A stretch of 64,000 nt of DNA from Bacteroidota bacterium (GTDB lineage: Bacteria > Bacteroidota > Bacteroidia > B-17B0 > Aurantibacillaceae), in the NCBI GenBank assembly GCA_013297775.1, contig JAAFIL010000009.1, positions 1-64,000 on the forward strand. The letters are read 5' to 3'. This document shows positions 1 through 64,000 of this stretch, one piece after another. Under the pieces are notes generated by a model, which saw only the letters and a program-made list of their open reading frames with translations, was not told where the DNA came from and did no database searches. Positions within the stretch are counted from its first letter, which is position 1. Each line of letters opens with the position of its first letter. The position numbers were made by a program, and so were the translations under genes.

Positions 1-2
1 TC

Positions 3-80
3 GTGGCTTATCAATATCCCTGGCAAGTTGCTCTCCAGCAGAGCTCGCTTCCGTTTAATGATAGCACCACTAAATTATAA
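3..80 (+). CDS. C-terminal end of an unidentified protein (cut by window edge)
   Basis: Frame 3 is open from the first base to a TAA at 78-80 and encodes about 25 residues ending in NDSTTKL. It stops seven bases before the next start codon and lies in the same frame as that gene. It may be the tail of the gene upstream in the same operon, or the N-terminal part of one gene interrupted by an in-frame stop. The fragment is too short to assign a family. Coding status is inferred only from the open frame and the tight spacing. Confidence 0.35.
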   Translation: MAYQYPWQVALQQSSLPFNDSTTKL

Positions 81-86
81 GCAATT

Positions 87-302
87 ATGTATATTTACAA
101 CCTGTCCGATTTTTGGGGTGGTTACACTGACAGTATCAAATTAAGAGATAAATTTATTCCCGTCAAAAAAGACAAATATTGTGAAAACATCGAGGCAGGA
201 TATTATCTTTTTTGTTTAGAAAAAATGATTCCTTTTGCATTTATTAAATACACCGATTTGGATAAAGTAAAAGTGAAGACCTTTAAGATTATTATTTACT
301 AA
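87..302 (+). CDS. Small protein in the sdpA position, possibly SdpA-like C-terminal part
   Basis: This is a 71-residue protein without a signal peptide or membrane segment. It contains two cysteines, a GYYLFCLEKMIPFAF stretch near residues 38-52 and a basic C-terminus. Its stop overlaps the start of the SdpB-family gene by one base (TAATG), so the two are almost certainly co-transcribed. In Bacillus subtilis the gene directly before sdpB is sdpA, a soluble protein needed for SDP peptide maturation. That position suggests an SdpA-like role, but 71 residues is less than half the family's usual length (about 150). A frame-matched stop codon sits six bases upstream, so this could be the remaining half of a broken sdpA. 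The homology itself was not established from sequence. Confidence 0.55.
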   Translation: MYIYNLSDFWGGYTDSIKLRDKFIPVKKDKYCENIEAGYYLFCLEKMIPFAFIKYTDLDKVKVKTFKIIIY

Positions 303-1171
303 TGTTTTCCGAGAGATTTCCAATTAATATAATGAATTGCTATTCAATAGCAAGGATTTTCATAACCTCGTCTATTTTATGTACACTATTGTTAAATTCA
401 AATAGTGTTATATTTCCTGAATATACTTTTGAAAATTTCGAACAGTCTGAGGGTATTTACTGGTTGAAAAGCATAAATCTTTTTTATTTATTTGGCTATA
501 AACATATTCTACTGGTTAAAGCCACTACAATAATTGCATTATTTCTGTTTCTATTTGGATTTTTCCCAAGACTTAGTGGAATCTTATTATTTTATATCAC
601 AAACTCTTTTTTAAACCTTTCGCCTATAATCGAAGGTGGTGATGTCATATGCTCAAATTTAAGCTTAATGTTACTTCCTATTTCGTTCATGGACAAAAGA
701 AAATATTTGTACGATTTTTCAAGTAATATATTCAATAATAATTTAAAAAAGATTATTGCGAACAATGTTTTTTTACTTATTCGAATTCAAGTAGCGTTTA
801 TTTATTTTAATGCGTTTGTGGGTAAATTATTTGTAAACGAATGGGTTAATGGCACAGCGTTTTATTACTATTCGAGTCCTTCCATGCACGGTTTTGGGAT
901 TTTTAATAGCTTTCTTAAAGAATTACTAAATAATGATATTGTTACAGTTTTAATTACATGGGGTTCATTGGTAGTTGAGTTTTTCTTATTTAGTTGTTTA
1001 TTTATCACTAGTAAGAATACAAAAATTAAAATGTTTTGGATTGGTGTACTATTTCACATGTGGATAATAGTTGTATTCGGTTTAATTACATTTTTCTTTG
1101 CAATGGTTGCATGTTTAATACTATATTTAAATTATAAACCCGAAGAAATAAATTATCATGATCAGAGTTAG
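302..1171 (+). CDS. SdpB-family antimicrobial-peptide system membrane protein
   Basis: This 289-residue polytopic protein has about six hydrophobic segments. It carries the pattern expected of SdpB/HTTM-fold proteins: EGGD at residues 111-114 in the loop after the third helix, a LLPISFMDKRK turn (124-134), IRIQVAFIYFNAFVGKL (160-176), the NEWVNGTAFYY signature (179-189) and FHMW (251-254) before the last helices. SdpB proteins work with SdpA in the membrane to mature the SDP killing peptide from SdpC in Bacillus; related A/B pairs occur sporadically in Bacteroidota. The length matches the family (about 300). It overlaps its upstream gene by one base and its downstream gene by 14. The gene is markedly AT-rich, consistent with horizontal acquisition. 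I am fairly sure of the family; the substrate peptide is not visible in this window. Confidence 0.82.
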   Translation: MFSERFPINIMNCYSIARIFITSSILCTLLLNSNSVIFPEYTFENFEQSEGIYWLKSINLFYLFGYKHILLVKATTIIALFLFLFGFFPRLSGILLFYITNSFLNLSPIIEGGDVICSNLSLMLLPISFMDKRKYLYDFSSNIFNNNLKKIIANNVFLLIRIQVAFIYFNAFVGKLFVNEWVNGTAFYYYSSPSMHGFGIFNSFLKELLNNDIVTVLITWGSLVVEFFLFSCLFITSKNTKIKMFWIGVLFHMWIIVVFGLITFFFAMVACLILYLNYKPEEINYHDQS

Positions 1172-1634
1172 AGACAGGTTAAATATTTACCTTATGATAG
1201 TTCTTAATTTGGCATTAGGAGCGATCATTTATTATTTACTATTTAAATTTCAATTTCGATTCAATGTTGAGAATACCACTACTATAATTATTTTATTAAT
1301 TGTGTTAGTTTTTTTATTTCTTATTCGCACAACAATAGAAATTAACTCTAATAATATAGTGTTAAGTTTTTTGATCTTAAAATCGGCTATAGATTTTAAG
1401 GATATAATTGAAATAAAAGTTGAAAAAATTAGTACATTTAGAAAATTTGCCGGTTACGGTTATAGAATAAATATTAATGGTGATCTCGGTTATGTTTTAG
1501 GATCTTCCACTTGTTTAAAGATCGTAACGAAGGAACGAACTTATTACGCTTCATTCAAAGAGGAGTACTTAAAAATTATTTTGGATAACAAAAACATTAC
1601 CATTATTGATAGCAGAGCCTCTAATGGTGCTTAA
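1158..1634 (+). CDS. Two-TM protein with bacterial PH-like domain
   Basis: The protein has 158 residues. Two hydrophobic segments (about 11-30 and 41-57) are followed by a soluble beta-rich domain. The stretch RKFAGYGYRI (95-104), GYVLGSS (111-117), CLKIVTKERTYYAS (119-132) fits the pattern of bacterial PH-like domains found after two N-terminal helices (aromatic-Gly-x-R, then a strand ending in a tagged loop, then a second strand). No catalytic motif is present. The start lies inside the preceding gene (14-base overlap) and the next gene begins two bases after the stop, so it belongs to the same operon. Function is unknown. Small two-TM proteins next to peptide-toxin genes are often immunity factors, and that role is inferred from position only. 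Confidence 0.75.
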   Translation: MIRVRDRLNIYLMIVLNLALGAIIYYLLFKFQFRFNVENTTTIIILLIVLVFLFLIRTTIEINSNNIVLSFLILKSAIDFKDIIEIKVEKISTFRKFAGYGYRININGDLGYVLGSSTCLKIVTKERTYYASFKEEYLKIILDNKNITIIDSRASNGA

Positions 1635-1636
1635 TT

Positions 1637-2581
1637 TTGACTAAAACCAAAGCAGTGCTTAAAAATATATTACCTAATAAAGTGATTGTTTTTCTATTAA
1701 TCACCTTTAGTATTAGCTGGAGTTCAGCATTATTTTTATTTTTCAATAACATAAGGCTAGACTCCACTTTCGGGACAGTAATAATAACTATATTTTTTAT
1801 GTTATCTCCCTTGGCTTCCGTTTTCATAACGAATCGAATGATTTATAAAGAAGCTTTTATTAACTATGGACTGACTTTTAAAAATGTAAAAATAAAAGGT
1901 CTGCTTATCATTCCTTTAGTTTTTATTCTTAGTAATGTTTTACTTATATCCATGATATACCTGTTCGGCAACCTATTGCAAATATCTTCACTTGGTTCTC
2001 TTGATATGTCAATTTCCGGATTTACTGAGAGAGTTAATGCGCTTGATACAAAGGATGCGACACTTCCCGTACTTCCTGCAATAGTAACTTACATAGTATT
2101 AATTTTTTGTATCTTTTTATTACCTCTAATTTCATGGATACCCAATATACCTTTTACGTTGGGAGAAGAATATGGATGGAGAGGGTTTTTAGTAAAGGAA
2201 CTTGAGAATAAACTAAGCATAATAAAATTAAACTTATTTATAGGAATAATATGGGGGATATGGCATTCACCATTAATTTTAATGGGATTGAACTTCCCAA
2301 CTTATCCTGTTGTTGGTGTTTTTATTATGATTTTTAGTTGTATTTGCCTTTCTTTTGCCCATTATTATGTGGTAAAAAAGTCTAACACAATATACGCTCC
2401 CGCTATTTTACACGGTATGATAAATAGTATTGCAGCCATTTACCCATTATTGATAAAAGATAGTAACGAGTTGTTCTCTTCCATGATAGGAGTTTTTGGA
2501 GGCGTTGGTTTCTTACTAGCCTACTTTATTCTGAACAAAGTATTCCCTTTACAGAAAGGAACAGATAATGAAAGAGCCTAA
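1637..2581 (+). CDS. CPBP-family intramembrane metalloprotease (CAAX/bacteriocin-processing type)
   Basis: This 314-residue protein has about seven to eight membrane helices and the full CPBP motif set: EEYGWR (Glu177, Glu178, Arg182), the WGIWH motif ending in His210, and HGMIN (His259, Asn263). These residues coordinate zinc and form the catalytic site. The start is TTG, two bases after the previous stop; no ATG lies before the second helix, so the TTG is needed. CPBP proteases located in bacteriocin loci are known to provide self-immunity or process peptides, which fits the adjacent SdpB-like gene. It could equally be a general membrane protease recruited to this operon. The family assignment is firm; the role is inferred from context. 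Confidence 0.88.
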   Translation: MTKTKAVLKNILPNKVIVFLLITFSISWSSALFLFFNNIRLDSTFGTVIITIFFMLSPLASVFITNRMIYKEAFINYGLTFKNVKIKGLLIIPLVFILSNVLLISMIYLFGNLLQISSLGSLDMSISGFTERVNALDTKDATLPVLPAIVTYIVLIFCIFLLPLISWIPNIPFTLGEEYGWRGFLVKELENKLSIIKLNLFIGIIWGIWHSPLILMGLNFPTYPVVGVFIMIFSCICLSFAHYYVVKKSNTIYAPAILHGMINSIAAIYPLLIKDSNELFSSMIGVFGGVGFLLAYFILNKVFPLQKGTDNERA

Positions 2582-2630
2582 GGTTGAGTTACCTGCTTTA
2601 ATAATATATAAAGAGATTGTTCTTTCCTAG
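2568..2630 (+). CDS. Possible 20-residue peptide overlapping the end of the CPBP gene
   Basis: An ATG at 2568 lies within the last codons of the protease gene and is preceded by AAAGGA about nine bases upstream. It opens a 20-residue frame with sequence MKEPKVELPALIIYKEIVLS ending at TAG. It has no leader or Cys pattern. It could be a short structural or leader peptide, the start of a decayed gene, or chance. It is listed because it sits where a downstream operon member would begin. Confidence 0.2.
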   Translation: MKEPKVELPALIIYKEIVLS

Positions 2631-2781
2631 AAAACAAGTATGATTTAAAATTGAAAAAGAAAAGTAAACACAAACAAAAAGAAAACTCGATTGCTGTTTA
2701 AGAAACAACAGCACCAGCGAATACCTGTATTTAAAATTTTATAGTACTAAACTCGTTTCAGAGCTTATGGTAGGAGGGGGG

Positions 2782-3111
2782 ATGAATAAATTAAACACTA
2801 ACCCTCAACACCTTGCCTGCCATTTAGATTATAATTTAACAACCCTCCTTCCTATTCGTTATGAAGTAAAATCTGATTCTATTTTTTTTAAAAAGAAAGC
2901 ATGGGACAGCTATACGTTTGATAATTTATACTTTGCTTGTAAAGTATATAACGATTCTATTGTTGCTCGAATAACACCCATGGATTATTTTGATACATTA
3001 AGTACAAAAACAAATCTTCCAAATAAATTTTATATTGCTACTTACAAATTTATAAAGGCGGATTGCGACACCAATTATTTGAAAAAAATGCAAACCTCTA
3101 TGAAAAAATAG
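2782..3111 (+). CDS. Hypothetical protein, possibly a gene remnant
   Basis: This encodes about 109 residues from the second ATG; a first ATG 15 bases upstream is also possible. The second was chosen because AGGAGG lies four to five bases before it. There is no signal peptide or membrane segment. The C-terminal half is rich in aromatic residues and contains two Cys and a lysine-rich end. No family is recognised. It is AT-rich like the operon to its left, separated from it by about 150 bases with a weak hairpin (TGCTGTT at 2692-2698 with AACAGCA at 2707-2713). It may be a truncated C-terminal piece of a longer gene. Confidence 0.45.
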   Translation: MNKLNTNPQHLACHLDYNLTTLLPIRYEVKSDSIFFKKKAWDSYTFDNLYFACKVYNDSIVARITPMDYFDTLSTKTNLPNKFYIATYKFIKADCDTNYLKKMQTSMKK

Positions 3112-3171
3112 ATAAGGTATTAAATGCACTCAACTAACAAAATTTTATCATTTCAGCCCTAGAGTAATCTT

Positions 3172-3888
3172 CTAGTTTAAAACACTCCTGATAACCTCTA
3201 CGGATTTTAATTGACCAAAATTCGGTACTTGAAATTGGTAATAAGCCAACAACATATCCAACAAATGTTGCCGTTGTGTTTTGTTGAGTGGCAACGGTAA
3301 AACATCGGCATTTAAAAAGTGTGCAAACATTAACGATTGTTCTTTATCAAATCCAAGCGGGAAAGGCTCGGCAAGTGGAATAAATCTACCTTCACGGCAA
3401 TTAAAAAAAGGCTCCGTTGCCGAAAAGTTGTTGTAAGGTTCTATACCTAAATAGCGCAATAACTCTAACAAAAAGTACAAATGTAAATTAGCAAAATGGT
3501 CTGGGTGTTCATCGAGCCATTTTAAACAGGTTTCTATAAACTCAAATAAATGTTCGTTAACTTGGTGTTCTTTAATAACCTTTAAAAGCACTTCGTTAAT
3601 AAATTGTGCAATGCTGAGTTTCTGAAAATTCTGATTTAAGTCCTTATACACATAATAGCAATGCGCCTCTAACAGTTGCTGCACCTCTTTATTTTGTTTT
3701 ATTTGCAGTTCCATTTCAATTAAATGAAGGGGTTGCAATGTGCCTGTTTTTAGTTTGGCTTTGGGTGAGCGACTCATAACCACGTGGCAGTTGACCAAAC
3801 CAAATTGCCGTGTAAAAATTTTAGAAATTATTTTTTTATCGGCATAGCGTATATTTTGCAACACAATACCATTGGCAAATTGTTGCAT
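3172..3888 (-). CDS. recO: DNA repair protein RecO
   Basis: The protein has 238 residues, the usual RecO size. The N-terminal OB-fold begins with the typical GIVLQNIRYADKKIISKIFT pattern (residues 8-27), followed by the helical domain and the C-terminal LPLPLNKTQRQHLLDMLLAYY segment seen in Bacteroidota RecO. RecO works with RecR to load RecA on SSB-coated single-stranded DNA in gap repair. The zinc-binding Cys cluster of some RecOs is reduced to a single Cys in the NCREGRF region, as is common in this phylum. The gene starts three bases after the porZ stop codon, so the two form an operon, an arrangement that helps identify the upstream gene as porZ. Confidence 0.93.
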   Translation of the reverse strand: MQQFANGIVLQNIRYADKKIISKIFTRQFGLVNCHVVMSRSPKAKLKTGTLQPLHLIEMELQIKQNKEVQQLLEAHCYYVYKDLNQNFQKLSIAQFINEVLLKVIKEHQVNEHLFEFIETCLKWLDEHPDHFANLHLYFLLELLRYLGIEPYNNFSATEPFFNCREGRFIPLAEPFPLGFDKEQSLMFAHFLNADVLPLPLNKTQRQHLLDMLLAYYQFQVPNFGQLKSVEVIRSVLN

Positions 3889-3891
3889 GGA

Positions 3892-6255
3892 TTAATTAAT
3901 AACCAATACTTTGGTAACAGCTTTCAACTCGCCGTTAGCGGGTGCGGCATATACAATGTAAACGCCACTGCTCACGCGTGTTCCCGCAAAATTAGTAACA
4001 GGCCATTCAATTTGCCCACCTATGGATTTGGTTTCCCAAACAAAATTACCGCTCTCGTCCGAAATTTTAACAATAGATTGATCGAGCAACCCGCGGATGT
4101 GAATAGGGCCTCTAAACTCGGGCTTTACAGGATTGGGATAGGCGTGTATGTCTTTGTAGTTTTCTTCTCCAGCAACAATAAGTGTGCGGTACGATTGCAG
4201 GCCCAAATCGGTACCAATAAATATATCGCCCGATTTAGCATCGTAAGCCAATTCTATAATGTTGTTAGAGAAAAGAGGGCTCTCCTCGCGGGTGAAATGA
4301 AATAGTTGTTTTTGCCCATCAGGGCTAAAACAATACACGCCGCTAGCTAAAGTACCTACCCATTTATTGTTGCCCCCATCTACACAAATAGCAGTTATAA
4401 TTTCTTTTTCAAGTAACAGTTCTACATTTCCATCTTGAATAATTTTGATAGGATTACCGTCGGAATAATTACTGCTAAACACATTTTGCGGATTTGAAAA
4501 CACCGTTATTCCTTCGTAAGTACCTACCCAAATTTTTCCATCTTTATCTTCGGCAATGGCTAATGGATTAGAAACATTTTTTTGAGTAGTTCCATTTTTA
4601 GTGTTAATGCGCGTTACCAAAAATGTTGGATTAGCCGAGTTAAGACTTTGTGGTTTTATAACCGTAATGCCTTCACCTCGCTCGTGCAACATCCAACAGT
4701 TACCATTTTTATCTACCAAAATATCGCGTATAAACGTTGGTGGAATTTGAATACCAGGAACGAGATTTGTATTAGTATTGTTTAGTGTTACTAACGAACC
4801 ATCTTTACGACGTATGCTCAACATTTTTTCATTATCGCTGGAGGCAACAAATAAATTACCATCTTTATCCATGTCTAAACCACTTGCACGATGTGTACCG
4901 GGGTCTAAGGGCACATTTGGTAAAGTTGAATTGAATCGGTTGTAAACTCGTACAACTTGGTTGTCATAAAACTCAATTAAACCCCTTGGCCAACTAGAGG
5001 CAAATAATCGTTTAGGATCTGTTTTATCAATGTAAACCGCATTCAAATCGAAAAGACTGTCGTTGGGTTTAACGTAAGTCCACTCTCCATTTTGATAGAT
5101 GTTTAACCCATCGTTTTTATACGACATAATTCCCGTTTCATCCATTCTAACTGGCGAAACAGCTACTTTTCCGTTTAAAATATTAATATTACTAATGAGG
5201 TTATTTTTAAGACCGTTAATATCCACTTTAACCGCATTACTACTTCCAAATCCTTTGGTTAAAACAATACCAACTGATTTATCGGCTACCCAAAACGAAA
5301 AGTCGTTATTGCCATTATCAATAATAAAAATATCGGCAATGTTGGCATTAGCAAAACCATAACCTGTGATGTATGGTATGCGAGTAGTACCCACATAACT
5401 CTCTACACCAAACTGATCGAGGAAAGAAAAAACAGAACCAAAACTTAATAAACGTTTAACATAATAGGGATTTTGTTTAAGTGTAAACTTCGACCAAGTG
5501 TTATTGACTAATTGGTAGATGGTATCTCTATTGTTTATACTGTTATTGAGTTTATAGGGCGAGTAAGCGGTGTAAACAATATTGTCGGCAATTACTACAC
5601 CCGAATAAGCCCCTAAAGGCAATGGTGCTGCTAAAGACCAATTTTGAAAACTATTAGGTGCAGTTTTTTTGTAATTACAACGTCGCAAACCTGTTGGTGT
5701 GGCGGCAAACAATAATGAGTCGGAAAAACAAACTTGGTAAACCTCTAAAGCCGAACCAGCCGATCCAATGTTATACGTTTCTTTTACTTCTAATTTGTTA
5801 TAATCAAAGAGAATGATACCAAAGCCGCTAGAGAGATAGGCTAAACCATTCCGAAATAAAATATCGTTAATGAGTTTTTTACCATTAATGGGTTTACGTT
5901 TAATATCCGAAAAGTTGCGTATTCTCCCATTTTGAAGTACATCTATGTTGCCGTTTTCGTAACAAATGATAAGTGTGTTATCGGCAGGATTGGCACGCAA
6001 TAAATTAATTCCTACATCGCTTAGGCCATTAATTTTGCTGAGGCGTTCAGAAGAAAAATCAGACTCCTCTACTTTTAAAATGCTTGAATAATTAGAGGTA
6101 TAAACCGTAGAGCCTAATTTAGCAACAGTTACACAATTATTAAATCCTAAATGATCAACCCAACCCCCTATTTGAACTTGCGCCCATGTTGGCGCACCTA
6201 AACAACTTAAAATTAAAAATCCTATCTTTTGAAAATACCCTCTCATGTATTGCAT
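3892..6255 (-). CDS. porZ: PorZ-like type IX secretion protein (beta-propellers + type A CTD)
   Basis: The protein has 787 residues. It has a signal peptide ending near GAPTWAQ (start at residue 1 or at Met4, position 6246). A first beta-propeller carries the PorZ N-terminal pattern (WVDHLGFN, KINGLSDVGINLLR, GNIDVLQNGRIRNFSDIKR, GFGIILFDYNKLEVKETYNIG), followed by a two-component-regulator-type propeller (GKIWVGTYEGITVF, NKWVGTLASGVYCF, GDIFIGTDLGLQSYR). The last 80 residues are a type A T9SS C-terminal domain beginning AYPNPVKPEFRGP. In Porphyromonas PorZ is part of the surface attachment complex that delivers anionic LPS to PorU. It is followed by recO at three bases. Confidence 0.87.
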   Translation of the reverse strand: MQYMRGYFQKIGFLILSCLGAPTWAQVQIGGWVDHLGFNNCVTVAKLGSTVYTSNYSSILKVEESDFSSERLSKINGLSDVGINLLRANPADNTLIICYENGNIDVLQNGRIRNFSDIKRKPINGKKLINDILFRNGLAYLSSGFGIILFDYNKLEVKETYNIGSAGSALEVYQVCFSDSLLFAATPTGLRRCNYKKTAPNSFQNWSLAAPLPLGAYSGVVIADNIVYTAYSPYKLNNSINNRDTIYQLVNNTWSKFTLKQNPYYVKRLLSFGSVFSFLDQFGVESYVGTTRIPYITGYGFANANIADIFIIDNGNNDFSFWVADKSVGIVLTKGFGSSNAVKVDINGLKNNLISNINILNGKVAVSPVRMDETGIMSYKNDGLNIYQNGEWTYVKPNDSLFDLNAVYIDKTDPKRLFASSWPRGLIEFYDNQVVRVYNRFNSTLPNVPLDPGTHRASGLDMDKDGNLFVASSDNEKMLSIRRKDGSLVTLNNTNTNLVPGIQIPPTFIRDILVDKNGNCWMLHERGEGITVIKPQSLNSANPTFLVTRINTKNGTTQKNVSNPLAIAEDKDGKIWVGTYEGITVFSNPQNVFSSNYSDGNPIKIIQDGNVELLLEKEIITAICVDGGNNKWVGTLASGVYCFSPDGQKQLFHFTREESPLFSNNIIELAYDAKSGDIFIGTDLGLQSYRTLIVAGEENYKDIHAYPNPVKPEFRGPIHIRGLLDQSIVKISDESGNFVWETKSIGGQIEWPVTNFAGTRVSSGVYIVYAAPANGELKAVTKVLVIN

Positions 6256-6300
6256 TTGCTTTAGTAAACTATTCGATTTAACGTTAAAATTAAGGAATTA

Positions 6301-6330
6301 TTGCTTATATAGGTAATATGCGTATTTTTG
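6301..6330 (+). promoter_or_regulatory. Bacteroidota-type promoter for tRNA-Arg
   Basis: TTG at 6301-6303 and TATTTTTG at 6323-6330 are separated by 19 bases, matching the phylum's -33 TTG / -7 TAnnTTTG consensus. The tRNA begins about 48 bases downstream of the -7 box. Confidence 0.6.
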
Positions 6331-6377
6331 CAACTCCAAAACAGAAGTATGGCTTGTAGTAGTAACGTCTGTTTTTT

Positions 6378-6451
6378 GGCTCCGTAGTTCAATGGATAGA
6401 ATGACAGATTCCGGTTCTGTTGGTTGGGGGTTCGAGTCCCTTCGGAGTCAC
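6378..6451 (+). tRNA. tRNA-Arg (anticodon CCG)
   Basis: The cloverleaf can be drawn completely. The acceptor GGCTCCG (6378-6384) pairs with CGGAGTC (6444-6450, one G-U pair). The anticodon stem ACAGA/TCTGT encloses the loop TTCCGGT with anticodon CCG at 6411-6413, and the T-arm contains GTTCGAGTC. The discriminator is A at 6451 and CCA is not encoded. The host reads CGG codons with this tRNA. Confidence 0.97.
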
Positions 6452-6550
6452 ATAAAAAATGAAATAAAGGCATTTAGTGCTCAGTTTTGTTAACTACACA
6501 AGCCTTTTACTAAAAAGTATTTTTAAACGAATGGCTTCAACCTGTTTGCC

Positions 6551-6700
6551 TTATTTTCTTCCAGGGCATTTTTTACAGCGATCGCCTTTTTTGAATTTTT
6601 TACAGCAATCCTTACCTTTTTTAGAACACGCTGCATAAACCGCCAATGGGCAGTTATTTTGAAAAAACAAAGTCGTTTTATTTTGAGAACTAGATAACAT
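6551..6700 (-). CDS. Cysteine-rich basic micro-protein (49 aa)
   Basis: An ATG at 6700 opens a 49-residue frame. Its second half is rich in Lys and Cys: CSKKGKDCCKKFKKGDRC is followed by KKCPGRK, with a further Cys at residue 17. The paired Cys-Cys and Cys-x-x-Cys spacing suggests a metal-binding knot. Small KGxRCKKCPGR-ending proteins occur in other Bacteroidota as I recall, but no function is known. It lies between tRNA-Arg and mnmE and is transcribed divergently from mnmE, 98 bases away. A longer overlapping frame on the same strand has much less protein-like composition, so this one is preferred. Confidence 0.6.
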   Translation of the reverse strand: MLSSSQNKTTLFFQNNCPLAVYAACSKKGKDCCKKFKKGDRCKKCPGRK

Positions 6701-6798
6701 GCGACAAATTTACCCAAGCTAAGTGGGGGGTACAATCGCATAAAAATGGTAATTTCGTTGCTCAGCGTAACAAAGCATAAATTGTTTATACATAAAAA

Positions 6799-8196
6799 AT
6801 GAAGGTGAATAGAGACGATACCATTGTGGCTTTGGCCACCGCCCAAGGGAGTGCAGCCATTGCCATCGTTCGCCTAAGTGGATCGCAGGCTATTGCCCTT
6901 GCTGAATCTTTTTTTTATGCCCCTGGTGGGCAAACGCAAAAACGATTGCAAGATAAAGCGGGTTACACCGTACATTTTGGGGTTTTAAAATACGACAACA
7001 CTATCATTGACGAGGTACTCATCAGTTTATTTAAAGCACCTCATTCTTACACAGGGCAAGATAGCGTCGAAATTTCTTGCCACGGTTCTACCTATATTCA
7101 ACAGCAATTATTACAATTGTTTTTACAACATGGTGCGCGAATGGCTGAGCCGGGCGAATTTACTATGCGAGCATTTTTAAATGGCAAACTCGATTTAAGT
7201 CAAGCAGAAGCAGTAGCCGATCTTATCGCCTCTAATTCTGCGGTATCGCATCAAGTAGCTATGCAACAAATGCGCGGTGGCTTTAGCAGTAAAATAAAAG
7301 TGCTTCGCGATCACCTTATTAATTTTGCTTCGTTGATTGAGTTGGAACTCGACTTTAGTGAAGAGGATGTAGAGTTTGCAGATCGAAGCGATTTAAAACA
7401 ATTGGTAGCCAGTATTAGCGGGGTTCTACAAAAGCTTTTACACAGTTTTGAAGTTGGTAATGTTATTAAGAATGGGATTCCTGTGGCTATTGTCGGAAAA
7501 CCCAATGCTGGAAAATCAACCTTGCTAAACGTATTGTTAGATGACGACCGAGCCATTGTTAGCGAAATACCTGGCACCACGCGCGATGTTATCGAAGATG
7601 AGATGGTTATTGATGGCGTATTGTTCCGTTTTATGGATACGGCTGGAATCCGCACAACCACCGATGTCATTGAACAAATTGGTGTTAACAAAGCCTTTGA
7701 GGTTATAAAAAAATCGGCTATTGTTATTTATTTATTTGATGCGCACGAACTAAGCAGCGGCGATTTGCAATTAGAGATAGATTTATTAAAAGAACACATT
7801 GGCACTTCGCAATTGGTCATTGCTGCAAATAAAATAGATATTGAGAACGAAGCCGACTTGCAAGCCGAATTTGCAAACTTTGAAGAGGTACTTTATCTAT
7901 CGGCTAAAACACAAAAGAACACCGAGCAATTAAAACAACGCTTGGTTAGTTTGTTCGACTCGCGAACGGTAAATGCCACCGAAACCATTGTTACCAATGC
8001 CCGCCACGCCGATAGCTTGCGCAAGGCTTACGATGCGCTTCAAAATGTAACGCGTGGCTTAAACGAACAACTTGCTGGCGATTTGTTAGCCTTAGATATT
8101 CGTTATGCGTTAGATGAATTGGGAAGTATTGTAGGTGCTGTTACGAACGCCGATTTACTAGAATCTATTTTTACTAGATTTTGTATCGGAAAATAG
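6799..8196 (+). CDS. mnmE: tRNA modification GTPase MnmE
   Basis: This 465-residue protein has full family length. The N-terminal tetrahydrofolate-binding domain starts DDTIVALATAQGSAAIAIVR. The G domain has P-loop GKPNAGKS (residues 233-240), the switch GTTRD, DTAG and NKID. The protein ends in the family-specific C-terminus FCIGK. With MnmG it installs carboxymethylaminomethyl at uridine 34 of tRNAs reading NNA/NNG codons. There is no operon partner; it is convergent with the TonB receptor gene on its right. Confidence 0.98.
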   Translation: MKVNRDDTIVALATAQGSAAIAIVRLSGSQAIALAESFFYAPGGQTQKRLQDKAGYTVHFGVLKYDNTIIDEVLISLFKAPHSYTGQDSVEISCHGSTYIQQQLLQLFLQHGARMAEPGEFTMRAFLNGKLDLSQAEAVADLIASNSAVSHQVAMQQMRGGFSSKIKVLRDHLINFASLIELELDFSEEDVEFADRSDLKQLVASISGVLQKLLHSFEVGNVIKNGIPVAIVGKPNAGKSTLLNVLLDDDRAIVSEIPGTTRDVIEDEMVIDGVLFRFMDTAGIRTTTDVIEQIGVNKAFEVIKKSAIVIYLFDAHELSSGDLQLEIDLLKEHIGTSQLVIAANKIDIENEADLQAEFANFEEVLYLSAKTQKNTEQLKQRLVSLFDSRTVNATETIVTNARHADSLRKAYDALQNVTRGLNEQLAGDLLALDIRYALDELGSIVGAVTNADLLESIFTRFCIGK

Positions 8197-8228
8197 ATAA
8201 TGCTCTTGCTCTATAAATTTACGTTTCT

Positions 8229-10439
8229 CTAAAATTGAACACTTAAACTTATAAAATAATTTAAAGGGTCGGCTGGTATTATTCCTGGGCCAGGATAGCC
8301 CTCGGCTCTTCGTGTAAAATATACACTATTACCGGCGTTGTTAACCCCCGCACTAATGCCAAAAAAACGGTATTTAAAATTAGCAGCCATATCTATTACC
8401 GTGTAGGCAGGAATAACTCCGAAAATTGCAGAAGGCGTAGAGGGGGCGTTACTGGCATCAGAAAATTGTTGCCCTGTGTAAGCATACTGCCCCGTAATAC
8501 TAAACGACTCGTAGCGGTAGGTAATACCCGTTCTTAAAATATATTGCGGCACATATTCTACTAATTTATTTCGGAAGGCACTTTGTTCGCTGCCTGTATA
8601 AATCGCATTAATAAAGGATGTGTTTACAAACGTACTGAGGTGATGTTTACTTTTGGGTTTAAGTAGTTGTAGCCAATCTAATTCGGCAAAAGCCTCTATA
8701 CCTAAGTTACGGCTATCGCTCACGTTGGTTCGGTAACGTACAATTTGAAAGGTAGTGCTATCTACTTTTAAAATTGTGCCAATACGTTGTTGATAGTTTA
8801 ACCAAAAGCCGCTCACGTCATAATACAAACAATTTTTAAGAATGCCTCTAAAGCCGCCATCTAAGGTAAATCCTTTCTCATCTTTTAAATTCGGATCTAC
8901 TTGAAAGTTTGGATTTGCAACACGCATGTCATTAAAATTAATAGAACGGTAGTTTTGACTAAAGTTGGCATAAGCCTCTAACCACTCTCTGGCTTTGTAC
9001 TGAGTGCCTAGCCCCATTAACGCAAACTGTCGGGTGTTTTGCCGATTATCAGCAATCGTTTTATCTAACAAAATATTTCCTGCTAAATCTTTATTTAATA
9101 ATCGGTAATAGCCTTCCGAACGTGTATCAATATACTCTAATCGTAAGCCAGGTGTTACACTCCATTTTTTGCTGAGTTGAAATATATTTTCGGCAAATAA
9201 GGCTAAGTTATGCGAGGGAAATACATAGGCTGAATTTTCTAAGTTAGAAGGATTAAGAAATGAAAATTCGGGTAAATTACTTGTGTTGGCATCGCCTTGT
9301 TTGCGGGCTGTTTGGCCTTTGTACGCACGTACACCAATTAAAAAATGACTTTGGTGATTGAGTAAACTATAGCGTTGTAGTAAACGCACTTCGGCCGCAT
9401 AATTATTGTAAAGGTCTTTTAATAAATTTCGGTTTCGGCTAGTATCATCTTTACGGTCTATACGCTCTAAATTTCCTAAGGCATCTCGGCCAGCATAAAC
9501 GCCAAATAGCAATACATTTAGCTTAGTGCTTGGGCTAAGGGTAAAGTCGGCATTCAGGTTATATAAATTCCAATTCACTTTAAACCAATTGCGGGCACGA
9601 TTACTTTGCGAGGGGTCTTCTAAAAACTGTTTATCGGTTAAACCGCCAGGTTGTTGATTTAAGTAATTTAAGTGGGTGTACTCGCCGCTTAGTTTAAAAC
9701 GTTCGTTAAAGGTATAGCCTATTTTAGCATAAGCGTTATGCAACTCTAGCCCTGCGTTAGGCCGCCAACCGGTGTAACGTTTATATTGGTAAAAGGTGTT
9801 GTAGGTCCATTTACGATGTGTGCCGCTTACTTGATTAAACGAATTAAATAAGCCAAAGCTGCCAAGGGTTTGCCTACTAAGTACACTTATTTTTTTTGGA
9901 GAAGCTGGGCGGAATTTATAATTAATCATACCGCCAAATTGCGTCCCATATTGAAGACTGGCTGCACCTCTTAAAATTTCGATGCGTTCTAATGCTTCGG
10001 CGGGCGGTGTGTAATAACTTTCGGGGTAACCCAAGGCATCGGCCGAAATATCGTAACCGTTTTGTCGGGTATTAAAATTAGAAATACGATTAGGGTTTAA
10101 CCCTCTACCGCCAATACCAATGCTAGAACCCGAGCCATCGTTTTCAAAAATATTAATGCCCGCTACTTTGGCGTATAATTGGCGGCTATTATTGGTTGCT
10201 AAATTGGCATTCAAATCGTTAATATAAATAGCCTCTGTTTTTTTGCCCGCATAAATGGCAGTACCTTCAATGTTTTTTAATCGCGAAATACCAAAATCAT
10301 TATCACGCTCGGTGGCAACAATAATTTCATCTAAATTTACTTCTTTCTTTTTACGCAGGCTGTCTTTGCGTGTGCTATCCACCTGTGCGTATGTAACAAC
10401 CAACCCAAAGAGGCTTAAATATAAAAACGTATAGCGCAT
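8229..10439 (-). CDS. TonB-dependent outer-membrane receptor (FecA-like, metal uptake)
   Basis: The protein has about 736 residues from the ATG at 10439, which overlaps the upstream TGA stop as TGATG and starts directly with a signal peptide (MRYTFLYLSLFGLVVTYAQ); an ATG at 10460 is seven codons earlier. Near the N-terminus, NLDEIIVATER is a likely TonB-box region. The plug follows (GINIFENDGSGSSIGIGGRG, EALERIEILRGAASLQYG), then a 22-strand barrel ending in the C-terminal aromatic SLSVQF. There is no carboxypeptidase-like N-terminal extension, so it resembles siderophore or metal receptors more than SusC. It is the last gene of an imelysin-HTTM-receptor operon, which points to iron or another metal as substrate. 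Confidence 0.93.
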   Translation of the reverse strand: MRYTFLYLSLFGLVVTYAQVDSTRKDSLRKKKEVNLDEIIVATERDNDFGISRLKNIEGTAIYAGKKTEAIYINDLNANLATNNSRQLYAKVAGINIFENDGSGSSIGIGGRGLNPNRISNFNTRQNGYDISADALGYPESYYTPPAEALERIEILRGAASLQYGTQFGGMINYKFRPASPKKISVLSRQTLGSFGLFNSFNQVSGTHRKWTYNTFYQYKRYTGWRPNAGLELHNAYAKIGYTFNERFKLSGEYTHLNYLNQQPGGLTDKQFLEDPSQSNRARNWFKVNWNLYNLNADFTLSPSTKLNVLLFGVYAGRDALGNLERIDRKDDTSRNRNLLKDLYNNYAAEVRLLQRYSLLNHQSHFLIGVRAYKGQTARKQGDANTSNLPEFSFLNPSNLENSAYVFPSHNLALFAENIFQLSKKWSVTPGLRLEYIDTRSEGYYRLLNKDLAGNILLDKTIADNRQNTRQFALMGLGTQYKAREWLEAYANFSQNYRSINFNDMRVANPNFQVDPNLKDEKGFTLDGGFRGILKNCLYYDVSGFWLNYQQRIGTILKVDSTTFQIVRYRTNVSDSRNLGIEAFAELDWLQLLKPKSKHHLSTFVNTSFINAIYTGSEQSAFRNKLVEYVPQYILRTGITYRYESFSITGQYAYTGQQFSDASNAPSTPSAIFGVIPAYTVIDMAANFKYRFFGISAGVNNAGNSVYFTRRAEGYPGPGIIPADPLNYFISLSVQF

Positions 10440-11782
10440 CAATAGGGAAGTATCCACCATTTATTTTTTAAAAACGAATTGCTTTGCACGCTTAAATCCA
10501 CAGTATCGTTAACTAATAAGCGCGAGGGGCGACCATTAAGTGTAACGTAACATTGTGTGCTTACCTTTGGATTTACAAATCCTTTTTTCTCAAATTCTTT
10601 TTTTAAGAAATGCGCATAGTTTAACAACATATCGGGTTGCATGGCCATTTGTTTTTCTTGCATGTAGGTTAAATAGTTTTTGTTATCTATTTCAATAGAT
10701 TTACCAGTGCGGCTATCTTTTACAAAAAAGAAAGCGGTACCTGCTTTTTCCATAAGCATTACGCGCCACGAAAACCGATAGCCTTGTTCGGTCCAAAATA
10801 GTTTACCAGGGTACAAGAGGTAACGAAATGGTAGAACTAATTGAACCCCAAAAAAAAGAATAAAAATAACCCAGTGCTTGGATGGCACAACCGATAGGGG
10901 TTTAGCGGCAAGCGGCGTTGATATCTTAAAAATAGACGCTAAATACTGAAGCCCTTTTTGGTGAAAAGATAGAGGCATAAAAATGAGTGTTGCGCCTATC
11001 ATAATGTAAGGAAACATGCCAATGTTAAAGAAAAGGGCGGTGAACAAATGAAACACAAGCACTATTAGATACGCCCATTTGGTGGTGCGCGAATAAAATA
11101 AAAGAAAACCAATGCACAAGTCGTATAAGCAGCCAAACCACGAAAAAAGATAAGCTACCCAATCGCTTTCCATGTACTGACCAATTAGCGGCCAATGCGA
11201 AAAAGCCGGGAGCCATATTTTAAGAGGTTGCGCGTCTAATAACCAATCGGTATTTACTTTGGCTATACCCGCAAAAAGATAAACCGTAAATAACTGGGCT
11301 TTGATAAGCCATTCGTAAAACCGTGGTACTTGCGCTAACTCGGTTACGCCACGGTACCGCACATCGAGCGAAAAGTTTTTATTGGCTGGTAGAAACAGGA
11401 ATATAAAACTAACAAGGCTAACAAAATAATAATGGTTGAGGTAATTGGTTTTATCTATCAACTCTACATAAGTAAACAGAAGAAAAAATAGAAGGCTGGC
11501 GTAGCGATAAAAATAACCCAATAAAATACAAAGAGAGGTTAAAAGCAACAACGCAAAAACAAGATACATGCCAACGCTTCCTAAAGGTTTAACCCATTCG
11601 AAACCGTAAAATGGAAAAAAGATTTTGGGTTGAATGTACATGGTGTGTACCCATCCTTTTACTATAAAACGTAAGGTAGAAATGAATAGTAAGCTGCCCC
11701 ACACCATCCGAAACAGAATTAAAGGGGCAATGCTAACTTGGGTTTCAAAAAAGGCATTTAGCCGTTTAGTCACCATCCCCAT
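10439..11782 (-). CDS. HTTM-domain (vitamin K-dependent gamma-carboxylase-like) membrane protein
   Basis: This 447-residue protein starts with an HTTM region of about seven to eight helices. The family signature KAQLFTVYLFAGIAKVNTDWL (approximate residues 165-185, with the central Lys) is present, together with an earlier LNHYYFVSLVSFIFLFLPANK segment. A soluble C-terminal domain of about 140 residues follows. Eukaryotic homologues carboxylate glutamate using vitamin K; bacterial HTTM proteins of this group are usually found beside imelysin and TonB receptors and their reaction is not established. It overlaps the imelysin gene by 17 bases and the receptor gene by two (TGATG), so the three are translationally coupled. 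ATGs at 11782 and 11776 are both possible starts. Confidence 0.88.
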   Translation of the reverse strand: MGMVTKRLNAFFETQVSIAPLILFRMVWGSLLFISTLRFIVKGWVHTMYIQPKIFFPFYGFEWVKPLGSVGMYLVFALLLLTSLCILLGYFYRYASLLFFLLFTYVELIDKTNYLNHYYFVSLVSFIFLFLPANKNFSLDVRYRGVTELAQVPRFYEWLIKAQLFTVYLFAGIAKVNTDWLLDAQPLKIWLPAFSHWPLIGQYMESDWVAYLFSWFGCLYDLCIGFLLFYSRTTKWAYLIVLVFHLFTALFFNIGMFPYIMIGATLIFMPLSFHQKGLQYLASIFKISTPLAAKPLSVVPSKHWVIFILFFGVQLVLPFRYLLYPGKLFWTEQGYRFSWRVMLMEKAGTAFFFVKDSRTGKSIEIDNKNYLTYMQEKQMAMQPDMLLNYAHFLKKEFEKKGFVNPKVSTQCYVTLNGRPSRLLVNDTVDLSVQSNSFLKNKWWILPY

Positions 11783-12875
11783 CTTGATAGGTTATAATAA
11801 CACCCAAATGCGAAGGCATATCGGTTTTTAAAAGTACGAGTAGTTTTACCAATTCAACATAAGCTGTATTTACAAGTGTTGGGTTGGCTGTAATTTGGTT
11901 GGCTAAGTTACCATTGATTGCATTTAATTTTGTTCGAGCAATAGCAAACTGGGCATTGATAGCAGCGTTAAGTGTGCCGTTAGTATGGTTAGCTTTTAAG
12001 TGGTCGAGGTAATCGTCAAATCCTAAGCCGTTGTTACCATTAGCACCTCTACCTAAGTAAATAGACTCAATAGCGTTTAACGTGGCTAACGCATAACTTA
12101 CAGATTGCTGACCATAGTAGGCTTCACATTTTTGAGGCAAAGGCACATCTAAAGATTTTTTACCAAGAGGAATACCAATTTTAGCGTTCTTTAAATAATC
12201 TAATTCGTAGTTTAATTGATTCACTAAAAAGCCAATAGAGCTACCTACATCGGTACCTAAAGAATTTACAAAAGTAGCGCGGTAAGTATTGCGCCATGTA
12301 TTTAAAATACTAATTACTTTACTTCGCATTTCGTTTATCAAATCGCTAACATAATTTGTTTGTGCGGTTGAGTTGATAAAGGATTGAACTAGTTGTGTTT
12401 CGGTTTTTGAATGGCCGTAAAATAAAAAATCGAGCGCAGGAAATCCTTTGGCATCTATGTTAGAAATGGCACTGAGGTTATAGCTTCCGTTTAAAATATT
12501 ATTTTTAATTTGAACGGTATCGGTTGGAAACACATTAAAATTCATGCGTACAACCTCTTGCTCGGCAGGGCCAAACTCGAACGGACTTATTTGGTGGTAA
12601 ACTTGATACGCTAAATTAAAATCTGTTTTAAGCGTTTGAAATGCAGTTAGAGTTGGGTTTAGTTTAAATGCGTTATACGACGTATTAAGGCTATCTAAGG
12701 CGTTGGATAGGTTTTGATAAGAAGGAATGATAAGGTTATAAGTTATATTTTCTAATAGACCCGCTTTATTGAATGGCTCGGTATTTGGCTCCAATTGTTT
12801 TTTATCTTTTGGGCCACAACTTAGAATTGTAAAAATGAAAAGTACATTAATAAGTATCACTTTTTTCATCGTCAT
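11766..12875 (-). CDS. Imelysin-like lipoprotein
   Basis: The protein has 369 residues. A lipoprotein signal peptide ends in LSCG (Cys about residue 20). The rest is helical with two repeats typical of imelysin: FGPAEQEVVRMNFNVFPTD and KGFPALDFLFYG in the first half, SLDVPLPQKCEAYYGQQS in the second. Imelysins (IrpA, EfeO-related) are periplasmic or surface proteins linked to iron uptake. The classic GxHxxE metal motif reads G-F-P-A-L-D here, so His and Glu are replaced. This variant is frequent in Bacteroidota homologues as I recall, and suggests a binding rather than peptidase role. It is the first gene of the operon. Confidence 0.88.
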   Translation of the reverse strand: MTMKKVILINVLFIFTILSCGPKDKKQLEPNTEPFNKAGLLENITYNLIIPSYQNLSNALDSLNTSYNAFKLNPTLTAFQTLKTDFNLAYQVYHQISPFEFGPAEQEVVRMNFNVFPTDTVQIKNNILNGSYNLSAISNIDAKGFPALDFLFYGHSKTETQLVQSFINSTAQTNYVSDLINEMRSKVISILNTWRNTYRATFVNSLGTDVGSSIGFLVNQLNYELDYLKNAKIGIPLGKKSLDVPLPQKCEAYYGQQSVSYALATLNAIESIYLGRGANGNNGLGFDDYLDHLKANHTNGTLNAAINAQFAIARTKLNAINGNLANQITANPTLVNTAYVELVKLLVLLKTDMPSHLGVIITYQDGDGD

Positions 12876-12977
12876 TATTTCAAATAATTAAGTTCAAATT
12901 TCAACATATTGCCTTGTTTGGGCAATCGCATAAAAAAGGTATTGTAAGCCTGTAAATGGAGCGTTGAAGAATTGGTA

Positions 12978-13940
12978 TTAAAACCCTAAATCGGGACAAT
13001 GTACCAAGCGTTCGCTATACGAGATGGGTTTTTTAGTGTTTCCAAAAATTGGACTTAGGCCAATCATAATTTCGGCGGTATGCGGCGCGGCGCGACTCAA
13101 TCTGTTTATCGAAAGGTCGTAAGCAAGGCCAATAACCATGGTATTCAACAATCTGAATTGGATAATGCCGCAAACAAAATCAATATTTCTTACACTTAGG
13201 CCATAAGCAAAACGTTGAAATACATAGTTCATCACATTTACTTCGACCGATGGGATGCTTTTTATGGAGCCATATAAGTTGCCTGCTACCACTAGGTTAT
13301 TGAGTTCGTTAAACACGAAACGTTTGCCTGCGCCAAGGTAGTAATGTGGCCACAACACAGAGGGCGCGCCTATTTGTCCGCCAATGCCTCTTTGCCTAAA
13401 CTTAGTAATGTGCCATAGGCTAAAGTCGAAAAAAAACTTTTTGTTGTATAAGCGTAAGCCTGGCACTATATCGGGAATGGCAATAACGCTTCCGGCACTT
13501 TTGGCAATAGCAGGGTCGTTGCGGTCTAAGCCTCCTTTACTTAACAAAAACTGTTTTACGCCAGCGTGCACGCCTGCACTCATCACGAGTTTTTTACCGA
13601 GCAATAAGTGAAAGGCATAGGAGGCATAAACGGTGTTTTGAATAAATAACCCAGCTTGGTCTTGGTCAATGTAAATACCTGCATTGTGCCAATTTTTGTA
13701 AGAGCGTTTTGGAATGAATGTGTAATTAAAGTTTATAAAAATGGTATTGGGATTATTACGCATGCCAATCCATTGTGTTCGTCCACCAAAAACAACTTCA
13801 TAGGGTTGATTAAAACTATTACCATTAGCAGCTGGGTTATAACCGCCTTTGTTGAATAGGAACTGTGTGTAATGCGGTAATTGTTGTGCTTTACTAAAAC
13901 AGCAGGCAACCAAGTATAAACTATATATTAAATATTTCAT
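12978..13940 (-). CDS. PorP/SprF family type IX secretion outer-membrane protein
   Basis: The 320-residue protein has a signal peptide (MKYLIYSLYLVACCFSKAQQ) followed by the family signature PHYTQFLFNKGGYNPAANG. Beta-barrel strands follow through to FGLSPIFG-like C-terminal sequence (EIMIGLSPIFG). PorP/SprF proteins associate with T9SS cargo carrying type B C-terminal domains and help anchor or secrete it. The upstream gene, overlapping by four bases (ATGA), encodes exactly such a type B protein, so the two form a cargo-partner pair. Confidence 0.93.
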   Translation of the reverse strand: MKYLIYSLYLVACCFSKAQQLPHYTQFLFNKGGYNPAANGNSFNQPYEVVFGGRTQWIGMRNNPNTIFINFNYTFIPKRSYKNWHNAGIYIDQDQAGLFIQNTVYASYAFHLLLGKKLVMSAGVHAGVKQFLLSKGGLDRNDPAIAKSAGSVIAIPDIVPGLRLYNKKFFFDFSLWHITKFRQRGIGGQIGAPSVLWPHYYLGAGKRFVFNELNNLVVAGNLYGSIKSIPSVEVNVMNYVFQRFAYGLSVRNIDFVCGIIQFRLLNTMVIGLAYDLSINRLSRAAPHTAEIMIGLSPIFGNTKKPISYSERLVHCPDLGF

Positions 13941-14512
13941 CGTAACAATGTAATATCTCCTTTTAGTAAATCATTTTTTTTATTCTTATCGAAATAAAAT
14001 ACATAGTAATAAGCGCCATCGGGAACGTTGATGCCTAGGCTTGTTCCGTCCCAAGGGGTAAAGGTGTTAGTTTGTTTATGCACTTGTTGTCCCCATTTAT
14101 TAAATACATATAGTTCAAAGTTGGGGTAATTGTTAACGTTGCTAATTTGCCAAGTATCGTTATACCCGTCTTCGTTGGGTGTAAAATGGTTAGAGATAAC
14201 AACAGGGCACATTATTTTCGCAATTGTAAAATTAAGGGTGGTATCTTTATTGGCGCGCTTTAGCATTACTGAATAATTGCCAGCGTTTAAATTATTGATA
14301 GCGTTAGTGTTGGCATTGCCATTGCTCCATTGCACAAAAATGGGCAAGGTATCGGTGGGGAACTGAATGCCAGCAGCCCCTTTGGTGCAGATTTCGTCGC
14401 TAGTAAATAGGGTTACCTTCCATACAAAAGGCACAGGGCTAACCGTAGGCGTTTGCGATTTTAAACCAAGGGTTAGTAGGCAATATATAAACCAGAAATA
14501 CGAGTACTTCAT
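13937..14512 (-). CDS. Short secreted protein with type B (gliding-motility-associated) C-terminal domain
   Basis: This 191-residue protein has a signal peptide (MKYSYFWFIYCLLTLGLKSQ). A short N-terminal region of about 80 residues contains a partial SprB-like motif (FVQWSNGNANTNAINNLNAG). The type B sorting domain then follows: NHFTPNEDGYNDTWQI, FELYVFNKWGQQVH, PWDGTSLGINVPDGAYYYVF. The cargo portion is unusually small compared with the huge adhesins that normally carry this domain. It is translationally coupled to the PorP/SprF gene. A TACCTTCG box just upstream of the ATG (about 14524-14531, minus strand) resembles the phylum's -7 element. Confidence 0.92.
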   Translation of the reverse strand: MKYSYFWFIYCLLTLGLKSQTPTVSPVPFVWKVTLFTSDEICTKGAAGIQFPTDTLPIFVQWSNGNANTNAINNLNAGNYSVMLKRANKDTTLNFTIAKIMCPVVISNHFTPNEDGYNDTWQISNVNNYPNFELYVFNKWGQQVHKQTNTFTPWDGTSLGINVPDGAYYYVFYFDKNKKNDLLKGDITLLR

Positions 14513-14565
14513 GGTTGCGAAGGTAGTAAAATAAGACTAATTGGAGGTGTTATGCTAAATTTTAT

Positions 14566-14801
14566 GGCTCGCAATGGGCGCAAAGAAGGCAAAGGAAGAA
14601 ATATTATGGTGAACGGTGATGACAAATTTTGATGGCTCGCAATGGGCGCAAAGAACGCAAAGGAAGAAATATTATGGTGAACGGTGATGGCAAATTTTGG
14701 TGGCACGCAATGGGCGCAAAGAACGCAAAGGAAGAAATATTATGGTGAACGATGATGGCAAATTTTGGTGGCACGCAAAGGGCGCAAAGAACGCAAAGGG
14801 T
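14566..14801. repeat. 68-bp tandem repeat, about 3.5 copies; fills the 14513-14920 gap
   Basis: Units begin at 14566, 14634, 14702 and 14770, each starting GGC[TA]CGCAA and containing GCGCAAAGAANGCAAAGG, then GAAGAAATATTATGGTGAAC. The period is exactly 68 bases with few substitutions; the fourth copy is cut after the GC-rich part. The unit core is the reverse complement of the CTTTGCG repeat seen at 25.4, 26.9, 44.5 and 46.5 kb. I see no gene in the rest of the 408-base gap. Confidence 0.95.
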
Positions 14802-14920
14802 AAATTGGCTAAAGCGAACAACACGACCCCAAGAAGAACATCACTCATCAACAACTAGTTTGAGTCGCGTTAGACTTGGTTATTTTGAAATGCGCCATTG
14901 GGGGACACGGCATTAGATTT

Positions 14921-16246
14921 TTAAAAGCCTAAAAAACGTTCAGTATTTAAACGGGTTAAGGCGTGGTAATATTCAGTTAATGTGTTGCGGGTAATGTCGT
15001 AAAGTTCTACCTCGCGTTTTTCTTGTTCGGTCATAAAAAAATCGGTACCAAATAAAACCCGCTCGCTTAACGGATTTCCATAGGTATCGGTATCGGCTAA
15101 AAATTGTTTAACGCGGTTTAAGACTTTATCATTTTCTTCAAATGAACTAACGGTATAACTAATGTCGCTATATAGGTTAGGATATGCTTTCATGAGTTGC
15201 CATATTTTATCGAACCATTGAATTTTATCTATTTCGCGCGCCAACAATAAATCGTCGTTTCCTTTTTCTTGGCGTAAATCTTCGAGCATTCTAATTTCGT
15301 TGGTGCCGCCAAGATGCGCCAAACATATTTTTAAGTTTGGAAAAGTTTTTAGTAATGGGATGTAATTTTCGGGATGCCCAAATAAATCGCAAGCAAAATC
15401 ATTTTTGCCACGCTTGTTATTTTTAATCCAATCTTTTTGTCCTTTGTAGCGGGCAATGCGTTGGTAAATGCTGATTTGTGCTCTGTTAATGTCTTCGTCG
15501 TTTAGGTCGCCTATCATTTCGGGCTGGTCGGGAATGAGTGTTTCAATGTAATTGCCAATGTATTGCGAACCCACCCGTGTGCAATGCGTCATAATGGGTA
15601 AACCTTTTTCTTCGGCGTATTGGTACAGTTGGTAAAGCCTTGGGTCGAACGGAAAAAAACCAAGTGCGGGGTATAACTTAATGCCCGAGAAATAAGGATA
15701 AACAACATCTTTGTACATGAATCCTTTTTCAAAATAATTTTTACTCCAATTTAATAAGGCTTCATTGGCTGCGTGTCGGGGGTCTATGCACAAAAAGGGA
15801 ATAAGTTCTTCGGGATAGAGCCGTTTAATGTTTTTCACTTCTTCTAATTGGCTCTCGTAATTAACGTAAGCGTTAGAGGTGTTTGGCTCCGAGTCCATGT
15901 AATCCATGTTTAGAGTAAGGGCCACTAAGCGCACCGACGAGTCGGCTTTACGTCCTGCTTCTAATGCTTTTTGAAAAACTTCGAGTTGTGTGGCTTGTGT
16001 GCCTATGTTAAGAAAGGCAATGTACTTATCGAAGGCGTTGCGTTCGGCACTATTTTTACGATTCAATACACCCGAATAGAGTTTGGATAGGCGGTAAATG
16101 ATAGCGCGCGAGATGTTGCCACTTAACATCCATTTCACAAGCGAAGGTGCAAAACGTAAAACGTTGTTAGGGATAATCATTAAAAACCGATCGGGGGCGC
16201 AATTGGTGTTAAAAATATGTGTATGAATATTTGTAAATCGAGGCAT
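14921..16246 (-). CDS. Amidohydrolase-family (TIM-barrel) metal-dependent hydrolase
   Basis: This 441-residue protein shows the amidohydrolase-2 metal ligands in order: NIHTHIF (His8, His10), LPIMTHCTR in the middle, CLAHLGGTNE, and VLFGTDFFM with the catalytic Asp near the C-terminus. There is no signal peptide, so it is cytoplasmic. The chemistry (hydrolysis or decarboxylation of an amide, lactone or carboxylate) cannot be read from the sequence. It follows the unknown membrane-protein gene by 20 bases on the same strand and is probably co-transcribed with it. Confidence 0.88.
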   Translation of the reverse strand: MPRFTNIHTHIFNTNCAPDRFLMIIPNNVLRFAPSLVKWMLSGNISRAIIYRLSKLYSGVLNRKNSAERNAFDKYIAFLNIGTQATQLEVFQKALEAGRKADSSVRLVALTLNMDYMDSEPNTSNAYVNYESQLEEVKNIKRLYPEELIPFLCIDPRHAANEALLNWSKNYFEKGFMYKDVVYPYFSGIKLYPALGFFPFDPRLYQLYQYAEEKGLPIMTHCTRVGSQYIGNYIETLIPDQPEMIGDLNDEDINRAQISIYQRIARYKGQKDWIKNNKRGKNDFACDLFGHPENYIPLLKTFPNLKICLAHLGGTNEIRMLEDLRQEKGNDDLLLAREIDKIQWFDKIWQLMKAYPNLYSDISYTVSSFEENDKVLNRVKQFLADTDTYGNPLSERVLFGTDFFMTEQEKREVELYDITRNTLTEYYHALTRLNTERFLGF

Positions 16247-16266
16247 GGGTTTTAGGTATGAAAAAA

Positions 16267-17523
16267 TTAATCTTTAGGTTTTTTACCAGCACGACGAAGG
16301 TTAACGAGTTTAATTAGCAAATCGAACCAAAACGGTGCGCCAAAACTGAGGGAGTATGCGGTTATGGTAATACCGAGGAGGTACATGACCCAATTACCCC
16401 AAGTTGGGCAATTGTTGCGGAAATTGAGGTAATTGATAAGGCTGGTGTTTCTTACAGCTTTAAACGATTCGATTTTAGCTTTATCTACAACGTTTGGGTT
16501 AAATGTTTTGAAGTAAGACAAAGGCGCAGTGTCGTAACCCCAACCGAGGGGAATGTTTAAATCCGACATCACGTCTAATACACTATCGGCGCGGGCTTTA
16601 TACATTGAGTCTTGAGCGGAGTTTTTAACGTTTAAGTTCGTAATGTCCATAATTGTTTTGTAACGCTCGTTGGCACTAAGTGTAGAGTCAGAACTAATTT
16701 TAAGGACTAGGTTTTCGAGTGCGGCGGTGTTATTTTTTTCGGAGGCAGGTAAGGCTTGGTAATTATCGGCTACCTCGGTAGCTTGTTGCACTAATTGACT
16801 GCGTAAGGTGGGGTCGTAGCTTAAACAACGAATAAGGTGAAGGCTATCTACGTTTAAAGCAATGGCGATGATGAACCCAGCAATGGTAAGTTTGTTGCGT
16901 TGACTTACTTTGTACCAGCCGCTTACTCGGGCCATGTAGTCGTTATACCATTGCTCAATAATGATTTTTATTTTGGTATAGTCGCCGCCTGCTTTTTCGT
17001 TAAATGTTTTTAGTAAGGAGTTTAATTGCCCGGGGCGCATTAACCGCAGCGCATTTTCAAACCGTTCCATTAAGGGGTTGTCGTTATTAGAGTTGCCTCT
17101 TGCTCCTTGTGCATTGAAGCCCATTGTTGGTGAGGCTTCGGGGTTTGGTTTTATATGATAGGTTTTTATTTCTTTCTCGGGGTGGGTTGTAATATCTATA
17201 TCTTGTGCGTGTTCGTATTGATTGGCGATGATGTCAATTAGCACGTCGGCAAACATAGACGAAGAGATGTATTGTATGGAATGGCTTTTGTTGTGTTTTA
17301 AACCGTTTATCATAAAATGGTTATAAAACAAATAGCCATAATTAATACCTGTTTTATCGTTAATTAAATTATGAATGGCATCTTGCAAAGTAACCGATCG
17401 AGCATGGCTTTTAAAGTTATACCATTCAAGTAGGATAGAAACTAGAATACTTAGAAAAGCAAAAATTAAAACAATAGAGATAATAATATCTAAAATTGGG
17501 TTATCGGGAATAGGGTAATTCAT
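16267..17523 (-). CDS. Conserved membrane protein of unknown function
   Basis: The protein has 418 residues. It has one N-terminal helix (about 10-32), a cytoplasmic region of about 170 residues, then ARVSGWYKVSQRNKLTIAGFIIAIALNVDSLHL (paired here as the motif GWYK plus a helix ending ALNVD), a long extracytoplasmic segment rich in Asn/Ala, and a C-terminal helix before the basic end NLRRAGKKPKD. The GWYK...ALNVD element recurs in a widespread bacterial membrane family without known function, as I recall. It is upstream of the amidohydrolase gene at 20 bases. A 9-bp inverted repeat (TTTTCTTAT at 17558-17566, ATAAGAAAA at 17575-17583) lies in its leader. Confidence 0.7.
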   Translation of the reverse strand: MNYPIPDNPILDIIISIVLIFAFLSILVSILLEWYNFKSHARSVTLQDAIHNLINDKTGINYGYLFYNHFMINGLKHNKSHSIQYISSSMFADVLIDIIANQYEHAQDIDITTHPEKEIKTYHIKPNPEASPTMGFNAQGARGNSNNDNPLMERFENALRLMRPGQLNSLLKTFNEKAGGDYTKIKIIIEQWYNDYMARVSGWYKVSQRNKLTIAGFIIAIALNVDSLHLIRCLSYDPTLRSQLVQQATEVADNYQALPASEKNNTAALENLVLKISSDSTLSANERYKTIMDITNLNVKNSAQDSMYKARADSVLDVMSDLNIPLGWGYDTAPLSYFKTFNPNVVDKAKIESFKAVRNTSLINYLNFRNNCPTWGNWVMYLLGITITAYSLSFGAPFWFDLLIKLVNLRRAGKKPKD

Positions 17524-17618
17524 GTGTGTGTGTTAAAGTTAAATTTGTAAAAAGTTCTTTTCTTATTCTTAAAGATAAGAAAAACAACTTAATGCGGGAG
17601 ATGGTTAAATGTTAGAAG

Positions 17619-17709
17619 CCTGTCGTTGGATAAAGTTTGGTTGTGTTAAAATCTTGGTTATGTGTGATTTTAATAATTGCTATAATGTTTACCTCATTAC
17701 AACGACAGG
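17619..17709. repeat. 10-bp inverted repeat pair enclosing a short spacer
   Basis: CCTGTCGTTG at 17619-17628 and its reverse complement CAACGACAGG at 17700-17709 enclose 71 bases. A second imperfect inverted pair lies just inside/outside it (GTTTGGTTG near 17635 and CAACCAACAAAC near 17711). The element lies between the unknown membrane-protein gene and the 3' end of the HNH gene. Confidence 0.7.
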
Positions 17710-17734
17710 GCAACCAACAAACTGTTTAAGAGCG

Positions 17735-18082
17735 TTATCTTGTTAATGTGATGTATTCGTTTTGGTGCAAATCCATTACTTCGCCTTTCCAAAACGGATA
17801 GTTTAAATCTTTTGTGCGGTTATTACACCATTGCAAGGCTTGGAGGTTGTTGATGTCATCGCTTCCGCCTAACTCCAGGGGTTTAATGTGATCAATTTCC
17901 CAGCCCAACGAGTAAAGGTTGTTCGATACACCAAACATATCCTTACGAATGATGGCTCCGCAAACATCTCTTCTGTAAATGTTTGGGTCTTTTCCTTTAA
18001 TAGGATTGGCTTTTTCCCAAACGAGCGACACAATGTCGTCGTTAAAAAGAATGCCTTTACTTGTTTTGTTATACAGTTTCAT
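17735..18082 (-). CDS. Small HNH endonuclease-like protein
   Basis: This 115-residue protein has an HNH core in its C-terminal half: WEIDHIKPLELGG (paired Asp-His), then DDINNLQALQWCNNRTK, with Asn and the final His replaced by the WCN/R arrangement seen in variant HNH proteins. It begins with a KLYNKTSKGILF segment without a DNA-binding domain. It may act as a nicking or homing-type nuclease or as a toxin-like nuclease. Its start overlaps the upstream 86-residue gene by 14 bases, so the two form a small operon. Confidence 0.78.
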   Translation of the reverse strand: MKLYNKTSKGILFNDDIVSLVWEKANPIKGKDPNIYRRDVCGAIIRKDMFGVSNNLYSLGWEIDHIKPLELGGSDDINNLQALQWCNNRTKDLNYPFWKGEVMDLHQNEYITLTR

Positions 18083-18329
18083 TTTTTAAACGGTTTAAGA
18101 TTAAAAAATCATTGACTTTACTGGCTTTATTTCCAATAGACAATACGGCATAACGTAAATATTTTTCATTACATTCTAATAAATCACACCATTTATTTAT
18201 TTCATTAGGGCAAGTTAGCATCACTAACTGCTCTGCAAGTGTGGGAGGAAGAATATCTGATTTATACTTTACCATCGGGTACAAAGCTACATCGTCAACA
18301 ACGGATTTGAAATAGGGAGGTTTCCCCAT
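18069..18329 (-). CDS. Small DUF3606-like protein, partner of the HNH gene
   Basis: The protein has 86 residues. The second half, NEINKWCDLLECNEKYLRYAVLSIGNKASKVNDFL (read here as NEINKWCDLLEC and EKYLRYAVLSIGNKA), follows the DUF3606 pattern: an acidic/aromatic helix, then x-LRxAV-x-x-x-G-x-x-A-x-x-V. Function of DUF3606 is unknown. It overlaps the HNH gene downstream by 14 bases. A strong palindrome sits just before its start codon, which is where an autoregulatory operator would be. A toxin-antitoxin-like arrangement is possible but not demonstrated. Confidence 0.6.
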   Translation of the reverse strand: MGKPPYFKSVVDDVALYPMVKYKSDILPPTLAEQLVMLTCPNEINKWCDLLECNEKYLRYAVLSIGNKASKVNDFLILNRLKNETV

Positions 18330-18335
18330 TTTGCA

Positions 18336-18377
18336 TATAGGGAGAACTCCTTAAACGTATAGGGAGTTCTCCCTATA
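18336..18377. promoter_or_regulatory. 15-bp perfect palindrome, candidate operator
   Basis: TATAGGGAGAACTCC (18336-18350) and GGAGTTCTCCCTATA (18363-18377) are exact reverse complements separated by 12 bases. The element begins seven bases upstream of the minus-strand 86-residue gene's ATG and about 115 bases upstream of the plus-strand gene at 18494. It could be an operator or a 5' mRNA hairpin. There is no T-run on either side, so a terminator is less likely. Confidence 0.7.
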
Positions 18378-18493
18378 CTACAAGTTTAAGTACTTGTTTA
18401 TCAAAATATTAAAGGACTTAGTGATTTAGGAGTACTTCATTTTTTATTTTTTTATTTTTATTTGCGCTACTAACCTTTTAAAACAAATAAATT

Positions 18494-18805
18494 ATGAGTT
18501 TCAATGGAAATGAAGGCAGTTTTATCTCAATAGATGAGGCTAGCGACGAAACGAGAAATTACCGTACAGCAAACCCTGATGGCGTTAAAGGCTTTTTTGT
18601 AGGTAAAAACAAATTAAACGATGTACTTAATCAAACGGGATGTGTGGGTGTAAGAATCTACAACTCTATCTTAAATGATGGTACCAAGCAAGTTGTTATT
18701 GTTGGCGTAACAAGCAACGAAAATGATATGGAGAACGGATTAATTCTTAACCATACCATTTTATGTCCACCTGTTTGCGGCATCGCCAACCAAATTAATT
18801 CTTAA
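18494..18805 (+). CDS. Conserved small Bacteroidota protein of unknown function
   Basis: This 103-residue protein has no signal peptide. It has the pattern MSFNGNEGSFISIDEAS at the start, GVKGFFVGKNKLNDVL in the middle, CVGVRIYNS and a VVIVGV strand, then ENDMENGLI and a C-terminal CPPVCG Cys-x-x-x-Cys. I recognise this as a recurrent Bacteroidota family without a known function. It precedes a membrane-protein gene by nine bases and is probably co-transcribed with it and the histidine kinase. Confidence 0.72.
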   Translation: MSFNGNEGSFISIDEASDETRNYRTANPDGVKGFFVGKNKLNDVLNQTGCVGVRIYNSILNDGTKQVVIVGVTSNENDMENGLILNHTILCPPVCGIANQINS

Positions 18806-18814
18806 TTTTAACAA

Positions 18815-19453
18815 ATGGGCATTTGGCATCTTTTAGTAAGCTACGGACTTATACCAATTTTATCGAGTGCGATTTTAGTTGGTATTTTCCGCTTTCGTTT
18901 ACTTAATAAATCCCAAATGCTCATTGTTATGTACTGCAGTGCTAGCTTAGTTTCTGAGTTGTTATCGCACTATCTTATTAGTCAAAAAATTAGCAATGGC
19001 CTAGTTGTTAACTTGTTTATCATCTTTGAATTTTATTTACTTACCTTTTTTTACAAGCAATTGTTTCACGATAAACAAATGCAGATGTTTCATGTTTTAT
19101 CGTGGGCAGTTGGTTTAGCCTTTGTACTTTACGAATTTGTTACCAAGCAACCCAATCAATATTACTCTGCTTTTAGTTTATACTCGAATTTAATTATTGT
19201 GCTTTACGCTGTATTTTTTTTCAGGCGTATTTTAATTGAACAACCAGTTGATATTATTACCGACTATTACCTTTTTTGGTTTAACTGTGCGTGCTTTATT
19301 TATTTTTCATGTACGAGTATTATTTTCTGCTTACAGAATTTACCTGGTAGTTTTATGAACACCCATCAAATCATGATTTTTACGCACAGTTTATTTAATT
19401 ACATTTTTTACATTCTTTTTATAATAGGCTTGTGCAAGACAGTTCAGAAATAA
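18815..19453 (+). CDS. Polytopic membrane protein linked to histidine kinase
   Basis: The 212-residue protein consists almost entirely of membrane helices (about six to seven), with short loops and few charged residues. No catalytic motif is visible. The next gene, a histidine kinase with only one N-terminal helix, starts 22 bases before this one ends, so the two are translationally coupled. That makes it a likely sensory or anchoring partner. No family name can be given. Confidence 0.75.
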   Translation: MGIWHLLVSYGLIPILSSAILVGIFRFRLLNKSQMLIVMYCSASLVSELLSHYLISQKISNGLVVNLFIIFEFYLLTFFYKQLFHDKQMQMFHVLSWAVGLAFVLYEFVTKQPNQYYSAFSLYSNLIIVLYAVFFFRRILIEQPVDIITDYYLFWFNCACFIYFSCTSIIFCLQNLPGSFMNTHQIMIFTHSLFNYIFYILFIIGLCKTVQK

Positions 19454-20241
19454 GTTTAAATTTTATTATCATGGTGGGCAGTGCCGCCATTTTGATTTTG
19501 TGTACCGCCATCATTGGTTTTGTTGTGTTTTACCAGAGGCGTTCTATGGAGCATCGAAAAAAATTAAGTGATGCCGAAACCGAGCACCAACGCAAATTAT
19601 TAGATGCTTCTATTCAAATTACCGAAAAAGAAAGCGAACGCATCTCTAAAAACATTCACGATGAAATAGGAACGTACCTTAATGTCATTCGCTTAAATCA
19701 AGCAAAAATTTCGAGGCATTCGAGCGACCCCGTAATGATTTTAAATTTGATTGACGAAAATAATAAACTACTAGAAGAAACCATTCAAAGCGTTAGGGCT
19801 ATTTCGCACGATTTGATGAGTCCGACTTTAGTTAAACTCGGGTTTTTAAAAGCCATTTCTGAACTTTGCCGTCAAATTCGGGTTAGCGGCAACATGCAAA
19901 TTACAGCCACTAGTAATGTAGAAGATATTCGTTTTTCGGCTAAAGTAGAAATGCAATTGTATCGCATTTGCAAAGAAGTGATTAACAATATTATTAAACA
20001 CGCCAAAGCAAACAACACCTCTATTAATATGGTTATCAATCAAAGCCATCTTAAAATTGATATTGAACACAATGGCGAGGGCATTGATATGTCGGGTATT
20101 CAGATGTTAAGCGAAACCGCAACAGGGCTAGGCTTAAAGAGTATTTTTAGTCGGGCACAAATTATTAATGCCACCATTCAATACATTAGTTTGCCTAATC
20201 AATTATCAAAAATCATCATTGATGTGGACATCACCGATTAA
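19432..20241 (+). CDS. Sensor histidine kinase (HisKA_3 / NarL-LuxR type), orphan
   Basis: This 269-residue protein has one N-terminal helix (about 10-32), then a short coiled coil (EHRKKLSDAETEHQRKLLDASI). The dimerisation/H-box ERISKNIHDEIGTYLNVI has phosphoacceptor His at about residue 75. The HATPase domain shows an N-box (RICKEVINNIIKHAKA), a G1-like GEGIDMSG and a GLGLKSI G2 box. There is no extracellular sensor domain; the coupled membrane protein may sense. Kinases of this type normally pair with LuxR-type regulators, but none is adjacent, since the next gene is a photolyase on the other strand. Confidence 0.9.
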   Translation: MQDSSEISLNFIIMVGSAAILILCTAIIGFVVFYQRRSMEHRKKLSDAETEHQRKLLDASIQITEKESERISKNIHDEIGTYLNVIRLNQAKISRHSSDPVMILNLIDENNKLLEETIQSVRAISHDLMSPTLVKLGFLKAISELCRQIRVSGNMQITATSNVEDIRFSAKVEMQLYRICKEVINNIIKHAKANNTSINMVINQSHLKIDIEHNGEGIDMSGIQMLSETATGLGLKSIFSRAQIINATIQYISLPNQLSKIIIDVDITD

Positions 20242-20263
20242 TTTTCTTTTGCGTAACCCCTGC

Positions 20264-21592
20264 TTATAAGAGTTTTAATTGTTTGCTTTGCGCAAGGCTT
20301 TCTTTATAAACATTAATAACACGTAGGCGGGCCATGGCGTGGTCAACCATGGGTAAAGGATAAGCCGATGAGCCAAATTCGGGTACCCATTTTTTAACGT
20401 AGTTCAATTTTAAATCGAATTTTTTTAATTGTTCGTTGGGGTTAAATACCCTAAAATAAGGTGCGGCGTCGCAGCCACTGCCAGCGGCCCATTGCCAGCC
20501 GCCATTGTTGGCACTCAAGTCAAAATCTATTAATTTTTGGGCAAAATACGCCTCGCCCCAACGCCAATCTATCAACAAATCTTTTACTAAAAAACTGCTT
20601 ACAATCATGCGCACGCGGTTGTGCATAAAGCCTGTGGCGTTCAGTTCGCGCATTCCCGCATCTACAATTGGGAAACCCGTTTTGCCTTGGCACCATTTTT
20701 CAAAATCGGCTTCGTTGTTACGCCAAGGGATGCGGTCGTACTCTGATCGAAACCCACCATTGGCGGCGTGCGGAAAATGCCATAAAATCATCATGTAAAA
20801 GTCGCGCCAAATTAACTCATTTAACCAAGGCTCGCTTACGCCAAAACTTTGGTGTACTAAACTACGAACGCTAATTGTACCAAAACGCAAATGCACACTT
20901 AAACGGCTAGTGCCTGCCACGGCGGGATAATCGCGCTGTTCTTTATATTTTTCGAGTAAAGTATTAGTTACAGTAGCCTGTGCAGTAAATACCATATCCG
21001 TTTTTTGAAACCCCATCTCGGTTAACGAAATAATGGGCAAGGGTTTTGTTTTATAAAAGTGATGGGCATACTGTTCGGTTGGGTAAGCCTCGTAGTGAAA
21101 GGGACGGAGTGTTTTTTTCCATTTACGACTAAAGGGGGTAAACACGGTGTAAGGTTTTCCATCATCTTTTACAACCTCTTCTTTTTCAAACACGCATTGG
21201 TCTTTAAACGTTTTAAAAGCAATGCCCTTCGCGTTGAGCGCTTGCGTTATTTGAGCGTCGCGCTCGCGGGCATAAGGTTCATAATCGTGATTGGTGTAAA
21301 CCGTTTGTAGGGCGTAAGTTTCACTTAGTTCTTGTAACAAGGCTATCGGGTTGCCATACATTACTTTTAAACTACTTCCATGCGTTATTAGTTGGTGTTG
21401 AAGGTGAGTAATGGCTTGGTGAATAAAATCAACGCGTCGGTCGTATTTATTAACCAGTTTGTTCAGAATGGAGGTGTCAAAAATAAAAATGGGTAAAACG
21501 GCTTCATTTTCTTTTAACGCATGGTATAAACCTGCATTATCATTTAGGCGTAAATCGCGGCGAAACCAAAAAAGACTTAATGCTATTTTCAT
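20264..21592 (-). CDS. phr: Deoxyribodipyrimidine photolyase (class I CPD-type)
   Basis: This 442-residue protein begins LSLFWFRRDLRLNDNAGLYHAL, the antenna-chromophore Rossmann domain. The FAD domain follows, with LIWRDFYMMILWHFP, NATGFMHNRVRM, LLIDWRWGEAYFAQKLIDFD and the signature NNGGWQWAAGSGCDAAPYFR. The Trp triad residues needed for photoreduction are present in these motifs. It repairs UV-induced cyclobutane dimers using blue light. It is convergent with the histidine-kinase gene, with 22 bases between stops. Confidence 0.96.
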   Translation of the reverse strand: MKIALSLFWFRRDLRLNDNAGLYHALKENEAVLPIFIFDTSILNKLVNKYDRRVDFIHQAITHLQHQLITHGSSLKVMYGNPIALLQELSETYALQTVYTNHDYEPYARERDAQITQALNAKGIAFKTFKDQCVFEKEEVVKDDGKPYTVFTPFSRKWKKTLRPFHYEAYPTEQYAHHFYKTKPLPIISLTEMGFQKTDMVFTAQATVTNTLLEKYKEQRDYPAVAGTSRLSVHLRFGTISVRSLVHQSFGVSEPWLNELIWRDFYMMILWHFPHAANGGFRSEYDRIPWRNNEADFEKWCQGKTGFPIVDAGMRELNATGFMHNRVRMIVSSFLVKDLLIDWRWGEAYFAQKLIDFDLSANNGGWQWAAGSGCDAAPYFRVFNPNEQLKKFDLKLNYVKKWVPEFGSSAYPLPMVDHAMARLRVINVYKESLAQSKQLKLL

Positions 21593-21700
21593 ACATCAAC
21601 AACGTTAAGTATTAGGTTTTGTTTAAGCTTATAATTTTTTCGAGATAAAGGATTAAAAAGCTGCTTTTTGTATAAGGGTTTAGTTATTTCGCTCCACAAA

Positions 21701-21723
21701 AAAGCCCAGCTTAGCTGGGCTTT
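21701..21723 (-). terminator. Intrinsic terminator after the sigma-factor gene
   Basis: AAAGCCCAGC (21701-21710) and GCTGGGCTTT (21714-21723) form a 10-bp stem with a TTA loop. On the minus strand the stem is followed by T residues (the AAAAA at 21698-21702). It lies 28 bases after the sigma-factor stop codon. Confidence 0.9.
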
Positions 21724-21751
21724 AGTTTATAATAAAATGCTATTATGCAAA

Positions 21752-22258
21752 CTAATTTCTGAACGATCTTAAAGCGTCCATTAATTGCTTGCGGGCAATA
21801 AAGATGCGGCTTTTCACGGTTCCTAAAGGCAATTGCATTTCGTGTGCAATCTCTTCGTATTTGTAGCCGTTATAATAACGGGTAAACGGAACTTTGTATT
21901 GATCTTCTAAGCCTTCAATGCGTTTAATAATTTCTTTGGCAGATAAACGACTTTCGCTGTGGTCGTAACTGTTTTGCTTGAAGGCGCGGTTCAAAGCCAC
22001 CTCATCGCCCTTACTCATTAATTCTTTTGTTTTCACTGAGCGACGGTAGTTGTTAATGAATGTATTTTTCATGATGGTAAACAACCAAGCTTTCAGATTA
22101 GTACTCTCTTCAAATTTTTCACGGTATGTAATCGCTTTCACATAAGTATCTTGTAATAAGTCTAAAGCATCATCTGAATTATGCGTTAAGCTGAGAGCGA
22201 AATTCTTTAGAGATAATTTCTCTCTCAAAATTCTGGTATTAAATTCTATCGCTGTCAT
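21752..22258 (-). CDS. ECF RNA polymerase sigma factor
   Basis: This 168-residue protein has region 2 (DDALDLLQDTYVKAITYREK, then LKAWLFTIMKNTFINNYRR) and region 4 (YEEIAHEMQLPLGTVKSRIFIARKQL), joined by a short linker. The size and domain pair define the ECF class. No anti-sigma factor gene is next to it, unlike FecI-type units, so it belongs to the stand-alone group that is common in Bacteroidota. It has its own promoter and terminator and is monocistronic. Confidence 0.95.
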   Translation of the reverse strand: MTAIEFNTRILREKLSLKNFALSLTHNSDDALDLLQDTYVKAITYREKFEESTNLKAWLFTIMKNTFINNYRRSVKTKELMSKGDEVALNRAFKQNSYDHSESRLSAKEIIKRIEGLEDQYKVPFTRYYNGYKYEEIAHEMQLPLGTVKSRIFIARKQLMDALRSFRN

Positions 22259-22287
22259 TTGTTTAATGTTTTTAATTATTTCTTAAA

Positions 22288-22317
22288 CAAATGTAGTGAA
22301 CGTTTAACGTTTCACAA
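22288..22317 (-). promoter_or_regulatory. Promoter of the sigma-factor gene
   Basis: On the minus strand TTG (22315-22317) and TACATTTG (22288-22295) are separated by 19 bases, an exact match to the Bacteroidota consensus. The spacer contains a tandem AACGTTAAACGTT direct repeat that could bind a regulator. Confidence 0.75.
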
Positions 22318-22605
22318 GAAAAATTAAACAAAATATGTTAAATCACTAATTATCAAGCACTTAATTTTTTTTAGAAATTTCTAAAAGTGAATTTATTAAA
22401 CAAAACGCAGGAAAGTGGTCAAAATTCTTAGGCTAAAAAACGGTTTGTTTAACCTAGATTTGAAAAAAGAGGGTTTTAAAATAGATTTATAATTGGATGA
22501 AAAGCTTTTACTGAGCGTGTAGCGCGCAACGTTCGCAAAGGAAGAATTGAACCTACCATTTTCAATAGGCTTATTTTATTCTTGTATTAGACTAACAATT
22601 ATTTA

Positions 22606-22718
22606 TTCCATATAATTTAACACACACGAGTTCATGATGCCACTGATTTATTTTAAATGCCTTTTTAAAATTTAAGTTCCTTCTCAGCGTACGCTTCGTC
22701 TTTGCGTGTTATTTTTTT
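22606..22718. repeat. Diverged third copy of the ~110-bp dispersed element
   Basis: It begins TTCCATATAATTTAAC and ends CTTCGTCTTTGCGTGTTATTTT. Aligned by eye to the copies at 44412 and 46464 it keeps the start, the CTTTTTAAAATTTAAGTTCC middle and the CTTTGCGTG end in the same order with many substitutions. This shows the element is older than the two near-identical copies. Confidence 0.65.
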
Positions 22719-22785
22719 GTGTCCTAGTATTTAATAGAGTTATAGCTTTTATTCTAAAAAACCTTCAGTCTTAAAACAACAGCTC

Positions 22786-22947
22786 ATACCAACATCATTT
22801 CTAAAAGATACGTTGACCCAGTTTCTTTTTCTCTTATGCTTCCTCAAAAATTATACCCGTAGGCCTGGCTACGCCTATAATTTTTTCGTCGCCTAAAAGA
22901 AAAATAATTCTGGTTCAACTTGTATCTTTTAGAACCGATATTGGTAT
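22786..22947. repeat. 162-bp foldback (MITE-like) element
   Basis: The termini ATACCAACATC and GATATTGGTAT are near-perfect inverted repeats. Complementarity continues inward through TTCTAAAAGATAC / GTATCTTTTAGAA and GTTGACCCAG / CTGGTTCAAC to a central imperfect hairpin (TTATACCCGTAG / CTACGCCTATAA). The whole element can fold into one long stem. It carries no gene. A 61-bp version lacking the centre is at 38353-38413. Confidence 0.8.
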
Positions 22948-23161
22948 CAGAAAAGTAAATCAGCATTTTATTTTTTGCGTTGAAGCCGACTCTTTCTAGT
23001 AAATTGTGTTTCCACCAAGTGCAAATATCTTTTACACCAAAGGTTTCATCAATAGAAATTGAGCTAAAGCAGATTAGCTGTTGTTAGTATTAAGCTCTTC
23101 CAAAAGAAGAAAATGCGACGAATCAATTCTATAATTAGCCCCGAGTTATTAGTATAAACCG

Positions 23162-23169
23162 TATCTTTG
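23162..23169 (+). promoter_or_regulatory. lysS promoter -7 box
   Basis: TATCTTTG matches TAnnTTTG, 19 bases before the lysS start codon. No clear TTG is seen 19-21 bases upstream. Confidence 0.5.
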
Positions 23170-23188
23170 CTCGCCTTAAAAACAGAGT

Positions 23189-24718
23189 ATGTCAGATTAC
23201 AGCGAACAAGAACTTTTACGCCGTCAAAAATTAGAAGAGTTAAAAAAAATAGGTGTTAATCCGTTTCCTCCCGAAGAATTTCAGGTAAACGTTACGGCTT
23301 TAGATATAAAAACCAATTACGAGCGCGATAAGCTAAACTATAAAAACATTAGTATTGCGGGTCGTATTATGAGTATTCGCGATATGGGTAAGGCGTGTTT
23401 TGCAGTTATGCAAGATGCTACTGGGCGCATACAATTCTACATTCGTCGCGATGATATTTGCCCCAACGACGATAAAACCCTTTACGACACCGTTTGGAAA
23501 AAATTGATTGACATTGGTGATATTGCAGGCATTGCAGGCTATGTGTTTACCACTAAAACAGGCGAAATTTCGATACACGTTACCAACTTTAAATTACTGA
23601 GTAAGTCGCTAAAACCTTTGCCCATTGTGAAAACCGACGATAGCGGTAACTCGTTTGATGAAGTAAGCGACCCCGAGTTTCGTTACCGTCAACGCTATGT
23701 TGATTTAATCATCAATCCGCAAGTGCGCGATACCTTTAAAAAACGCACGCAAATCGTTAACTCTATTCGGAACACTTTAAACGATGCGGGTTTATTAGAA
23801 GTAGAGACCCCCATTTTACAGAGTATTCCAGGTGGTGCAACTGCACGTCCGTTCATTACCCATCACAACGCTTTAAACATGCCGCTCTATTTGCGCATTG
23901 CCAACGAGTTGTATTTAAAACGGTTAATTGTAGGCGGTTTTGAAGGGGTTTACGAATTTGCAAAAGATTTCCGAAACGAAGGCATGGATCGCACGCACAA
24001 CCCCGAGTTTACGGTGCTTGAGTTTTACGTGGCGTATAAAGATTACAATTGGATGATGAGTTTTGCAGAACGCTTACTTGAAAAAGTGGCTACGGATTTA
24101 TACGGCACCACTACAGTAACCCTAGGCGATAAAGAAATTGATTTTAAAACGCCGTTTAAACGGGTTACCATGTTCGAGGCCATTAAAGAACACACGGGGA
24201 TAGATATTAGTCAAATGGATGAGGCGCAATTACGCGAGGCGTGTAAGCAACTTAACATACACGCCGATGCCAGCATGGGCAAGGGCAAATTAATTGATGA
24301 AATTTTTGGCGAAAAGTGTGAAGGGCATTACATACAACCTACTTTCATAACGGATTATCCTGTAGAAATGAGTCCACTTACCAAGAAACACCGCTCCGTT
24401 GAGGGTTTGGTAGAACGATTTGAGTTAATGGTAAACGGCAAAGAATTAGCAAATGCTTATACGGAGTTAAATGACCCCATTGACCAACGCGAGCGATTTG
24501 AAGAGCAATTGAAACTGCAAGCGCGTGGCGATGACGAGGCCATGTTTATTGACCACGATTTTTTAAGAGCATTAGAATATGGTATGCCGCCCACAGCCGG
24601 CATTGGCATTGGTATAGATCGGTTAACCATGTTACTTACCAATAATGCTGCCATACAAGAAGTTTTATTTTTTCCGCAAATGCGCCCCGAAATAAAACAG
24701 GAAAAAGAAGAAGAATAA
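23189..24718 (+). CDS. lysS: Lysyl-tRNA synthetase (class II)
   Basis: The 509-residue protein starts with an anticodon-binding OB-fold ([23 protein letters not shown]). The class II core follows: motif 1 around [19 protein letters not shown], motif 2 [20 protein letters not shown] and motif 3 [15 protein letters not shown]. The lysine-binding [10 protein letters not shown] and [15 protein letters not shown] elements are present. It charges tRNA-Lys. It stands alone with its own promoter; the downstream lipoprotein gene starts 71 bases after its stop with a separate -7-like box. Confidence 0.98.
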
Positions 24719-24789
24719 CGATTAACCACGCTCGCTAATAAGTTTATGAAACCGAAAACCCAAAGCTCTAATTTATTTGTACTTTCGTA

Positions 24790-25332
24790 ATGGTTTTGAA
24801 TAAAAAATTCTATATAGTTTTAACACTACTGTGTACTCTGCTTTATGCCTGTAACAATAAACCCAAAGTAGTGGTAGAGGAGAAGCCCCGTGTATTTCCT
24901 GGGTTTCATCCCATTATGGACGAAATTGTACGTTCGCGCAATGGTGTATTTAGAGGAATTGATTTGAATAACAAAGCAGAGGTTATTAAACGTATCGAAA
25001 CCAGTGCGCCCACCGAAACCTCGCCTGGACATATTTATTTTGAGTATGTTGCCGACTCTATTACCAATTATTCAATTGATTATACCTTAGCAAACGACAG
25101 CCTACAAGAAATAAACGTACAAATTAATTGCAGCGATTTGGAATTAACCTCTTACCTATTTTGCGATTTAAAAGATTATTACGAAAATAAATTACCCAAT
25201 CCAACCGAAGATAAAGGCTATGTAGTTTACAATTGTTTTGAGGGGCAACGCAAACCTTTTGTGGTATCGTTAAGCGATAACTCTACCCCCAGCAAAGGTA
25301 TTTTAAACCTTGTCATTTATAAAGATAAATAG
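24790..25332 (+). CDS. Putative lipoprotein of unknown function
   Basis: This 180-residue protein has a lipoprotein signal peptide with lipobox LYAC (Cys at about residue 21) followed by NNKPKVVVEEKPR. The mature part is acidic with alternating beta-like segments and no recognised domain. The upstream TACTTTCG (24780-24787) is a variant of the phylum's -7 box, but it is so close to the ATG that the transcript would be almost leaderless. Function unknown. Confidence 0.75.
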   Translation: MVLNKKFYIVLTLLCTLLYACNNKPKVVVEEKPRVFPGFHPIMDEIVRSRNGVFRGIDLNNKAEVIKRIETSAPTETSPGHIYFEYVADSITNYSIDYTLANDSLQEINVQINCSDLELTSYLFCDLKDYYENKLPNPTEDKGYVVYNCFEGQRKPFVVSLSDNSTPSKGILNLVIYKDK

Positions 25333-25430
25333 TACTAAACTATAAATCAAGAGGATATTATAGTGTAAATTTTACACTAAGCCTTTCAATAAAATTCTTT
25401 TTATTAGCATTAGCCTTATGCAGTACCCCC

Positions 25431-25547
25431 TCTATCCTCAACATCTAATATAGTTCCTCCTTTACGAACTTTGCGTGCCTTACATTTATCTATCCTCAAC
25501 AAATAATACCCTTCCTCCTTTGCGAACTTTGCGCCTTTGCGAGCCAT
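25431..25547. repeat. Two tandem units of the CTTTGCG repeat in the 25333-25760 gap
   Basis: Two copies of a 60-66-base unit beginning CTATCCTCAACA and containing TTCCTCCTTT[GA]CGAACTTTGCG lie side by side. The second is nearly identical to the units of the 66-bp array at 26942. The rest of the 428-base gap holds no gene that I can see; the stretch TTTTATTCTAAAC near 25582 matches another dispersed motif. Confidence 0.85.
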
Positions 25548-25760
25548 GCTTTGCATATAAAATCTCTAATCAGGTTAAAGGTTTTATTCTAAACAAACAC
25601 GTTTTTCAAGTTTGATATAGTCTCACTTTTAGTTTTAATAAAACAGAAGTATAGTTTTGTAAAATAACTCCACCCTTTCGTAAAAACAATTCATTTGGTT
25701 ACATCGAATGAAATACATTTGCCATATCAAAATTAAAAACCAAAAATTAAAAATTAAACT

Positions 25761-26768
25761 ATGTCAACATTACACATTGTTGGTGCAAACACCAACTCAC
25801 AACTCATCCACACGCTTTCGGCTAGTCGCTGGCAAGCATTTTTCGGAAATGTGCAACAAGCTGCCAATAACTCTAACATTGCGGCCAATGAACCACAGAT
25901 AAACTTTAATCCAATAGATGTAGCCACGCTTCAGTACAGAAAAAGGGTACACACAATTGTATTAACACAAACAGGCCGAATTGTTTACACTTACAGGAAA
26001 AATAACGGGAAGTGGCGCAGGTTTGCCGATTTAACACCAACCTTAGCATCGGCTTTCAATTTACCTAACGGCATCATGTTTACAAAAGTAGCTTGTGCAA
26101 GTTATGGTAGCACACTTTTTGTTTGTGTATTAACAAACACTGGCAGGGTTCTCAATTTACAAAAACGTATAATGAATAATGACATCGAAACGTGGGGTGC
26201 TAATTTTATGCCCGATTCCTTGAATGATAATAACACTGCTCGACGCGACTTAACGTGTTTTACAGTAAGCGATAAACTATATGTTGGTTGTATCTACAAC
26301 GATGGAAGATTAATTCGCTCACGTTATATTCTTACCGAAACAGTAATACCCCCTAGTAACTATTCTACAGGGTTTTATACATTAGGATTGGATAGGAGCA
26401 ACCAAAGTACTATTGTCATTAATAACCAAAACCTTCCTGACCCAATTGCCGTTTCGGGGGCTTATGCACGCGATAAAGAACACTTTGTTGTGTGTACACG
26501 AGCAGGGGCTTTACTGCACCACCAAACTGGGCAAAACTTTTTTGGCGATGTAAACGCCGCTAACGGTGGGGCTGCCGTAACGTATAAAGAAGTGGCTTGT
26601 GCCGAGCTTGATAGTGCTTTAGAGATAGCAGCGGTTAGCGCAAACGGTACTCCGTTTCACACACGGTATAAAAGAAGGAACAACTCATGGCGTTGGCAGG
26701 GGTTTATGGGGAATATCTCAACACAGGCCTCTGGTGCTGGCAGCATGACGTGTATAGCCGTTTCATAA
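25761..26768 (+). CDS. Beta-propeller protein resembling PLL/fucose-lectin repeats
   Basis: This 335-residue protein has no signal peptide or T9SS sorting domain. Six to seven repeats of about 45-55 residues can be seen, each with a pattern VACA-x5-8-hydrophobic strand-T-x-x-G-R-hydrophobic (TIVLTQTGRIVYTYR, VCVLTNTGRVLNLQKR, VGCIYNDGRLIRSRY, VVCTRAGALLHHQ, IAAVSANGTPFHTRYK). This resembles seven-bladed PLL-type lectin propellers (DUF346-like), which bind fucose or other sugars. Ligand residues cannot be assigned. A strong terminator follows directly and repeats lie on both sides, so it is a monocistronic, insulated gene, possibly acquired. Confidence 0.65.
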   Translation: MSTLHIVGANTNSQLIHTLSASRWQAFFGNVQQAANNSNIAANEPQINFNPIDVATLQYRKRVHTIVLTQTGRIVYTYRKNNGKWRRFADLTPTLASAFNLPNGIMFTKVACASYGSTLFVCVLTNTGRVLNLQKRIMNNDIETWGANFMPDSLNDNNTARRDLTCFTVSDKLYVGCIYNDGRLIRSRYILTETVIPPSNYSTGFYTLGLDRSNQSTIVINNQNLPDPIAVSGAYARDKEHFVVCTRAGALLHHQTGQNFFGDVNAANGGAAVTYKEVACAELDSALEIAAVSANGTPFHTRYKRRNNSWRWQGFMGNISTQASGAGSMTCIAVS

Positions 26769-26778
26769 TTACAATTGT

Positions 26779-26811
26779 AACAGCCAGTAGAGTTTTAGTT
26801 TACTGGCTGTT
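26779..26811 (+). terminator. Intrinsic terminator after the propeller gene
   Basis: AACAGCCAGTA (26779-26789) and TACTGGCTGTT (26801-26811) form an 11-bp perfect stem with an 11-base loop, 11 bases after the stop codon. The T-run is short (TTTC). Confidence 0.8.
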
Positions 26812-26941
26812 TCATATCCATCTCAATATACAGCTATAAACGAGTACCAATTGTATATTCAGGATTCTAACAGATAAACGAAAATTTTTTCCCGAAGCAA
26901 CGTTCTTACGCCTTTAGTCAACAACCTCAATTGCACTAAGA

Positions 26942-27170
26942 TTAATACCCTTCCTCCTTTGCGAACTTTGCGCCTTTGCGAGCCACTCATTCATCTATCC
27001 TCAACACTTAATACCCTTCCTCCTTTGCGAACTTTGCGCCTTTGCGAGCCACTCATTCATCTATCCTCAACACTTAATACCCTTCCTTCTTTGCGAACTT
27101 TGCGCCTTTGCGTGCCACACATTCATCTATCCTCAACACTTAATACCCTTCCTCCTCTGCGTGCCACACT
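26942..27170. repeat. 66-bp tandem repeat, about 3.5 copies
   Basis: Units begin TTAATACCC at 26942, 27008, 27074 and 27140, period exactly 66. Each contains TTCCTCCTTTGCGAACTTTG, CGCCTTTGCG, then CACTCATTCATCTATCC. The last copy lacks the middle of the core. Because 66 is divisible by three, a repetitive open frame crosses the array, but it is not a gene. The array fills most of the gap between the propeller terminator and the convergent glycosyltransferase gene. Confidence 0.95.
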
Positions 27171-27215
27171 TACGTTATCCAAGGCTTCTCATCCAGTTAT
27201 GCTTCAAGCTAAAAT

Positions 27216-28355
27216 TTACAAATAATGGTCAAGTAATTGTTTCCCAACGGCTTCGTAAGAGGCATTAGCTTTTACCCAATTGTGTAGTTCTTGTGAATCA
27301 CTCTTAAACGCCTTTGTAAGTATATTTTCGATAGCTAATTGTTGTTGAGCGGTATGGTTCACCTCTGTTAGAATACCAAAATTGGGGGTTATTAAATACG
27401 GCAAATGCCCTACTTTATTAGCCAATACTGGCACACCACAAGCTAATGCCTCTAAAGCAACAACTGGCATACCTTCAAAATGACTAAATAATAAAAGAGC
27501 CCACGCCTTTTGTAAGTGCGTGCACAACTCTTGTAAAGAAATAATACCAGTAAACGTAATTGCTTTTAATTGCAGATGTTTCGCTTGTTCCATGGCCAAT
27601 TGTAATTCTGTATCTTCGCCCCCAATTATTAGAGTATCAAAGTCGTATCCTTTCTTTTGAAGTTGTTGAATGTGCAGAAGTAAACCACTTCTATTTTTTT
27701 CACGTTCAACCAACGAAGAAACGTGTATTAATAAAGGGCGTTCGCTTTTGATGCCAGGCTTAAACAGAGAGGTATTCACCACGTTGTAGAGTAACTGGTA
27801 ATTACCCGTTAACCCGTGATTTAACATGGCTTTTCGCATAGGTTCCGATACATGAAAAACAACACGTGCTTTTTTTACAACTTGCTTTGTAAGCCATTTT
27901 TTTAATACGCCTTTATAATTACCATCTTCGGGCAAATAGCCGCTCCAATGCTCTACAACAGTATAAGGCACATTAATTAAGGTTTTAGCAAGGTTTAAAA
28001 AAAGACCTGTCGGAAAAATAACGTTTAATTGAATGGCACTAATTGCTGGTGTTGAAACACGACGAACGTGATTAAATAATTTTTTATACGCCTGCCTAGC
28101 TCGCCAATAATGAATAACGGGTTTCAAAAACGAATGGCTACGTTTATAAACGAGCCGATACTCTTTACAATTGGCATTTAACGCAACGCATTCGATAGCC
28201 TTTGTTGGTTCGCCAGCACAGGCATATACCACACTAACACTCGCGTAAAGCGATAACGCTAAGGCATGTTGTTGCACAAAAATACCATGCGTGGACTTTT
28301 CGCGCGTGGGGTACCAAGAAGCTAAAAATAAAATATGAGGTTTATTTTCTTTCAA
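27216..28355 (-). CDS. Glycosyltransferase family 4
   Basis: This 379-residue protein has a GT-B fold. The N-terminal domain begins HILFLASWYPTREKSTHGIFVQQHALAL, typical of GT4 starts. The C-terminal nucleotide-sugar domain contains the SHFEGMPVVALEALACGVPVLAN motif with the catalytic E-x7-E pair. The donor and acceptor are unknown. It is divergent from the LMW phosphatase gene on its right, which is often found with polysaccharide genes. Confidence 0.92.
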   Translation of the reverse strand: MKENKPHILFLASWYPTREKSTHGIFVQQHALALSLYASVSVVYACAGEPTKAIECVALNANCKEYRLVYKRSHSFLKPVIHYWRARQAYKKLFNHVRRVSTPAISAIQLNVIFPTGLFLNLAKTLINVPYTVVEHWSGYLPEDGNYKGVLKKWLTKQVVKKARVVFHVSEPMRKAMLNHGLTGNYQLLYNVVNTSLFKPGIKSERPLLIHVSSLVEREKNRSGLLLHIQQLQKKGYDFDTLIIGGEDTELQLAMEQAKHLQLKAITFTGIISLQELCTHLQKAWALLLFSHFEGMPVVALEALACGVPVLANKVGHLPYLITPNFGILTEVNHTAQQQLAIENILTKAFKSDSQELHNWVKANASYEAVGKQLLDHYL

Positions 28356-28429
28356 TGCTTAAAAATAAAACTATTCTTTGGTAAAAGCACCCCATAAAAA
28401 ACGATATTCCTTTTTATCTTTACAACACT

Positions 28430-28900
28430 ATGAAAATTTTAGTGGTGTGTTTAGGAAACATTTGCCGTTCGCCAGTAGCCGAAGGAGTATTGTTACATTT
28501 AATAGAGAAAAGCAATCGTCAAACGCTTTTCATAGATTCTGCGGGTACATCTAATTATCACATCAACGAAACACCCGACAAACGCACCATTGCTAACGCC
28601 AAAAAACATGGCGTAGATTTAAGTTTGCTTAGAGCCAGGCAATTGCAGCCTTCGGACTTTGATACGTTCGATTTGATTTTAGGCATGGATGAATCAAACG
28701 TTAACAACATATTGGCTTTGGCAAGCAAACCCGAACATCGTTTAAAAGTAAAGTTGTTTTTAGAGTATTTATACCCAGGTCAAAGTAAAAGTGTTCCCGA
28801 TCCGTATTATGGCACCGAAACCGATTTTGAAAACGTTTTTCAATTGGTGTATAAAGGCAGCGAAGCCATATTGAGTCAAGTAAACGACCACTACTATTAA
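28430..28900 (+). CDS. Low-molecular-weight protein-tyrosine phosphatase
   Basis: This 156-residue protein has the active-site loop CLGNICRSP (Cys7, Arg13) at the N-terminus and the catalytic aspartate in VPDPYYGTETDFENVF near residue 124. This is the complete LMW-PTP fold. In other bacteria such enzymes dephosphorylate Wzc-type tyrosine kinases controlling capsule export. No kinase gene is in the window. TATCTTTA just upstream resembles a -7 box. Confidence 0.93.
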   Translation: MKILVVCLGNICRSPVAEGVLLHLIEKSNRQTLFIDSAGTSNYHINETPDKRTIANAKKHGVDLSLLRARQLQPSDFDTFDLILGMDESNVNNILALASKPEHRLKVKLFLEYLYPGQSKSVPDPYYGTETDFENVFQLVYKGSEAILSQVNDHYY

Positions 28901-28956
28901 ACCGAGATTTCAAGAAATGATATTGGTATAAGTTCTACTTTCTTGAAACCTCGGTT
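28900..28956. terminator. 18-bp-stem hairpin between convergent genes
   Basis: AACCGAGATTTCAAGAAA (28900-28917) pairs with TTTCTTGAAACCTCGGTT (28939-28956) with one mismatch and a 21-base loop. It directly follows the phosphatase stop and precedes the convergent membrane-protein stop, so it may end both transcripts, although there is no T-run. The right arm recurs, diverged, at about 44551 and 46592. Confidence 0.6.
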
Positions 28957-28972
28957 AAATTCATAGCAACAA

Positions 28973-29491
28973 TCACCGCTTCCGTTTCAAGCGCGAAGCA
29001 CCAATGGGCGGTTGGTATTCTACACGCGTTAACTTTAACACATTAACGAGTTGCCCTAACACCAATTCTGTTTTATTGGCTGAATTCGAATACATCACAA
29101 AAATCTTTTGCGTATGTGTTGGGTTTAATAAAATAATTTTTGTGCTTTGATGCTGCTGTTCGCCCGTACTTAAAGCAACGCCCGGTAATTTCGTGTTTCT
29201 TTGCGCTAAAGTAACGGCTTGCAGAGCCACATAAGGAAACGCTTGGTACGATTGCCATTTACCGAATTTAAAAAATAAAAACCGTGTATAATCTCTATAC
29301 ATTTTTTTATCGGTATCAAACTCAATCCCCGAAAGGGTTATTGCTACTGTTAGCATCAATGCACCTATAAAACCTAACACCCACAATTGCGTTACAGCTA
29401 AATAACAACACGCCAAACCCACAACAGTCAAGAGTATCGAAACACCAAGTGGTGCAAAAGTGCCTTTAGGAAACGAAACAATTGATTTCAT
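28973..29491 (-). CDS. Two-TM membrane protein of unknown function
   Basis: This encodes 172 residues from the ATG at 29491; an open frame extends 23 codons further upstream but its composition is unlike protein. Two adjacent helices (about residues 12-52) are followed by a beta-rich domain with a GIEFDTDKKMYRDY strand and an IILLNPTHTQKIFVM strand. It may be a bacterial PH-like domain protein. It follows the M23 peptidase gene by 20 bases and is probably co-transcribed. Confidence 0.7.
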   Translation of the reverse strand: MKSIVSFPKGTFAPLGVSILLTVVGLACCYLAVTQLWVLGFIGALMLTVAITLSGIEFDTDKKMYRDYTRFLFFKFGKWQSYQAFPYVALQAVTLAQRNTKLPGVALSTGEQQHQSTKIILLNPTHTQKIFVMYSNSANKTELVLGQLVNVLKLTRVEYQPPIGASRLKRKR

Positions 29492-29511
29492 GTTGTTGAA
29501 TTTAATTGGGG

Positions 29512-30516
29512 TTAAAACGCCAGTACTTCTTCGGGATTGATGGGCACACCATTGTACCAAATTTCGAAGTGCAAGTGTGGTCCTTTGCTGGTTTCGCCGC
29601 TGTTACCAATAATAGCAATACTTTCGCCGCTTTTAACACGGTCGCCAACCCGTTTTAATAAAACCGAATTGTGTTTATAAATACTCATCACATTGCCAGC
29701 GTGCTGCACATGTAATTCATAGCCATCGGTGTTAGTAAAGCCTGCAAACACAACGGTTCCATCTAGTGTACTTTTAATAACCTCATCCTTGCGCGACACC
29801 ACATCGCACCCAAAATGATTTTCAGCCGCATTAAACGAACTAACCACCAAACCCTTAACTGGCATAAAAAACAAAGTGTTGCTTAAAACATTTGCTTTTA
29901 GTGAAGATGTGGCATTTAGTAAATCTGCATTTTTAGTATTTTCTAATTCTTTACGAAAAGTTTTATCTAATTCGCTCGCTTGCGTGTTTACGTTTTTGTA
30001 TTTACCACTGGTATCTTTTGCAGGTTTGGGCGTTTTGCCTTCTACCTTTTCGTTTAAAACATTCATCAAATTATTCATATACACATCGCGCGCCACTAAG
30101 GTTTGCTCCATGCTATCGGCCATTATACTTAGTCGTAAAATTTCTTTACGCTCGGCCACATTTCCATAACCAGGTATATATTCGCGCAATGGAGTAAACG
30201 CCACCAAACTTATAACCAAAGTAGTCATCACAATAGTAATGGCGGCCACACCAATCAATAAACCCAAAGGCGAAAGACGCAACGAAAAGCGTTCTGCAAA
30301 GGTGCGGTCGTTCAAAATCACCAATCGGTATTGATTGCGAAGCTGCTTACGAATGCGTTGCCAACGGCTTTTTTTAGGTTCTACCACAGGCTTTAAAGAT
30401 GCAAAAAAATAATAGTAATTGGTTTGATAAAAGTTTAAAACACTGATTATTAAGCGTTTAAGTTTGTAAATACGAAAATAATGAACGGAAACTTGTAAGA
30501 CGAAAAAAGTTTCCAT
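29512..30516 (-). CDS. M23-family metallopeptidase (LytM/peptidoglycan hydrolase type)
   Basis: The 334-residue protein has one transmembrane helix (about 84-107), then a periplasmic coiled-coil region (KTFRKELENTKNADLL). The C-terminal M23 domain has the zinc ligands HFGCD (His and Asp) and HLHFE. It likely cleaves peptide cross-links during growth or division. The first 25-50 residues are atypical and overlap the tetR promoter, so translation may start later, perhaps at a non-ATG codon near the conserved SRWQRIRKQLRNQYRLVILND region (quoted in part). Confidence 0.9.
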   Translation of the reverse strand: METFFVLQVSVHYFRIYKLKRLIISVLNFYQTNYYYFFASLKPVVEPKKSRWQRIRKQLRNQYRLVILNDRTFAERFSLRLSPLGLLIGVAAITIVMTTLVISLVAFTPLREYIPGYGNVAERKEILRLSIMADSMEQTLVARDVYMNNLMNVLNEKVEGKTPKPAKDTSGKYKNVNTQASELDKTFRKELENTKNADLLNATSSLKANVLSNTLFFMPVKGLVVSSFNAAENHFGCDVVSRKDEVIKSTLDGTVVFAGFTNTDGYELHVQHAGNVMSIYKHNSVLLKRVGDRVKSGESIAIIGNSGETSKGPHLHFEIWYNGVPINPEEVLAF

Positions 30517-30523
30517 AGTTTTG
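30493..30523 (+). promoter_or_regulatory. Promoter of the TetR-RND efflux operon
   Basis: TTG at 30493-30495 and TAGTTTTG at 30516-30523 are 20 bases apart, matching the phylum consensus. The start codon of the TetR gene is 16 bases downstream of the -7 box. Confidence 0.6.
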
Positions 30524-30539
30524 TACCCGATTTTACAAA

Positions 30540-31151
30540 ATGCAAGTCAACGATAAAATACTAAAAGGTGCCGAGGAATTATTCTTTAAGTATGGAATCA
30601 AAAATATTACCATGGACGAGATTGCGCGTCATTTAAGCATTAGTAAAAAAACCATTTATCAATTTTTTAAAGACAAAGACGACATCATTCATTCGCTTAC
30701 CGAATATTCATTAAAAGAAGATAAATGCCGCATTGAACACGCCCGCGAAAACTCGAAAAATGTAATTGAAGAGGTGTTTAAAATTATGGATGAAATGCGC
30801 GAAATGTTTAGTCGCATCAACCCCATCTTTTTTTATGAGATTTATAAATACTATCCTAACACGTGGAAAATGTTTGAGTCATTTAAAAAAGATTTCATTT
30901 ATAAATCGGTTCAAGACTCTTTACGCCGAGGGCAAGAAGAAGGACTTATTCGAAAAGATATTGACGTTAAAATATTAAGCACACTACGTGTAGAACTTGT
31001 CGAAATTGGGATGCGTGGCGATATGTTTCCGACCGATAAATTTAAAATTGTAGATGTACAAATGGCCTTAACCGAACATTTTATGTATGGCGTATGCACT
31101 CTAAAAGGACATAAACTAATTAATAAATATAAAAATATAGAAGAAGATTAA
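30540..31151 (+). CDS. TetR/AcrR-family transcriptional regulator
   Basis: The 203-residue protein has an N-terminal helix-turn-helix: KYGIKNITMDEIARHLSISK then KTIYQFFKDKDDIIHSL, the standard TetR DNA-binding segment. The ligand domain is helical and unrelated to named subfamilies. It is the first gene of an operon with TolC, an RND adaptor and an RND permease; the TolC-like gene starts 20 bases after its stop. It presumably represses the pump and is relieved by a substrate. Confidence 0.93.
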   Translation: MQVNDKILKGAEELFFKYGIKNITMDEIARHLSISKKTIYQFFKDKDDIIHSLTEYSLKEDKCRIEHARENSKNVIEEVFKIMDEMREMFSRINPIFFYEIYKYYPNTWKMFESFKKDFIYKSVQDSLRRGQEEGLIRKDIDVKILSTLRVELVEIGMRGDMFPTDKFKIVDVQMALTEHFMYGVCTLKGHKLINKYKNIEED

Positions 31152-31171
31152 CTCATTTTAAATCAACGATT

Positions 31172-32581
31172 ATGCAAATGTATCACCTCTCCAAACTAAA
31201 ACTCATCCTAATCGGGTTGGTGTTGTTTAAGTGGAGTACCGCCCAAACCACTTCAGGAACGGCCTTCAGCTTACAACAAGCCATAGATTATGCGTTGAAA
31301 AATTCGCCAAGCGCACTTAACGCCGAGCAAGATAAGTTGGCCGCTAAATATAAAAAGCGCGAATTTCAAGGGATTGGCCTCCCACAAATTAGTGCCAGTT
31401 TCGATTTAAAAGATTTTATTAAAATCCCAGTAAGTATTTTGCCCAACTTTGTTGCCCCAGCCGTTTATGGAGGTTTAGTGGCAGCAGGTGCAGCCCCATT
31501 CGATCCGGCTAGATTAGATGCCAATAATTACGATCCTATTCAAGCACAGTTTGGAACTAAATACCAAGCCAATGCCTCGGGAAGCGTTTCGCAATTGTTG
31601 TTTAGTAGCGATTATATAGTTGGCTTAAAAGCCCAACGCGAACTTGAAATTTTAAGTACGATTTCATCGAATCGCACGCGACAAGATTTAATTGCGAACG
31701 TATCGAAAGCCTACTATGGTGTGTTGGTTAACACCGAACGCTTAGAGTTACTTGATGCCAACCTTAGTCGTTTAAAGAAAATTGTTGACGAAACCAGTGC
31801 TTATAACAAACAAGGCTTTGTAGAATTGATAGATGTTGAGCGCTTAGAAGTAACTTATAATAATTTAACCACCGAACGCGAAAAAGTAGAACGCTTGTTG
31901 CAACTCGGCGACCAAGTATTGCGTTTCCAAATGGGGTATGCTGGCACAGAAAAATTACAACTAACCGATGTCTTACCAAACGATTTAAAAGAAGAGTCTG
32001 TTAACTTAGGAAAAATAGACCCTTCGGCACGCCCCGAATACCAATTGCTGCAATCTTCGCAACGTTTAAACGAACTAAATTTAAAACGCCAACGCCTAGG
32101 GTATTTACCAACGTTAGTCGCTTATGGCTCTTTGGGGTACTCAGCCCTACGTTCCGAGTTTGATGTATTTACGCCACGTAAAGAATGGTTTCCAACAGCT
32201 TTAATTGGCGGCACGTTTAGCCTTAATATTTTTGATGGGTTACAACGCCATAACCGCATCCAACAAGCCAAAATAGATGTTACTAAAAATCAAAATAATT
32301 TAAAGCAAATAACACAAGTAGTTGAGTTAGAAAGTACCTCGGCTGCGGTGATGTACAATAATGCCATTACCTCCTTAAAATCGCAAACACGCAATCGCGA
32401 GTTGGCACTGCACATTCAGGAGGTGGCTACTAAAAAATACCAACAAGGCGTAGGTAGCAATTTAGAAATGGTAACCGCCGAAACGGGCTTAAAAGAAGCC
32501 GAAACCAATTATTTTAATGCAGTATATGACGCACTCATTGCAAAAATAGATTATCAAAAAGCACTCGGAATTATTAAATAA
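31172..32581 (+). CDS. TolC-family outer-membrane efflux protein
   Basis: This 469-residue protein has a signal peptide (MQMYHLSKLKLILIGLVLF). Two TolC repeats follow, each with long helices. The start of the first repeat is FSLQQAIDYALKNSPSAL, and the second contains ALHIQEVATKKYQQGVGSNLEMVTAETGLKEAE (cited in part), the usual equatorial-domain pattern. It forms the outer-membrane channel of the tripartite pump. It lies between the TetR and adaptor genes in one operon. Confidence 0.95.
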   Translation: MQMYHLSKLKLILIGLVLFKWSTAQTTSGTAFSLQQAIDYALKNSPSALNAEQDKLAAKYKKREFQGIGLPQISASFDLKDFIKIPVSILPNFVAPAVYGGLVAAGAAPFDPARLDANNYDPIQAQFGTKYQANASGSVSQLLFSSDYIVGLKAQRELEILSTISSNRTRQDLIANVSKAYYGVLVNTERLELLDANLSRLKKIVDETSAYNKQGFVELIDVERLEVTYNNLTTEREKVERLLQLGDQVLRFQMGYAGTEKLQLTDVLPNDLKEESVNLGKIDPSARPEYQLLQSSQRLNELNLKRQRLGYLPTLVAYGSLGYSALRSEFDVFTPRKEWFPTALIGGTFSLNIFDGLQRHNRIQQAKIDVTKNQNNLKQITQVVELESTSAAVMYNNAITSLKSQTRNRELALHIQEVATKKYQQGVGSNLEMVTAETGLKEAETNYFNAVYDALIAKIDYQKALGIIK

Positions 32582-32620
32582 AAAAGGATATTAAACAGAC
32601 GTTATAAAAAAAATAAAGAC

Positions 32621-33733
32621 ATGAAAAATTTATTATACATCTCAACAACACTTATCTTACTTAGTGCCTGCGGTGGCGAAAAAAAACTGGATAAAGCCGC
32701 AAAAGTGGAAGCACTCACCAAACAAGAAAGTGAACTAAAAGCGGAGCTAGTTAAAGTTCAAAATGAATTAAAAGATTTGCAAGGCGACTCTATTAAAAAA
32801 ATAACCTTGGTAGAGTTAATGCCTCTAACACCACAAGTTTTTAAATCGTACATTAAGGTGCAAGGGCACGTCGAGGCCGAAGAAAATGTAGCTGTAGCCG
32901 CCGAAATGCCCGGTACTATTACAAAAATTTACGTTCAAGCGGGTCAAGAAGTTAAAAAAGGAACCGTATTAGCCGAAACCGATGCACGCCTCATTCAACA
33001 AAGCATTTCCGATTTGCAAACCAATGCCGAATTAGTGAACCAACTCTTCGAAAAACAAAAAGCCTTGTGGGATCAGAAAATAGGAACCGAAGTGCAATAC
33101 TTGTCGGCTAAAACACAAAAAGAAAGTATGGATAAAAAACTAGCCACCTTGCAAGAGCAAGTGCGCATGAGCAAAATTATTTCGCCCATTGATGGAACCA
33201 TTGATGCCGTGGATATTAAATTGGGGCAATTAACCGCCCCTGGCATTCCCGCCATTCGCATTATTAATTTTAGTAACTTAAAAGTAAAAGCCGACCTAGC
33301 CGAAGCCTATGCCTCACGCATACATAAAAACGATAAGGTCAATATTTTATTTCCAGATACTAAAGACTCTTTAATAGCACAAGTATCTTACGCTGCCCGC
33401 GCCATCAACCCTATGACACGCACGTTTGGTGTCGAAATTCGTTTAGATAGTAAGCGCGAATATCATCCTAATCAAATTGCTGAAATCAATATTAATGATT
33501 ACACCTCCGATAAACCTGTTATTGTTATTTCTTCTGCATTTGTTCAAACCGATGGCAGCGGCTCGCATTTTGTAATGGTAGCCGAAGGCAATAAAGCAGT
33601 TAAAAAACCAATAAAATTAGGCAAAGCGTACAATGGACAAGTAGAAATTGCAGAAGGCTTATCGAACGATAGCCAATTGATTAGCAAAGGCTACGATGGA
33701 TTAAACGATGGAGATACCATTAAAACCCTATAA
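32621..33733 (+). CDS. RND efflux periplasmic adaptor (membrane fusion lipoprotein)
   Basis: This 370-residue protein has a lipobox LLSACGG (Cys about 17). A coiled coil (KVEALTKQESELKAEL) precedes the barrel-sandwich hybrid (VAVAAEMPGTITKIYVQAGQ, then VKKGTVLAETD), a second helical hairpin (NELVNQLFEKQKALWDQKIG-like), the closing lipoyl half (KIISPIDGTIDAVDIKLGQL) and C-terminal beta-barrel domains. The extra N-terminal coiled coil is common in Bacteroidota adaptors. It bridges the inner-membrane permease and the TolC channel. Confidence 0.95.
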   Translation: MKNLLYISTTLILLSACGGEKKLDKAAKVEALTKQESELKAELVKVQNELKDLQGDSIKKITLVELMPLTPQVFKSYIKVQGHVEAEENVAVAAEMPGTITKIYVQAGQEVKKGTVLAETDARLIQQSISDLQTNAELVNQLFEKQKALWDQKIGTEVQYLSAKTQKESMDKKLATLQEQVRMSKIISPIDGTIDAVDIKLGQLTAPGIPAIRIINFSNLKVKADLAEAYASRIHKNDKVNILFPDTKDSLIAQVSYAARAINPMTRTFGVEIRLDSKREYHPNQIAEININDYTSDKPVIVISSAFVQTDGSGSHFVMVAEGNKAVKKPIKLGKAYNGQVEIAEGLSNDSQLISKGYDGLNDGDTIKTL

Positions 33734-33782
33734 CCGAAAACTAGCTTTTAATTTGTCATTTTATTATTAAAACGATTAACGC

Positions 33783-36700
33783 ATGAAACTCAATTTTAAA
33801 GAATTTAAAGCCAGTAGCTGGGCTATAGATAACAAAACGGCTGTTTACATATTTACAGTCATTATCACACTTGCTGGTATAATGACCTACATGGGTTTGC
33901 CCAAAGAAAGTTTTCCAGATATTGTAGTACCAAAGTTTTTTATCAGCACTGTATATGCAGGTAACTCGCCCACCAATATCGAAAACACAGTAACCAAACC
34001 ACTCGAAAAAAAAATTAAATCTATACCCGGTGTAAAGAAAATGACCAGTACCAGCATGCAAGATGTAAGCCTTGTGGTGGTTGAATTTAAAACGGATGTA
34101 AGTCCCGATAAAGCGCGGCAACTACTCAAAGATAAAGTAGATGAAGCACGCACCGATTTACCAATTGGCCTAACGCGCCAGCCCTTTATTAAAGAATTAG
34201 CGTTTAGCGAATTGCCCATACTTTACATTAACATGGCGGGCGATATGGAATTAACCAAACTAAAAAAATATGCCGATGAACTGAAAGACCGCATTGAAGG
34301 GTTAAAAGAAATTACCGAAGTTAAATTAGTAGGCGCTCCAGAGCGCGAAATACAAATTAACCTCGATATGTATAAAATGCAGGCGGCTAATTTAGGCATG
34401 GGCGATTTAGAGCGAGTAATTGGCTCTGAAAACCTTACCATTAGCGGCGGACAACTCCCCATGGAAGGCACCAAACGCAGCATTAGTATTAAAAATGAGT
34501 TCAAAAAAATAGAAGAGATTAGTAACTTACTCATCATTTCGCAAAGTGGTGCTAAAATGTATTTAAAAGATTTTGCTACCGTTGTAGATACCGTAAAAGA
34601 ATCAGAAAGTTTTGCACGATTGGGAGGGAAAAATGTAATCACTTTAAACGTTATTAAACGGGCAGGCGAAAACTTAATTGATGCCTCTGACAAAATTCGT
34701 GAAATTGTAACCGAAATGAAAAAGACCGATTTGCCACAAGGTCTCGATTTAAAAATTACAGCCGATCAATCTGAAAAAACAAAAATTACTTTACACGATT
34801 TAATTAATACCATTATTATTGGGTTTGTGTTGGTAACCTTTATCCTCATGTTTTTTATGGGTGTTACCAATGCCTTATTTGTGGCCTTATCGGTTCCGCT
34901 TAGTATGTTTATTGCCTTCTTATTTATGCCAATGCTGGGCTTCACACTCAACATGATTGTATTGTTTGCATTTTTGTTAGCACTGGGTATCGTTGTAGAT
35001 GATGCCATTGTAGTTATTGAAAATACGCATCGCCTATTCGAGAATGGAAAACGAGATATTAAAACGGCGGCTAAAATGGCGGCGGGCGAAGTGTTTTTGC
35101 CTGTATTAAGCGGCACATTAACGACCTTGGCACCCTTTATTCCACTTGCGTTTTGGAGCGGTGTTATCGGTAAATTTATGTTCTTTTTACCCATCACCCT
35201 TATCATTACTTTATTAGCATCGTTGTTTGTAGCGTATATTATTAATCCTGTGTTTGCCGTTGACTTTATGAAGCCCCACCACGAAGAGGCAAAAGAATAT
35301 GGCCGCATTACTAAAAAAGGATGGATGCGTTTAATTGTTTATGCAGTAGCCGTTCTATTTAGTTATGCTGGGAAACATTTTGCCTTCGGAAACTTCATTG
35401 TTTTCTTAGCACTATTTATGGTGGTTCACCGCCTGTGGTTATATAAAGTAATCGAAAATTTTCAAACCAAGGCTTGGCCTAAATTTCAAAATGGATACGC
35501 TAACTTTTTAACGTGGGCACTCAAACGCCCAGGTAGCATGTTATTTTACACCTTGTTGTTATTTATATTCTCTCTAGTATTGTTTAAAGTACGAAGCCCA
35601 AATGTGGTATTTTTTCCGCAGGGCGATCCCAATAACATTTTCGTTTACATGAAACTACCCGAAGGAACCGACCCACTCAAAACCAACGAGGTAATGAAAG
35701 TTGTAGAGAAAAAAGTAAACAAAGTACTTGGCGAAAACAATCCTTTAATTTCTTCGATTATTACAAATATCACAGTAGGCGTAACCGATCCACAAGATGA
35801 AGATCAAAGTTCGTACCCAAACCGTGGTAAAATTGCCATCAACTTTGTAGAGTTTGCAGAACGCAATGGCAAAAGCACCATGCCTTATTTGCAAGAGCTT
35901 CAAAACATGAAGTGGGATATGCCAGGCGTAGAAGTGAATGCGAATAAAGAACAATCAGGACCTCCTGTAGCCAAGCCCATCAACATCGAAATTCAAGGCG
36001 ATAAGTTTGAAGATTTAATTAAAAATGCTAAAGCCTTAAAACGTTATTTAGAAGACAAAGGCGTTCCGGGTGTGGTAGAATTAAAATCAGATTTTGTGGA
36101 CAACAAACCCGAAATTGTATTTGACATTGACCGCGAGCGAGCCAATCGCGAAGGGATTTCTACCGCGCAATTGGCCATGGAAATTCGCAAAGCGGTGTTT
36201 GGTTTAGATAACCCCAGTAAGTTTCGCGATGCCAATGACGAATACCCTATTCAATTGCGCTACGAGTATAGCCAACGTACCAGCGTTGAAGACATTCGCA
36301 ATTTAAAAATTGTATTCCGCGATATGAATATGGGTGGGGTGCTGCGCTCAGTGCCTATTTCAGCTTTTTGTGATGTACGTTACGAAAATACTTACGGTGG
36401 CATCAAACGCAAAAACAATAAGCGTGTTATTACGTTAGCAAGTGATGTAAAAGAGGGCTTTAACCCTAACAACGTTACTGCTGCTGTAAAGGAGGCCGCC
36501 TCGGGCTTTATTCCTGATGAAACCGTAAGCGTTAAATTTACAGGGCAAGAAGAAGAGCAAGCTGAAACAGGAGCTTTTTTAGGCGGTGCCTTAATGACCT
36601 CCATCCTCTTAATCTTACTGATTTTGGTAGTTCAATTCAATTCTATTGGTAAACCTATTATCATTTTAAGTGAAATTATTTTAAGCGTTATTGGAGTGTT

Positions 36701-37253
36701 ACTTGGCGTTTCTATCTTTAAAATGGACATGAGTATTGTAATGACCGGAATAGGGATTGTAGCCCTGGCGGGTATTGTGGTTCGAAATGGTATTTTATTA
36801 GTGGAGTTTACCGAAGAACTGCGCCACAAAAGGGGCATGCGCCTCTGGGAAGCTACCATTGAAGCCGGACGCACGCGGATGACCCCTGTATTATTAACGG
36901 CCACTGCCGCTATTTTGGGTTTAATTCCTTTAGCCGTTGGTTTAAACATTGATTTTGCTGAACTTTTTGCCTCGTTTAATCCGCACATCCATTTTGGAGG
37001 AGACAACGTTGTGTTTTGGGGACCATTAAGCTGGACCATGATTTTTGGTTTATTGTTTGCTACATTCTTAACCCTCATTTTAGTACCAGCCATGTATTTA
37101 ATGGCCGAACGTTTAAAACGCAAAGCGGTTGTGTTGTTAAAACATTACGATATACCCACGGCATTGATGTATGTGCCTTTATTTATTGGCATCTTACGCT
37201 TAATAACGTGGTTGCGTGGTAAAAAATTAGATTATGGCGATGTAGATGCCTAA
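33783..37253 (+). CDS. RND-family efflux permease
   Basis: The 1156-residue protein has two homologous halves, each with one helix, a large periplasmic porter/docking domain and a group of five helices. TM4 contains LGIVVDDAIVVIENTHRLFE with the Asp-Asp proton-relay pair. The matching second-half segment is GIGIVALAGIVVRNGILLVE. The protein is longer than AcrB (about 1050) because of an insert of about 70 residues around positions 495-560 containing two extra hydrophobic stretches, and a C-terminal tail of about 30 residues with a further hydrophobic stretch. The substrate is unknown: multidrug or heavy metal is possible, but the charged TM4 metal-pump pattern is absent. Last gene of the operon. 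Confidence 0.95.
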   Translation: MKLNFKEFKASSWAIDNKTAVYIFTVIITLAGIMTYMGLPKESFPDIVVPKFFISTVYAGNSPTNIENTVTKPLEKKIKSIPGVKKMTSTSMQDVSLVVVEFKTDVSPDKARQLLKDKVDEARTDLPIGLTRQPFIKELAFSELPILYINMAGDMELTKLKKYADELKDRIEGLKEITEVKLVGAPEREIQINLDMYKMQAANLGMGDLERVIGSENLTISGGQLPMEGTKRSISIKNEFKKIEEISNLLIISQSGAKMYLKDFATVVDTVKESESFARLGGKNVITLNVIKRAGENLIDASDKIREIVTEMKKTDLPQGLDLKITADQSEKTKITLHDLINTIIIGFVLVTFILMFFMGVTNALFVALSVPLSMFIAFLFMPMLGFTLNMIVLFAFLLALGIVVDDAIVVIENTHRLFENGKRDIKTAAKMAAGEVFLPVLSGTLTTLAPFIPLAFWSGVIGKFMFFLPITLIITLLASLFVAYIINPVFAVDFMKPHHEEAKEYGRITKKGWMRLIVYAVAVLFSYAGKHFAFGNFIVFLALFMVVHRLWLYKVIENFQTKAWPKFQNGYANFLTWALKRPGSMLFYTLLLFIFSLVLFKVRSPNVVFFPQGDPNNIFVYMKLPEGTDPLKTNEVMKVVEKKVNKVLGENNPLISSIITNITVGVTDPQDEDQSSYPNRGKIAINFVEFAERNGKSTMPYLQELQNMKWDMPGVEVNANKEQSGPPVAKPINIEIQGDKFEDLIKNAKALKRYLEDKGVPGVVELKSDFVDNKPEIVFDIDRERANREGISTAQLAMEIRKAVFGLDNPSKFRDANDEYPIQLRYEYSQRTSVEDIRNLKIVFRDMNMGGVLRSVPISAFCDVRYENTYGGIKRKNNKRVITLASDVKEGFNPNNVTAAVKEAASGFIPDETVSVKFTGQEEEQAETGAFLGGALMTSILLILLILVVQFNSIGKPIIILSEIILSVIGVLLGVSIFKMDMSIVMTGIGIVALAGIVVRNGILLVEFTEELRHKRGMRLWEATIEAGRTRMTPVLLTATAAILGLIPLAVGLNIDFAELFASFNPHIHFGGDNVVFWGPLSWTMIFGLLFATFLTLILVPAMYLMAERLKRKAVVLLKHYDIPTALMYVPLFIGILRLITWLRGKKLDYGDVDA

Positions 37254-37341
37254 TGCTTACGTTTACCGTAAATAGATTTCAAGGGTCTATTTGCCGTTGA
37301 ATAGGGAAATTTCCTAAACTAGATTTAACTAAACTAGATTT

Positions 37342-37374
37342 AAAAAGAGGTGGATGAATAAACCACCTCTTTTT
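37342..37374 (+). terminator. Intrinsic terminator after the RND operon
   Basis: AAAAAGAGGTGG (37342-37353) pairs with CCACCTCTTTTT (37363-37374), a 12-bp perfect stem with a nine-base loop and a T-run. A direct repeat CTAAACTAGATTTAA occurs twice just before it (about 37314-37342). Confidence 0.93.
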
Positions 37375-37396
37375 TATGAGATAAACCCATAAATAA

Positions 37397-37427
37397 TTTG
37401 TAGAACCCGTTTATTTACTTATCTTTG
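37397..37427 (+). promoter_or_regulatory. Promoter of rpmI-rplT
   Basis: TTTG at 37397-37400 and TATCTTTG at 37420-37427, spaced by 19 bases, match the Bacteroidota consensus exactly. The -7 box is 21 bases before the rpmI start, so the leader is very short. Confidence 0.85.
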
Positions 37428-37448
37428 CCATCCTTAAAAAACGAAATA

Positions 37449-37649
37449 ATGCCTAAAATGAAAACAAATTCCAGTGCTAAAAAGCGTTTTAGCCTGACTG
37501 GAAGCGGGAAGATTAAAAGAAAAAAGGCCTATTTGCGTCATATCCTCACTAAAAAAGAAAAGGATAGAAAACGCGGATTAGGCAAAATGGCTTTGGTTAG
37601 TAAAGAAGATACAGGTAATGTAAAATTCTTACTAGCTATTGGTAAATAA
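37449..37649 (+). CDS. rpmI: 50S ribosomal protein bL35
   Basis: This encodes 66 residues from the ATG at 37449 ([20 protein letters not shown]), the standard bL35 start and length; an ATG eight codons upstream lies too close to the promoter. The basic middle [19 protein letters not shown] is typical. It is part of the large ribosomal subunit. It is followed by rplT at 110 bases. The infC and thrS genes that usually precede it are not here. Confidence 0.97.
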
Positions 37650-37759
37650 TTCTGATAAGCTTGTCGAAATCGGTTAATTAAACAAATGTTTAACCCGGAT
37701 TTTAGTATAAAGCCGTTGTTGACCCAACGCACTAACATCCAAAATCAAAAAATTAAAAA

Positions 37760-38104
37760 ATGCCACGTTCAGTCAATCATGTTGCCAGCAGGGCACGCCG
37801 AAAAAAAATCCTAAACCTTACCAAAGGTTACTGGGGAGCAAGAGCCAACGTTTGGACTATTGCCAAAAACACCTTAGAAAAAGGTTTAACTTACGCTTAC
37901 CGCGACCGTAAAAACAAAAAACGTACCATGCGTGCGTTGTGGATTCAACGTATCAATGCAGGTGTGCGCCAAGAAGGATTAAGTTATAGCGAATTTATTG
38001 GCAAATTAAATGCGAAAGGTTTAAAGTTAAACCGAAAAGTATTAGCCGATTTAGCGATGAATCATCCTGAAGCATTTAAAGCCGTTATCAATCAGGTAAA
38101 ATAA
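37760..38104 (+). CDS. rplT: 50S ribosomal protein bL20
   Basis: This 114-residue protein starts [20 protein letters not shown] and has the characteristic [21 protein letters not shown] and [21 protein letters not shown] segments. bL20 binds 23S rRNA early in assembly and can repress its own operon in other bacteria. The 110-base rpmI-rplT gap is longer than usual, and a terminator follows rplT. Confidence 0.98.
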
Positions 38105-38121
38105 TAAAAGCCTCGTATTTG

Positions 38122-38154
38122 AAAAACGCTCAACGAAACCCGTTGAGCGTTTTT
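38122..38154 (+). terminator. Intrinsic terminator after rplT
   Basis: AAAAACGCTCAACG (38122-38135) pairs with CGTTGAGCGTTTTT (38141-38154) in a 14-bp stem with an AAACC loop, ending in a T-run. It starts 18 bases after the stop codon. Confidence 0.95.
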
Positions 38155-38352
38155 ATTTTATAGATACAGCCATTCGTTAAATCAAAATGATTAATCAATT
38201 TGGTTAAACCGTAAATAGCTGCGGCAGATTTTATTTTGTAATAGATTTCAACGGTCTATTCCATCGAACTCATTTTTAAGTTTTGATTTTAAGTCTTTTT
38301 ATAGAGTTAAACGTTTTATTCTAAAGCCCCCTCTTTCCTGAAATTACGGTTA

Positions 38353-38413
38353 ATACCAATATCGGTTCTAAAAGAAACTGGGTCAACGTATCTTTTAGAA
38401 ATGATGTTGGTAT
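38353..38413. repeat. 61-bp deletion derivative of the foldback element
   Basis: 23-base arms 38353-38375 and 38391-38413 (ATACCAATATC... and ...GATGTTGGTAT) are inverted repeats with 20 of 23 matches and a 15-base loop. The sequence matches the reverse complement of the two ends of the 162-bp element at 22786 joined directly. The roughly 50-base segment before it (TTTTATTCTAAAG at about 38309) also matches the region before the 162-bp copy. Confidence 0.8.
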
Positions 38414-38442
38414 AAAGCATAAAAAATATCTCCACCACTAAA

Positions 38443-40326
38443 CTAAGGTTGTATAACCTTAAATTCAATTCTTCTGTTTTGAGCATGTTGCTCTTCGCTG
38501 CAAACAAATCCATTACGGCAATTATTTAAAAGTTGTGTTTCGCCAAAACCTTTACTAATTAAACGTTCGCTAGCAATGCCAAGTTCCATCAAATAATTTT
38601 TAGCGGCAAAAGCTCTGGCATCACTCAATTTCTGGTTATCGCTTTCGCTGCCTTTGCTATCGGTGTGTGCATTTAACTCTAAAAGTATGGTTTTATTGGT
38701 GGTTAATACCAATGCCACTTTTTCTAAAGTTTGACGCGCCGCAGGTAATAAATCCCATTTTGCCAATTCAAATTGAATGTTTTCAATAATGGGTGTGCTT
38801 ATTTTTTTATTGTTCAAAACGTCTAACCAAGGGTCGTCTATTACTACTTCTTTCAGTTGACTCCTATCGGTTTCTAAAGGTTTATAAACTAATTTACTGC
38901 CTTTAATAGGCGTTACTACTTTAATCAAATTATCTTCGTTGCTATAGACTAAAATAGATGAAAAAACATCTAACGAATTATCGCCACTTCCCGAACTTAA
39001 AAAGAACCGATTTAAAAAAGGCAAGTACTTAAATTTGAATTTACCAAAGTCGTCAGTAATAACGCTATCAATAGGCTCATAGCTATCATTCAATAAAATA
39101 ATTTTTAATTTACCTAACGGATTATTAATATTATCGCCATACAATTTAGCCGACACATTCATTCTCATATCTTTTTCTAACAACTGAATATCGCTGAAAC
39201 GCGCAGAGGTATCGGCACTAAATTTTACCGATTGTCGCTTCCCAGCAAGGCTATCTAAAGAATGAATAAATTTATCATCCTTGTTTAAAAAATCAACTTT
39301 ACTCCCATTTTTTAACCCTTCCGCATCTACGCCAATAAAATAAGTTTGCTCGGGTTTAATGTTTTCAAACACAAACATTCCAAACGTATTGGTCGTTGTT
39401 TTCTTAATAATAGTATTGCGGGCATTGCTCAAATAAACGGTTTTATTGGCAAAAAAAGTTTTTTGTTTAGAGTCGGCGTAAATCAATTTACCACCTACAT
39501 TATGGGTAAACGAATCGTCTATTAAAGCCTTCGAGAAATTAAAAACAACCTGTTGTGCCAATAAGAATTGCTCATCTACCAAAGTATTAGAATAACTTAC
39601 TAATTTTACTTTTTGCAACGCATTAACCTCATTAGCCGGAAGCGTTAAAGCAATTTTATCGAGGATTTTAAGGCTCACTTTTCCAAACACAAATTGCCCG
39701 TAGCGGTTGGTGCGGCTTACTTTAATAACTCGATTATTTTTATCGAGTAAACGTACTTCTTTATTAGCTAAATATGTTTTGGTTTTTTCATCGTACATAA
39801 ATACACCCGCCACTTGCGCTTGCAAATTATCAACGTTAGCAGGCGTTGTACTTGCTGCCCATGTATTTGTTTTTATAACCGATTTCAAAAATGCGGCGTT
39901 GTAAACCGAATCGTCCACCATTTGTCGCCCACCACCATAAATAACCCGATGACATGGGTTTTTAAAAACGGTACTGTCCACATCACCATCTGCTTTATAA
40001 AAAAATGGCAAATCCGTTTCGTAAGTCATTAAAATTTGGCGTTTATCCTCGGGTACGTTGCTCCCTAACACTTCCATGTATTGCGTTACACAATTTACCT
40101 GCGAAAATACAATAGCATAGTTATTACCAAAATTAAGTTTTACTTTAAAAGTACCGCTTGCGTTGGTTGAAAGCGTTTGTAAGATTTTCCCACTTTGCTT
40201 AACAACAACCGAAACCTCTTGCAGTGGCATGTTGTTAACGCGTGCATGGCCAATAATAATGATTTGCCCAAAACCGAACAAAAACTGGACACCAAGCAGC
40301 AAAGAAAAAAACAACCGTTTCACCAC
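38443..40326 (-). CDS. OmpA-family outer-membrane protein with repeated carboxypeptidase-like domains
   Basis: This 627-residue protein has a signal peptide (MVKRLFFSLLLGVQFLFGFG). Four to five beta-sandwich repeats of the carboxypeptidase regulatory type follow (for example NNRVIKVSRTNRYGQFVFG, NTIIKKTTTNTFGMFVFENI, YEPIDSVITDDFGKFKFK). The C-terminal OmpA domain (LELNAHTDSKGSESDNQKLS, RLISKGFGETQLLNNC) binds peptidoglycan. It probably anchors the envelope or carries surface modules. It starts 24 bases after the folK-dNK stop and may be co-transcribed with it. Confidence 0.92.
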   Translation of the reverse strand: MVKRLFFSLLLGVQFLFGFGQIIIIGHARVNNMPLQEVSVVVKQSGKILQTLSTNASGTFKVKLNFGNNYAIVFSQVNCVTQYMEVLGSNVPEDKRQILMTYETDLPFFYKADGDVDSTVFKNPCHRVIYGGGRQMVDDSVYNAAFLKSVIKTNTWAASTTPANVDNLQAQVAGVFMYDEKTKTYLANKEVRLLDKNNRVIKVSRTNRYGQFVFGKVSLKILDKIALTLPANEVNALQKVKLVSYSNTLVDEQFLLAQQVVFNFSKALIDDSFTHNVGGKLIYADSKQKTFFANKTVYLSNARNTIIKKTTTNTFGMFVFENIKPEQTYFIGVDAEGLKNGSKVDFLNKDDKFIHSLDSLAGKRQSVKFSADTSARFSDIQLLEKDMRMNVSAKLYGDNINNPLGKLKIILLNDSYEPIDSVITDDFGKFKFKYLPFLNRFFLSSGSGDNSLDVFSSILVYSNEDNLIKVVTPIKGSKLVYKPLETDRSQLKEVVIDDPWLDVLNNKKISTPIIENIQFELAKWDLLPAARQTLEKVALVLTTNKTILLELNAHTDSKGSESDNQKLSDARAFAAKNYLMELGIASERLISKGFGETQLLNNCRNGFVCSEEQHAQNRRIEFKVIQP

Positions 40327-40350
40327 TTTTTAAAAATACGCTTTTTGTAT

Positions 40351-41424
40351 TTAGAACGAGCAATTTTTTTGAACTTGCTGCAATAAATCAGATAGGGTGG
40401 CCGCCTCGTAATTTTTAATTTTTAAATGCACAACCGATCCATTGGTTACTAGCGGTAACTTTTCTTTATACAGTTTAGCAACGCTATTCAAATAATTAGT
40501 TTTTATGCCTTGCTCATAAGCACGCCCTCGCTGCCTAATGTTTTGTTTTAAATTAGTACTAGTAGTTTCTAAAACAATAACACAATTGGGCGCAGGTAAT
40601 TGATTTAAAATGGTTTTAAAATGAGATTTATAAAAACGGTAATCGGTTTTACTTAAATTTAATTCGGCAAACAAAAGGCATTTGTACAAACTATAATCGC
40701 TAATGGTAATAGCTGGGGGCTTTAAAAAATGCGTATGCAATTGCTGGAAACGTTGTATCAAAAAACTATACTCTGCTAAAAAACCGAAAGCCTTTGCATC
40801 CTTATAAAACAAAGGTAATAAAGCATTTTGTTCAAATTGTTCGGGTACAAAGGCAGCGTTTAATTGTTGCGCTAAAGCTTTTGCTAAAGTAGTTTTACCC
40901 GACCCAATATTACCTTCTACACACACATAAAGCGGCTTTTGAACAAATGGTGTTACGCTTAGTTCATCTTCACAACTTGCATATAAACTTCGAATGGTTT
41001 TTTTAAATACAGGATGCACCAAATGAGGAACAATATCTAGCAAAGGTTTTAAAACAAATTTCCGAAGGTGCAAACGCGGGTGTGGCATCACTAGTACTGG
41101 CGATTGTAAAACCACATCGTTAAAAAAAAGAATATCAATGTCTAACAAACGATCGGTATTTTTTTCTTCACCTCGCTCGCGCCCTAATTGTTTTTCAATA
41201 TCAAGTAAACATTTTAGTAAACGTGTAGCACTATGGGTAGTTTCAATTTGAATACATTGATTAATGTGATGGTGTTGGCTACTACTGCCCCACGGTGCGG
41301 TTTCGTAGTAAGCCGAGGTTTTCAAAATGGTTCCTACCTTTTGTTGAATAAAGGTTTTCGCTTGCTCTAATTGAAATACTCGGAAGCCAAGGTTGCTTCC
41401 TAAACATAAAACTACTGTATTCAT
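40351..41424 (-). CDS. folK: Bifunctional HPPK (FolK) - deoxynucleoside kinase fusion
   Basis: This encodes 357 residues from the ATG at 41424 (MNTVVLCLGSNLG; an ATG four codons upstream is possible). Residues 1-150 are HPPK: CLGSNLG, ETAPWG, LDIEKQLGRER, RLLDIDILFF and PHPRLHLRKFVL. It makes the pyrophosphate precursor for folate. Residues about 160-357 are a deoxynucleoside kinase: P-loop VEGNIGSGKTTLAK, the DYS motif in place of the usual DRS, and the arginine-rich lid RQRGRAYEQ. It salvages deoxynucleosides. The two activities are normally separate genes; the fusion has, as I recall, been seen in other Bacteroidota. It is divergent from sppA. Confidence 0.92.
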   Translation of the reverse strand: MNTVVLCLGSNLGFRVFQLEQAKTFIQQKVGTILKTSAYYETAPWGSSSQHHHINQCIQIETTHSATRLLKCLLDIEKQLGRERGEEKNTDRLLDIDILFFNDVVLQSPVLVMPHPRLHLRKFVLKPLLDIVPHLVHPVFKKTIRSLYASCEDELSVTPFVQKPLYVCVEGNIGSGKTTLAKALAQQLNAAFVPEQFEQNALLPLFYKDAKAFGFLAEYSFLIQRFQQLHTHFLKPPAITISDYSLYKCLLFAELNLSKTDYRFYKSHFKTILNQLPAPNCVIVLETTSTNLKQNIRQRGRAYEQGIKTNYLNSVAKLYKEKLPLVTNGSVVHLKIKNYEAATLSDLLQQVQKNCSF

Positions 41425-41478
41425 CAACGTCTGCAAACGAAAAAAACTCTAATTTTACACGAAGATATAAATAAATTT

Positions 41479-43257
41479 ATGAAACAATTTTTTGGCGCAT
41501 TTTTCGGAAGTATCGTTGGCATTCTCATTTCTACTTTACTGGGACTTTTAATTGTGGTGTTGATTATCTCTAGCGTTATTAAATCGGCCATTAGCGAAGC
41601 CACCGCCAAAGAGGAAACGACCAGCATTGCATCCAACAGCGTATTAAAAATAAATTTGAATGGCGTAATTGAAGAGCGTGCACTCGATAATCCTTTAGAA
41701 GATTACGACTTAGGACCACTCTCGCAACCCTCTACACTTGGGCTTAACCGCTTAATAACTTGCATAACGGCTGCTAAAACCGATAAACGCATAAAGGGTA
41801 TTTTTTTAACTATTAAATCGGTGCAAGCGGGTTATGCGGGTTTGCAAGAACTGCGGCAGGCGTTTCTTGATTTTCGTAAAAGCGGTAAATTTATTTATGC
41901 GTATGCCGAAAGTTACGGTCAACCCGAATATTATTTAGCTTCGGTGGCTAGTGATGTGTTATTGCACCCACAAGGGATACTCGAATGGAAGGGACTTAGC
42001 ATGCAAGTGATGTTTTATAAACCCGCACTCGAAAAATGGGATGTGGATGTACAAATTTTTAGGCACGGTAAATTTAAAAGTGCCATAGAGCCATACATGC
42101 TCAACAAAATGAGCGATGCCAATCGTCAACAAGGCGAAAAATTTTTAAACAGCATTTGGCAAACCTTGATTACCGATGTGGGGCAAAGTCGAAAAATAGA
42201 ATTGGATAGCTTGCAGTTTTTTGCCAACAACCTCAGCATTCAAACGCCACAACACGCCATTGAAAAGCATTTTGCCGATGCCTTACTTTACGAAGACGAA
42301 GTAAGCACACGCTTAAAGAAAACATTAAACCTAACCGAAAAAGAAAAAATTAATTTTATAGGTTTAGCAAATTATTACCGCAACTTAAACGAAACCGAAA
42401 CGACCGATAAAATAGCCGTCATTTATGCAAATGGCGAAATTAATAGCGGTCTAGGAAGTGAGTCGAGTATTGGTAGCGAAGGCATGATAAAAGCCTTACG
42501 CGAGGCACGTACCAATAAAGCCGTTAAAGCAATTGTGTTGCGTATTAATTCGCCAGGGGGTAGTGCTTTAGCCAGCGATGTTATTTGGCGAGAGGCTTGG
42601 TTATGTAAACAAGAAAAACCCTTAATCGTCAGCATGGCTAACTATGCGGCCAGTGGTGGGTATTATATAGCTTGCCCAGCTACTAAAATTTTTGCCTTAG
42701 AAAATACTATCACTGGTTCTATCGGTGTATTTGGCATGTTGCCCAATGTACAAAAGGCATTAAACAAACACGTTGGCATTAACATAGATACCGTTAATAC
42801 CAACACCCACAGCGATGGGGGAAGTATTTTAAGACCCGTTGATGATACCGAACGGCAAGCGATTCAAAATGGAATAGAAACGATTTATACAACGTTTATT
42901 ACCAAAGTAGCCGAAGGTCGCAAAACCACGCCAGCCTTGATAGATAGTGTAGGGCAGGGTAGAGTTTGGAGCGGACGCGATGCTTTAGCCATTGGTTTGG
43001 TAGATGAGTTAGGAGGGATGAAAGAAGCACTAGCCGCGGCTGCCTCGGCCGCAAAATTAAAAGCGTATAGTGTGTTAGAACTCCCTCACCTCCGCGACCC
43101 TATTAGCAAACTGTTTAGTAAAACCGAACAAGAAGCAGAACAAACGGCGCTTAAAAAGCAATTGGGTGTATTTTTTGAGTATTATCAAAATGCACAAAAC
43201 CTTTTGCAAACAAAGCAAATACAAGCGCGTTTGCCTTATCACATAAGTATCTACTAA
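41479..43257 (+). CDS. sppA: Signal peptide peptidase SppA, 67K type
   Basis: This 592-residue protein has an N-terminal helix (FFGSIVGILISTLLGLLIVV) and two S49 domains. The catalytic Lys is in RHGKFKSAIEP (Lys200) and the catalytic Ser in NYAASGGYYIA (Ser392), as in the long Escherichia-type enzyme where the dyad comes from both halves. It degrades cleaved signal peptides in the membrane. The glycosyltransferase gene starts nine bases after its stop. Confidence 0.95.
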   Translation: MKQFFGAFFGSIVGILISTLLGLLIVVLIISSVIKSAISEATAKEETTSIASNSVLKINLNGVIEERALDNPLEDYDLGPLSQPSTLGLNRLITCITAAKTDKRIKGIFLTIKSVQAGYAGLQELRQAFLDFRKSGKFIYAYAESYGQPEYYLASVASDVLLHPQGILEWKGLSMQVMFYKPALEKWDVDVQIFRHGKFKSAIEPYMLNKMSDANRQQGEKFLNSIWQTLITDVGQSRKIELDSLQFFANNLSIQTPQHAIEKHFADALLYEDEVSTRLKKTLNLTEKEKINFIGLANYYRNLNETETTDKIAVIYANGEINSGLGSESSIGSEGMIKALREARTNKAVKAIVLRINSPGGSALASDVIWREAWLCKQEKPLIVSMANYAASGGYYIACPATKIFALENTITGSIGVFGMLPNVQKALNKHVGINIDTVNTNTHSDGGSILRPVDDTERQAIQNGIETIYTTFITKVAEGRKTTPALIDSVGQGRVWSGRDALAIGLVDELGGMKEALAAAASAAKLKAYSVLELPHLRDPISKLFSKTEQEAEQTALKKQLGVFFEYYQNAQNLLQTKQIQARLPYHISIY

Positions 43258-43266
43258 ACGAAGGCA

Positions 43267-44427
43267 ATGCGTGTAGCCTTATTAACCGATGGCATTTGGC
43301 CTTATGTTTTAGGAGGAATGCAAAAACATTCGTACTACTTGTGTCGCTATTTAGCTCAACAAGGAGTTACCGTGGATTTGTTTCATTACAACGATAGCAC
43401 TTACGATATTACGGCCTTAGAATTTTTTACTCCCGAAGAGCGTAACAATATAAAGGCGCATGTTTTAGAATTTCCAAAAGGAAAAATTTTTCCTGGGCAT
43501 TACGTTTACAAGAATTACATTTACTCGCGTTTAATAGCGCAGGTCATGGCACCAACTCTGGCTCAGTACGATTTTATTTATGCCAAAGGATTTACACCAT
43601 GGTATTTATTAAATCAGAAACGAAAAGGTAAACTACACTGTGCGCCCATTGGGGTTAAGTTTCATGGGTACGAAATGTTTCAAACGAGCCCGAATTTAAA
43701 AACGAAGTTACAACACCTCTTGCTATTGAGGTGGCCCGTTAAACATATTTCGTTAATGGCCGATGTTGTGTTTTCGTATGGCGGAAAAATAACGGATATT
43801 ATACGAGGCTTAGGCGTGAAGCCCCAGCGTATTATCGAAATGCCATCGGGCGTAGAGCAAGAATGGATAACAACCACCATTAAACCAACCGAACAGCCCA
43901 TACAGTTTTTATTTTTAGGTCGCTACGAACGGCGCAAGGGTATTGAGGAGTTAAATGCAGCGTTGCAACACCTTTTGCAAATACAAGCACCCGAATTTCG
44001 TTTTCATTTTATTGGACCCATTCCCGACGATAAAAAACTAAATGCTAAAGTTTGTATCTATCACGGCGAAATACGCGATCGCAAAACCCTTTTAAATATA
44101 CTGCAACAAGCCGATGTGTTGGTTTGCCCCAGTTGGAGCGAAGGCATGCCCAATGTTATTTTAGAAGCGATGGCTAACGGATTAGCGGTTATAGCAACGG
44201 ATACAGGAGCTACTCGTTTGTTGGTTAATGAACAAACAGGGCATTTATTACCCAATGCTCATCCGCAAGAAATAGCAAAGCAACTTTTACAATTTTTAAA
44301 TACCTCGCCTCACCTCATCCATCAAAAAAAACAAAACGCACTCGCAAAAATAAAAGCACAATTTATGTGGGAAACACTCATCACACAACTCATCACAAAA
44401 ATAAAAGCACAATTCCATATAACTTAA
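43267..44427 (+). CDS. Glycosyltransferase family 4
   Basis: This 386-residue GT-B protein starts MRVALLTDGIWPYVLGGMQKH, a GT4 N-terminal pattern with a GG loop. The second domain contains FLGRYERRKGIEEL and PSWSEGMPNVILEAMANGLAVIAT with the catalytic E-x7-E. The last five codons (FHIT and stop) lie inside a copy of the 110-bp dispersed repeat, so the repeat has supplied the C-terminus. Linked to sppA by nine bases. Sugar specificity unknown. Confidence 0.92.
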   Translation: MRVALLTDGIWPYVLGGMQKHSYYLCRYLAQQGVTVDLFHYNDSTYDITALEFFTPEERNNIKAHVLEFPKGKIFPGHYVYKNYIYSRLIAQVMAPTLAQYDFIYAKGFTPWYLLNQKRKGKLHCAPIGVKFHGYEMFQTSPNLKTKLQHLLLLRWPVKHISLMADVVFSYGGKITDIIRGLGVKPQRIIEMPSGVEQEWITTTIKPTEQPIQFLFLGRYERRKGIEELNAALQHLLQIQAPEFRFHFIGPIPDDKKLNAKVCIYHGEIRDRKTLLNILQQADVLVCPSWSEGMPNVILEAMANGLAVIATDTGATRLLVNEQTGHLLPNAHPQEIAKQLLQFLNTSPHLIHQKKQNALAKIKAQFMWETLITQLITKIKAQFHIT

Positions 44428-44520
44428 CTCATAGCAGTTAATAAAGGCAATGATTTGTTCTGAAATTCTTTTCAAAATGTAATTTCCGTCTTTGCGAACT
44501 TTGCGCCTTTGCGTGCCATT
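44412..44520. repeat. 110-bp dispersed element, copy A (left of GH18 gene)
   Basis: The first 55 bases (44412-44466, starting ATTCCATATAACTTAACTC) are identical to 46464-46518. The rest, ending in CTTTGCGAACTTTGCG and GCGTGCCATT, is more than 90 percent identical by eye. The CTTTGCG core links it to the tandem arrays. Confidence 0.93.
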
Positions 44521-44629
44521 ACCAATGAAATTGAGTTACTCAAAATCCCTCTTTCTTAAAATCTCGGTTAAACGTTTGAGTCTAAAATGTTTGTTTATTT
44601 TTCTATCTTTAATGAACTAAACGTATCTT

Positions 44630-46423
44630 ATGAAAAGATTATACTTTTGTTTGTGTTTACTAAACATACTTTGTACCCTTGCGCAAACTAACACACAACG
44701 CTCTATACATGCCGAGCAAAGCGAGTTTTATCAAACCTATAAAGGCTTTACCGATGCACAATTTGATAGCCTGAATGGTTTCACAACACGTTCAACGTTA
44801 GAAAAAAATCAGAGTTTACCTTGTACGCTTACTAAGCGTGTATTAGGCTGGCATCCTTATTGGAACGGCACTACCTACACCAATTACCAATGGAATTTAT
44901 TAAGCGATTTAGTGTATTTCGATTATAGCGTATCGCCAACAACGGGTAACAACACCAATACCAGTTTTGCGTGGACCACCGCCAGCGTTGTAACCGTTGC
45001 TAAAAATAACAACACCAAAGTACATATTTGTGTTACTCTATTTGGAAGCCACAGCACCTTTTGGGCCAGCAGTAGTGCTCAAAATACACTCATCACTAAT
45101 TTAGTAAACTTATTAAATGCACGTGGTGGTAATGGCATTAACATTGATTTTGAGGGCATGGGCGGTAGCGATAGTGCGCCGTTTGTAAGTTTTATGACTA
45201 ACTTAAACAATGCCCTAAATACCGCAAATCCAAACTATCAACTAAGTGTGTGTTTATATGCTGTAGATTGGGGCGCGTGTTTTAATATTCCGGCATTAAA
45301 CGCCGTTGTTGATTTTTACACCATTATGGGTTACGATTATTATTACGGCGGAAGCACAACCGCAGGGCCAACAGCCCCTTTATATAATTTTGAAACCAGT
45401 TATAACTACACCTTGGGACGCAGCATTTCTTATTACACCAAACAAGGAGCTACACCCAACAAACTATTGATGGGTTTGCCGTATTACGGCCGTGAGTGGG
45501 AAGTAACCAACTCTAATGTACCCGCCAGCACCACCGGAAATTTTAATGCCAGCCGAACTTTGTGGACAGTAAGTACAAACACCACCAACTATAACGCTAC
45601 CACCAGATTTTGGGAAGGGAATTGTTACAGCCCATTTTATAAATACACATCGGGCATTAGCCAACGCCAATGTTGGATAGACGATGCATATAGTTTAGGA
45701 CGTAAGTATGATATGGTAAACCAACGTGGCTTGGGCGGCATTGGCATTTGGGCTTTAGGGTACGACGATGGGTTAAGCACATATTGGAATTTAATACGTG
45801 ATAAATTTTCAGATTGCGCACCTATTGTTTGCAACGATAGCCTTTTTGATATGGGCGGACCAACTCGAAATTACTACAACGACGAACGTTACCAATACAC
45901 GTTAAGCGCACCCACAGGAAGTGTGGTACAATTGCAATTTAAAAATTTTAATACAGAGCAAGGTTACGATAGTTTATGGCTTTATAATGGGAACTCAACC
46001 CTTGCGCCGCTTATAGGCGCTTATACAGGCATCACCTCTCCTGGAACGGTAACTAGCACAGGTAATGCTTTAACCTTACGTTTTAAGAGTGATGGCGCAA
46101 CGGTAACTTCGGGCTTTAAAGCCATTAAAAGTTGCTTGCCACTTAATACAACAAACCTAAATCAAACACAACTCAATGCGTTTGTTAGTGTATTTCCAAA
46201 TCCAATTCGAGCCAACGAAGAACTAAGTATTTATTCGACCTTGCCCATTCAAAAATTAAAGGTAATAGATGTAAGTGGCAAACAAATTTTTGAAACAAAA
46301 CTACAAACGCAACAAGCGGTTTACCATTGGCAAATCCCCGCTCTTAAAAGCGGCTTGTATTTTTTAATACTCGATACGGAGCATCTCAATCCCTTAAAAC
46401 CAATTAAATTGATTGTTGAGTAA
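44630..46423 (+). CDS. Secreted GH18 glycosidase with CUB-like domain and T9SS type A signal
   Basis: This 597-residue protein has a signal peptide (MKRLYFCLCLLNILCTLAQ). The GH18 barrel spans about residues 65-395; the catalytic motif reads NGINIDFEG with acid Glu175, the spore-lytic/YaaH-like version of DxxDxDxE. A CUB-like domain (about 400-505, GGPTRNYYNDERYQYTL, YDSLWLYNG) and a type A T9SS C-terminal domain (VFPNPIRANEELSIYS... ending LKPIKLIVE) follow. It would be exported to the surface and cleave chitin-like or peptidoglycan N-acetylglucosamine polymers. Direct repeats of ~110 bp flank the gene. Confidence 0.92.
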   Translation: MKRLYFCLCLLNILCTLAQTNTQRSIHAEQSEFYQTYKGFTDAQFDSLNGFTTRSTLEKNQSLPCTLTKRVLGWHPYWNGTTYTNYQWNLLSDLVYFDYSVSPTTGNNTNTSFAWTTASVVTVAKNNNTKVHICVTLFGSHSTFWASSSAQNTLITNLVNLLNARGGNGINIDFEGMGGSDSAPFVSFMTNLNNALNTANPNYQLSVCLYAVDWGACFNIPALNAVVDFYTIMGYDYYYGGSTTAGPTAPLYNFETSYNYTLGRSISYYTKQGATPNKLLMGLPYYGREWEVTNSNVPASTTGNFNASRTLWTVSTNTTNYNATTRFWEGNCYSPFYKYTSGISQRQCWIDDAYSLGRKYDMVNQRGLGGIGIWALGYDDGLSTYWNLIRDKFSDCAPIVCNDSLFDMGGPTRNYYNDERYQYTLSAPTGSVVQLQFKNFNTEQGYDSLWLYNGNSTLAPLIGAYTGITSPGTVTSTGNALTLRFKSDGATVTSGFKAIKSCLPLNTTNLNQTQLNAFVSVFPNPIRANEELSIYSTLPIQKLKVIDVSGKQIFETKLQTQQAVYHWQIPALKSGLYFLILDTEHLNPLKPIKLIVE

Positions 46424-46463
46424 TAGCAAGCGATTTGGCGGTAACACGTATAGGTTATAAACT

Positions 46464-46573
46464 ATTCCATATAACTTAACTCATAGCAGTTAATAAAGGC
46501 AATGATTTGTTCTGAAATCCTTTTTCAAAATTTAATTTCCGCCTTTGCGAACTTTGCGTCTTTGCGTGCTATT
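46464..46573. repeat. 110-bp dispersed element, copy B (right of GH18 gene)
   Basis: Same orientation as copy A, beginning 40 bases after the GH18 stop codon. Both copies are followed by TTAAAATCTCGGTT-containing tails (about 44555 and 46592), extending the similarity to about 150 bases. Confidence 0.93.
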
Positions 46574-46628
46574 TTTAGTTCAACCGATTTTTTAAAATCT
46601 CGGTTTAACTAAAAAGTAACGCAAGCGA

Positions 46629-47081
46629 TTACTTATTTAATTTTCCTAAACGCCCAGTTACTTTTACTGTCGTTATTTTATAAATAAAGCCTAAACCAAT
46701 GGGACGTTTAACGGTTGTCTCAAATTGCGGATATAAAACCACATCGTAGCCTGGGTTTTTTTTCATCATATCGTATAACGCATAACCCGAAGTTTGGTCA
46801 ACAACAAAGCCACCAATTACTGGAATAGAAGCAATGTTAATGGGAATGAACGTAGCCAAGTTATCGCTTTTATTAGTGCCACTTTCTTTTAAAAACAAAC
46901 GTTTAAAATCAATCCCTAAAATTTTGGTAGCCGTTGCCTCGCCTGTTACCTGATCCGATAAAGTAAAATCTTTTTTCTCAAAATTTAAACGCATGTTAGG
47001 CTCGCGCATGCTCTTGTTAATATTTGTACAACTGGTAATGAATACTAACAATACTATTGAAAACGAAATTATTTTTTTCAT
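46629..47081 (-). CDS. Putative lipoprotein of unknown function
   Basis: This 150-residue protein has a lipoprotein signal peptide ending in FITSCTN (Cys about 18). The mature part includes DFTLSDQVTGEATATKILGIDF and a glycine-rich PVIGGFVVDQTSGYALYDMM segment, then PGYDVVLYPQFETTV. The pattern is common in Bacteroidota lipoproteins of unknown function. It is convergent with the GH18 gene across the repeat and divergent from nothing nearby; about 117 bases separate it from aroE. Confidence 0.75.
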   Translation of the reverse strand: MKKIISFSIVLLVFITSCTNINKSMREPNMRLNFEKKDFTLSDQVTGEATATKILGIDFKRLFLKESGTNKSDNLATFIPINIASIPVIGGFVVDQTSGYALYDMMKKNPGYDVVLYPQFETTVKRPIGLGFIYKITTVKVTGRLGKLNK

Positions 47082-47197
47082 ATTTAACTAATTCTACTTT
47101 ACGCTATCTATATGTTTATTGCCATTAGACCGAGATAGACATTAACAATCTAATACTAACGACAAATATAGATTTTTAAAGAATAAAAAATAAAAAA

Positions 47198-47965
47198 TCA
47201 GATTTTATTTGGTGCAGAGGTCCAAATGTCCCAATTTTTTTCGGCTTGCAAATGCAGCATACTAAGTCCATTTAGGGTTAATGCCCCTCGGGCTTTCGCT
47301 TGTTTTAAGAAAAGTGTTTCAGCGGGGTTATAAATTAAATCGTAACACAAGTGCGATGCGTTTAAAAACGTATAAGGAATATTTGGGGCGTTTTCGGTGT
47401 TAGGAAACATCCCCAAAGGCGTCGTGTTAACAATTAGTTTAAAAGCATCAAAAATAGTTGAGTTTAATTGCGAGTAGTGCATTACTTTTTCAGAAGTGGG
47501 TAAAGTAGAACTGACCGTATAAACCTCTACACCCACCGAAGTTAAAGCGTGCTTTACGGCTTGCGCGCTGCCGCCACTTCCTAAAATTAAAGCCCGCTCA
47601 TGAACGGGTTCTAAAAACGGTTTTATGCTTTGTTTAAAGCCATAATAATCGGTATTAAATCCTATCCACTTTTGATGTTCTATTAAGACACAATTAACGG
47701 CACCAATTTGTTGGGCTTCTTCACTTATAACATCGCAATAGGCTATAATATCTTTTTTATAAGGAATGGTAACGTTAAATCCTCGCAAGTGTGGGTATGC
47801 TTGCAGGGTTTGCCTGATGTTGTGGAGGTGTTCTAATTCAAATAATTGATAGGCAAAATTATTGAACTGCAAATGTTGAAATTTTTGCTCGAAATAAGAC
47901 TTAGAAAACGAATGCCCAAGTGGGTACCCAAGTAATCCGAACGTAAGCGGCGCATCGTTCCACAT
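47198..47965 (-). CDS. aroE: Shikimate dehydrogenase
   Basis: The 255-residue protein has the substrate-binding start FGLLGYPLGHSFSKSYF, the catalytic Lys in GFNVTIPYKKDI, the nucleotide-binding LILGSGGSAQAVKHAL and the C-terminal GLSMLHLQAEKNW. It reduces 3-dehydroshikimate with NADPH in aromatic amino-acid synthesis. It starts one base after the kdsB stop, so the two are co-transcribed. Confidence 0.96.
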   Translation of the reverse strand: MWNDAPLTFGLLGYPLGHSFSKSYFEQKFQHLQFNNFAYQLFELEHLHNIRQTLQAYPHLRGFNVTIPYKKDIIAYCDVISEEAQQIGAVNCVLIEHQKWIGFNTDYYGFKQSIKPFLEPVHERALILGSGGSAQAVKHALTSVGVEVYTVSSTLPTSEKVMHYSQLNSTIFDAFKLIVNTTPLGMFPNTENAPNIPYTFLNASHLCYDLIYNPAETLFLKQAKARGALTLNGLSMLHLQAEKNWDIWTSAPNKI

Positions 47966-47966
47966 A

Positions 47967-48710
47967 TTATTGGAAACCCATTAAGGTTAATACTTTGGCA
48001 ATATCTTCGGGTGTATCAATGCAATGGCTATCGTAAGTCGTGCTTACACATTTTATTTTATACCCAGCTTCTAGCCAACGCAATTGCTCTAAGCTTTCGG
48101 CTAGTTCGAGTGGCGATGGTTTTAATAAAGTAAGGGCTTTTAAAATATCGGCTCGGTAAGCATACATGCCCACGTGTCTGAAATAGTTGTGGTGTAAATG
48201 CCACTCGCTTTCGGCTTGGCCTTTAATAGCAGGGATAACTTGGCGACTAAAGTAAATGGCTTCGTGACGGGCGTTGAGGCAAATTTTTACCTCACCCTTA
48301 TCGAAAAGAACGGCAGGGTCGTGGCAGGCAATCATTTGTGTAATAAGTTCGGCTTTACCATCGCAAGCTGTTGCTAATTCATTAATTTGTTCAGGATTTA
48401 AAAACGGCTCGTCGCCTTGAATATTAACCAAGTAATCGGCGTTGATGCCCGATAGTTGCAGGGCTTCGTAACAACGATCGGTGCCGCTTGGGTGATTGGC
48501 GTTAGTCATAACAACTGGTGCACCTAAACTTTGGGCGTGTGCTTGGATGCGCTCATCGTCGGTGGCAATAAGCACTTCACTTAATAAACTACTTTTACAC
48601 GTTTGCTCATATACCCTTTGTAACATGGTTTTACCATTAACAAGGCAGAGAGGTTTTCCAGGAAAACGCGATGAGGCATACCGTGCTGGAATTACACCAA
48701 GAATTGTCAT
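47967..48710 (-). CDS. kdsB: CMP-KDO synthetase (3-deoxy-manno-octulosonate cytidylyltransferase)
   Basis: This 247-residue protein begins GVIPARYASSRFPGKPL, the CTP-binding signature. NIQGDEPFLNPEQI and LEQLRWLEAGYKI, with the C-terminal IDTPEDIAKV, complete the family pattern. It activates KDO for lipid A core synthesis, indicating an outer membrane with KDO. It is the first gene of a kdsB-aroE pair. Confidence 0.97.
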   Translation of the reverse strand: MTILGVIPARYASSRFPGKPLCLVNGKTMLQRVYEQTCKSSLLSEVLIATDDERIQAHAQSLGAPVVMTNANHPSGTDRCYEALQLSGINADYLVNIQGDEPFLNPEQINELATACDGKAELITQMIACHDPAVLFDKGEVKICLNARHEAIYFSRQVIPAIKGQAESEWHLHHNYFRHVGMYAYRADILKALTLLKPSPLELAESLEQLRWLEAGYKIKCVSTTYDSHCIDTPEDIAKVLTLMGFQ

Positions 48711-48770
48711 AATTAAATTTAAAATCCAAATGTAGAAAAACTTATTCGTACTTTTACCGTTGTATTTTTT

Positions 48771-49619
48771 GTGAAACGCATTCTGTTTTTTTTAGGTTTA
48801 TTGGCTTTGCTTGTGTTGGTATCTTGGCGAAGTAAATCTACCGATATAAAACCCTCCCGATTATTAGCTCAAATGTTTGATTCCATTAAAGGAATAAAAA
48901 CTTTACGCACTACAATTAACGCTACCGAGCGCATTGATAAAACTTTTTTATCGGCCAAGTCAGAAATTAAATTGCAAACCGCACCGCGTCGGCTCTACTT
49001 TATTAACCGCCAAAAAAAATTAGAAATTTTATACAATCAAAACGAAGCCTCTACCAAAGCTTTAGTGAAGCCACATATTTTTCCATACATGACAGTAAGC
49101 CTCGACCCTACGGGGAATTTGATGCGAAAAAATCAGCACTACACCATTCACGAATTAGGCTACGAGTTTATTGGAAAAAGTATGGCTCTCACCTTATCGA
49201 AAGATAAAGAGGGTTTGGCTAATATGAAGTACTTGGGTATGCACCCTAAAAATGGATATAACTGTTACTTGTTACAATACGAAAATAAAAATTACGATTA
49301 TACCGAATACATTGTACATGCCCGCGAAACGGCTAGTTCAATTGCCGTTAAACTTTGTGTTAACGATTATTTATTGCGCGACATTAACGACTTGTTAAAC
49401 GATTTTGGATATTTAAAAAAAGGAAGCAAACTCAAAGTACCCAATCTATATTGTAAAAAAGCCATCATCTACATTGACCAACATTTAATGATTCCTGTAT
49501 CGTTGAGTTTATACGACGATAAAGGCTTGTTCGAAAATTACGATTACACCAACGTCGAAATTAATAAACCAATTAAGCCCGAAGAGTTTACGAGGCACTA
49601 TCAAGGATACAGGTTTTAA
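48771..49619 (+). CDS. DUF1571-type exported protein
   Basis: This 282-residue protein starts with GTG at 48771 and has an N-terminal signal or anchor helix (ILFFLGLLALLVLVS). It has the DUF1571 pattern: a MFDSIKGIKTLRTTINATERI start, RRLYFINRQKKLEILYN, and a PVSLSLYDDKGLFENYDYTNV C-terminus. An internal LysM-like segment (IAVKLCVNDYLLRDINDLLN, then LKKGSKLKVPNLY) is visible. DUF1571 proteins resemble LolA/outer-membrane lipoprotein-sorting folds but have no proven role. The gene is divergent from kdsB, 60 bases apart. Confidence 0.82.
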   Translation: MKRILFFLGLLALLVLVSWRSKSTDIKPSRLLAQMFDSIKGIKTLRTTINATERIDKTFLSAKSEIKLQTAPRRLYFINRQKKLEILYNQNEASTKALVKPHIFPYMTVSLDPTGNLMRKNQHYTIHELGYEFIGKSMALTLSKDKEGLANMKYLGMHPKNGYNCYLLQYENKNYDYTEYIVHARETASSIAVKLCVNDYLLRDINDLLNDFGYLKKGSKLKVPNLYCKKAIIYIDQHLMIPVSLSLYDDKGLFENYDYTNVEINKPIKPEEFTRHYQGYRF

Positions 49620-49710
49620 GTGTCCCTCCGCAACCTGTTAACTTCTGGTTAAGTAATTGTTTACAAACTTTAATTTTAATCCCCATCAAAAACCCCTACT
49701 TTTAGCGTTT

Positions 49711-50253
49711 ATGAAACAAATTGTAGTTCTGTTTATCAGTATGCTTAGTAGTGTGGCCATGTTAGGGCAAATCACCTTTGTAAAAGGCTATATTGTAAAC
49801 GATAAAGGCGACACCATACAAGGTGAGGTAAAAATGAATCCGAAAAGAGAAAAGGATAATTTTTTACGTGTAGCGTTTAAAGCCCCCGATGGCACACAAA
49901 AAAACTACAAAGCCAATAAATTAAAAGGCTATGGTTTTGGCAACAAGCATTTTGTGGCGGGCGAGCACGATGGCGAACTTAAATTTTATCAACGCTTAAC
50001 CAATGGCGAAATTTTACTGTTTAAAATTATGTTTGAAGCTATTGTGATGAACGAGTCCACCTTTGAACCCGAGTATTTTATCAAACAAAAAAATCAAACG
50101 AAATACACCGAAGTAAAAGAAACTAAATTTCGAAAGCAGTTGCAAGAATTTATGAAAGATAATCCCAGCTTTGCTGCCGACTACGAAGATGCCAAAACGT
50201 TTAACGTGGATAAGGCCATCGAAATTATTACCAATTATAATGCTACTAAATAA
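49711..50253 (+). CDS. Exported protein of unknown function
   Basis: This encodes 180 residues from the ATG at 49711, which starts a clear signal peptide (MKQIVVLFISMLSSVAMLGQ); an ATG at 49657 is further upstream and unlikely. The mature protein has a KGYIVNDKGDTIQGEVKMNP start and a charged helical C-terminus. Similar secreted proteins are frequent in Bacteroidota, with no function known. TACTTTTA lies just before the start. It is followed by polA at 32 bases. Confidence 0.75.
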   Translation: MKQIVVLFISMLSSVAMLGQITFVKGYIVNDKGDTIQGEVKMNPKREKDNFLRVAFKAPDGTQKNYKANKLKGYGFGNKHFVAGEHDGELKFYQRLTNGEILLFKIMFEAIVMNESTFEPEYFIKQKNQTKYTEVKETKFRKQLQEFMKDNPSFAADYEDAKTFNVDKAIEIITNYNATK

Positions 50254-50285
50254 ATTATACCGATCACTATAAACTCTCTCCGCTC

Positions 50286-53123
50286 ATGTTAACAAAAGTT
50301 ACCGATAAAAAATTATTTCTGTTAGATGCCTTTGCCCTCATTTATAGAGCCTACTTTGCATTTAGTAACAGTCCTCGCATCAACTCGAAAGGCTTTAACA
50401 CTTCGGCTGTTTTTGGATTTACCAATACCTTGCTCGAAATTTTAAATAAAGAGCAACCCTCGCATTTGGCAGTAGTATTCGATACCGAAGCACCTACACA
50501 ACGCCACGAAGAGTTCGCCGCCTATAAAGCCAACCGCCAAGAAATGCCTGAAGATTTACGAACGGCGATTCCATTTGTGATAGATTTAATTAAAGGGTTT
50601 AATATTGAAGTAATTGGTTTACCTGGTTACGAAGCCGATGATGTGATTGGAACGTTAGCGCGCCAAGCAGAAAAAATGGGCTTCACCACTTATATGATGA
50701 CACCCGATAAAGATTATGGGCAATTGGTGGACAGCAATACGTTTATTTACAAACCAGCTCGCATGGGCAATGGTGCCGAAATTTTAGGAGTTGAAGAAAT
50801 TTGTAAGAAATGGGAAATTCAAAACGTTAGTCAGCTAATAGATGTTTTAGGGTTGATGGGCGATAAAGTAGATAACATTCCAGGTATTCCGGGGGTTGGT
50901 GAAAAAACGGCCATTCAATTAATTAAAGACCATGGCTCTATTGAACAATTATTAGAAAATACGCATCTTTTAAAAGGAAAGTTAAAAGAAAAAGTGGAAG
51001 GCAATAAAGACATGGCCATTCAATCGAAACGTTTAGCCACTATTATTTTAGATTGTCCGTGCGAGTTAGATGAAGCTGCCTTGGCTTTAAAACCCGTTAA
51101 CCGCGAGGCTTTAAAAGCTTTGTTTACCGAACTTGAGTTTAGGCGTATTGCGCAACAAGTATTAGGCGAAGATATTGGTGGTACCGAAAAATTACCCACT
51201 GAAACGTATAAACCTAAGGCTGGGGCTAACCAACCCGATTTGTTTAGCACCGCCGAATTTTTTAACGAAGCAACGAACAACGCCTCCACCGAATTAGCAG
51301 CACCCGTTTATAAAACCATTACTGATATTGAACATGTGTATCATGTTGTTGAAAGCGAAATGGAGCTAAATGCTTTGGTAGAAGTATTAAACGCTGCTCC
51401 CGAGTTTTGTTTCGACTCCGAAACCACAGGCTTAAATGCTTTAGAGGCTGAGTTGGTGGGGCTTTCGTTTTCGGTAAAACCCACCGAGGCGTATTACGTG
51501 CCTTTCCCAACCGATCGCGCGCAAGCACAAACGCTATTAAACAGATTCGTTCCTATTTTTAATGCGCCCGAAAAAATACTAATTGGTCAAAATATTAAAT
51601 ACGATTTGCAGGTATTAAAAAATTATAATTGCGCCATTTCCAATAAACTATGGGATACCATGGTGGCGCATTTTTTAATTAACCCCGATATGCGCCATAA
51701 CATGAATGTATTGGCCGAAACGTATCTTGGCTACTCGCCCGTGAGCATTGAAACCTTGATTGGTAAAAAAGGAAAAGATCAATTGAGTATGCGCGATGTG
51801 CCATTAGAACAAATTAAAGAGTATGCGGCCGAAGATGCCGACATCACGCTTCAATTAAAACAAACGTTTGCGCCTCAGTTAAAAGAAACCCAAACGCAAC
51901 AATTATTTGAAACCGTAGAAGTGCCATTAATAGAAGTGTTAGCGGCCATGGAACGCGAAGGAATTAATTTAGATGTACCCGCTTTACGCGAATTTTCGGC
52001 GCAATTACAAACCGATATTAGTAGTGTCGAAAACGAAATTCAAACCTTGGCAGGAACTCAATTCAATGTATCGTCGCCCAAGCAAGTAGGCGAAATTTTG
52101 TTTGATTACCTCAAAATTATTGATAAGCCTAAAAAAACAAAAACGGGTCAGTATGCAACAGGTGAAGATGTGTTGGCGAAATTAGAAAATGCCCACCCTA
52201 TTGTTTCTAAAATTTTGGATTACCGCGAGTTGGTGAAATTAAAAAACACCTATGTAGATACTTTACCTGAATTGGTGAATAAACAAACGGGGCGTATTCA
52301 TACATCGTTTAATCAAGTGGTAGCCGTTACGGGGCGTTTAAGTAGCGATAATCCCAATTTGCAAAACATTCCCATTCGCACCGAACGCGGACGGCAAATT
52401 CGGAAAGCATTTATTCCACGCGACGAAAACCACGTTTTATTAAGTGCCGATTATTCGCAAATTGAATTACGCATTGTTGCAAGCATTAGTGGCGATACGG
52501 CCATGTGTGAGGCATTTAATGCGCATAAAGACATACACACCGCCACAGCAGCTAAAGTGTATGGAGTGCCCGAAAGCGAGGTTAGCAAAGAGATGCGCTA
52601 CAAAAGTAAAAGCGTTAACTTTGGTATTATATACGGGCAAGGAGCGTTTGGTTTAGCCGAAAACCTTAACATTCCGAGGGCAGAGGCCAAACAATTAATT
52701 GATAATTATTTTAAAGAATACGCTGCCATAAAAGGATACATGGATGATAAAATTCGGTTTGCACGCGATAATGGGTATGTAGAAACGTTGTTAGGGCGCA
52801 AGCGTTGGTTGCGCGATATTAATTCGCAAAACCAAACCGTGCGAGGATATGCCGAGCGCAATGCCATTAACGCGCCCATACAAGGAAGTGCCGCCGATAT
52901 GATTAAAGTAGCCATGATTAACATACACCATGCACTCAAAACTAGCGGACTTAAAACGAAAATGTTATTGCAAGTACACGATGAATTGGTTTTTGATGTA
53001 CCCAAAACAGAGTTAGAACAAGTGAAACCTTTGATAGAAGAACACATGCGCCAAGCCTTGCCGTTAAAAGTACCCGTAGAAGTGGGCATTGGTAGCGGTC
53101 TTAATTGGTTAGAAGCGCATTAA
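50286..53123 (+). CDS. polA: DNA polymerase I
   Basis: This 945-residue protein has three domains. The 5'-nuclease is at about 1-300 (FLLDAFALIYRAYFAF, GYEADDVIGTLA, DKVDNIPGIPGVGEKTA). The 3'-5' exonuclease retains its acidic residues (FDSETTGL, Asp377). The polymerase domain has motif A SADYSQIELR (about 720), motif B KSKSVNFGIIYGQG (about 773) and motif C VHDELVFD (about 898). Proofreading residues are therefore present, unlike in Taq-type enzymes. It acts in Okazaki-fragment processing and repair. Confidence 0.98.
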   Translation: MLTKVTDKKLFLLDAFALIYRAYFAFSNSPRINSKGFNTSAVFGFTNTLLEILNKEQPSHLAVVFDTEAPTQRHEEFAAYKANRQEMPEDLRTAIPFVIDLIKGFNIEVIGLPGYEADDVIGTLARQAEKMGFTTYMMTPDKDYGQLVDSNTFIYKPARMGNGAEILGVEEICKKWEIQNVSQLIDVLGLMGDKVDNIPGIPGVGEKTAIQLIKDHGSIEQLLENTHLLKGKLKEKVEGNKDMAIQSKRLATIILDCPCELDEAALALKPVNREALKALFTELEFRRIAQQVLGEDIGGTEKLPTETYKPKAGANQPDLFSTAEFFNEATNNASTELAAPVYKTITDIEHVYHVVESEMELNALVEVLNAAPEFCFDSETTGLNALEAELVGLSFSVKPTEAYYVPFPTDRAQAQTLLNRFVPIFNAPEKILIGQNIKYDLQVLKNYNCAISNKLWDTMVAHFLINPDMRHNMNVLAETYLGYSPVSIETLIGKKGKDQLSMRDVPLEQIKEYAAEDADITLQLKQTFAPQLKETQTQQLFETVEVPLIEVLAAMEREGINLDVPALREFSAQLQTDISSVENEIQTLAGTQFNVSSPKQVGEILFDYLKIIDKPKKTKTGQYATGEDVLAKLENAHPIVSKILDYRELVKLKNTYVDTLPELVNKQTGRIHTSFNQVVAVTGRLSSDNPNLQNIPIRTERGRQIRKAFIPRDENHVLLSADYSQIELRIVASISGDTAMCEAFNAHKDIHTATAAKVYGVPESEVSKEMRYKSKSVNFGIIYGQGAFGLAENLNIPRAEAKQLIDNYFKEYAAIKGYMDDKIRFARDNGYVETLLGRKRWLRDINSQNQTVRGYAERNAINAPIQGSAADMIKVAMINIHHALKTSGLKTKMLLQVHDELVFDVPKTELEQVKPLIEEHMRQALPLKVPVEVGIGSGLNWLEAH

Positions 53124-53193
53124 AAAAAGGAAGCACCTTAGCCTTCCGACCAAAGATGCGTTGGTAAAATCGTAAACCCTATTTATAAAATGT

Positions 53194-54642
53194 ATGATTG
53201 TTAAATTGCTAAAAAACCGAAAAGTACTTTTTACTGTTGTTGGTTTTTTACCATTAAGCATTTCAGTAGTGTTTACACCCATCTATGTAAATTATTTATC
53301 GCTTAACGATTATGGGTTTCTCAATTTATTTACAACCTTACTCGGTTTAATTGCGCCCGCCTTACACCTAGGTATTAAAGATGGATTTGGATTTCTCTAT
53401 TGGAAAAATACAGACAACCAACAGCAAACCGAATCCTTTTTTAGAGATAGCTTTAGCGCGCTCTTATTAGTTCAACTATTTACGTTGATGGCTTTTATTT
53501 TTATTGGGCCTTTTATTTTAAGATTTAGTTTTAATGTGTTTCAAACTACAAACTATTATTCTTTTATTTTAATTGCAGGATTTTATGCGTTTTTTATAAA
53601 TGTAAACGAGTTACTCTTTTATTATTACCGCAATAAAGGCGACATTCGGAATTTTGTTTACTTAAATATTGGGGCCTTGGTGCTTATGACCTTGGGTTCG
53701 TTTTTAGGTATTTTTGTTTTGAGGTTAGGCTTGTATGGAGCTATTTTAGGGAAGTTTGGAGGGTATAGCCTTGTTGTGATCTACTTTATTTTTCGGAACG
53801 TAAAAAAAATTAATTGGAAGCCCAACTTATACTTTATGAAAAAAATTTTCTTTGCAGGATTTCCAATATTGATTAGCACTATTTTAGGAGCTTACGCCTC
53901 GGTGTGCGATAAATACTTTTTACAAGAACACTACCCAGTAAGCAGTATTGGTATTTATGGAATGGCACTAACCATTGTTTATTTAGCCGATATCTTACTA
54001 ACGTCTTTTATGCACTATTTGCTACCCGACACTTTGCATAAGATTAAAATAAAAACTGAGCAGGCTGCGATTATAACGCCTATAACCGAGGTTCTGCATC
54101 TACTGGCTTTATTCGCATGTTTTGTTTTGGGTGTAACACCATTATTACTTTCTTTTTTTCCTGCTAACTATTTGGAAGTACTTATTTACATTCCCTTTTT
54201 AATGATTATTCCCTTATTAAAATTTTTGTACAATTTTAACGCGTTAAATTTTTACTTATACCAAGCCTCGCGGGTATTTTTAAAATTACAAGTTATAACA
54301 ACCTGTGGCACTTTTTTAGTAACCTGGTTTATGCCTAAGTTTGCTTACATATTTGGAGCTGTTGGAATAGCCATTTTTTACAACGTACTTCAATTAGTTG
54401 TTTCGTATTGTTTTTTAATTAAAGAGCGATATTTTTTATTGAACGATAAAAAAATAATGTTGTATTTAGGACTTGCCATTGGGCTTTTTATAGCAACCGG
54501 TTTATGGTATAATTATACACATCAAAAAATTTTGTTTTTTATGCCACTACCTATTTATACGTTAGCGATACTTAGTAATGATAAGGTTTTCTTTACTAAT
54601 TTTATAAAACGAATTCAAAGTACTATTTCTGTAAACGCATGA
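53194..54642 (+). CDS. Polysaccharide flippase (Wzx/MATE-type, MOP superfamily)
   Basis: The 482-residue protein has about 12-14 membrane helices. The pattern VVGFLPLSISVVFTPIYVNY and LNDYGFLNLFTTLLGLI in the first helices and the even spacing fit oligosaccharide flippases. It would move undecaprenyl-linked glycans across the inner membrane. The next gene overlaps its stop by four bases (ATGA). It opens a co-directional glycan cluster. Confidence 0.85.
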   Translation: MIVKLLKNRKVLFTVVGFLPLSISVVFTPIYVNYLSLNDYGFLNLFTTLLGLIAPALHLGIKDGFGFLYWKNTDNQQQTESFFRDSFSALLLVQLFTLMAFIFIGPFILRFSFNVFQTTNYYSFILIAGFYAFFINVNELLFYYYRNKGDIRNFVYLNIGALVLMTLGSFLGIFVLRLGLYGAILGKFGGYSLVVIYFIFRNVKKINWKPNLYFMKKIFFAGFPILISTILGAYASVCDKYFLQEHYPVSSIGIYGMALTIVYLADILLTSFMHYLLPDTLHKIKIKTEQAAIITPITEVLHLLALFACFVLGVTPLLLSFFPANYLEVLIYIPFLMIIPLLKFLYNFNALNFYLYQASRVFLKLQVITTCGTFLVTWFMPKFAYIFGAVGIAIFYNVLQLVVSYCFLIKERYFLLNDKKIMLYLGLAIGLFIATGLWYNYTHQKILFFMPLPIYTLAILSNDKVFFTNFIKRIQSTISVNA

Positions 54643-55556
54643 TTGTTTATTCACCCTTTAACCCTGAAACGGAAGCTATAATTTTGGAGGAAATAGCCAC
54701 TAAGGAAATAGTGAACGGTTACCAAACAACTTATGGTATAAATGTGCAGCCTTATTTTAAAAACCTAGAACGCATATACGTTTGCGAATGTCCGCTTACG
54801 CAGTTAAAATTTTATCATCCGTTTGGGCTCGATGGCGATGCCCACTTTTACAAACATTTTTCGCAGTATCCTTGGTACTATCAAGCCGAACGTTGGGAGC
54901 ATAAAGAAGCCATTCAACAGATACCTGATGCCGCGCAGTTACTTGAGGTTGGATCGGGTTCGGGTTCATTTTTAAAATTAGTACTGAAAACGAAAGCAGT
55001 TAATTATTGTGGCTTAGAGCTAAACCCTTCGGCTATTGAAACCGCTTCTCAAAATGGTATTGTACTTACTAACGAGCCATTGCACACACACGCTAAAACA
55101 CACGCCAATCACTACGATATTGTTTGCTCTTTTCAAGTGTATGAACATATTTCGGCAATTGGCGAATTAATAACCGACTCGCTTCACGTACTTAAAAAAG
55201 GAGGTCTATTGCTAATAGCAGTGCCTAATAACGACGCCAATTTTATAAAGTACAACACATCGAACAGTAAGTATTTGAATACGCCACCGCATCACGTTAA
55301 CCTATTTAACGAAGCATCTTTACGCGGGTTAGCTAAGTTTTATAAATTAGAACTGAAACAAGTTATTAAAGAGCCTCTACAAGATTTGCATGTGGATGTT
55401 TATTTATATACCCTTGTATCTAAACTTTTTTTTAACCGTTCATTTTTAATTCGCGCATTTTGGAAATTAAGATTGCATATTCCTTTACGACCCATTGTTA
55501 AGTTACGGCGTAACGCCATTATTGGACATACCATTATTGGTGTTTTTCAGAAATAA
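54639..55556 (+). CDS. SAM-dependent methyltransferase
   Basis: This 305-residue protein has an N-terminal region with a zinc-finger-like Cys pair (YVCECPLTQL), then the SAM motif LLEVGSGSGSFLKLVL and LKKGGLLLIAVPN. This resembles methyltransferases of surface-glycan clusters that modify sugars or lipid carriers. It overlaps the flippase gene by four bases and precedes a GT4 gene by five. Confidence 0.88.
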   Translation: MIVYSPFNPETEAIILEEIATKEIVNGYQTTYGINVQPYFKNLERIYVCECPLTQLKFYHPFGLDGDAHFYKHFSQYPWYYQAERWEHKEAIQQIPDAAQLLEVGSGSGSFLKLVLKTKAVNYCGLELNPSAIETASQNGIVLTNEPLHTHAKTHANHYDIVCSFQVYEHISAIGELITDSLHVLKKGGLLLIAVPNNDANFIKYNTSNSKYLNTPPHHVNLFNEASLRGLAKFYKLELKQVIKEPLQDLHVDVYLYTLVSKLFFNRSFLIRAFWKLRLHIPLRPIVKLRRNAIIGHTIIGVFQK

Positions 55557-55561
55557 GTTCA

Positions 55562-56728
55562 ATGGTAAAGTTAGTCTATATAATTCATTCGTTAAAGATA
55601 GGAGGCTCTCAAAAGGTAATGCTGGATGGGATTAATGCTTTACCTGAATCAGAATATGAAATCCACTTAATTTCATTAAGCCCCGAAGATCCAAACGATT
55701 CTATCTTAAACCAAACACGCTTAATACACCCGAGTAAGGTTTATTATTTTGAGTATTGTTTTCCCGACGACTATTCATTGCTTGGCTATTTGAAAGTATT
55801 GTTTAAACCCATTGCGGCTTTCAAAGATACCACAGCTATACGCCATTTAATAAATACCATTCAACCTCACATTATTCATTTCCACACCAATCCACGCGAG
55901 TTAATTATTAAAAAGTTTTTGCAAGTAAACGCTATTTTTATTTTTACCGATCACACGCTGCGCCTGGAGGATAATAGATATAGTCGTTTCTCACGTTTTG
56001 TATTGGCAAAAATTTATCAACGGTTATATAAACCATTTCATGTTATTACCATTTCAAAAGCTATTCATACTAGCCTAAAACATTACCGAATAATTGATTC
56101 AGGCAAACAATGTTTACAAATTTTAAATGGAGTAGATATAGAACAATTTAGTCCAATAGAAATACCTATTACAAATTTATCTGTTATTTATATATCACGG
56201 CTAGATGAGGCTAAAGGTCACGACGATTTATTACGGGCTTGGGCCAGTTTAACCGATATACCCAATAAATGTTTGTATTTAGTTGGTACCGATGCCAAGC
56301 ATGGACAACTTCAAGCCTTAGCAAACACATTGGCTATTCGTTCATCGGTTATTTTTGTAGGGGCTGTTAATGCGCCTATTACTTGGTTAAAGAAAGCCAA
56401 TGTCGGTGTTTTTCCATCGTACAAAGAAGGGTTACCGCTGGCACTTTTAGAAAAAATGGCCATGGGGCTTCCGGTTGTTGTTTCTAATATTCAAGAGTTG
56501 ACCGATATTATTAGTCATCAGCAAAACGGATTGGTTTTCGAGTTAGGAAACACGAACGCCTTAGCCAATTGTTTACGAAGTATTTATAATCATCCAGAGA
56601 TGGCTAATACCTTGGGTACCAAGGCTCGCGCAACGGTTATCGAAACGTATAATGCAAAACGCAATCAAAAAAAATTAGCTATGGTTTATAAATCGTTGTT
56701 TAACCCGCTAAGTAATTCTATAACTTAG
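55562..56728 (+). CDS. Glycosyltransferase family 4
   Basis: The 388-residue GT-B protein starts KLVYIIHSLKIGGSQKVML, the GG acceptor loop, and carries YISRLDEAKGHDDLL and FPSYKEGLPLALLEKMAMGLPVVVS with the E-x7-E pair. It adds a sugar in the glycan cluster. Spacing to its neighbours is 5 and 11 bases. Confidence 0.93.
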   Translation: MVKLVYIIHSLKIGGSQKVMLDGINALPESEYEIHLISLSPEDPNDSILNQTRLIHPSKVYYFEYCFPDDYSLLGYLKVLFKPIAAFKDTTAIRHLINTIQPHIIHFHTNPRELIIKKFLQVNAIFIFTDHTLRLEDNRYSRFSRFVLAKIYQRLYKPFHVITISKAIHTSLKHYRIIDSGKQCLQILNGVDIEQFSPIEIPITNLSVIYISRLDEAKGHDDLLRAWASLTDIPNKCLYLVGTDAKHGQLQALANTLAIRSSVIFVGAVNAPITWLKKANVGVFPSYKEGLPLALLEKMAMGLPVVVSNIQELTDIISHQQNGLVFELGNTNALANCLRSIYNHPEMANTLGTKARATVIETYNAKRNQKKLAMVYKSLFNPLSNSIT

Positions 56729-56739
56729 GCGCAGCTCAA

Positions 56740-57825
56740 ATGATAAAAACGGTTTACATACATGGTCGGCCAAGTGGGCATCCTATACACGATGCGTATG
56801 CACATCAAGTTAATGCCGATTTTTGTTTTACCGACCATAAATTACGCTGGAACGACGTACCAACCGCTTCTAAATTAAAGCGCACTTTAAGTTGGCTCGT
56901 GTGTGCGTTAACGTTTCCCAACCGAAAAAACTATGTGGTCTTTTTATCTGAAGGGGTACGCGAACCTTTACTAATTATGAAGTGGTTGAAGCTCATGCGT
57001 AAACGGCAAAAATTAATGGCGTTAATGGCGAATGAAAATTTATATCTTTTAAGTACAAACGCCTATTCCGCTTTAGCAAGCTTTATGATGCGGCAGTTTT
57101 TAACCCATTGCGATGCCCTGTTGTGCGTGGGGAGCTATCAAACGCAACTCGCTAAACAGTTATTTCCAAACAAACCTATTTATACACTTTACAATGGAAT
57201 TCCCGAAGATAAATTACTAGCGTTTTCTTTACTTCAACCCAATTTAAGTGGGAATAAACTATTGGTAATTGCCAATGTCTCTTCGCCAACCCGAATGGTT
57301 TACAAAGGCCTCGATTTAGCTTTTGAATCTTTTGCGCAGTTACTTAAGTCGTTTCCCAACCTTGAGTTGCATGTAGTTGGTTTATGCACCGAAGCTATAC
57401 AAACCAAGTGCTATGCGTATTTAAAGATAGCCGATAGGCACAAAGCAGTGTTTCACGGAGCAAAAACCATTGCTCCATTTTTACAACAATCTTGTTTGTT
57501 GTTACAACCTGGGCGAGGTGATTCGTATCCAACTACCACCATTGAAGCGGCGGCGGCGGGTTTACCTATTTTGGTAAGTGAAGAAACAGGAACAAAAGAA
57601 CTGGTGGAAAAAGTTAGTACGCAATTTGTATGCGCATTAACGCTTGAAGCAATGGTTAAACAAATGACTTGGTATTTAGAAAGTAGTACAAACCATAAAA
57701 TGGAATGGTCAAATACCTTTAAAAAAGTAGCTACATTTTATTCTCAAGCCAAGGCCAACGAAAATTTTAAAAATACATTTGATACGTGTTACCACAACTT
57801 GATACATCAACAGGTCAAAGCATAG
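56740..57825 (+). CDS. Glycosyltransferase family 4
   Basis: The 361-residue GT-B protein has a less typical N-terminus (TVYIHGRPSGHPIHDAY) and a conserved C-terminal domain (LLQPGRGDSYPTTTIEAAAAGLPILVSEE with E-x7-E, and TGTKELVE). It fits GT4, and donor and acceptor are unknown. It lies in a row of three glycosyltransferases, each separated by about ten bases. Confidence 0.88.
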   Translation: MIKTVYIHGRPSGHPIHDAYAHQVNADFCFTDHKLRWNDVPTASKLKRTLSWLVCALTFPNRKNYVVFLSEGVREPLLIMKWLKLMRKRQKLMALMANENLYLLSTNAYSALASFMMRQFLTHCDALLCVGSYQTQLAKQLFPNKPIYTLYNGIPEDKLLAFSLLQPNLSGNKLLVIANVSSPTRMVYKGLDLAFESFAQLLKSFPNLELHVVGLCTEAIQTKCYAYLKIADRHKAVFHGAKTIAPFLQQSCLLLQPGRGDSYPTTTIEAAAAGLPILVSEETGTKELVEKVSTQFVCALTLEAMVKQMTWYLESSTNHKMEWSNTFKKVATFYSQAKANENFKNTFDTCYHNLIHQQVKA

Positions 57826-57834
57826 AATACATAA

Positions 57835-58959
57835 ATGAACCCATTAAAGAGCAATAGAGTATTAATATATTACCCTTCTAACAAATCGAGTAATACAATA
57901 GAAGTCATTGCTGCGGGGTTTATAGAACGTGGGTTTGACGTTGTGCTGTTAACGCAAAGTGCCGAAGGGCCTTTACACCAACGTATGAAAGCACTTGGAG
58001 TTAATACCTATAGTCGGGTTGTTACCTCTTCTTTTTCGGTGTTTTATTATTTAAAACATATTTTATTTTTAATAAAGTTTTGTAAGCAACATAAAATTAA
58101 TGCCATTCAATCGCATTTACAACAAGCCAACATCATGGCTGTTTTTGCTCAGTTTTTTGTGAAAGCTAATTTAGTAGTGTGTCGCCACCATTTAATAGAA
58201 AACAATCGCACATCTAATATATTTGATACCATTATTAACCGTTTGGCAAAAGTGATGGTGGTTCCCTCTAAAGGCATTGAAGATAAACTCATCCAACAAG
58301 ATGAGATAAGTACTAGAAAAGTAAAACGAATACCTTACGTTTATAATTTTGATTGGTACGAAAAGCCTAGTACAGCCAACGTTACAAAAATACGAGCCGA
58401 CTATCCTTGTAAACTTTTATTAATAATGAGTGGGCGTTTTGTGCCGCTCAAACGAAACGAATTGGTATTAGAAGCGGTTGAATACTTAGTACAAAAAAAA
58501 TACGATGTAAAACTTTTAGCACTCGACGAAGGACCAGGCTTAGAAGCTGCAAAAATGTATGTTCAAACCAAAGGCTTAACCGAGCGTGTCATTTTTTTAG
58601 GATACCGACAAAATGTTTTAGACTACATGGCAGCTTGCGATGTTTTAATTCATCCTTCTTACACAGAAGCCAGCAATAACACAGTAAAGGAGGCGGCTCT
58701 GTTTGAAAAACTAATAATTGCTTGCGAAGGCGTTGGCGATTTTTCGGAATATATTATTCATAAAAAAAACGGATATTTAGTTAATCGCGAAAATCCGCTC
58801 CCCGATATTTTGCACTATTTAGAGTACATTTATGCCCACGAAAACCGTCACGAAATGGGGGCATCGTTAAAAGAAACCGTTTATACACGCTTTCACCAAT
58901 CAAAAGAAATAATACATCAACATTTGGAATTGCTTTTTCCTAAAAAATATGTCAGCTGA
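57835..58959 (+). CDS. Glycosyltransferase family 4
   Basis: The 374-residue GT-B protein has HPSYTEASNNTVKEAALFEKLIIACEG and MSGRFVPLKRNELVLEAVEYL, matching GT4 donor-domain motifs. One residue of the usual E-x7-E spacing (E in YTEASNN and KEAALF) is retained. It overlaps the next gene by 11 bases. Confidence 0.92.
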   Translation: MNPLKSNRVLIYYPSNKSSNTIEVIAAGFIERGFDVVLLTQSAEGPLHQRMKALGVNTYSRVVTSSFSVFYYLKHILFLIKFCKQHKINAIQSHLQQANIMAVFAQFFVKANLVVCRHHLIENNRTSNIFDTIINRLAKVMVVPSKGIEDKLIQQDEISTRKVKRIPYVYNFDWYEKPSTANVTKIRADYPCKLLLIMSGRFVPLKRNELVLEAVEYLVQKKYDVKLLALDEGPGLEAAKMYVQTKGLTERVIFLGYRQNVLDYMAACDVLIHPSYTEASNNTVKEAALFEKLIIACEGVGDFSEYIIHKKNGYLVNRENPLPDILHYLEYIYAHENRHEMGASLKETVYTRFHQSKEIIHQHLELLFPKKYVS

Positions 58960-59719
58960 ACGTCAATCGAACGATACAAATAATCCTTGGTGGGGCGAGC
59001 ATTTGCACCGCTACGAAGTGGCTTTAACTTTAATTAAAAAAAAGCCCGCACACATTTTAGACATAGCCTGCGGCACGGGTTTTGGTTCCGATTATTTAGC
59101 TGCGTTGGGACATCAGGTTATTGGTGGAGATATTTCAGCAGCATCTGTGGCGCAATGCCAAGCTAGTTATAAGCGAACTAATCTTTCGTTTCAATTCATG
59201 GATGCTACACAAATCCATTTTCCTAATGCTCATTTTGATGTAATTATTTCGTTTGAAACGCTTGAACACACCACAGCATTTCATCAAGTATTACGAGAAT
59301 TTAAACGGGTTTTAAAACCAGATGGACTCCTTATTTTATCTACGCCTAATATTTTAATTAATAGTCCAAATGGTCAACTTGTGAATCCCTATCACACCCA
59401 AGAGTGGCAATATGACGAGTTGCGACAGTTGCTGCAATTGTACTTTGAACACGTCCACTTAAAAGGACAACATTATAACCGTTATACCCAAAAAAGTGGA
59501 TTAAAAAATAACTTTGCTAAGTTCGTGGAAGGCCTTTTGTATAAACAAGGTGTGCGTAAAATGCCCCTCCAATGGCAAGATAAACTAATGCAAAGAATAA
59601 ACGGAACGCCCATGTATCCGCGCTCGTGCGATTATGAAATGATAACCGAACCCAACGAAATTTTAAAATGTAAAACGTTTTTTGCAGTGTGTACGTTAGC
59701 TGCTTTTGGTATTAAGTAA
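58949..59719 (+). CDS. SAM-dependent class I methyltransferase
   Basis: The 256-residue protein has motif I HILDIACGTGFGSDYLAALG, the acidic loop VIGGDIS and motif IV FDVIISFETLEHT. It is a class I methyltransferase, probably acting on a glycan or lipid-linked sugar. It overlaps the upstream glycosyltransferase by 11 bases and is convergent with the acyltransferase gene by 8 overlapping bases. Confidence 0.93.
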   Translation: MSAERQSNDTNNPWWGEHLHRYEVALTLIKKKPAHILDIACGTGFGSDYLAALGHQVIGGDISAASVAQCQASYKRTNLSFQFMDATQIHFPNAHFDVIISFETLEHTTAFHQVLREFKRVLKPDGLLILSTPNILINSPNGQLVNPYHTQEWQYDELRQLLQLYFEHVHLKGQHYNRYTQKSGLKNNFAKFVEGLLYKQGVRKMPLQWQDKLMQRINGTPMYPRSCDYEMITEPNEILKCKTFFAVCTLAAFGIK

Positions 59720-60791
59720 ATTTTTCTTTCCACTTTAGAAAGTGCCGTTCAAAGCCAAAGTACGATAAGGTAGCTATAACGATTGTTAGCAAAAAAATAG
59801 CGGTATAAACCAAAAGAACACGGCCCGTAGTTGGTTCATCAAAATGTAAATACTGTGCTAATAAAAAAATAATAAGCGGGTGATATAAATAAACACCATA
59901 AGAGATTTGTCCAATAAAATTCATGACCTTATTTTCTAACGAAATAATTTTAGGACCATTTTCGATTTGTCCAATAATTAAAACCAAAGTTACCAACGAA
60001 AACAATTCATTATCTAAAACGGATACAACATGAAAGCGATTAATTAACGCTAACACCATACAAAGCCAAGCCACCACTTGCGCTGGCCAACTTTTTAAAA
60101 TTTTTAATGTGAAAGCATGTTGACCTAAATAAATAAAAGCACCCAATGCGCCTATTAACATACATTGAAAACGACAAACGTGTGCAATTAGGTAAGGCAA
60201 CTCAACCCCTGTTTGAATAGCCCAAAAACGTAAGCCTAACTTAATAACTAACAGAACCATTGTTAAACCTAATGCCCATTTAAAAAGTTGATTTTTATAA
60301 CGGAGTAACCAAGGCCAAAACAAATAAAATTGTTCTTCGACGGCTAAGGACCAGTAGTGCCCCAGTAGTGGTATACTAGTGCTTAAAATAGAAGGAATGT
60401 TTGCAAAGGGCAGTAAATAAGCCAGTAACAAGAGTTTATTATACGAAATAGTATAGACGTACAATAGTAAAATAACTAGCACCAAATAAAGATAATACAG
60501 CGGGAAGATGCGTAGAATGCGGCGGATATAAAATTTTTTAATATCTATCGTTTTTTTTTCTTTTTCGACCAGCAATAAATAAGTGATAAGAAAACCACTT
60601 AGTGCAAAAAAAATAGAAACGCCAAACCCTGCCAACAAGGTAGTTCGAGGAGTACCGTCGGGGTTTATCCCCCAAAAAAAAGAATTTAAACCGAACTCTT
60701 TTAATGCAAGTGTGGTATGACTAAACACTACCGCTAATGCTGCAATTGCCCTTAAACCATTTAATCCTTTAAAGTGTAGTTTTTCACGCAT
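59712..60791 (-). CDS. Acyltransferase 3 (OafA/NodX-type)
   Basis: The 359-residue protein has ten membrane helices. The start GLNGLRAIAALAVVFSHTTLAL contains the conserved Arg and His, the LSGFLITYLLLVEKEK loop follows, and ILRIFPLYYLYLVLVI is the catalytic-helix region. It O-acetylates surface glycans or peptidoglycan using acetyl donors. It is transcribed toward the glycan cluster and shares its 3' end with it. Confidence 0.94.
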   Translation of the reverse strand: MREKLHFKGLNGLRAIAALAVVFSHTTLALKEFGLNSFFWGINPDGTPRTTLLAGFGVSIFFALSGFLITYLLLVEKEKKTIDIKKFYIRRILRIFPLYYLYLVLVILLLYVYTISYNKLLLLAYLLPFANIPSILSTSIPLLGHYWSLAVEEQFYLFWPWLLRYKNQLFKWALGLTMVLLVIKLGLRFWAIQTGVELPYLIAHVCRFQCMLIGALGAFIYLGQHAFTLKILKSWPAQVVAWLCMVLALINRFHVVSVLDNELFSLVTLVLIIGQIENGPKIISLENKVMNFIGQISYGVYLYHPLIIFLLAQYLHFDEPTTGRVLLVYTAIFLLTIVIATLSYFGFERHFLKWKEKFT

Positions 60792-60906
60792 CCATTACGA
60801 AAGTATGAAAAAGTATGGCTAAAGTATATTTACTTTTGAGATTAAATACCTAAACAATCCCTATCTACAATTCTCGAAAAAAAAGTGGCTAAATTAAAAA
60901 AATACC

Positions 60907-60914
60907 TATATTTG
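60907..60914 (+). promoter_or_regulatory. -7 box for tRNA-Ala
   Basis: TATATTTG matches TAnnTTTG and lies 11 bases before the tRNA. No clear TTG element is seen at the expected distance upstream. Confidence 0.5.
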
Positions 60915-60923
60915 CAACCGCAA

Positions 60924-61001
<78 letters not shown>

Positions 61002-61010
61002 AAATAACTT

Positions 61011-61039
61011 AAACCCTTAACCGCTAACGTTAAGGGTTT
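61011..61039 (+). terminator. Intrinsic terminator after tRNA-Ala
   Basis: AAACCCTTAA (61011-61020) pairs with TTAAGGGTTT (61030-61039), loop of nine, followed by TTTT. It starts ten bases after the tRNA. Confidence 0.92.
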
Positions 61040-61094
61040 TTTGTTGTAGTTATTTTTAGTTCATAATCAAATTGTAAGTTTTCGTTTTCAATTA

Positions 61095-61560
61095 ATACCA
61101 AATTTTAAGAAAGAGAAACAGTAGAGTTAAGTTGGCAACTTGTTTTTAAACGGTTGATGGCGATGAGTCTAAGAACGATGCCATAGACTCTAGATTCATT
61201 TATTTATTATTTTTTGGGCGTGTCCCCAGTTCCACTTTCAATTTTGGTTTATTCAGTTCCACCTTATTCATTTTAAATTAAAAACTTTTAAATTAAAACG
61301 GGGTCGGGTCATCCGCTTTAGCCCCTTGGGCGTTTTGCTATTTTGCTACGGCCTGCGCTGAGCCTGCCCGAGTCGCTGCGGGGTCTTCGTGCCTCAGCCG
61401 CCTCGCTCGTGCAAAATTAGCAAACGCCCTTCGGGGGCTGCCGCTTCTACCCCCTCACGCAGATGGGTTCTCCATAAATTTCTGTTGCATAATGTGAGCT
61501 TAAGTATTTTGTAGCGTTAGCTGGTTTATTCTAAAGCCCCTATTTCTTAAAATTTGGTAT
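61095..61560. repeat. 18-bp perfect inverted repeat enclosing a GC-rich palindromic element
   Basis: ATACCAAATTTTAAGAAA (61095-61112) and TTTCTTAAAATTTGGTAT (61543-61560) are exact reverse complements. Between them, at 61318-61346 and 61411-61440, lies an imperfect inverted repeat of about 28 bases around GGGCGTTTTGCTATTTTGC. The segment 61300-61467 is far richer in G and C than the rest of the window. No open frame with protein-like composition is present, and no gene is seen from 61040 to 61585. Confidence 0.85.
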
Positions 61561-61585
61561 AAACTAAATGATAGTCAAGATAGCA

Positions 61586-63970
61586 TTACTTATCTATGAC
61601 CTCAAATTTGCAAACAACCCCCTCGCCAAATTGATCGGTAACAGTTAATTGATGTTTACCAATAGGGGGTAATATAGAAAGTTGATGATTACTTTGCGTT
61701 TTACCAATGAACGTTTCGTTTAAATACCAATACAACACCGCCAAACTTTGCTTGTGCGTGGCTTTAAACACACAACGGCTTTTTGTACCTTGCTCATCAA
61801 CGGGAACATAAATTTTAAATCCCTCGCGTGGGTAAACAATTTCTAATTGATGCGAACTCATTTCGTTAGTGCAGCTCGGTAAATAAGAGGGCAACACTTT
61901 GTAATTAACGCTTCGTTGTTGGTAATAATACTCTTGTATGGGCGAGGCCACAAACCACGGCATGGCTTTCATTTTATAAACGGAATAACACCCACTGTTA
62001 ACGCGGTATTGCGCCGTTGAATCTAAATAAATAATTTTATGAAAAGGGCAAGGCTTACTTAAATGACCTTGTTGCGGACCAAGTTGCCAATTAGCATTCG
62101 GACAAATATCGGAGGCCTTGTAGCCGCTTTCTTTACAAATTTTTATTCGCTCTAAATTACCCTCGGGTTTGGTAAACCATGTTTTAGATGGTAGCACATT
62201 AAAAATAGAAAACAGCAATGGCGCAGCAGCAGCGGCGCCTGTTAACTCGGGTCGCCCCTCGCCATCGGCATTGCCCACCCAAACGGCTACCGTAAACTTT
62301 GGAGTTACCCCTACCGCCCAAGCGTCTCTAAAACCAAAACTTGTTCCAGTTTTCCAAGCAATTTTATGACGCGATAAAAAAGACATCCAACCAATATAAT
62401 CTTGCGGACGCATCAACTCCGTCATGGCTTGAAAAGTAAACCATATTGCACCTGCTCGCAAAGGATTGTCGTTACTGTGTGTAGCATTAGGAGTCATTTT
62501 CGAATCATTAAAATACGATAAGGGTTGATAGTTGGAGTAGCGATAGCCTTTACTTTTATTAGAGTAGCCGCTCAACACACGCCCCATGTAAGCATAAGCC
62601 CCTGCAATATCCCACAGGCGCGCCTCGCCTCCACCTAAAATAAGCGATAAGCCATAATGCTGGCTCGATTTATTAAAGGTTTTAAAACCTAACTCTTTTA
62701 AACGGTAATGAAACCGAGCAGCCCCATACTCTTGTAAACTTTTCACCGCAGGAATATTTAAGGAGCGGGAAAGGGCTTCGTTAGCGGGAACCAAGCCATC
62801 GTAACTTTTATGAAAATTTTCGGGACCGTAAGCGCCAATTTGCGTAGGCACATCTTCGAGCAGGCTAGTAGGCAATAACTTATGTTCGCTTAGTAAATAG
62901 GCATATAAAAAAGGTTTTAAAATACTACCCGTGCTACGCGGTGCTTGAATAATATCTACATAATTTTCGTAGGCGTTGGCGGGTGCATGGCTATTGCCAA
63001 TGTAGGCTAACACACGTCCTGTTTCGGTTTCGGTAATTAAAGCACAGGCATTATTAATTTGGTTAAGCATGGTTTTTTGAACATGGTTATTTAATAAGTT
63101 GGTAACATGCTCTTGCAACGCACGCTGAATGCTGGTTTCGTAACGTTTACCCTCTCCATGTTGTTGAATGCAGTTAACTAATAAATGAGGTGCTAGTTGT
63201 GGTAAAGGGTGTGGCTTTTCGGGTAAAGGTTCTTGTATAGCTAATTGATACGTGCTTTCATCAATGTAATTTTCTTGCTTCAATTTTTTTAGTAAACGAT
63301 TTCGTTTTAAAATTAAACGGTTTTGATTTTTACCAGGATAAATTAAAGAAGGAGCATTGGGCAATACCGCTAATAATGCACTCTCGGCCCAACTAAGGCG
63401 GTGGGCATCGCGGCCAAAGTAACGCCACGAGGCGGCTTGCAAGCCCACTACATTACTTCCAAAAGGGGCATGGCTACAATAGGCTTTTAAAATACTTTTT
63501 TTAGAATACGAACATTCGATACGCACTGCTAAAGCTATTTCTACACATTTTTGATAATAGGTACGAGCTTGGTTGTGTCTCATTAAACGCGCAAGTTGCA
63601 TGGTTATGGTGCTGCCCCCGCTTTTAATGGCTCCTGCATTGGCATTGCGACGTAAGGATTTAAAAATGGAAATGGGATTAAACCCAAAGTGTTTGTAAAA
63701 ATAAGCGTCTTCAAACTGTAAAATACAGCGTTCAAATTTGTAAGGAATGCTATCGCTTTGCGGAAAACGCCATTGCCCATCTTTCGCAATTTTGGCGGCT
63801 AACAGTTCGCCGTTGGTATCGGTTAACGTGGTGCTATAGCTTACTTCAAATAAAGTGGAAGGTAACCAACTAATGTATCCTATTGTAAACAGTAAGCCCA
63901 AAAGGGTTTTCCATTTGTGTTGGATTACAACTTTTTTTAACCTGTTGTAAATCTTAACAAGAAAAGACAT
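61586..63970 (-). CDS. pbpC: Penicillin-binding protein 1C
   Basis: This encodes about 794 residues from the ATG at 63970; a TTG at 63988 is six codons upstream. A helix (about 22-40) precedes the GT51 glycosyltransferase domain with EDAYFYKHFG (about 87-96) and GGSTITMQLARL (118-129). The transpeptidase domain has SILK (the SxxK Ser in GSILKPF), SRSLN (SxN) and WKTGTSFG. The C-terminal BiPBP_C domain is present. It polymerises and possibly cross-links peptidoglycan. An alpha-2-macroglobulin gene, its frequent partner, would lie beyond the window edge. Confidence 0.95.
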   Translation of the reverse strand: MSFLVKIYNRLKKVVIQHKWKTLLGLLFTIGYISWLPSTLFEVSYSTTLTDTNGELLAAKIAKDGQWRFPQSDSIPYKFERCILQFEDAYFYKHFGFNPISIFKSLRRNANAGAIKSGGSTITMQLARLMRHNQARTYYQKCVEIALAVRIECSYSKKSILKAYCSHAPFGSNVVGLQAASWRYFGRDAHRLSWAESALLAVLPNAPSLIYPGKNQNRLILKRNRLLKKLKQENYIDESTYQLAIQEPLPEKPHPLPQLAPHLLVNCIQQHGEGKRYETSIQRALQEHVTNLLNNHVQKTMLNQINNACALITETETGRVLAYIGNSHAPANAYENYVDIIQAPRSTGSILKPFLYAYLLSEHKLLPTSLLEDVPTQIGAYGPENFHKSYDGLVPANEALSRSLNIPAVKSLQEYGAARFHYRLKELGFKTFNKSSQHYGLSLILGGGEARLWDIAGAYAYMGRVLSGYSNKSKGYRYSNYQPLSYFNDSKMTPNATHSNDNPLRAGAIWFTFQAMTELMRPQDYIGWMSFLSRHKIAWKTGTSFGFRDAWAVGVTPKFTVAVWVGNADGEGRPELTGAAAAAPLLFSIFNVLPSKTWFTKPEGNLERIKICKESGYKASDICPNANWQLGPQQGHLSKPCPFHKIIYLDSTAQYRVNSGCYSVYKMKAMPWFVASPIQEYYYQQRSVNYKVLPSYLPSCTNEMSSHQLEIVYPREGFKIYVPVDEQGTKSRCVFKATHKQSLAVLYWYLNETFIGKTQSNHQLSILPPIGKHQLTVTDQFGEGVVCKFEVIDK

Positions 63971-64000
63971 GCCCTTACTTTTTAGCAACCGTTCCGATTT

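Follow-up and report, generated by a model that had tools for sequence, protein, structure and literature searches.

In the window analysed here, a stretch of 64,000 nucleotides (positions 1 to 64,000 of contig JAAFIL010000009.1, assembly GCA_013297775.1) from a Bacteroidota bacterium of the Aurantibacillaceae, two divergent genes, one for an ECF-type sigma factor and the other for a D/K/N-type class II tRNA synthetase, flank a 160-bp imperfect foldback element with the termini TACC...GGTA. Sequence comparison places this full-length element on the plus strand at 22787..22946, between two TCA target-site duplications (22784..22786 and 22947..22949). The original prediction had drawn the element from 22786 to 22947, so that each end took in one base of the duplication. 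The 25-bp terminal inverted repeats are TACCAACATCATTTCTAAAAGATAC on the left (22787..22811, plus strand) and, on the right, the reverse complement TACCAATATCGGTTCTAAAAGATAC (22922..22946, minus strand). Between them lies an 85-nt core at 22822..22906 (plus strand), which is common to elements across the family and class and matches the core model R1 with an E-value of 2.4e-12. At the apex of the core is a hairpin (22858..22878) with a terminator-like match on both strands, a match of pattern only.

The full-length palindrome that had been proposed is real: the DNA fold reaches -35 kcal/mol against -14.3 for shuffled sequences (z -6.1), and RNA folding gives -67 kcal/mol for the minus strand (z -11.9) and -54.5 kcal/mol for the plus strand (z -9.4). 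As had been claimed, the element carries no gene, its 160 bp being overlapped by no ORF of at least 100 aa, and it has no Rfam match at gathering score. The shortened copy reported at 38.35 kb is a 59-bp version on the minus strand (38354..38412), in opposite orientation to the full-length element. It retains both ends, which are joined at an AAAAGA microhomology with 101 bp missing, and has intact TAA duplications of its own (38351..38353 and 38413..38415).

Copies and target sites

The source genome (G000) is a 4.35-Mb draft in 128 contigs. A BLAST-type search of it returned at least 40 copies that are full-length and no less than 98% identical, and the 25-bp terminal repeat matched 119 and 120 times on the two strands with up to three mismatches, the reversed control giving no match. 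These end matches put the total at about 120 elements, or roughly 0.4% of the genome, spread over many contigs and well beyond the two copies on which the original prediction was based. Mean divergence from the consensus is 1.0% among 42 copies, which suggests a recent burst of amplification; the window copy differs from this consensus at two places, element positions 52 and 81.

Identical 3-bp flanks, always TNA, bound 42 of the 49 distinct copies that could be read with their flanks, whereas shuffled flanks were identical in 17.2 cases on average and in 28 at most over 10,000 trials. The TNA target is itself flanked by Y and R, giving a YTNAR site. Uninterrupted versions of the target repeats, that is paralogous empty sites, are also present in the genome: CCATATAACTTAACTCATAGC occurs empty at window positions 44409 and 46461, and filled, as CCATATAACTT[element]TAACTCATAGC, in another locus (L011). 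The elements have thus inserted in the past with duplication of 3 bp. A dispersed intergenic repeat of the type CCATATAACTTAACTCATAG... and TTTATTCTAAAGCCCC...TTTCTTAAAATCTCGGTT lies in the window at 22602-22763, 25565-25598, 38297-38330, 44409-44573, 46461-46609 and 61507-61564, and elsewhere in the genome copies of the 160-bp element are often found nested within it.

What kind of repeat is this? The element has the terminal inverted repeats, target duplication, small size, high dispersed copy number and AT-richness (106 A/T in 160 consensus positions) of a MITE, together with the lack of a gene, and is a gene-less, MITE-like element. The original prediction had left the choice between a MITE and a large REP; the inverted repeats, copy number, TNA duplications and empty sites bear out the former, while the latter is unsupported. 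Elements of the REP/RAYT kind are short and lack a target duplication. Movement of a REP/BIME-like element via a hairpin of single-stranded DNA, with a RAYT (Y1/HUH) enzyme as the transposase, would suit the hairpin form, the strand asymmetry described below and the intergenic placement, and REP, BIME and REPIN sequences are likewise high-copy intergenic palindromes. However, the element combines target-site duplications, which HUH transposition does not make, with a length of 160 bp, far above the 20-40 bp of REPs (PMC3733652), and such an origin is very unlikely.

Relatives across the family and class

A query with the entire element matches two congeners (G030 and G026) over the full length at 70-77%, whereas in another genome (G016) only the core is matched. 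The G016 loci nevertheless contain complete elements, with different arms but with TACC-type ends, TNA duplication and length as in the source genome. Relatives were collected with the core model R1, which matches in 26 of 87 family genomes, in five genera. In 22 species representatives the element measures 158-161 bp, 18 of them being 159 or 160 bp long, and the 3-bp duplications are identical in 15. Length is fixed within this range over many species, and the core is conserved: identity between two elements averages 0.51-0.52 in the arms, compared with 0.77 in the core and 0.89 over the six end bases, the core figure being due in part to ascertainment by a model that favours conserved cores. 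When the same 87 genomes were searched with the end alone, however, the source genome and the two congeners were the only ones to match, all of them core-bearing. The comparison also provides a covariance model with which this Bacteroidota repeat family can be annotated. Neither Rfam nor the papers searched describe the family, and the plasmids, phages and viral contigs searched gave no match to the element.

In a wider sample of the class, core matches occur in 20 of 395 genomes. Some are clear elements, foremost in genus g18 of family f9, while others (G434 and G247, for example) resolve into no clear element. The g18 elements carry the core between GAGCCTGTTCARGATCTC ends, have a full length of 161 bp and show identical TNA in seven of nine cases. 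Their ends, GAGCCTGTTCAGGATCT, are identical at 13 of 17 bases to the end of ISLrh, GAACCTGTCTAGTATCT, an IS of the IS1031 group that duplicates TNA (PMC12016507). Among the relatives, GA-type IS1031 ends are confined to g18; the window element has the 3-bp TNA duplication of the IS1031 group with TACC in place of such ends. One g18 element (G174, L218 1501-1837) contains an inserted segment bounded by GAAGCCATCTCAAAATA, resembling IS ends in another genome (G265, L253), and is thus a case of nested elements.

A covarying hairpin and its strand asymmetry

The 22 elements share a hairpin of 59 pairs on the minus strand, in which 95.2% of cells are standard pairs, compared with 44-50% when the partner is slid. 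Changes on both sides are found in 40 of the 59 pairs, so that the hairpin covaries, although the relatedness of the species means fewer independent events than cells. None of 500 shuffles reached any of the hairpin measures, a comparison that is inflated by species kinship; the slid controls retain this kinship and yet stay far below.

The two strands are not equivalent. The consensus fold has an energy of -51.8 kcal/mol for the minus strand and of -25.1 for the plus strand, partly because of wobble pairs: the non-Watson-Crick cells in the arms include 46 minus-strand G-U pairs and three plus-strand ones. If each combination of position and pair type is counted a single time, the ratio is 21:2 in favour of the minus strand (p 7e-5); an early count in 12 elements had given a weak asymmetry. 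The bias indicates that the fold of one strand is favoured and is compatible with RNA as well as with single-stranded DNA. Mutation bias was considered as its cause and rejected: among 45 distinct new substitutions in the copies of the source genome, Watson-Crick pairs became minus-strand wobbles eight times, plus-strand wobbles seven times and mismatches nine times. As new mutations are unbiased while the arms of the family are not, new copies appear to drift regardless of pairing and the lineages that found families to keep it. The pattern suggests that selection acts on the minus strand in its folded state, be it RNA or single-stranded DNA, during amplification rather than at each site. The fold would then matter when the element multiplies, with no host function at individual insertions.

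Could the palindrome instead be kept mechanically, by template switching or gene conversion within the hairpin that copies one arm onto the other? Long palindromes self-correct at replication, and the arms do vary in concert between species, as such copying would have it. It would, however, yield identical and strand-neutral arms, whereas the arms are imperfect, with their wobbles on one strand; recent mutations show no strand bias, and conserved unpaired internal loops remain within the stem. Mechanical copying is accordingly unlikely to account for the hairpin.

A second alternative is a domesticated sequence, a structured RNA or bidirectional terminator useful to the host between convergent genes and mobile by chance. 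By simple ORF calls, convergent genes flank 24 of the 43 intergenic copies that could be classified, a setting that accounts for 20% of intergenic bases (p about 3e-7); this placement, the terminator-like match on both strands of the apical hairpin and the covariation would all fit a host function. Nevertheless, the parasitic RUP, BOX and IS elements are similarly enriched between convergent genes, which has been read as tolerance of parasites (PMC3049150). Pair-breaking changes build up in the copies of the source genome, the genes around the window copy are divergent, and occurrence among the family genomes is patchy. Domestication is, on this evidence, quite improbable.

Transposition and likeness to known systems

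The original prediction had called for a transposase with matching ends. None was found in the source genome (PF01609 and PF13359), a draft in which a collapsed IS would be missed and whose shortest contigs examined, of about 2.5 kb, are partly masked, five of them (C29-C33, L110-L114) having N at their ends. Nor did one appear in the congeners (PF13359), in 13 related genomes (PF01609) or in loci around unpaired ends. In 30 loci examined in the source genome, paired element ends lie one element length apart, and contigs without end matches, as well as contig ends, carry the ends of other ISs. In the source genome PF01609 detects an IS1380-type gene at C112 and, at C78, a decayed copy, and the ISs that it detects in the 13 related genomes have ends that do not match. 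The PF13359 candidates (a decayed IS5-type element at C78, and others in G026 and G007) have ends unlike those of the element where they are readable. Ends of the G026 type were found across GTDB in that genome and in two unrelated Firmicutes, matches taken as chance, and in the g18 loci that were read the GAGCCTGTT ends form no IS-length pair accompanied by a transposase. The resident IS5-type elements were rejected as partners for their different ends, GACCTCTTTCATAATT. They are multi-copy and can be seen mostly at contig ends (L097, L104, L107 and L116), and the decayed copy at C78 (L069/L070), with a DDE_Tnp_4 match, belongs to the same GACCTCTTTCATAATT-ended type.

Taken together, the sequence comparisons make it probable that the element is a gene-less MITE moved in trans by a DDE transposase, with a requirement for the folded minus strand, and that it persists mostly between convergent genes. 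We infer that an IS5/IS1031-type (PIF/Harbinger-like) enzyme is the most likely transposase, since the IS1031 group duplicates TNA and the g18 relatives bear IS1031-like ends. The enzyme would cut at the TACC...GGTA ends and insert the element at YTNAR with a 3-bp stagger, duplicating TNA. For amplification, the minus strand, present as RNA or as single-stranded DNA, would have to be able to fold from end to end, and some step would read this folded strand. Spreading lineages may retain the hairpin by compensatory change while their arm sequence drifts or is swapped; inserted copies would decay regardless of pairing and survive mainly between convergent genes, where insertion is presumably least harmful. 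A broader and more speculative possibility is that hairpin transposons of fixed length across the class all spread via a folded minus strand, with a constant core that is recognised and exchangeable arms that suit different transposases, a parasite thus switching ISs.

As a MITE the element is ordinary; the noteworthy part is the constant core, with changing arms and a strand-specific hairpin, across a bacterial class. The usual view of bacterial MITEs is that they are ISs in decay and that nothing but their ends counts. In this family, by contrast, many species conserve the interior and the fold, the arms at the ends vary and one of the two strands is preferred. Confirmation of this would mean that the fold itself has a part in transposition or shields the element, and the family would offer a natural series of ends for testing how a parasite changes its transposase.

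Among known systems, RUP (107 bp) and BOX of Streptococcus pneumoniae and ERIC/IRU (127 bp) of enterobacteria, compared by description, are also palindromic, tightly folded and mobile, and of similar size. The target duplication of RUP and ERIC is TA. The present element differs from these two in duplicating TNA, and the family differs from RUP, BOX and ERIC in its species-specific arms around a common core. The IS5-family MITEs of Porphyromonas gingivalis (MITEPgRS/MITE464 and MITE239; PMC4596501) are likewise short, AT-rich and gene-less with inverted-repeat ends. Unlike such IS5-moved MITEs, the present family yielded no parent IS, and it has a length held constant over many species, a core more conserved than the ends, and an entire hairpin that covaries on one strand. 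The IS1031 group shares the TNA duplication and, through g18, the type of end (PMC12016507). In eukaryotes, the NuwaII group of PIF/Harbinger-like PHIS transposons, again compared by description, has the target C|TNA|G, near YTNAR, and a 3-bp duplication (PMC4482050).

Other repeats were noted in the window. At 14554-14799 and 26942-27161 there are tandem arrays, with unit lengths of 68 bp and 66 bp, in which GCGCAAAG/CTTTGCG is abundant. A 464-bp segment at 61096-61559, with the ends TACCAAATTTTAAGAAA...TTTCTTAAAATTTGGTA and TAA on either side, overlaps a dispersed repeat and may be another element of the TACC/TNA type.
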